Below, piece after piece: positions 1 through 20,740 of a DNA stretch of 20,740 nucleotides. Position numbers and translations under genes: made by a program. Each line of letters begins with the position of its first letter. The stretch's first letter is position 1. Under the pieces are notes generated by a model. The model worked only from the letters and a program-made list of their open reading frames with translations, did no database searches and was not told where the DNA came from. Origin of the DNA: Sphingomonas sp. CCH10-B3 (GTDB lineage Bacteria; Pseudomonadota; Alphaproteobacteria; Sphingomonadales; Sphingomonadaceae); assembly GCF_001556185.1 (NCBI RefSeq), contig NZ_LSIJ01000099.1, positions 1-20,740 of the forward strand, in the 5' to 3' direction.

Positions 1-13
1 AACGGTCGGGATG

Positions 14-51
14 CTTAGCGTACGTTTTCGAACATTCTCTCACCGGCCCCC
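14..51 (-). repeat. Terminal inverted repeat of a Tn3-family transposon
   Basis: Read on the minus strand, this 38-bp stretch begins with GGGGG and ends with ACGTACGCTAAG. That is the length and the two ends expected of a Tn3-family (Tn21/Tn501-like) terminal repeat. The GGGG outer end lies at 51, so the transposon body lies to the left, outside the window. The next base, 52, is exactly where recognisable VirD4 coding sequence resumes, which supports a transposition junction. The 5-bp target duplication on this side would be TATCT (52-56). Confidence 0.75.
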
Positions 52-624
52 TATCTGGTGCTGCCGCCCGATCGGCTCGCCACCTATGCCCGGTGGCTGC
101 GCCTGATGCTGGCGCAAGGGTTGACCGATCTGGCGCGCGCGCCGGCCTCCCCCGCCCGCCCCGTCCTGTTCCTGCTCGATGAGTTCGCCGCCCTCGGCCG
201 CCTCGAACCCGTCGAGCGCGCTATGGGCCTCATGGCCGGCTACGGCATCCAGCTCTGGCCGATCCTGCAAGACGTTCACCAGCTCCGCGCGCTCTACGAG
301 CGCCGTGCCGGCACCTTCTTGTCCAACGCCGGCGTCTTGCAGATATTCGGGGTCAACGATCACGACAGTGCCAAGCTCGTCTCCGATCTGCTCGGCCAGG
401 AGACGGTCGTGTTCGAGACCATGAGCCGCGCGATCGACAGCGACGAAACCGGCATATCGTTCGGCGCGCAGCATGTCGCTCGCCCGCTGCTCACGCCGGA
501 TGAAGTCCGCACGCTGCGCGAGGATTACCAGCTCCTGTTCCTCGCGGGGCAACGGCCGATCGTCGCCGCCAAGCTCAAATACTATGCCGATCGCGAGTTC
601 GCGGGCCGCTTCGACAAGGCGTGA
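52..624 (+). pseudogene. virD4: VirD4/TraG-type conjugal coupling protein, 3' fragment
   Basis: This is the C-terminal third of a type IV coupling protein, the inner-membrane hexameric ATPase that hands the relaxosome to the mating-pair channel. What remains, about 190 codons, starts at YLVLPPDRL. It carries the Walker B segment VLFLLDEFAALG and the downstream conserved blocks (GYGIQLWPILQDVHQL, FLSNAGVLQIFG). The N-terminal membrane anchor and Walker A are missing. The family is normally well over 500 residues, so the gene was cut by the Tn3-family insertion whose outer repeat ends at base 51. The frame stays open leftward into that repeat as far as a stop at 16-18, and a GTG at 58 could serve as an accidental start. 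The fragment lacks an ATPase P-loop and is almost certainly non-functional unless the left part survives beyond the transposon. Confidence 0.85.
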
Positions 625-877
625 GGCCGTTTAAACGGTGCGTGGATCTCGCGCCGGAAAAATCGGGCGGCCCTGGGAAGCCCGTAGAGCGCCATAGGCG
701 GTTCCGACGCCGAAAACCCTGACCTACGCCCGGAATGAGGCCGGGCGGGCCGGAAATCGCCCCCTGTGGGGACGTTTCCGCCTCCTCTACCCTCTCGATC
801 AGAACGCCCACATATCCGCTTGGCTTTTCTGGAAAGCCATTTTCGGCGGCTGGGTTCAATGATGCGCTGGCGATAGG
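625..877. other. Non-coding stretch downstream of virD4
   Basis: No convincing gene lies here; the open frames are GC-rich shadows. It holds the palindrome CCGTTTAAACGG directly after the virD4 stop (627-638). It also holds a hairpin with 7-bp arms TGGCTTT/AAAGCCA and a 5-base loop (821-839), followed by TTTT (840-843), which could be a weak terminator or an oriT-type inverted repeat. I found no recognisable nic consensus. Confidence 0.4.
628..637. repeat. Palindrome CGTTTAAACG, copy 1
   Basis: A 10-bp perfect palindrome (12 bp with flanking C and G: CCGTTTAAACGG), three bases after the virD4 stop. It is identical to copies at 4875-4884 and 8145-8154. Confidence 0.5.
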
Positions 878-894
878 GGTGTGACGGTCACACC
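878..894. promoter_or_regulatory. 17-bp near-perfect palindrome, candidate operator
   Basis: The sequence GGTGTGAC-G-GTCACACC is a perfect inverted repeat with 8-bp arms around one base. Such a compact dyad is typical of a dimeric repressor site. It lies between virD4 and the origin. The protein that would bind it is not identified. Confidence 0.45.
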
Positions 895-917
895 ACACCC
901 CAAATCAACAAAAGCGT

Positions 918-1012
918 GCCGGCGAAGCCGGCTCATTTTGGGGATGCCGGGTGGGAGGATCGCATAGCGATCCGGGGCGGCCGAAGGCCGCGAGCCGGCG
1001 GGGCGGAGCCCC
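918..1012. repeat. Array of four short hairpins with three-base loops
   Basis: Four consecutive perfect inverted repeats, each with a 3-base loop: GCCGGC-GAA-GCCGGC (918-932), GGATCGC-ATA-GCGATCC (957-973), GCGGCC-GAA-GGCCGC (977-991) and GGGGC-GGA-GCCCC (1000-1012). They differ in sequence but share geometry. They sit just before the DnaA box and AT-rich part of the origin. A role in single-strand priming, replication termination or relaxase recognition is possible; none is shown. Confidence 0.5.
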
Positions 1013-1067
1013 AAGAGGCGGTGCTTTTCTTCCTTTCAACGTCGCATCAAGCGGGGCGGCCTAAAGT

Positions 1068-1367
1068 TATCCACAGCCTCGCCCTAGTGTTAATATATGG
1101 GTTTAGAGTCGTGTTACGGGATTTGGGCGGTTTTATAGTGCGTTGAAAATAATGTATTAATTGGCGTTTTTGTGACGCGTGGTGAATCCGCTCTGACGAA
1201 AAAGCGAATCCAGAGTGACGATAGGGTGAATCCACTCTGACGATAGGCCCGCCCCCTCCAAGCGTAATCGGAATGACGATAGCGCGGGGGTGAATCTGAA
1301 ATGACGATAATCCGCTTGCGTATGTGAAATGACGATAGTAGCTGTGGCGTTAGTGAAATGACGATAG
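1068..1367. other. oriV: Candidate vegetative origin (oriV)
   Basis: The stretch combines the usual parts of an iteron origin. There is a perfect DnaA box TTATCCACA at 1068-1076 and an AT-rich segment at about 1085-1175 (TTAATATA, AATAATGTATTAATT). Seven 22-bp repeats ending in TGACGATAG or a close variant follow (1181-1367), and the replication initiator gene comes directly after. The order DnaA box, AT-rich region, iterons, rep is the evidence; function is inferred. Confidence 0.75.
1181..1367 (+). repeat. Iterons: seven 22-bp repeats
   Basis: Copies lie at 1181-1202, 1203-1224, 1225-1246, 1261-1282, 1289-1310, 1317-1338 and 1346-1367. The first three are in exact 22-bp tandem; the rest are spaced 28-36 bp start to start. 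The 3' half TGACGATAG is the most conserved part, and the 5' half varies between GGTGAATC and looser forms. These are the expected binding sites of the adjacent initiator. The last copy contains its ATG. Confidence 0.8.
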
Positions 1368-2470
1368 ACTCCGCCCCTTCCCTGTTTGACGCGCCGATCG
1401 CCGCGCCGTCCACGGCCGTGGACGGCGACGATCGCACGCCGCTGCTGCCGGTGCGGCACCCTAACCAAGACCTGTTCATCTGCGATGTTCTCGACGCCAT
1501 CCCCAAGGACGACATGGCCTCGATGGAGCATCCGGTTTTCTCGCTCTCGACCAAGCCCGACAACCGGATGCGGCGCTATGAGCATAACGGCAACGTTATC
1601 GAGATTATCCCCTCGGGCAAGGGGCTGGCGACGATCCACGACAAGGACATATTGATCTACTGTATTTCGCAGCTCGTCGCGAAGATGAATCAGGGCCAGC
1701 AACCTAGCCGCACGGTGCGCCTGCAAGCCTATGACATGCTCGTCGCCACCAACCGGCAAACCAGCGGCGAAGGCTATCGGCTGATGGCCGACGCCCTCAC
1801 CCGCCTGCGCGGGACCACGGTGCGGACCAATATCCAGACGGGCGGTGTCGAGGAAACGCGGATTTTCGGGCTGATCGAAGAAGCCAGAATCACACGCAAG
1901 ACGTTCGACGGCCGTATGCTCGATCTGGAAATCACCCTGTCGGATTGGGTCTATCGCTCGGTCATCAGCAAGAATGTTCTGACGCTTCACCGCGACTATT
2001 TCCGGCTCCGCAAGCCGTTCGAGCGGCGCATGTATGAGCTGGCCCGCAAGCATTGCGGCGTGAAGGACGAATGGAAGATCGGCCTGGAGCTGCTGCAAAA
2101 GAAATGCGGCTCGAACAGCCCGCTCCGGGTGTTACGGGCCTTGGTCAAGAAGGTCTGCGAGCATGACGCGGACCACGGCCATTTCCCCGACTATGCGGTG
2201 ACGATGAATGATGACGTGATCCTGTTCCGCAACCGCTCGGGCCTCAAGTCCAAGCCCGATCCGCTCGCCAACGCCGGCGACGATGCGCCCTATATCGACC
2301 CGGAAACCATGCACGACGCCAAGACGGCCGCGCCAGGCTATGACGTGTATGCGCTTTATGACGAATGGGTGTCGTGGTGGCACGACATGGGCAAGCCCGA
2401 GCTGAAAAGCCCCCGCGCCGCTTTCCTAGGCTTCTGCAAGAAACGGCACGAACGCAAGCCACTGCGCTGA
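1358..2470 (+). CDS. repA: Plasmid replication initiator protein A (RPA family)
   Basis: This 370-residue protein has the core of the replication initiator A family (RPA, Pfam PF10134). Recognisable blocks are DLFICDVLDAIPKDDMASMEHPVFSLS (split in the family as LFICD and MEHPVFSL), the RYEHNGNVIEIIPSG stretch, ATIHDKDILIYC, and the winged-helix-like region near residues 110-220 (LRGTTVRTNIQTGG, LTLHRDYFRL, FERRMYELARKHCG). It should bind the iterons just upstream and open the origin together with DnaA. The ATG at 1358 is the first possible start after an in-frame TGA at 1325-1327. It lies inside the last iteron and has no clear ribosome binding site, so occupancy of the origin probably also represses synthesis. 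The gene ends just before a hairpin and the first CATG box cluster. The length fits a complete protein. Confidence 0.9.
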   Translation: MTIDSAPSLFDAPIAAPSTAVDGDDRTPLLPVRHPNQDLFICDVLDAIPKDDMASMEHPVFSLSTKPDNRMRRYEHNGNVIEIIPSGKGLATIHDKDILIYCISQLVAKMNQGQQPSRTVRLQAYDMLVATNRQTSGEGYRLMADALTRLRGTTVRTNIQTGGVEETRIFGLIEEARITRKTFDGRMLDLEITLSDWVYRSVISKNVLTLHRDYFRLRKPFERRMYELARKHCGVKDEWKIGLELLQKKCGSNSPLRVLRALVKKVCEHDADHGHFPDYAVTMNDDVILFRNRSGLKSKPDPLANAGDDAPYIDPETMHDAKTAAPGYDVYALYDEWVSWWHDMGKPELKSPRAAFLGFCKKRHERKPLR

Positions 2471-2475
2471 TCCCT

Positions 2476-2511
2476 TATGTGGACAAGCGTTCATGTCCAC
2501 ATGCAAACATA
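2476..2511. repeat. CATG box cluster 1 with inverted repeat after repA
   Basis: The tetramers TATG, CAAG, CATG, CATG and CATA start at 2476, 2484, 2492, 2500 and 2508, an exact 8-bp period with 4-bp spacers. The same bases also form a hairpin with 9-bp arms ATGTGGACA/TGTCCACAT (2477-2485 and 2494-2502). It could be a partition site, a terminator-like stem for repA, or both; no T-run follows. Confidence 0.5.
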
Positions 2512-2559
2512 TCGACTGATCCGCCTTTGTCACTTTCTGGTCGATAGCTACGGACTCGA

Positions 2560-3024
2560 CTACAGGTGAAGTCCAAGAAAGGATGCGCCGGGAACCGGGT
2601 TGAAGGAAATCGGCTCCGCCGCGACGAAACCAAGAGTCTCATACAGCTTGCGCGCGGGGACGAACTTCGCTTGCACATCGAGCCTCATTTCGCTGTAGCC
2701 CACAGTGCGAGCTTCCTCGATCAGACGTTCAGCGAGCGCGCGACCAAGATGCCGTCCCTGAGCCTGGGGACGAACATATAGTCGTTTCATCTCGCATATC
2801 TCGTGTGTGACTTGGCGCATCGCTACGCAGCCTTCGATTTCCCCCTCCCGGTCCGCAAGCAGCACGCATCCTTTGGGCGCCGCATACTTCCCAGGCAAGT
2901 TTGCAAACTCAGCGTCATTATTCTGATAGTCGAGATTGACCGGCGAATTAGCGATGAACTCACGCCAGATGCCCAGCACCGAAGCTGTGTCACGAGGAAA
3001 GATCGCGTGCCTAATAACTACCAT
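2560..3024 (-). CDS. GNAT-family N-acetyltransferase
   Basis: This 154-residue protein has the GNAT fold signature. The acetyl-CoA pyrophosphate loop appears as RPQAQGRHLGRAL (Q-x-x-x-G), preceded by the beta-4 strand EMKRLYVRP and followed by the C-terminal ARKLYETLGF block. It would transfer an acetyl group from acetyl-CoA to an amine; the substrate cannot be read from the sequence. I chose the ATG at 3024 because similarity to the family begins at MVVIRHA. The frame stays open further upstream but that part has no domain character. The gene sits between CATG box clusters 1 and 2, on the same strand as the partition genes. It could be drug resistance, protein acetylation or an antitoxin-like activity; nothing nearby decides. 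Confidence 0.75.
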   Translation of the reverse strand: MVVIRHAIFPRDTASVLGIWREFIANSPVNLDYQNNDAEFANLPGKYAAPKGCVLLADREGEIEGCVAMRQVTHEICEMKRLYVRPQAQGRHLGRALAERLIEEARTVGYSEMRLDVQAKFVPARKLYETLGFVAAEPISFNPVPGASFLGLHL

Positions 3025-3084
3025 AGCGTGATTGCTTCGCCGAAAATCGTGGCGGCAATAGGACAGTGTCATGGCGTTAACTGC

Positions 3085-3104
3085 CATGTTTGCATGTGAA
3101 CATG
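3085..3104. repeat. CATG box cluster 2
   Basis: Three CATG tetramers at 3085, 3093 and 3101, separated by the 4-bp spacers TTTG and TGAA, upstream of the acetyltransferase gene. Its last 19 bases are identical to those of cluster 3. Confidence 0.6.
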
Positions 3105-3116
3105 ACGACATTGAGT

Positions 3117-3470
3117 TTAACTTCGGCCCAGGCTCCTTCCGATCAACCAAAGCTGGAAAACATGGGCCGCCACGAACGCGCCTCCAATAAAGATCGGGGA
3201 CGGTAACAGCATCCCCTCCTGCCCCGGCCTCGGCGTTAGGGTCATCGCGGTAACATTGAACAGCCCCAGCACACAGATCGCAAGGAAGGGCGTGAAGCTG
3301 AGAGCTAGAACGCGAGGTGCGGACCAATTCACCAAATTGGAAAGCGGCTCTGATCGTGAAAGCCGCCATTGCATCGGCAGTTTCCTTTCCTGCCGGAAAC
3401 GGGCGTTTGCCCGGATGGACAATCCGATCATCACCAGTGCGAAGATGGCGGACACGATTAGCACGTCCAT
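3117..3470 (-). CDS. Small membrane protein of unknown function
   Basis: This 117-residue protein has three likely transmembrane segments at about residues 3-20, 52-76 and 90-112. A basic, tryptophan-containing loop lies between the first two (RFRQERKLPMQWRLSRSEP). The motif LPMQWRL followed by WSAPRVLALSFTP faintly recalls the DUF1648/SdpI N-terminal pattern, but I would not name it on that. It is on the minus strand, 39 bp downstream of the ribbon-helix-helix partition gene, and it is flanked by CATG clusters 2 and 3. Its transcription may therefore be linked to the partition operon. No catalytic motif is visible. Confidence 0.55.
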   Translation of the reverse strand: MDVLIVSAIFALVMIGLSIRANARFRQERKLPMQWRLSRSEPLSNLVNWSAPRVLALSFTPFLAICVLGLFNVTAMTLTPRPGQEGMLLPSPIFIGGAFVAAHVFQLWLIGRSLGRS

Positions 3471-3488
3471 GAGTTTTCCCCTAAGCTA

Positions 3489-3508
3489 TATGTTTGCATG
3501 TGAACATG
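3489..3508. repeat. CATG box cluster 3
   Basis: TATG (3489), CATG (3497) and CATG (3505) are spaced by TTTG and TGAA. The 19-mer ATGTTTGCATGTGAACATG at 3490-3508 is identical to the one in cluster 2. The phase continues weakly with CTTG at 3513. The cluster sits between the ribbon-helix-helix gene and the small membrane-protein gene. Confidence 0.6.
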
Positions 3509-3509
3509 C

Positions 3510-3824
3510 TCACTTGCCTACAGGACTTTCCCCCATCTTTCGGAGCCAGTCGTTGAACGCCTCGGCCATCGCGTCCTGCAAGCTCATGCCGTGCTTGCGG
3601 GCGGTCATGTGCATGGCGAACGACATTTCCGGGCTGAAATAGCCCGTCATCGCCTTCTTGCCCTGACGGCTCGGCGCAACCGGGCTGCTGCTCGAACTGC
3701 TGCCGGTGCCTACGCCAGTGCTGCGGGCGATCGGCGCGGCCGCCCTTCCCTCCGGCTCGGCCGTCGCCGGCGTCGGCGCTGCGTCCCGATCCCGCAATGC
3801 AAGCAATGATCCCTTCCGGCTCAT
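3510..3824 (-). CDS. parB: Ribbon-helix-helix centromere-binding protein (ParB/ParG-like)
   Basis: This 104-residue protein has a flexible, low-complexity N-terminal half (about residues 1-54, rich in Ser, Ala and Pro, with a run of serines). It is followed by a compact C-terminal domain that fits a ribbon-helix-helix: a short strand KAMTGYFS, then two helices around ARKHGMSLQDAMAEAFNDWLRKM (conserved turn HGMSLQ). This layout, disordered tail plus RHH dimer, is that of ParG and other type Ib centromere-binding proteins. The tail often stimulates the partner ATPase. Its ATG overlaps the parA stop in ATGA (3821-3824), so the two are translationally coupled. It should bind the nearby CATG boxes and repress its own operon; that is inference from context. 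No homology to classical large ParB is seen. Confidence 0.7.
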   Translation of the reverse strand: MSRKGSLLALRDRDAAPTPATAEPEGRAAAPIARSTGVGTGSSSSSSPVAPSRQGKKAMTGYFSPEMSFAMHMTARKHGMSLQDAMAEAFNDWLRKMGESPVGK

Positions 3825-4474
3825 GCGCTGGCCCTCCGCTTCCTATCTGCTGGCATGTTTACATGTTCACATGCCCACTTGTAAAGCTGACGCACCTCAT
3901 CGGCCGCCTTGCCATTCGGTTCGATCTCCATCACGGTTTTTCCCTCGGTCGCCGCATGGCGGAACGCGGCGCGATCCGCGACATGCAGCGGGCAGGCGTC
4001 CAGCCCGTAACCCTGCACGAGCTGCGCCGCCTCGTCATACATGCGTGGCGCGGTCGGGCTTCCCGCCGTGAAGATCACGAAAGCGGGCTTGCCGCGCATC
4101 TTCACAAGGCTGGCCGTGGTCTTGATCGCGGCCAGGTCGAACGCGCTCGGCCGACAAGGTATCAACACCAGGTCGGCCGCCTCGACGGCGGCGCTGGCGG
4201 CGCTGTCGGCATGGGGCGGGGTGTCGATCACGATGAACTCCGCGCCCTGCGCCGTCGCTTGCTCGATCTTGGCGGCAAGGCGAGGGGGGGCGCTGTCGAT
4301 CACGACCGGGGGCGCGTCCTGCCGCCATGCCGCCCATTGGCTCGCCGTCGCCTGCGGGTCGAGGTCGATCACCAGCGCGGTATGCCCGGAATCCTCGGCG
4401 GCTGCGGCCAGGTGCAAGGCGAGGGTGGTCTTGCCCGCGCCCCCCTTCTGGCTGATGATCGCGATTGTTGGCAT
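3821..4474 (-). CDS. parA: ParA-family partition ATPase (type Ib)
   Basis: This 217-residue protein of the MinD/ParA Walker ATPase class moves plasmid copies over the nucleoid. It has the deviant Walker A motif KGGAGKTT at residues 10-17, Walker A' VIDLDPQ at 35-41 and Walker B FIVIDTPP at 80-87. It lacks the N-terminal DNA-binding extension of type Ia ParA, and its length fits type Ib. I chose the ATG at 4474, although the frame is open to 4498. The motif starts right after it (MPTIAIIS), and a good ribosome binding site, AAGGA, lies 7 bases upstream. The start codon falls inside CATG cluster 5, suggesting autorepression by the downstream RHH protein. The 3' end encodes CATG cluster 4 in frame. 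It is followed by the RHH gene with a 4-base ATGA overlap. Confidence 0.92.
   Translation of the reverse strand: MPTIAIISQKGGAGKTTLALHLAAAAEDSGHTALVIDLDPQATASQWAAWRQDAPPVVIDSAPPRLAAKIEQATAQGAEFIVIDTPPHADSAASAAVEAADLVLIPCRPSAFDLAAIKTTASLVKMRGKPAFVIFTAGSPTAPRMYDEAAQLVQGYGLDACPLHVADRAAFRHAATEGKTVMEIEPNGKAADEVRQLYKWACEHVNMPADRKRRASA
3854..3873. repeat. CATG box cluster 4, inside the 3' end of parA
   Basis: CATG at 3854, 3862 and 3870, with spacers TTTA and TTCA; the phase continues to CTTG at 3878. The boxes are embedded in coding sequence for the C-terminal ACEHVNMP of ParA, so they are maintained alongside a protein constraint. Confidence 0.5.
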
Positions 4475-4515
4475 GTGAATATCCTTACATGAACTCATGT
4501 TTGCATGTGGTCATA
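4472..4515. promoter_or_regulatory. CATG box cluster 5 over the parA start (operator/centromere candidate)
   Basis: Tetramers at 4472 (CATG), 4480 (TATC), 4488 (CATG), 4496 (CATG), 4504 (CATG) and 4512 (CATA) keep an exact 8-bp phase over 44 bp. The first box contains the parA start codon read on the minus strand, and the cluster spans its ribosome binding site. This is the longest cluster and the best candidate for an autoregulatory operator that may double as the centromere. Confidence 0.6.
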
Positions 4516-4549
4516 GCGCAAACGGCTATCGGATGAAAGGGCAGGGCGT

Positions 4550-5191
4550 CTAGCCGTCCTCGCCGCCCTCATCCTCGCTGTCATCGTCCAGCGCCTCATG
4601 GCTCATCTGGCCGTGATCCTCGATCGGGCAAAGCGGCGCTCCGGCCTGCTCAAGCCATTTGCGCGCGGTCCTCGCGGTATAGCCGCACGTCGCGCACTCG
4701 CATTTCAGCATCCGGGTTTTCTGCTTCTTGGGCGCGGTCGACTCCCCGTCCGTGTCGAGACGGGCATGGGGGAGGGGGCCAGCGGCATCGAGGATCGGTG
4801 CGACGGCCGCAAGGAACGCCTCGCCGGGGGTGGTGGCGCGCATAGGCCCGACCAACCCCAGCCCCAGCGCGACCCGTTTAAACGCCTTCCCATGCCCTGC
4901 CGGGATGCCGACGGCGGCATGGACCAGCTCATGCGCGAGGATGGCCGCGATCTGCGCCGGCATCGCATCGGGCGCGTGCGCTAGGTCCGGGCGAATGAAG
5001 ATTTCAAAATGCCCGTCCGCGCTAAGTCGGTTGTCCCAGCACTCACCGATCGCCTTGCCCTTCGCGCCTCTGCTGGTGAAGCCGATCGCCACGCGTACGC
5101 GGTCGGGCAGGGGGGCGTCCAGCGCCTCGAACAGCAGAGCCATGCCCTGCGCCACGGCATTGAGCCAGCTTTCGCGGGTTTCGTGGGTCAT
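4550..5191 (-). CDS. SprT-like zinc metalloprotease-domain protein
   Basis: This 213-residue protein has a metallopeptidase motif HELVH at residues 87-91 with a third likely zinc ligand, His100, in AGHGKAF, the SprT arrangement. A C-terminal zinc ribbon follows with C164, C166, C169 and a distal CP at 188, plus H193. It ends in an acidic tail (DDDSEDEGGEDG). SprT/Spartan-type proteins are linked to DNA-protein crosslink handling, but the substrate here is unknown. The ATG at 5191 is preceded by AAGGGAG, 8 bases away, a strong ribosome binding site. The longer open frame upstream is not needed. Plasmid-borne SprT-like genes occur in other proteobacteria as accessory maintenance genes. The 3' part contains one CGTTTAAACG palindrome (4875-4884). 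Confidence 0.8.
   Translation of the reverse strand: MTHETRESWLNAVAQGMALLFEALDAPLPDRVRVAIGFTSRGAKGKAIGECWDNRLSADGHFEIFIRPDLAHAPDAMPAQIAAILAHELVHAAVGIPAGHGKAFKRVALGLGLVGPMRATTPGEAFLAAVAPILDAAGPLPHARLDTDGESTAPKKQKTRMLKCECATCGYTARTARKWLEQAGAPLCPIEDHGQMSHEALDDDSEDEGGEDG
4875..4884. repeat. Palindrome CGTTTAAACG, copy 2
   Basis: The same 10-bp palindrome, here inside the SprT-like coding region. Confidence 0.45.
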
Positions 5192-5594
5192 CGTCTTTAC
5201 TCCCTTCAAATCGCCTGTCCGGCGATGGCCATGCCATCGGCCGGAACACGGACGCCCAAGAACGCCGGCGAGAGAGGGGGGCAGCGGGAATCTGCGGGAG
5301 TGGTGCGCGGCGCAGGGAGGCGCAGCCGAGTGAGCCACGGTCCCGCTGATTGCCGTTGCGGGGGAGAGGCGGCCGGGACCGCCTTTCCCCCGGCGCTGCT
5401 GCGCGAGATCCGCGCAGCGATCTCGCTTCCGCCATGTGGATCGTTACCTTGGGCCAAGACCGCTTGCGGGCTTGGGGAGCGTGAGCGACTAGAGCCACGG
5501 TGCCGCGCCAGCGGCAGGCGCATAATCACCGCACCCATTGCCAAAATCAGATTCTGTGACTACATTGGGACTACGTTTTCAGAAGGAAATCCCA
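5192..5594. other. Divergent intergenic region with hairpins
   Basis: The stretch lies between the minus-strand SprT-like gene and the plus-strand toxin-antitoxin operon; I see no gene in it. It contains a perfect stem CGATGGC-CAT-GCCATCG (5223-5239) and an 8-bp stem GCGAGATC/GATCTCGC with an 8-base loop (5403-5426). The decamer GAGCCACGGT occurs twice in direct orientation, at about 5332 and 5493. The right end carries the toxin-antitoxin promoter. Confidence 0.4.
5538..5574 (+). promoter_or_regulatory. Putative promoter and operator of the toxin-antitoxin operon
   Basis: TTGCCA (5538-5543) and TACATT (5561-5566) are separated by 17 bp, a reasonable sigma-70-type match just upstream of the antitoxin. 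The hexamer GACTAC occurs twice (5558-5563 and 5569-5574), 11 bp start to start and overlapping the -10. That spacing is close to one helical turn, as expected for cooperative binding by an antitoxin or antitoxin-toxin complex. Confidence 0.45.
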
Positions 5595-5861
5595 ATGGCT
5601 GTTTCCGACACCTATGTCCGCGCCAGGATCGACAATACGACGAAGGAACGCGCCACCGCCGCGCTGGGCGCGATGGGCCTTTCGATCTCCGACGCTATCC
5701 GGCTGCTGATGCTGCGTATCGCCGACGAACGGCGCTTGCCTTTCGAGGTCAAGGTTCCGAACGCCGCGACACGCGAGGCAATGGCAGAGCTGGCGGCGGG
5801 GAAGGGGACCAAGTTCGCCAGCGTCGATGCGCTGATGGCGGACCTCCATGCGGACGATTGA
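5595..5861 (+). CDS. dinJ: RelB/DinJ-family antitoxin
   Basis: This 88-residue antitoxin has an N-terminal ribbon-helix-helix with the DinJ pattern: a strand DTYVRARID followed by helices in KERATAALGAMGLSISDAIR, where the LGLS-like turn is MGLSISDAI. The C-terminal part, VPNAATREAMAELAAGK, would wrap the toxin. The ATG at 5595 has GAAGGA 7 bases upstream; the frame is open to 5538 but that part lies in the promoter. The 3' end overlaps the toxin gene by 14 bases (5848-5861). It should neutralise the toxin and repress its own promoter, where two GACTAC hexamers are visible. Confidence 0.88.
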   Translation: MAVSDTYVRARIDNTTKERATAALGAMGLSISDAIRLLMLRIADERRLPFEVKVPNAATREAMAELAAGKGTKFASVDALMADLHADD

Positions 5862-6129
5862 TCGTTCGACCCGGTTCAAGCGCGACTACAAGCGGGAATC
5901 AAAGGGCCGGCATCGAGCGACCCTCGATGCCGATCTTCTGCCCGTCCTGGCCGCGCTCGCGACCGACACGCCGCTTGATCCCAAATACCGCGACCATGAT
6001 CTGAGCGGCGATTGGGCGGGCTACCGCGATTGCCACGTCAAGCCCGATCTGGTGCTGATCTACGCCAAGCCCGACGACGAAACGCTGCGCCTCGCGCGCC
6101 TTGGCTCGCATAGCGAGGTATTCGGATAG
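5848..6129 (+). CDS. yafQ: YafQ-family RelE-like mRNA interferase toxin
   Basis: This 93-residue toxin of the RelE/YafQ group cleaves mRNA on the ribosome. The residues known to matter in Escherichia coli YafQ are present at matching positions: His50 and His63, Asp67, His88 and Phe92 (E. coli His87 and Phe91). They are seen here in YRDHDLSGDW, DCHVKPD and GSHSEVFG. The length is standard and there is no sign of inactivation. It overlaps the antitoxin by 14 bases and is followed with no gap by the phosphatase gene, whose ATG directly follows the TAG. With the antitoxin it forms a plasmid stabilisation module. Confidence 0.9.
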   Translation: MRTIDRSTRFKRDYKRESKGRHRATLDADLLPVLAALATDTPLDPKYRDHDLSGDWAGYRDCHVKPDLVLIYAKPDDETLRLARLGSHSEVFG

Positions 6130-6759
6130 ATGACGCATATGCGGGCGATCTTCATCCGCCACGGCGAATCTACAGGCAACGCCGGCGTGCCGTGTCGCGA
6201 TCTCGCGACGATCGAGCTGATGGAGCACGGCCACGAACAAGCGCGCCAGGTCGCGGCGAGCTGGACGCAAGCGCCCGCGCTCATCGTCACGTCGCCCTAT
6301 ACCCGCACCCGGCAGACGGCCGCGCCGACGATCGCGCGCTTCCCCGGCGTCCCGGTCGAAGTCTGGCCGATAGAAGAGTTCACCTATCTGCAACCGGCGC
6401 GCTGGAACGGCACGCGCAGCGCCGAGCGGATGCCGCACCTCGAACGCTATTGGAGCGAGGCCGATCCTGATTATTGCGACGGGGAGGGGGCGGAGAGCTT
6501 CGCCAATCTGCTCCGGCGCTGCGAGGCGGCGCTTGCCCGCCTCGCCGCCATGTCGGCCGCTTCGCTGGTCTATGTGTTCGGGCATGGGCAATTCATCCAG
6601 GCCGCGCGCGCGATCGTCGCCGACGCTCATCTGGACGATCGGGGCAAGATGCTCGGTTTCTGGCACAAGGGCGAGCCGCCCGCGATCAGCAACGCGCAGC
6701 AGGTAGGGTTCCATTGGCAGGGCGGGCGCTGGGGATGTGCGCCAGCGATCGCCGCCTAG
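6130..6759 (+). CDS. Histidine phosphatase family protein
   Basis: This 209-residue protein of the phosphoglycerate-mutase-like superfamily has the catalytic RHGES motif at residues 10-14 (His11 phosphorylated). It also has the second arginine block SPYTRTRQTA (residues 55-64), an acidic residue in the EEF block near 82-83, and the second catalytic histidine in VFGHGQF (His152). It removes phosphate from a small molecule or protein that cannot be named. The ATG at 6130 touches the toxin stop; a second ATG at 6139 is equally near the motif. It is apparently the third gene of the toxin-antitoxin operon. Its TAG stop interlocks with that of the opposing recombinase gene in the tetranucleotide CTAG (6756-6759). 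Confidence 0.88.
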   Translation: MTHMRAIFIRHGESTGNAGVPCRDLATIELMEHGHEQARQVAASWTQAPALIVTSPYTRTRQTAAPTIARFPGVPVEVWPIEEFTYLQPARWNGTRSAERMPHLERYWSEADPDYCDGEGAESFANLLRRCEAALARLAAMSAASLVYVFGHGQFIQAARAIVADAHLDDRGKMLGFWHKGEPPAISNAQQVGFHWQGGRWGCAPAIAA

Positions 6760-7718
6760 ATCAACACCCGCTCCACCTCGTCCAGCGTCACGTCATCGGG
6801 CCGGCGGTCATAGAGCTGAGTCGTGCGGGTAGAGCTGTGGTTCGCCATCGTCGCCGCCGTCTCCAACGTGCCGCCGTTTTTCAGATAGGTGGTGATTCCG
6901 GTCGCGCGGAACGAATGGTTGCCGATCGCCGTCCCGATCTCGGCCGCGCCTGCGCGCCGGCGCACCATCGCGAAGGCATTGGCTTGGGGCAGGGGGGTAT
7001 CGCTTAGTCGCTTAGTCCCGCGTGCGATCGTGCGGAACAGCGATCCCTTGCGATCCTCACGCAGCGCGCACCCGTCGATATAGGCGGTCAGATAATCCTC
7101 TAGATTGTGATGGCAGGGCATTTCATGGCGCTTGCCGCCTTTCTCGTGCAGTCGGACCCATAGCCGCCTGTTCTGCATGAACACGTCCTCGACCCGCATC
7201 GCCAGCGCCGCGCCGATCCGCGCGAAACTATAGACCATCAACCCGATCAGGGCGCGGTCGCGCAGGCCCGCATGGGTGGTCACGTCGATGCTGTCGAGCA
7301 ACCGCCGCGCCTCGTCCGGGGCCAGCACCGGCGTCTTGCCGCGCCGCTGGCTATGCGCCGGCCCGCGCACCGATCCGGCAGGGTTCACCGGCACGATATG
7401 GCCCGTCACCAGCCAGTCGAACAGGTGGCGCACGCCGGCGAGCTGCTGCTTGACGCTGGGCGCGGCCAGCTCGCGCCCCAGCGCCTCGACCCAGGCCGCG
7501 ACGTGGAGCGGTTGCACGGCCTCAAGCGAGGCGACGCCGCGCGCCTCACACCAGGCCAGGAAGTCGCCGGCCGCGCGCATATAGGCGCGGCGCGTATGCG
7601 GGTTGCGAATGGTGACGGCGAAGAACTCAAGGAAGCGCAGCCGCGTGGCGTCGTCGGCCGCCGCGATCAAGGCCGGCAACGCCAGCGCCGGCGAGGGCAG
7701 GGGGGCGAGCTGGTTCAT
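6756..7718 (-). CDS. Tyrosine-type site-specific recombinase
   Basis: This 320-residue phage-integrase/XerC-D-like recombinase has an N-terminal SAM-like core-binding domain (about residues 25-110: NPHTRRAYMRAAGDFLAW, SVKQQLAGVRHLFDWL). The catalytic domain has Arg167 (YSFARIGAAL), a Lys in EKGGKRHEMP (about 193-196), the His268/Arg271 pair in HSFRATG, His294 and the nucleophile Tyr303 (TRTTQLYDRR). All catalytic residues are present. The ATG at 7718 overlaps the stop of the upstream ParD-like gene in ATGA, so the two are coupled. It could resolve plasmid multimers or mobilise an element; I found no obvious att repeat pair. It is convergent with the phosphatase gene, sharing CTAG. Confidence 0.9.
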   Translation of the reverse strand: MNQLAPLPSPALALPALIAAADDATRLRFLEFFAVTIRNPHTRRAYMRAAGDFLAWCEARGVASLEAVQPLHVAAWVEALGRELAAPSVKQQLAGVRHLFDWLVTGHIVPVNPAGSVRGPAHSQRRGKTPVLAPDEARRLLDSIDVTTHAGLRDRALIGLMVYSFARIGAALAMRVEDVFMQNRRLWVRLHEKGGKRHEMPCHHNLEDYLTAYIDGCALREDRKGSLFRTIARGTKRLSDTPLPQANAFAMVRRRAGAAEIGTAIGNHSFRATGITTYLKNGGTLETAATMANHSSTRTTQLYDRRPDDVTLDEVERVLI

Positions 7719-8110
7719 CGTGCGATCTTCTGCCAACGGGCCGGCTCGGGGCGAGGCTTCGCCAGCTCCCGGCGCAATTCGTCAAACATCTCATCAGCGG
7801 GACGAACGCGGCCCGCCTTCACGTCCTCAAGCCCGCGCGCAACCGACTCGTCTAATATCCGGCGTAGCAGCTCGTCGCGCAAATCGCGGTGCGGCTCCAT
7901 GTCGATAAAGTTCTTGACGATCGCGAACACCGCCTCGGACGGATCAACGAAATGGCCCCCCTCGACCTGCGCCAACAGCCAATCGGCCATGTCGCCGGGT
8001 AGATACGCCTCGAAACGCAACCCGCCCGCGCGCGCCTGCTCGCACAGCGCCTTGGCTTGGTCGCGCTCGGCGTAGTTGTCGGCAAAAGCCTCGTCGTCAT
8101 TTTCGATCAT
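7715..8110 (-). CDS. ParD-like ribbon-helix-helix protein without an adjacent toxin
   Basis: This 131-residue protein has a central segment that resembles ParD-type antitoxins: RFEAYLPGDMADWLLAQVEGGHFVDPSEAVFAIVKNF, i.e. the 'GGxFxxxSEAV' turn between RHH helices. An acidic and basic amphipathic C-terminal helix follows (LEDVKAGRVRPADEMFDELRREL). An N-terminal extension of about 30 residues precedes it. No ParE or RelE toxin lies next to it; instead its stop overlaps the ATG of the recombinase gene. The ATG at 8110 has AAGGGA 7 bases upstream. It may be an autorepressor of the recombinase operon or an orphan antitoxin. The ParD assignment is from pattern only. Confidence 0.6.
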   Translation of the reverse strand: MIENDDEAFADNYAERDQAKALCEQARAGGLRFEAYLPGDMADWLLAQVEGGHFVDPSEAVFAIVKNFIDMEPHRDLRDELLRRILDESVARGLEDVKAGRVRPADEMFDELRRELAKPRPEPARWQKIAR

Positions 8111-8144
8111 GCCGGCATCCCTTTTTGCGGTGGATCTTCGGAGG

Positions 8145-8154
8145 CGTTTAAACG
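8145..8154. repeat. Palindrome CGTTTAAACG, copy 3
   Basis: The same palindrome (12 bp here as GCGTTTAAACGC is at 8144-8155 except for its outer base), spanning the stop codon of the DUF7673-like gene and upstream of the ParD-like gene. Confidence 0.45.
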
Positions 8155-8513
8155 CTCTCTGCGGGGTCGCCGCGATAGCGCACCCAAAGGTCGCCCATCG
8201 CGTCGCGGTAGCCCCAGGCATCGGCGTAGGTGGTCGACTCCTGCGCCAGATAGGCCATGACCGTAAGCATATCCTCGGCAATGACGGCATCGACGTTGCA
8301 CAAGTGGATGATCGGGAAATGCCCGCACTCGTCGCCGTTCCACCAGGCCAGCAGGAAATCCGCGACCTTGCCGGATGCGCCGGTTTCGGCCGCGCGTGTG
8401 GGCGGCCGCGCGATCGGCAGCAAGCGGCCGATCGCCGCGCCGGCCTCATCGAAACTGACGGCCCGGATGACGGGGCGACGTTGCGGGGGTGTCGTGGCGG
8501 CCGTCCCGGTCAT
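8148..8513 (-). CDS. DUF7673-like protein of unknown function
   Basis: This 121-residue protein has a proline-rich N-terminal third and a conserved-looking C-terminal domain: VADFLLAWWNGDECGHFPI, a short NVDAVIAEDMLTVMAYLA helix, then YADAWGYRDAMGDLWVRYRG. From memory this matches the pattern of DUF7673 proteins on proteobacterial plasmids. I could not check it. No catalytic motif is visible. It is the first gene of a minus-strand operon with the ParD-like and recombinase genes, 37 bp upstream of the former. Its TAA stop lies inside the palindrome CGTTTAAACG (8145-8154). The ATG at 8513 was preferred over one at 8555, which lies in the likely promoter. Confidence 0.6.
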   Translation of the reverse strand: MTGTAATTPPQRRPVIRAVSFDEAGAAIGRLLPIARPPTRAAETGASGKVADFLLAWWNGDECGHFPIIHLCNVDAVIAEDMLTVMAYLAQESTTYADAWGYRDAMGDLWVRYRGDPAESV

Positions 8514-8536
8514 GCGATCATGGTCCCTAGAGTGTG

Positions 8537-8554
8537 TGATAAAGGACATTATCA
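8537..8554 (-). promoter_or_regulatory. Inverted repeat in the promoter region of the DUF7673-like operon
   Basis: TGATAA and TTATCA form 6-bp arms around a 6-base centre. On the minus strand this contains GATAAT, a possible -10, about 40 bp upstream of the ATG at 8513. No good -35 at the right distance is visible, so this is a candidate operator/promoter only. The 215 bp between here and the receptor gene hold nothing else I can support. Confidence 0.35.
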
Positions 8555-8729
8555 TATGTAGAGCGAGCTGTGAATCCTTCCTCGGAGCGAGGGGCAGATT
8601 TGAGATACGCCACAACTCGATCAAGACAGCTCAGTCGCGATCGGCGGGGCTCTCCCACAATCGACCGTTCGCGGGCGAGACGCGCGATGGTAAGGCTGGC
8701 GCGTGCTCGCCTGCGTCTTATTCACAAGC

Positions 8730-11000
8730 TTACATGCGAAGCGACACGCCAAGACGCACCGTGCGCGGAACGCCCGGCAAGATGCCGCGCGAACGATCAA
8801 CGATTGTCAATCGGTCAAAAACGTTATGCGCGCTGGCAAAAATCTCCCATTTGCCCTTGGGAGGGCCATAGCTGAGTGCGAGGTTTGCCGTCGTCCAGCC
8901 GGATATGCGTCCGCGCTGGCCGTCGGGCGTCACGGCCAAAAGATTGACGTCATCAGCGAACATTGCTGATTGACCAACGACCTCGATCTGGCCGGTAAAG
9001 CCCTGACGGGCAATGCCGACCGCTGCGCTCAACAGAACGCGAGGACTATAGGGAAGCCGGTTGCCCTGCACGTTACGGGCGAGCCCACACGCCACAGGTC
9101 CGCTGCCTGTCGCCACCATCGTTCCCACCGCCCCGCCGTCAAGGCACGGTGCCGTGGCGATACGGGTCGATGCATAGCGCGCTGTCGGCACCCAGGTCGC
9201 AGCCATACGAGCAAAGAAATCGGTCTCGCTGGTCAGTCCCGCATCCGAACTCGACGCTTTTAACGAGAACTCGCCACCGCGATGCAACGTGCGGCCTGCC
9301 GACGTCAACGTGGCCCCGGTTCCCCCGGCGACAGATTGAGGCACAATCTGATTTTCAAAGTCCATCACGAAGAAGGTTGCGTCCGCGTACAGTCCACGAA
9401 CCAGCGTCCCGCGCATGCCTAGTTCCCAGTTCCAGCTCAACTCTGCGTCGAGATCGACAGAACCTCCGGCGCTTGTGATGACATCTTCCACCCGCGGTGG
9501 CGCGAAACCGCGATGGACGCCGCCATAAGCAATGATGCCATCGGCAATATCGAATGTCGCCCCGATCCCGGGGATGATCTTTTGCAACTTGCTTGTGCCG
9601 GCGGTCTCGGTCGTCAGCCCGCCCGACGGCCTGCCACCGATCAGAACGTCAATGGGCAAGTTGCGGCGACGAAAATCGATTACTTCAACCCTCGCGCCCG
9701 GGATGATCGCAAGCTTTCCGAACTCAAGTGTGGACTGCACGAATCCCGACCATGCGGACGCATTGCGAAGCTGATTTTCGCGCAGGCCGGCATTGACGCC
9801 ACTCCCAGCCACTCGGGAAGCGGCGGTGTCGCCGTTTACCTGGCGACGGCGCTGTCGTTCATCATGATAGCGGATGCCGATTTCGGTCTGTCCGCCAAAG
9901 CCGAGCCCCAGCCCGTCGCGATGCCCCAGCGAGATTCGCGTTTCGACCCCCCAGGTATCGTAGTTTCGAAGCCTTCCCTCGTTGCCGCACCCGGTCAACA
10001 GGTTGGCCATGCCGCCACATAGCGGATCCGACGCATCGGAGGGGCGCTGTGTGGAGTTCGAGGACTGTCGCCACCAGTCGCGATCAAACCGTTGCCAATA
10101 AGCCACCGTGCGCAGACTGATTCCAGTAGCGAGTGTCCAGCGATGGGCTGCCGAAAGGCCATAGCGATCAGCAGAAAATGTGTCACTGCCGCGCGGGAAC
10201 GGATTGCCGCGTGGCGCGGCCGCGAATTCTGCGCGCGTTACCCCTGAATAGGTGATATCTGACCGCTCACGGAACCAACTTGCCTTTACAACTAGCTGCT
10301 GATCTGGCGACAAATCCCATTCGCCCTTGGCGAACAGGTCGGTGAACCGGAGCAACTGATTGTCCCTGCTCCCCGCAGCCTGGCGATGATCGGCGGTGAC
10401 GAAAGCGCGTCCGCCCAGAACCGGCCCGCCGATCTGCGCGTCCGCGCCGAGGCCATTTCGGTTGCCCCCCTGCAGCGACAGCTTGCCCTCGAACGTCTCT
10501 GGAGCGCGCGGCGTGATATAGTTGATGACGCCGCCTATCGTCTGCGGTCCGAACCGCACCTGCGAAGCGCCCTTCAAAACTTCGATGCGATCAAACCGGC
10601 TCAGCGGCGGATGATAATAGCTGGCGTTGTCGCCATATGGTGCGAAGGCCAGTGGGATCCCGTCTTCGAGTAACAGAACCTTGGAAGACCTAGTCGGGTT
10701 CAATCCCCTTATCCCGATGTTGGGCCGCGCCCCCGTCCCCTCCTCGTCCCGTGGAAAGACGCCAGCGACTTGGCGCAACGCATCGTTGACCGTCAGGACG
10801 CGGCTCCGATCTAGATCCTCGCGCGTGACAATCGAACCTGAACCCGCGATGTCGAGCAGGCTCTCAGCGTTTCCGATCACGATGATTTCCGGTGCTTTTA
10901 CGTCGGCGACATTATCGTCGGCGACATTTTGGGCGAGCACCGGCGACGAGATGGTCACAGCGATTGCAGCCAGCGGCACGGCATTTATAAAGTTAACCAA
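8730..11000 (-). CDS. TonB-dependent outer-membrane receptor (FecA-like)
   Basis: This 756-residue receptor imports a ferric chelate or similar ligand with energy from TonB. It starts with a signal peptide (MVNFINAVPLAAIAVTISSPVLAQN, cleaved after Ala-Gln or nearby), followed by a TonB-box-like stretch EIIVIGN at about residues 38-44. A plug domain follows (about 48-165, with RPNIGIRGLNPTRSS, LLEDGIPLAFAPYG and the end of plug VRFGPQTIGGVINYITP). Then comes a long beta-barrel with the family blocks HRGFAPPRVEDV, ELSWNWELGMRG and NVFDRLTIVDRSRG and a C-terminal aromatic-type strand ending RLGVSLRM. The start is TTG at 11000, supported by AGGGG 7 bases upstream and a correctly placed signal peptide. 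A Fur-like palindrome lies just upstream. The ligand is unknown; FecA-like barrel phrases suggest a ferric siderophore or citrate. Confidence 0.92.
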   Translation of the reverse strand: MVNFINAVPLAAIAVTISSPVLAQNVADDNVADVKAPEIIVIGNAESLLDIAGSGSIVTREDLDRSRVLTVNDALRQVAGVFPRDEEGTGARPNIGIRGLNPTRSSKVLLLEDGIPLAFAPYGDNASYYHPPLSRFDRIEVLKGASQVRFGPQTIGGVINYITPRAPETFEGKLSLQGGNRNGLGADAQIGGPVLGGRAFVTADHRQAAGSRDNQLLRFTDLFAKGEWDLSPDQQLVVKASWFRERSDITYSGVTRAEFAAAPRGNPFPRGSDTFSADRYGLSAAHRWTLATGISLRTVAYWQRFDRDWWRQSSNSTQRPSDASDPLCGGMANLLTGCGNEGRLRNYDTWGVETRISLGHRDGLGLGFGGQTEIGIRYHDERQRRRQVNGDTAASRVAGSGVNAGLRENQLRNASAWSGFVQSTLEFGKLAIIPGARVEVIDFRRRNLPIDVLIGGRPSGGLTTETAGTSKLQKIIPGIGATFDIADGIIAYGGVHRGFAPPRVEDVITSAGGSVDLDAELSWNWELGMRGTLVRGLYADATFFVMDFENQIVPQSVAGGTGATLTSAGRTLHRGGEFSLKASSSDAGLTSETDFFARMAATWVPTARYASTRIATAPCLDGGAVGTMVATGSGPVACGLARNVQGNRLPYSPRVLLSAAVGIARQGFTGQIEVVGQSAMFADDVNLLAVTPDGQRGRISGWTTANLALSYGPPKGKWEIFASAHNVFDRLTIVDRSRGILPGVPRTVRLGVSLRM

Positions 11001-11021
11001 CGTACGTCCCCTGAAATTATC

Positions 11022-11036
11022 TGCGAGTAGTTCGCA
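11022..11036 (-). promoter_or_regulatory. Fur-like operator upstream of the receptor
   Basis: TGCGA-GTAGT-TCGCA is a perfect 5-bp-arm dyad. It matches the general shape of alphaproteobacterial Fur-type sites (TGCnAAT-n-ATTnGCA). It ends 22 bp upstream of the TTG start, where it would block transcription. The match to the motif is from memory; regulation by iron is inferred. Confidence 0.45.
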
Positions 11037-11053
11037 TTAGCGATTAAAGTCTG

Positions 11054-11344
11054 TTGCTAAAAAAAGCAAACTGCTTCGCCGGGCGTGTGCGCCAGAGGCC
11101 CGGAGGCTTCTCCACGGGCTGCCCTCGGGCCTGCCTTGCGCGTCGGTTGCACCGACGACCGCCGCGACGTTGGCCCCGCCCAGACGTCGCGAGCGATGCC
11201 GCATGCCTTGCGGACCGATCGCCCGGGCGGCGCTGAGTACGCACCAGGGGCTCGGGATGAAAATGCGTGGCGAAGGCGTGCGGCCGGTCTGCCCGTTACT
11301 GCCTCACCGCGCCGAAGGAGGGGCCCAAGTGTCGGGCGACCGCA
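11054..11344. other. Unassigned sequence upstream of the receptor
   Basis: No gene is supported. A small stem with TTGCT/AGCAA arms around an A-run lies at 11054-11069. The remainder is GC-rich with several open but uncharacteristic frames. It lies between the receptor promoter and a transposase remnant and may be IS-derived. Confidence 0.3.
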
Positions 11345-11540
11345 CGCTCGCGCACTTCGCCAGATAGCCATGACCAGTGCATCGTTGACCAGTTGCGCCG
11401 TTATCGCAACGCTCATCGACTAACTGACGATGCAGCGTGAGAACAGGTCGATGACAGCCGCTAAGTACAGCCAGTCTTCGGCGGGTCCAGATATAGGTGA
11501 AGTCTGCCACCCGCTTTTTTGTTTCGGGCCGTTGGCGGTT
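11345..11540 (-). pseudogene. Decayed IS3-family transposase (integrase core) remnant
   Basis: Read on the minus strand, one frame gives RPETKKRVADFTYIWT and the next frame gives DWLYLAAVIDLFSRCIVS. Together these are the start of the IS3 OrfB catalytic core, with the first acidic residue in ADFTYIWT and the DLFSR block. A frameshift separates them, a TAG (11420-11422) follows, and the later block SMSVAITAQLVNDALVMAIW continues in the same frame. No terminal repeats are recognisable. The fragment records an old IS insertion between the receptor gene and the redox cluster. The 164 bp to its right (11541-11704) hold nothing I can identify. Confidence 0.7.
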
Positions 11541-11704
11541 AACTGACAATGAGCACGTTGCCGGCGATGATCGGCGACCGGATGTTCCTCATATTTCTTT
11601 CGAACACTATTCAGGACTATAGGGACCCGCCAAAATCTGTTGCAGCAAGCTTATTGAATAGCTGCGACCCTATCCGGGCAAATCGTCGATCCTCCCCACA
11701 TATT

Positions 11705-12619
11705 TTATACAAGGCTATGGCCATCGCGCTGACGCAGGTCGTTGTGAAGCGTTGTCGCGGCGATCGCAGCATGGCCCATCGCAACGCTGATCTGGTCGAG
11801 CGACATGACGATGTCGCCGGCGGCATAGATCCCTGCGGCGCTGGACCGCTGCTTGGGATCGACCACGATGCAGCGATCGTCACTCAGCGTCAGGCCGAGG
11901 GACTTGGCGAGCGCGTTGTTGCTGTCCGAACCAAGAGCGGGATAGATGGTGTCGAACCGGTAGAGGCCGCCGTCGCGTAGTCGAACCACTGCCGCGTCGG
12001 CGAACTCGAGCGCGTCGATTGGACTCTCCTGCACGTTGATGCCGGCACTCGACAGGCTGATGCGATCCGTTTCGGAAAGTTCAACCGACTCGTGGGTCAG
12101 GAGCGTTACATCGTCCGAGAAAGTGCGCAGAAACAGCGCCTCCGCAACGCCGTGATGGTCGGCGCCGATCACACCGATCGCCTGTCCAGTTACCTCGTAG
12201 CCATCACATACGGGGCAGTAGCGCAGCAATCCTCGGTCGAGGGCGTCGCGATGCGTTGCTGCATCCATCGCCGGACGTCGGTTTTCCACGCCTGTCGCCA
12301 GAACGACAGCGCGAGCGGTAAAAGCGATACCCGCGCCGCGTGCCTCGAAGGAGTCTATCCCGCCTTCCAGCTCTTCGATGAGGCCCGTGACGATCGTCGT
12401 GCCGAAACGCTCGGCCTGCTCGCGCATCCGGCCTAGCAGATCCTCGCCGTTGATCCCGTCCGGAAACCCGGCATGATTGTGCGAGCGCGGAATCCACTTT
12501 GCGCGGCTGTGGCCTGCATCGACCACGATCACGCGGCGATGATAGCGGGAAAGGTAAATGGCTGCGGTCAGGCCGGCAGGTCCGCCGCCTACGATCAGAA
12601 CATCGCACTGCTCGGACAT
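11705..12619 (-). CDS. Thioredoxin-reductase-like NAD(P)/FAD oxidoreductase
   Basis: This 304-residue flavoprotein of the low-molecular-weight thioredoxin reductase family has the FAD-binding GGGPAGL at residues 11-17. It has the ATG-containing block [12 protein letters not shown] (about 106-116), a redox-active pair Cys135/Cys138 in YCPVCDG, and the C-terminal FAD motif YAAGDI. The second nucleotide-binding segment reads [12 protein letters not shown], lacking the usual GGGxSA pattern, so NADPH use is uncertain. Substrates could be thioredoxin, glutaredoxin-like proteins or another disulfide partner. I chose ATG 12619 because AGAGG lies 5-9 bases upstream. ATG 12622, which overlaps the preceding 30-codon ORF, is the alternative. 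It is probably co-transcribed with the DUF411 gene, which suggests metal or oxidative-stress defence. Confidence 0.85.
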
Positions 12620-12711
12620 CATGCCTCTTTCACCGGATCGCGATAAGCAGGCACCCCCATCGTGGTGCGCCCGCGCTCGATCCACCCCATTAAGGTGCGG
12701 ACTTTCCTCAC
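12619..12711 (-). CDS. Putative 30-residue ORF coupling DUF411 and flavoprotein genes
   Basis: This minus-strand frame starts with a GTG that overlaps the DUF411 stop (GTGTGA). It ends with a TGA overlapping the first ATG of the flavoprotein gene (ATGATG). It encodes 30 residues starting [15 protein letters not shown] and ending YRDPVKEA, basic and without a membrane segment. Overlap at both ends is the typical layout of translational coupling, so it may act as a leader rather than as a functional peptide. I do not recognise a family. Confidence 0.35.
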
Positions 12712-13148
12712 ACCGTCAGATAAAGCTCTGGGGCCTTCGCGCCGAAACTGAGCACCTTGAACGGCGCGACCTTCCGCCCGCTCATGCCAGGGGAGCCAGC
12801 AGGCATTCCCGGAAGCGCGATGCCTCGGATGCGCGGCTTTTCCTTAAGCATTTTCTGCACTGCCGCTACCGGCACGTGGCCTTCGATCGCATATTTCCCG
12901 ATGATGGTCGTATGGCACCCCGCCAGCTCCGCTGGCACGCCGAAACGCGACTTCACCGCTTCGAGATCGCTCACCGGAACGACCCGCACTTGTATGCCCG
13001 CTGAGCGCAACGCAGCGGCATGGCCATCACAACATTCGCAACCTGGGTTCTTGTACATGACGGCGGTAACCGCCGACGGCGGACCTGCCGTTGCCGGAGC
13101 AACAAAGATAGCTGCTGAAAGCATAAGCCCGGCTATTTTCATCAACAT
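12708..13148 (-). CDS. DUF411 periplasmic metal-binding protein
   Basis: This 146-residue exported protein has a signal peptide ([21 protein letters not shown], about 21 residues) followed by the DUF411 core. The metal-type cluster [11 protein letters not shown] has Cys37, Cys39 and Cys40. Next come the central [17 protein letters not shown] block (Cys78, His79) and the [10 protein letters not shown] methionine-rich turn near the C-terminus. DUF411 proteins are often found with copper and silver resistance genes and are thought to bind or shuttle metal in the periplasm. The start at 13148 has AGGAGG 7 bases upstream, a strong site. It is followed by the coupled ORF and the flavoprotein gene and preceded by a membrane-protein remnant whose stop overlaps its first codons. 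No copper oxidase or pump gene is in the window. Confidence 0.88.
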
Positions 13149-13425
13149 GGTCTTTCCTCCTGACGAAATATCAATCCAGTGACGCACCGTAGTCGCTCGG
13201 CACGCGATTGCGGCCATGCCGCTTGCAGAACCCGAAGCGCGGAGCGGAATAGCAACATGGCGACGAAAGTGCCGAAGAGAAACATCGTACTTGCGACGGC
13301 GTAACGCCGCTGATCAGCTTCGGCGCTGCCTCGATCACAACCAAAGTCCCGAGCGCCGCGATGAACGCGCCCTGGCGACCGCGCACTAAGATATAGGCCG
13401 TACGCCCCAGAGAGCCTAACTTTTA
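13142..13425 (-). pseudogene. Small membrane protein remnant, apparently frameshifted
   Basis: The minus-strand frame reads LGRTAYILVRGRQGAF, then hydrophobic IAALGTLVVIEAAPKLISG up to TPSQV. After that the coding character moves to another frame that starts with ATG at 13285 (MFLFGTFVAMLLFRSALRVL). That second frame runs 47 codons to a TGA at 13142-13144, inside the start of the DUF411 gene. Each half has one hydrophobic helix, so a two-helix protein split by one lost or gained base is the simplest reading. Alternatively the 47-residue frame is a gene of its own, coupled to DUF411. The family was not recognised. Confidence 0.4.
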
Positions 13426-13464
13426 TCGATAGAGCTCAAAGCGGTTCGCCCGTACAGCTCATTC

Positions 13465-14772
13465 ATGAACATAAGAAGGTCCGCCAAGGCCGAGCGCGCG
13501 AGGCTCCGTTTTCATGATGTGCTTCTCCGGCCCGACCCGTCGCGCACTGTGGTCCGGCCGTTCGAACCTGGCTATCCGCCTAGCTTCGATAGCGGCAAGA
13601 CGCGTACGCAGGAGACGGTCGATTTCATCCTTGCGCTCGACGAGCCCGAACTGACCCGCCAGCTGGAAGGCGTGACTGCATCGCTCGACGAGAACCACCG
13701 GGATGTCGATGCGTTTCTCCGACGACGCTTCGATGAAATGGCCGACCGTTTCGACGGAGCCAATCGATGCAACGACGCACAACGCCGACTGATCGGGGCG
13801 TATTTCAGTCAGGAGTACGCCTATGAGGGAGCGGCGCTGTTCAATCCCAGCGCGGTACTCCATCCCGACCAAGTCGATGTGGCCAAGGGCGAGGTCCGCT
13901 TTATTCTGTCGCTGCGCGGGATCGGCGAAGGCCACCTTTCCTCCGTGACCTTCCGCACCGGCCGGTGGACGCCGGGCGGCTCGCCGACCATCGACGATCC
14001 GGGGTCCGTGTCGGTGCCGCCAATCATTGATCAGGCCGATACGGCCAACGCTTCTGTTCGGCTCCATTGCGGCGGCAGTCGGACCCTTTCGGAGACGGTT
14101 CTGTTCCCGGTGCTGGCGAGCCAGCGCCAAGGCATCGAGGATTTGCGCCTCGTCCGGTTCGACGAGGGCGATGGCGTCTTCGCTTATCACGGCACCTATA
14201 CCGCGTTCAGCGGTTCGGCCGCGCGGTCGGAGTTGCTGACTACCACCGATTTCACCACCTTCGAGATGCGCGCGCTGACCGGCGATGCCGCCGGCGGCAA
14301 GGGAATGGCGCTGTTCCCGCGCCGGATCGACGGCCGCTTCGCGATGCTCGGTCGCCAGGACAATAAGAACATCTGGCTGCTGACATCGGAAGACATCCTG
14401 GCGTGGAATGGTGGCTCCAAGCTGATCGAGCCGCGCTATCCGTGGGAATTCGTCCAAATGGGCAATTGCGGCTCGCCGATCGAGCTGGATGAGGGTTGGC
14501 TGGTCCTGACGCACGGCGTCGGCACGGTACGCAACTACTGCATCGGCGCGTGCCTGCTGGACAAGGACGATCCGTCCAAGCTGCTGGCGCGCACGCCGCG
14601 TCCGGTCCTGGCGCCCAGCCCCAAGGAACGCGACGGTTACGTCCCCAACGTCGTCTATAGCTGCGGTGCGCTCGCGGTCGGCCGCGACCTGCTGCTTCCC
14701 TATGCGGTAGCCGACAGCTTCACCGCGTTCGCGACGGCGTCGATCGACGACCTGCTCGCCGTGATGGAATAA
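13465..14772 (+). CDS. GH130-family glycosidase/mannoside phosphorylase
   Basis: This 435-residue protein has the five-bladed propeller pattern of glycoside hydrolase family 130 (beta-mannoside phosphorylases and beta-1,2-mannosidases). An alpha-helical N-terminal region, about residues 45-115, precedes it. Family-like blocks are YEGAALFNPSAVLHPDQ (about 118-134), GIEDLRLVRFDEGDGVFAYHGTYTAF (the E-D-x-R active-site edge), KNIWLLTSEDI and the phosphate/sugar-site block MGNCGSPIELDEGWLVLTHGVG. No signal peptide is seen, so it is cytoplasmic. Whether it uses phosphate or water is not decided here. The ATG at 13465 has no good ribosome binding site, and the gene stands alone, divergent from the DUF411 cluster and without sugar transporters. 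This suggests it was moved from a polysaccharide or glycan locus. Confidence 0.85.
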   Translation: MNIRRSAKAERARLRFHDVLLRPDPSRTVVRPFEPGYPPSFDSGKTRTQETVDFILALDEPELTRQLEGVTASLDENHRDVDAFLRRRFDEMADRFDGANRCNDAQRRLIGAYFSQEYAYEGAALFNPSAVLHPDQVDVAKGEVRFILSLRGIGEGHLSSVTFRTGRWTPGGSPTIDDPGSVSVPPIIDQADTANASVRLHCGGSRTLSETVLFPVLASQRQGIEDLRLVRFDEGDGVFAYHGTYTAFSGSAARSELLTTTDFTTFEMRALTGDAAGGKGMALFPRRIDGRFAMLGRQDNKNIWLLTSEDILAWNGGSKLIEPRYPWEFVQMGNCGSPIELDEGWLVLTHGVGTVRNYCIGACLLDKDDPSKLLARTPRPVLAPSPKERDGYVPNVVYSCGALAVGRDLLLPYAVADSFTAFATASIDDLLAVME

Positions 14773-14883
14773 TCCTGACACGGGTACCGGAGAGGATCGC
14801 ACCCGATCTAACGAGCGCACCGTAAAAGAGCTAGATGATAAGGTAGTGGTCTTGAACGTGCAGGATCGCTAAGGACGGTCGGA

Positions 14884-15228
14884 ATGAGCCGCCTGCTTCC
14901 TTTTGTCATCGGCTTGCTGTTTGCCTCGCTTTTGGGGCTGACTTCGGCTTTCTATCTAAGTGACGAAAGCTCGAATATGAGCCGCTTCGGCACGCCCGGC
15001 TTAGCCCTTTCGATGGCGAGCGTGAGCGAGCCTCCAAGCGACGAGGTGCCCGGAGACGTTGCCGGACGCTTCCCTCATGCGCATAGTGAATGCCACGGCG
15101 ATCACATGAAGGTGCCTGCCATGGCGATCATCTCGCAGATGGAGCCTGAGGAGGTTTATTCGACGTCCGGGCAGCGGATTAGCGAAGGGGTGATTGTCGC
15201 CCCGACATTGAGACCCCCAAAACTCTAA
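14884..15228 (+). CDS. Small signal-anchored hypothetical protein
   Basis: This 114-residue protein has an N-terminal hydrophobic segment (residues 4-24, FVIGLLFASLLGLTSAFYL) acting as signal peptide or anchor. A periplasmic-type hydrophilic tail follows, with a His-rich patch FPHAHSECHGDHMK that could bind metal. AAGGA lies about 8 bases before the ATG. It is not recognised as a known family. It precedes the SulP gene by 175 bp and may or may not share its transcript. Confidence 0.55.
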   Translation: MSRLLPFVIGLLFASLLGLTSAFYLSDESSNMSRFGTPGLALSMASVSEPPSDEVPGDVAGRFPHAHSECHGDHMKVPAMAIISQMEPEEVYSTSGQRISEGVIVAPTLRPPKL

Positions 15229-15329
15229 GCTACGGCAACGGCCGACAGTGCCTCTGAGTAGAGCATGGTCGCTGTAACGGGTGACTTCGTCACGCGGCCC
15301 GGGCCCACTTGCGAACGCCGCGGCGATCC

Positions 15330-15349
15330 GCCGCTTTGAAAAAAGCGGC
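15330..15349 (+). promoter_or_regulatory. Perfect 8-bp stem-loop upstream of the SulP gene
   Basis: GCCGCTTT and AAAGCGGC pair perfectly around a GAAA tetraloop, 55 bp before the transporter start. There is no T-run, so it is not a standard terminator. It may be an mRNA leader structure or the end of the preceding transcript. Confidence 0.4.
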
Positions 15350-15403
15350 AACCCTGCTTTGCTCGCCGCTCACCAAATCCTGCATACAGTTATGGAGACC
15401 CTT

Positions 15404-16981
15404 GTGTCCTCTTCGAAACAACCTCTTGCGTCGTTGCGGACAGATCTGCCCGCATCCATCGTCGTTGCGCTCGTTGCGCTCCCGCTCTGTCTGGGCGTCG
15501 CCCTTGCGTCAGGAGCGCCCCTATTTTCTGGCCTGATAGCAGGTATCGTCGGCGGCATTGTAGTTGGCGGCCTGTCCCGGTCTCCGTTGTCCGTCAGCGG
15601 TCCTGCCGCGGGCCTTACGGTTATCGTGCTCGACACCATCAATTCCCTACCGAGCTATCCGATCTTTTTGTCGGTAGTGGTTTTGGCGGGCGCGTTGCAG
15701 TTGGCATTTTCTACGGCTCGCGCGGGAATCCTGAGCGAATTTATCCCGTCCTCAGTGATCACGGGGATGTTGGCATCGATCGGACTTATTCTTGTTCTCA
15801 AACAGATTCCGTTCGCGATCGGCTATGAGGTCGAGGCTGAGGGTAGCTTTCAATTCTCTTCTGGTGACGGGAACACGTTCACCAACCTTTTCGTGTTCCT
15901 GAGGCGCAAATTTGAGCCGGGTGCGCTGATCATCAGCCTCGCGGGCCTTGCTTTCCTGTTCTGGTGGAACAGCGCGAAACCCAAGCAGGGTCCGCTCCGT
16001 TTCTTGCCAGGCCCCTTGGTGGCCGTCCTGATCGGCGTCATCGGCAATGCGCTGCTCGGGGCGTTTCTACCTTCCTGGAAGATTGGCACGGAGCATCTTG
16101 TTCAGGTGCCAGTCTCCAAAAGCCCGGCCGAATTTGCTCAGCTTTTCTCCCTTCCCGATTTTTCGGGTATCGGGAGCAGTGCCGTCTGGATCGCAGCAGC
16201 CACGATTGCCATCGTCGCTAGCCTGGAGTCGATGCTCAGCATCAAGGCCATCGACGAGCTCGACCCGCAACGACGCACCACTGACAAGAACTGGGAACTG
16301 ATGGCCCAGGGTGGCGGCAACATCGTGTCGGGACTGCTGGGAGGGCTGCCAGTCACCTCGGTGATCGTGCGTTCCTCGGCCAACGTCGGTGCGGGCGCGC
16401 AGAGCAAGGCGTCGACGATGCTGCATGGGCTATGGCTGCTGTTGTCGGTCGCGTTGATCCCCATGGTGCTCAACCTCATCCCGCTAGCGGCACTCGCGGC
16501 GGTGCTGATCGCAACCGGCTACAAGCTTTGCACGCCCCAGCTTTTCCTGGACCGCTACCGACAAGGCTGGACCCAGTTCATCCCGTTCGTAGTAACCGTG
16601 ATCGCGATCATGTTCACCAACTTGCTCGAAGGCGTCCTGATCGGCCTTGTGATTGGGTTCGTGTTCGTCATAGCGCGTAATTTTCGATCTGCCGTAACGT
16701 TTGCATGCGAGGGCAATGATTGCCTCATCCGTGCACGGCGTAACCTGTATTTTATCCACAAATATGAACTTCAGAAGCAACTAAACCGCGTTCCCGAAAA
16801 TAGCCGGCTTCTGATTGATCTTTCCGCGACGAGCTATGTTGATCTCGATAATGTCGAGATTATTAACTCCTTTATCAAAGCCGCTCGATTCAAGTCGGTA
16901 GATGTGGTCGTTCGTGGCGATCTTGCCGAACGGACATCTCCTTTGATCAACGCCCCCGTAGTTGGAGTAAGATTCGCATGA
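15404..16981 (+). CDS. SulP-family anion (probable bicarbonate/sulfate) transporter with STAS domain
   Basis: This 525-residue inner-membrane transporter has about ten to twelve hydrophobic helices. It starts with the SulP signature region ASIVVALVALPLCLGVALASGAP, then GLSRSPLSVSGPAAGLTVIV, and later ESMLSIKAIDELDPQRR and NIVSGLLGGLPVTSVIVRSSANV. A C-terminal STAS-type cytoplasmic domain follows (about 430-520, RLLIDLSATSYVDLDNVEII). SulP proteins carry sulfate, bicarbonate and other anions. Coupling to a carbonic anhydrase by an ATGA overlap (16978-16981) points to bicarbonate. I chose GTG 15404 because GGAG sits 6 bases upstream; ATG 15392 is in frame but lacks a site. The 3' part is visibly richer in A and T than the plasmid backbone genes. 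Confidence 0.88.
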   Translation: MSSSKQPLASLRTDLPASIVVALVALPLCLGVALASGAPLFSGLIAGIVGGIVVGGLSRSPLSVSGPAAGLTVIVLDTINSLPSYPIFLSVVVLAGALQLAFSTARAGILSEFIPSSVITGMLASIGLILVLKQIPFAIGYEVEAEGSFQFSSGDGNTFTNLFVFLRRKFEPGALIISLAGLAFLFWWNSAKPKQGPLRFLPGPLVAVLIGVIGNALLGAFLPSWKIGTEHLVQVPVSKSPAEFAQLFSLPDFSGIGSSAVWIAAATIAIVASLESMLSIKAIDELDPQRRTTDKNWELMAQGGGNIVSGLLGGLPVTSVIVRSSANVGAGAQSKASTMLHGLWLLLSVALIPMVLNLIPLAALAAVLIATGYKLCTPQLFLDRYRQGWTQFIPFVVTVIAIMFTNLLEGVLIGLVIGFVFVIARNFRSAVTFACEGNDCLIRARRNLYFIHKYELQKQLNRVPENSRLLIDLSATSYVDLDNVEIINSFIKAARFKSVDVVVRGDLAERTSPLINAPVVGVRFA

Positions 16982-17655
16982 GAGAATATCGACAGCTTCT
17001 TCTCGCCAACCGGGCTTGGTCGCAGGAACTTATCGACGAGCGCGCGGACTTCTTCACGCGACAAGCCGATGGCCAGAAGCCAGCGTTCTTGTGGATCGGT
17101 TGCTCGGACAGCCGGGTCAGCCCTGAACAGATGACCATGACTCCTCCGGGAGGTATGTTCATTCACCGCAACGTCGCCAACCTTGTTAATCCGAGCGATC
17201 TCAACCTGATGGCGGCGCTGCAATATGCAGTCCAGGTGCTCAAGGTTCCGCACATCATTGTGTGCGGTCATTATGGGTGTGGTGGCATCAGGGGGGCATT
17301 CGCAGGAGGAGCTACCGGTCAACTCAGGCAGTGGCTCGATCATGCGAGTAGCGTTGTGCGCGATCATGCCGATGAACTTGCAGCGTTGGATGGTGAGGAA
17401 GCCAAGCTCAACAGACTCGTTGAAATGAATGTCAGGGATCAGCTGATCAACTTGGCAAGAACCGATATAGTTGAAAGCGCGTGGAAAGACGGCCAACCGC
17501 TTTGGTTGCATGGCTGGATTTACGACATTCGCGACGGTCATATCAAACCGCTGATGGAACTGGATGCAGACGCTTCCTTGGAAGAGGTCGGCCGCCCAGA
17601 TAGCGTCCTTTTCTCGCATCCCGATCATACCAAAAACAGCATCTCTTTGGATTAG
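16978..17655 (+). CDS. can: Beta-class carbonic anhydrase
   Basis: This 225-residue zinc enzyme interconverts carbon dioxide and bicarbonate. The zinc ligands are Cys42, His98 and Cys101 in GCSDSRVSP and CGHYGCGG, and the catalytic dyad is Asp44/Arg46. The HRNVANLV block (residues 63-70) and the C-terminal WLHGWIYDIRDG block are typical. The segment after CSDSR reads EQMTMTPPGGMFIHRN, slightly off the common EQITGLxPGELFVHRN. The ATG overlaps the SulP stop (ATGA), so the two are made together. A membrane-delivered bicarbonate stream with cytoplasmic hydration/dehydration is the likely joint function, for pH or anaplerotic carbon supply. The sequence appears complete. Confidence 0.93.
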   Translation: MREYRQLLLANRAWSQELIDERADFFTRQADGQKPAFLWIGCSDSRVSPEQMTMTPPGGMFIHRNVANLVNPSDLNLMAALQYAVQVLKVPHIIVCGHYGCGGIRGAFAGGATGQLRQWLDHASSVVRDHADELAALDGEEAKLNRLVEMNVRDQLINLARTDIVESAWKDGQPLWLHGWIYDIRDGHIKPLMELDADASLEEVGRPDSVLFSHPDHTKNSISLD

Positions 17656-17766
17656 GACAAAGGACGCTTATAGAAAGTGTCATTAGTAACACGAGCATCG
17701 GCGCGCCACCGTCTTTTCAGGACGCACGTGTGATCGAGTGTTTCATCAAGTAGGAGGCAACGAGCC

Positions 17767-18030
17767 ATGCGTATTGTGAACTGTTTGATGCTCACCGTGT
17801 TACCCGGCGGGCTCGCGGCCTGCACGCTCCCGTTCTCGCAAAAGCCTGTCATCAGCACTCCCGTCTATGATCACGTGCCGTGCCGCACCCCAGGGGCCCG
17901 GCTCGAAGAGCCGGTCGAATTCGGCGCGGCTTCTCGAGGATCTGATCGACCTGACGCCCAGTCAGGCTCGGCAAGGCCCAAAACGCCGACTTGCGTAGTC
18001 GAACGAGGGCCGAAATACCGATCGCGATGA
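17767..18030 (+). CDS. Small putative lipoprotein
   Basis: This 87-residue protein begins with a lipoprotein signal peptide, MRIVNCLMLTVLPGGLAAC, with lipobox LAAC and acylated Cys19. AGGAGG lies 9 bases upstream of the ATG. The mature part after about residue 45 is low-complexity and arginine-rich (GAASRGSDRPDAQSGSARP) and may be out of its original frame. The true gene could therefore be shorter or damaged. The stop overlaps an ATG of the following small gene (18027). No function is suggested. Confidence 0.45.
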   Translation: MRIVNCLMLTVLPGGLAACTLPFSQKPVISTPVYDHVPCRTPGARLEEPVEFGAASRGSDRPDAQSGSARPKTPTCVVERGPKYRSR

Positions 18031-18059
18031 TATCTGACGACCCGCTCAAGGAACTTTCT

Positions 18060-18236
18060 ATGTCGGATGATGAGTTTCTATATTTCGAACACAGAGCGCA
18101 GGTTGAGGTCGAGCTTGCCGAGAACTCTACCAAACCAGAAGTGATCGACGCCCATCGCAAAATGGCTAACGCTTATTTTGAAAGGCTGGTCGAGCTGAGA
18201 TTGTCGAGAGTTAAACAGGACCGCGCGCCTCTCTAG
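18060..18236 (+). CDS. Small conserved-looking hypothetical protein
   Basis: This 58-residue acidic, helical protein (MSDDEFLYFEHRAQVEVELA, then PEVIDAHRKMANAYFERLVEL) resembles a type of short protein I associate with sphingomonads: 'YF-x-RAx-E-x-E-x-A' followed by 'VxAHxxxAxxYxxR'. That association is from memory. The ATG at 18060 has AAGGA 7 bases upstream. An in-frame ATG at 18027 that overlaps the lipoprotein stop would add 11 residues. No function is known. Confidence 0.55.
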   Translation: MSDDEFLYFEHRAQVEVELAENSTKPEVIDAHRKMANAYFERLVELRLSRVKQDRAPL

Positions 18237-18279
18237 TTCCTCCGTATCTCCGTCACAATCAAACAAAGGGTGATCACTA

Positions 18280-18789
18280 TTGACCTTGGTTACCAGTAGT
18301 TTCTCAGAAGCCTTATGGCACCTTCTCAGTCTTCTGATCGCCTATGTTCTGGCTCTTCCGATTGGCTGGGATCGAGAAAAAGAGGAGCGAAGCGCCGGCA
18401 TTCGCACCTTTCCACTCGTTGCCGTCGCCAGCTGTGGCTTTGTGCTCATAGCGATAGCCGTTCTTGGTCGGGAGTCGCTTGGTCAGGCTCGCATCCTTGA
18501 AGGCCTGATCACCGGCGTCGGGTTCATCGGCGGCGGAGCGATCCTGAAGCAAGGGAGTCGAACATCAGGGACGGCCACGGCGGCGAGCCTGTGGGCGACA
18601 GGGGCCGTTGGTGCCGCGGTCGGATATTCGCTGTACGATATCGCCATCATCATCAGCGCTGTCACCTTCCTGACTCTTCGACTTTCACGTCCACTCAAGA
18701 AAACCGCGGGCGAACAGGGCGACAACGTGGATAGCGCACCGGCACTGCCAGGCGGGGCCAACGCCCGACCGGAACCGGATTCAGGATAG
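18280..18789 (+). CDS. MgtC/SapB-family membrane protein
   Basis: This 169-residue inner-membrane protein has four to five hydrophobic segments and the MgtC family pattern. Visible blocks are ALPIGWDREKEERSAGIRTFPLVAVASCGFVL (about 25-56), ILEGLITGVGFIGGGAILK (about 72-90) and TAASLWATGAVGAAVGYSLYDIA. It ends with a hydrophilic tail of about 30 residues. MgtC-type proteins are tied to growth at low magnesium and to inhibition of ATP synthase in pathogens; the role in this setting is unknown. The start is a TTG at 18280, the first possible after an in-frame stop, with AAAGGG about 9 bases upstream. A start further in cannot be excluded. Confidence 0.85.
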   Translation: MTLVTSSFSEALWHLLSLLIAYVLALPIGWDREKEERSAGIRTFPLVAVASCGFVLIAIAVLGRESLGQARILEGLITGVGFIGGGAILKQGSRTSGTATAASLWATGAVGAAVGYSLYDIAIIISAVTFLTLRLSRPLKKTAGEQGDNVDSAPALPGGANARPEPDSG

Positions 18790-18871
18790 TCGATTGCTGC
18801 GCGGATCGGATTAAGGTCGGGCGCTACGCGACGACAAATGGTTTCGACCCACATAAGAGTAACCGATGCTC

Positions 18872-20431
18872 TCAGGCCACAGCGATCCAGGGCATGAGTT
18901 CGCCGACGCTGTTGGCGGGATGACCGTTGGCGAGCTTGGTGAGCGTGTCGGTCATCCATGCGTGCGGATTGATGCCGGCGATCTTGCAGTTTTCGATGAG
19001 CGTGGCGATCACCGCCCAGTTGTCGCCGCCCTCGTCGGAGCCTGCGAACAGCGCGTTTTTGCGGTTCATTGCAATCGGCCGGATCGATCGCTCGACGGTG
19101 TTGGAGTCGAGTTCGACACGGCCGTCGTCGAGGAACACGGTCAGGCCAGCCCAACGGTTCAGCGCGTAGCGGATTGCCTCGGCGAGCTTGCTCTTGGCGC
19201 TGACCTGGCGAAGCCGGGCATCGAGGTAAAGGCGCAGGTCGTCGACCACGCCGCGGGCGCGTTCGACGCGCAAGGCCCGGCGCTGCTCTGCTGAGGAGCC
19301 GCGCACCTCGGCCTCAATGGCGTAGAGCATGGCGACGCGGCGCAGCACCTCAATAGCGACGGGCGATTTGTCCGCGAGCTCGTAAAACTTCCGGCGCACG
19401 TGCGACCAACAAAAGGCGAGTTGGATTTGCTGCCGCCGCTTTGCCAGCGCAGTGTAGCCGCCATAGCCATCGACCTGCAGGATGCCGGCGAAGTCGCCCA
19501 GATGCGCTTCGGCGCGCTCCGATTTACGGTCGGCGGCATAGACATAAGCAACCATCGGTGGATCAGCGCCGCCCCAGGGACGATCATCGCGCGCGTACGC
19601 CCATAGCTGACCGGTCTTGGTCCTTCCGGTTCCCGGGTTGAGCACCGGCGCCGTCGTCTCGTCTGCGAACAGCCGTTCCGATCGTCGCAGTCGCTCGAGA
19701 ATGTGGTCACGCAACGGACGAAGATACCAGGCTGCCCGTCCGACCCAGTCCGCCAGTGTCGATCGGTCGAGCTGGATGCCTTGCCGGGCATAGATCTGCG
19801 CCTGACGATAGAGCGGCAGGTGATCGGCGTACTTGGCCACCAGCACCTGCGCGATGAGCGCTTCGGTGGGAATGCCACCCTCGACTATCCGAGCTGGCGC
19901 TGGAGCCTGAACGACCGCGCTCTCGCACGAGCGGCAGCCGTATCGCGGCCGGCGTGTGACCAGGACGCGGAAGGTGGTGGGTACGACGTCGAGGCGCTCG
20001 GCCACGTCCTCGCCGATCTGATGCAGCGCACCGCCGCAACAGGGGCAGGCCTTGTCCTCGACATCGACGACCTGCTCGATCCGCTCCAGGTGTGCGGGCA
20101 ACGAGCCGCGGTTGGTCTTGCGCTGGCGATCGCTCTTGGACTGTGGAGATACCGCTTCGCGGGCAGCCCGGGCTTGACCGAGGGCCGTCTCGACATCTTC
20201 TAGGCCGAGCTGAAGTTGGTCGGGATCGAGTTGCTCAGACCGCGCGCCGAACCGATGACGCATGAACGCATCGATGATCGACTGGAGCCGCTCGATCTCG
20301 GCATCGGCCTCGCCCTTTGCGAGCGCCAACTCTGCGGCGGCGGCACGTTCCGAAGCCAGTATCCGGGCCTGTTCGAGGGCAAACGCACGGAGCGCTTCGA
20401 TGTCTTCGGGAAGGTCCGCTTCCATGAGCAT
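18872..20431 (-). CDS. tnpC: IS66-family transposase TnpC
   Basis: This 519-residue transposase of IS66-family elements has the expected length. An N-terminal leucine-zipper-like coiled coil (about residues 10-55) precedes FMRHRFGARSEQL. A zinc-binding CPCCGG with the later CRSC block (about 134-180) follows. The DDE catalytic core has the first Asp in RLFADETTAPV, the second in LQVDGYGGY, and the C-terminal ELDSNTVERSIRPIAMNRKNALFAGSD block containing the Glu. The frame is intact, so the protein could still act in trans. The gene starts 31 bp after the tnpB stop. Two starts are possible (20431 and 20425); neither has a strong ribosome binding site. Confidence 0.93.
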   Translation of the reverse strand: MLMEADLPEDIEALRAFALEQARILASERAAAAELALAKGEADAEIERLQSIIDAFMRHRFGARSEQLDPDQLQLGLEDVETALGQARAAREAVSPQSKSDRQRKTNRGSLPAHLERIEQVVDVEDKACPCCGGALHQIGEDVAERLDVVPTTFRVLVTRRPRYGCRSCESAVVQAPAPARIVEGGIPTEALIAQVLVAKYADHLPLYRQAQIYARQGIQLDRSTLADWVGRAAWYLRPLRDHILERLRRSERLFADETTAPVLNPGTGRTKTGQLWAYARDDRPWGGADPPMVAYVYAADRKSERAEAHLGDFAGILQVDGYGGYTALAKRRQQIQLAFCWSHVRRKFYELADKSPVAIEVLRRVAMLYAIEAEVRGSSAEQRRALRVERARGVVDDLRLYLDARLRQVSAKSKLAEAIRYALNRWAGLTVFLDDGRVELDSNTVERSIRPIAMNRKNALFAGSDEGGDNWAVIATLIENCKIAGINPHAWMTDTLTKLANGHPANSVGELMPWIAVA

Positions 20432-20462
20432 GGAGGCATTGAATCAGCAGTCAAAAGCCCCG

Positions 20463-20690
20463 TCAACCGGCAATCTGCGGGGCGATCGGCCGTCGCCCGC
20501 CATGCACCCGGCGCCAGTCCAGACCCTCCAGCAAAGCGCCGAGTTGCGCCGCCGTCAGTCGCATGACGCCGTCCTGGATGCCAGGCCACTTGAAGCCGCC
20601 GGACTCCAGCTTCTTGGCCATCAGGCACAGGCCAGTGCCATCCCACCAGACGAGCTTGACCCGGTCCGAACGCTTCGCCCGGAACAGGCG
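20463..20690 (-). pseudogene. tnpB: IS66 accessory protein TnpB, N-terminally truncated
   Basis: The minus-strand frame ending at 20463 reads LFRAKRSDRVKLVWWDG, then LCLMAKKLESGGFKWP, then RLTAAQLGALLEGLDWRRV, about 75 codons. This is the C-terminal two thirds of the IS66 TnpB (Orf2) protein. Directly upstream of its first recognisable residues is an in-frame TGA (20691-20693). The sequence beyond does not resemble the TnpB N-terminus (about 35-40 residues missing). There is no start codon in a sensible place, so it is broken. TnpB is normally required for transposition, so the element is probably immobile unless helped. Confidence 0.85.
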
Positions 20691-20740
20691 TCACCTCAAG
20701 GTTTGTGCGCCAGACAACGATTTGGCGGACATCATGAGAA

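Follow-up and report, generated by a model that had tools for sequence, protein, structure and literature searches.

Phased CATG boxes probably serve a type Ib partition system of a sphingomonad plasmid as centromere and operator

Introduction

What is the role of a tetramer that recurs every 8 bp in several clusters over, inside and beyond a plasmid parA gene? The window analysed here is the whole 20,740-nucleotide stretch of contig NZ_LSIJ01000099.1 from Sphingomonas sp. CCH10-B3, in which such CATG clusters surround parA and the gene of a small RHH protein. To our knowledge, the RHH-type plasmid centromeres mapped so far are few, and a search of the open-access literature found no description of such a phased-box centromere. 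We estimate at roughly 87% the probability that a plasmid partition system of type Ib (ParA plus RHH protein) uses the phased boxes both as its centromere and as its autoregulatory operator.

The partition genes

The parA gene (3821..4474, minus strand), whose start codon was picked from homologues, encodes a type Ib ParA ATPase of 217 amino acids devoid of an N-terminal DNA-binding domain. The protein scores 213.8 bits with NF041546 (cut-off 180), has domain matches of ATPase types only, and matches ParF in the PDB (4dzz, E 3.6e-14). Directly downstream, with frames overlapping at 3821-3824, lies the gene (3510..3824, minus strand) of a predicted centromere-binding RHH protein of 104 amino acids with a long N-terminal tail, which falls in PF20605 (59.3 bits, cut-off 27.2). 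Three features by which type Ib is recognised, namely a short ParA, an RHH gene directly downstream and a conserved short-repeat array near the operon, are found here. A single sigma-70-like site was found in 2400-4700 (0.5 expected), and none at parA.

Two segments of the RHH protein have predicted functions. Residues 1-13 (3786..3824, minus strand) form an N-terminal motif that, by analogy with ParG, may be the ParA-activating tail; M1 and R3 are near-invariant in 32 homologues, and R11-D12-R13 is invariant in 27 close homologues. KAMTGYF (codons 57-63; 3636..3656, minus strand) is the predicted DNA-reading beta strand and changes with the box word; its DNA-facing positions are presumably those of CopG. 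A structure model of the protein (helices at 65-77 and 82-97, strand absent, low confidence with a pLDDT of 58) was too weak to be used as evidence of fold. A PDB search with the single sequence gave nothing of note (best E 4.2, PilP), and the best profile match was the repeat protein E8 (E 4.4e-4), where no single stretch was significant, followed by weak matches that included 2kel (E 0.14), 9kkd (CopG type, E 0.27) and ParG 1p94 (E 0.96).

The Pfam label of PF20605 is 'antitoxin-like', a name favouring an antitoxin role for the RHH protein, with the boxes as operators of a toxin-antitoxin pair. Its neighbour, however, is ParA and not a toxin gene, both in the window and in 47 of the 48 loci found via the RHH protein (a count that leaves out L017-L019, fetched through ParA), and on related plasmids the annotation includes a separate RelB/DinJ-YafQ pair further along. 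An antitoxin function was rejected on account of this ParA neighbour, and we give it a negligible probability. Among 398 genomes of the phylum, 16 PF20605 matches exceeded the cut-off, with ParA inside the fetched stretch for 11; the data suggest that this 'antitoxin-like' family consists largely of partition proteins.

Phased CATG boxes in the window

A first-pass annotation of this DNA had placed CATG clusters with 8-bp phase at 2476-2511, 3085-3104, 3489-3508, 3854-3873 and 4472-4515, all in the partition region. The five clusters were all found there, and three of them reach further than first described, by way of degenerate boxes, to span 3085-3112, 3489-3524 and 3854-3881. Ten phased CATG triples (at least 11 of 12 bases matching) were counted at period 8, every one inside 2471-4520 and none outside, against a mean of 0.058 and a maximum of 1 in 500 first-order Markov shuffles. 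The other periods from 5 to 15 gave none each, and period 16 gave one, a harmonic of 8. CATG ranked first among the 256 tetramers for phased triples, ahead of GCGC (6) and CGCG (5). The sequence CATGNNNNCATG is present in nine copies in the window, eight of them in 2492-4507 and the remaining one at 8511, where 0.49 were expected (100 dinucleotide shuffles, maximum 3). The 4-bp spacers assigned to the boxes were borne out and are in addition non-random: in 166 units of clade I, A or G stands 5' of the tetramer in about 90% and T or C stands 3' of it in about 87%, giving an 8-bp unit RCATGY-NN with spacers of about 58% A+T.

Array A (4472..4515, minus strand) comprises six boxes in 8-bp register, TATG.CATG.CATG.CATG.GATA.CATG, the last of which contains the parA start codon, and is likely to be the operator as well as a part of the centromere. 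Array B (CAAG.CATG.CATG.CATG; 3854..3881, minus strand) lies within the 3' coding end of parA, and the left half of array C (CCTG.CAAG.CATG.CATG.CATA; 3489..3524, minus strand) spans the RHH stop codon. Array D (AATG.CATG.CATG.CATG; 3085..3112, minus strand) looks like a copy of the C core, separated from it by the cargo gene of a 117-aa hypothetical protein without Pfam match (3117..3470, minus strand). A GNAT acetyltransferase gene (PF00583; 2560..3024, minus strand) is the cargo between D and array E (TATG.CATG.CATG.CTTG.CATA; 2476..2511, minus strand), which adjoins the repA stop codon and resembles the right half of an ancestral C array when visually set against the right-hand part of the unbroken array of pISP3 (L005). 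A single C array, copied or split by two cargo genes, would account for the clusters at 3489, 3085 and 2476, of which the latter two resemble a copy and a half of the first with the cargo between. The dispersed multi-cluster centromere of 2 kb suggested at first pass is retained as a set of several arrays, and the dispersal itself appears to be largely secondary. Comparisons of arrays between plasmids were made by eye, and so was the reading of the ParA tails in clade III and pUT1.

Conservation in related plasmids

Three arrays are conserved in the relatives: A covers the start of parA, B lies within its 3' end and C is downstream of the RHH gene. Phased CATG occurs in A, B and C of 14 of the 16 plasmid loci first fetched, the exceptions being L015 and L016, which have a different beta strand; the layout of array A is common to the 14 clade I plasmid loci. 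Among clade I genome loci, seven of eight have the three arrays, and the eighth (L027) has B and C only and a disrupted parA. The cluster regarded as parA operator and the one hidden in parA coding sequence are both conserved, as the first-pass annotation required of real sites.

The boxes are nearly confined to par loci. In 16 plasmid records totalling 1.05 Mb, all 62 exact CATG triples fell at par loci, one of them about 0.5 kb upstream of the par locus and 12 in second copies assigned by spacing. CATG triples were present in eight of eight genomes with a clade I RHH protein and in none of eight without. Two exact triples on the large contig of G001, considered as chromosomal CATG sites, were within chance range by our own arithmetic and were discarded.

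The register is equally constant. For sequence identity, lag 8 surpassed every one of the 20 other lags tested, multiples of 8 being left aside. This held for regions A, B and C alike in clades I to III and in four others, 12 clade-by-region sets altogether, though weakly so in region C of clade III (0.288 against 0.276 for the best other lag); in the parA body and the RHH body, lag 8 did not stand out. Upstream of parA, 37 of the 39 non-redundant loci had 8 as their best comb period, with p<0.01 for 33 of them; the two others were L041 and L027, whose parA matches solely over residues 174-217. More distant loci had a best period of 8 in 13 of 18 cases and another one in five. These figures come from 57 loci kept out of 68 once near-duplicate A regions, the window's among these, had been dropped, and the set leaves out L053 (truncated parA), L054 (the same locus as L021) and 13 distant loci with no ParA match. 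Four plasmids (L080-L083) were hand-picked from the 60 listed, L048 stands outside the clades (no ParA match, internal stop), and L016 and L044 are apparently one locus.

Could the repeats be neutral, as simple-sequence or recombination debris spread with the plasmid family? The copies D and E do show that arrays can duplicate or split. Against this, register and positions are kept even though the word differs between clades, and parA shows its lowest synonymous variation at array B (minimal 12-codon windows start at codons 195-197), a test resting on six codons in which L008 is frameshifted at its start and the tail of L009 is one codon shorter. We consider neutral debris very unlikely. It is also unlikely that the arrays are operators only, through which the RHH protein would repress parA and cargo genes locally with the centromere located elsewhere. 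Array A over the parA start would suit such a role, as would C and D, which lie immediately 5' of the two cargo genes (117-aa protein and GNAT acetyltransferase) in the window; however, in eight plasmids lacking cargo at this place (L005-L008, L010-L013), C sits between the convergent ends of RHH gene and repA, and B is kept inside parA across clades with different words.

Box word and beta strand of the RHH protein

CATG, put forward at first as the box, is one of several words, and it is the 8-bp register that is general to the ParA/RHH family. Over 51 loci the register is constant and the word varies with the RHH beta strand, being CATG, CACA or CGAC, and TATA in pUT1. The three strand residues predicted to face DNA are A-T-Y for CATG, A-S/A-Y for CACA and Q-A-F for CGAC. 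To the comparison of words, clades I, II and III contributed 14, 10 and 11 non-redundant loci, respectively, the three words having been chosen after a prior look. With no preset word, CATG comes out as the top phased tetramer in all three regions of clade I. In clade II, CACA leads in A and C and shares the top rank with ACAT in B; in clade III, CGAC leads in A and C and follows GACA in B. In region C, every locus with a pair of one of the three words, 19 in all, showed the word of its own clade (clade I, 14; clade II, four; clade III, one), such pairs being scarce outside clade I (4/10 clade II and 1/11 clade III loci). Words are not exclusive, because CATG pairs also occur in region A of 6/10 clade II and 4/11 clade III loci and the region upstream of parA in L016, a clade III locus, includes an exact CATG triple. 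The association of word and strand covers about five groups and is confounded with descent.

The boxes follow the RHH protein and not RepA, whose iterons differ. The repA gene (1358..2470, plus strand; PF10134, 293.6 bits) encodes a replication initiator of the RPA family; the gene is adjacent, its stop codon borders the cluster at 2476-2511, and RepA and the RHH protein mostly have their close relatives on the same records, all of which would fit boxes acting as RepA-bound iterons for replication or copy control. Upstream of repA there is, however, a separate iteron family (1181..1367, plus strand), made of TGACGATAG units spaced by 28-29 bp three times and by 58 bp once, and unrelated to the CATG boxes. 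Separate iterons upstream of repA are also reported for pPDL2 and pUT1 in a passage of PMC3516476. Moreover, pSREG01 has a RepA 71% identical, yet no CATG triple and no clear 8-bp period, pUT1 has a RepA 62% identical, yet TATA boxes, and RAC03 and pBAR2 (L086 and L087, the same module) have the RHH gene and full CATG arrays with no repA annotated within 3 kb. With boxes dissociating from RepA and separate iterons present, this function is strongly disfavoured and highly improbable.

A wider reading, to which we give slightly better than even odds, is that of a readable centromere code in NF041546-ParA/RHH systems, with a fixed 8-bp register, a word and three strand residues swapped together, and a tripartite centromere; since one part of the centromere lies in the parA end, the C-terminal tail of ParA would be dictated by the word. 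If so, the centromeres of many unstudied plasmids would be predictable from sequence alone. Distinct words as a rule of coexistence were suggested by pCHQ1 (CATG) and pUT1 (TATA), both in strain UT26S. Words alone do not explain coexistence, because genome G329 holds five related clade II systems with CACA on top in four, and the rule was not upheld. ParR incompatibility in Clostridium (PMC9426499) served solely as background on partition specificity.

Comparison with known partition systems

Among the closest systems is ParF-ParG/parH of TP228 (type Ib), which, in the sections of PMC7308502 and PMC5016525 that describe it, shares with the window a small ParA, an RHH protein with a flexible N-terminal tail, degenerate tetramer boxes with AT-rich spacers and operator repeats upstream. 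NF041546 recognises, above its cut-off, both the window ParA and a ParA encoded next to an annotated ParG. The boxes of parH also have a period of 8 bp. Unlike parH, the window has CATG as its word, with one array located in parA coding sequence and another downstream of the RHH gene. The RHH protein did not match the ParG family PF09274 at E 0.001, and against a ParG-annotated alignment, most members of which carry the ParD and not the ParG Pfam domain, hhalign gave a probability of 7.6%. We infer by analogy that the system would work like ParF-ParG/parH with an RHH protein outside the ParG family matches.

In delta-omega/parS of pSM19035, as described in part of PMC9499535, an RHH protein likewise coats contiguous short repeats overlapping promoters, and full activation of ParA needs at least four contiguous repeats. 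That parS differs in having 7-bp heptads (WATCACW) in the promoter regions of three genes, whereas the window has 8-bp boxes in one operon; no CATG triple of at least 11/12 was found in the window at period 7, versus ten at period 8. Closer to the host, pUT1 of Sphingobium indicum UT26S has the same order SprT, parA, RHH, repA and three 8-bp arrays, and differs in its word, TATA, and in its RHH beta strand, TKLIGGHF. The ParA of pPDL2 is identical to that of pUT1, and a passage of PMC3516476 reports that a parB homologue was not found in pPDL2. The stability fragments of pYAN-2 and the parS of NAH7 were set aside as different systems, from what parts of PMC4041236 and PMC12421886 describe.

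A model for partition and its significance

We propose that each dimer of the RHH protein would read one RCATGY box with its paired beta strands, and that dimers would stack laterally every 8 bp to coat arrays of mostly 4-9 boxes. Bound to array A, the protein would cover the parA start and repress the parA-RHH operon; bound to A, B and C, it would build the partition complex, whose N-terminal tails may stimulate ParA so that plasmid copies are separated on the nucleoid. For the predicted binding and operon repression, the evidence is the covariation of word and strand; stimulation of ParA and segregation are likewise predicted from sequence.

A likely partner type and its sites can now be named for sphingomonad plasmids such as the degradation plasmid pPDL2. 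The rule of an 8-bp register with a word set by the beta strand predicts centromeres and operators, and the naturally matched variants of protein and site are a resource for understanding how RHH proteins choose their DNA.

Phased CATG arrays in the partition region

The partition region of the window encodes a 217-amino acid ParA-type ATPase (213.8 bits against NF041546, the NCBIfam ParA family partition ATPase; cut-off 180), which matches ParF of TP228 among solved structures (4dzz, E 3.6e-14), and a 104-amino acid ribbon-helix-helix (RHH) partner scoring above the threshold of PF20605 (antitoxin-like ribbon-helix-helix). The repA gene codes for an RPA-family initiator (PF10134), and iteron-like repeats whose sequence is unlike that of the CATG boxes lie upstream of it at 1181-1367. 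Elsewhere in the window, 5538-6129 likely carries a RelB/DinJ-YafQ-type toxin-antitoxin pair, judging from an annotated pair at the matching place in two related plasmids (L001 and L004). A SulP-type anion transporter gene followed by a carbonic anhydrase-like gene occupies 15281-17655, as judged from translations only; pSY2 (L009) also has a SulP gene, between the RHH gene and repA.

Five clusters of CATG boxes in an 8-bp register had been described in the first-pass annotation, and a check of the sequence confirmed all five in place, on the parA strand. Array A (4472-4515) contains six boxes, one of them degenerate, the last including the parA start codon; array B (3854-3881) lies within the parA coding sequence; array C (3489-3524) spans the RHH stop codon; and arrays D (3085-3112) and E (2476-2511) are found further out, beside cargo genes. 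The motif CATGNNNNCATG is found 9 times in the 20,740 bases of the window, where 0.49 would be expected. Ten phased CATG triples (three boxes, at least 11 of 12 bases) are present, all within 2471-4520, whereas 500 shuffles averaged 0.058 and never gave more than 1; periods 5-7 and 9-15 gave no such triple in the window. The repeat unit in clade I, one of the groups of loci defined below by the RHH beta strand, is RCATGY-NN (166 units from 41 distinct arrays at 17 loci); its arrays hold 3-9 boxes, 31 of the 41 having 4 or 5.

Conservation and dispersal of the arrays

Relatives of the RHH protein were detected by tblastn in 49 of 72,556 plasmid records, 43 from sphingomonad genera and 6 from Acetobacteraceae. 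Sixteen of these 49 records made up the first sample (L086 and L087 were added later), and in 14 of the 16, phased CATG arrays occupy the same three places: upstream of parA (A), in the final parA codons (B), and at the RHH stop codon and past it (C). This conservation on related plasmids supports the first-pass interpretation. Nor are the boxes equally common elsewhere on these replicons: all 62 exact triples in the 16 whole records (1.05 Mb) fall at par loci, one about 0.5 kb upstream of parA (L016); 12 of them belong to second copies, present on three records and assigned to par loci by identical spacing. In NZ_CP046255.1 (20,834 bases) the par-locus triples recur at an offset of 10,418, so this record is probably a head-to-tail dimer. 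Among genomes, triples were found in 8/8 with a clade I RHH protein and 0/8 without one, three of the latter having clade II relatives; 23 of the 25 genome triples share a contig with the RHH gene, and the other two are on the large contig of genome G001. Two parA genes appear damaged. That of pSF4 (L008) is apparently frameshifted near its 5' end (about 3351-3380) and is absent from the annotated genes there; that of L027, a clade I locus retaining arrays B and C, looks disrupted because the match covers residues 174-217 only.

A dispersed, multi-cluster centromere had also been proposed. The clusters are real, but comparison of cargo order indicates that their spread is largely secondary to the copying or splitting of one array. 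The order is C, a gene for a 117-amino acid protein, D, a GNAT gene and E in the window, L022 and L023; C, GNAT and E in pCHQ1; and C, the 117-amino acid gene (in two frames), D and a remnant of the GNAT end, then a transposon, in pSWIT01. A homologue of the 117-amino acid gene is flanked by two arrays in L004 and L026, a single array without cargo is present in pISP3 (L005) and L024-L025, and array D of G001 is 18.3 kb from the RHH gene. Array C of pISP3 and of pDC03 is single, with 8-9 boxes. Given these differences in cargo, the dispersal is largely due to insertion into copies of a single array or to recombination between such copies. The two cargo genes occur between array copies in varied combinations, like gene-plus-repeat modules (window 2476-3524; L001, L003, L004, L022, L023, L026); insertion or homologous exchange may be especially frequent at the array.

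A fixed register and a variable word

The RHH protein was found in 36 of 396 genomes of one order, presumably Sphingomonadales. Thirty genome loci, 20 plasmid loci and the window gave a set of 51, and a ParA match adjoins the RHH gene in 47 of the 48 loci found through the RHH protein. Clade I has the beta strand KKAMTGYF (23 loci), clade II mostly RKAISGYF or RKAIAAYF (11 loci) and clade III RKQIAGFF (12 loci), with four others besides. Identity at lag 8 exceeded that at each of 20 lags not multiples of 8 in all 12 clade-by-region sets, with narrow margins in region C for clade III (0.288 vs 0.276) and the four others (0.324 vs 0.313), and the same test gave nothing at lag 8 in the bodies of parA and the RHH gene. 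Upstream of parA, 8 was the best comb period in 37/39 non-redundant loci. Of 18 more distant loci, 13 (a Nitrosomonas plasmid among them) also had 8 as their best period and five did not. Plasmid p1 of Nitrosomonas eutropha (L080) has, at about 2391-2470 and immediately upstream of parA, roughly ten perfect tandem copies of the 8-mer CATGAAAC.

Derived without a preset word, the top phased tetramer is CATG in regions A, B and C of clade I. It is CACA in clade II, where ACAT ranks equal in B, and CGAC in clade III, where GACA ranks above it in B. All 19 loci having any pair of the three clade words in region C, 14 of them clade I, have that of their own clade. Such pairs occur there in only 4/10 clade II and 1/11 clade III loci, most of which lack downstream arrays, and the words are not fully exclusive: CATG pairs are also present in region A of 6/10 clade II and 4/11 clade III loci. 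The clades differ at RHH residues 58, 60 and 62 (A-T-Y in I, A-S/A-Y in II, Q-A-F in III), which we take, from alignment to CopG, to be DNA-facing. Since independent clades are few, the link between word and beta strand cannot be separated from shared ancestry. Words alone do not explain the coexistence of related systems, because one genome (G329) has five clade II loci (L029, L088-L091), four with CACA as top word. Some parA-RHH loci of clade II, phased arrays included, lie on chromosome-sized contigs (L033 and L035, >3 Mb), perhaps as integrated plasmids or chromosomal partition loci.

Association with the RHH protein rather than RepA

The RepA of pSREG01 is 71% identical to that of the window; its partition partner has no Pfam match, and its par region shows neither a CATG triple nor a clear 8-bp period. 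In pUT1 (RepA 62% identical, gene order unchanged) the PF20605 protein has the beta strand TKLIGGHF; no CATG triple was found in the par region, where TATA ranks first among phased tetramers and forms three arrays at 8-bp spacing, one in each of A, B and C (L084 1040-2162), lag 8 being raised but below the highest lag in A and C taken singly. RAC03 and pBAR2, which share one common module, combine a clade I RHH protein and full CATG arrays with no repA annotated within 3 kb. In these comparisons the boxes track the RHH protein, not RepA. UT26S is the source of both pUT1 and the CATG plasmid pCHQ1. For the related plasmid pPDL2, which encodes a ParA identical to the pUT1 protein, it has been reported that no parB homologue is found (PMC3516476); the RHH gene adjoining pUT1 parA is likely the counterpart of that missing gene.

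Array B and the proposed mechanism

In 16 clade I parA genes, synonymous codons are fewest in the 12-codon windows starting at codons 195-197, with 1.57 distinct codons per invariant residue vs 2.45 over 145 body codons. This low variation over array B is suggestive, as six codons carry the signal. That the arrays are neutral repeats is very improbable, though slightly less so because the synonymous-site test uses few codons. Since 8 cannot be divided by 3, the box word is read in every frame, and the sequence of the ParA tail is shaped accordingly: clade I has YKWTCEHVNMQ and, read by eye, L039 (clade III) has YKWTCRQLDMP and pUT1 has RLYEYTTIRLYN.

We infer binding, repression and segregation by analogy with ParF-ParG and delta-omega (PMC7308502, PMC5016525, PMC9499535). 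Each dimer would bind one box and stack along the array, array A, over the parA start, would be the site of operon repression, and the motif conserved at the N terminus of the RHH protein is the likely ParA-activating tail. In pSM19035, full ParA activation is reported to need at least 4 contiguous repeats, a need that the arrays of at least four boxes fit (PMC9499535). In 8 plasmids (L005-L008, L010-L013) array C is flanked by convergent genes, which argues for a centromere rather than an operator. The open-access library searched yielded no recognisable description of this putative centromere, nor of PF20605 as a partition family. The system would work like ParF-ParG, although its RHH protein did not match the ParG family, and we regard it as a type Ib partition system of a new form.
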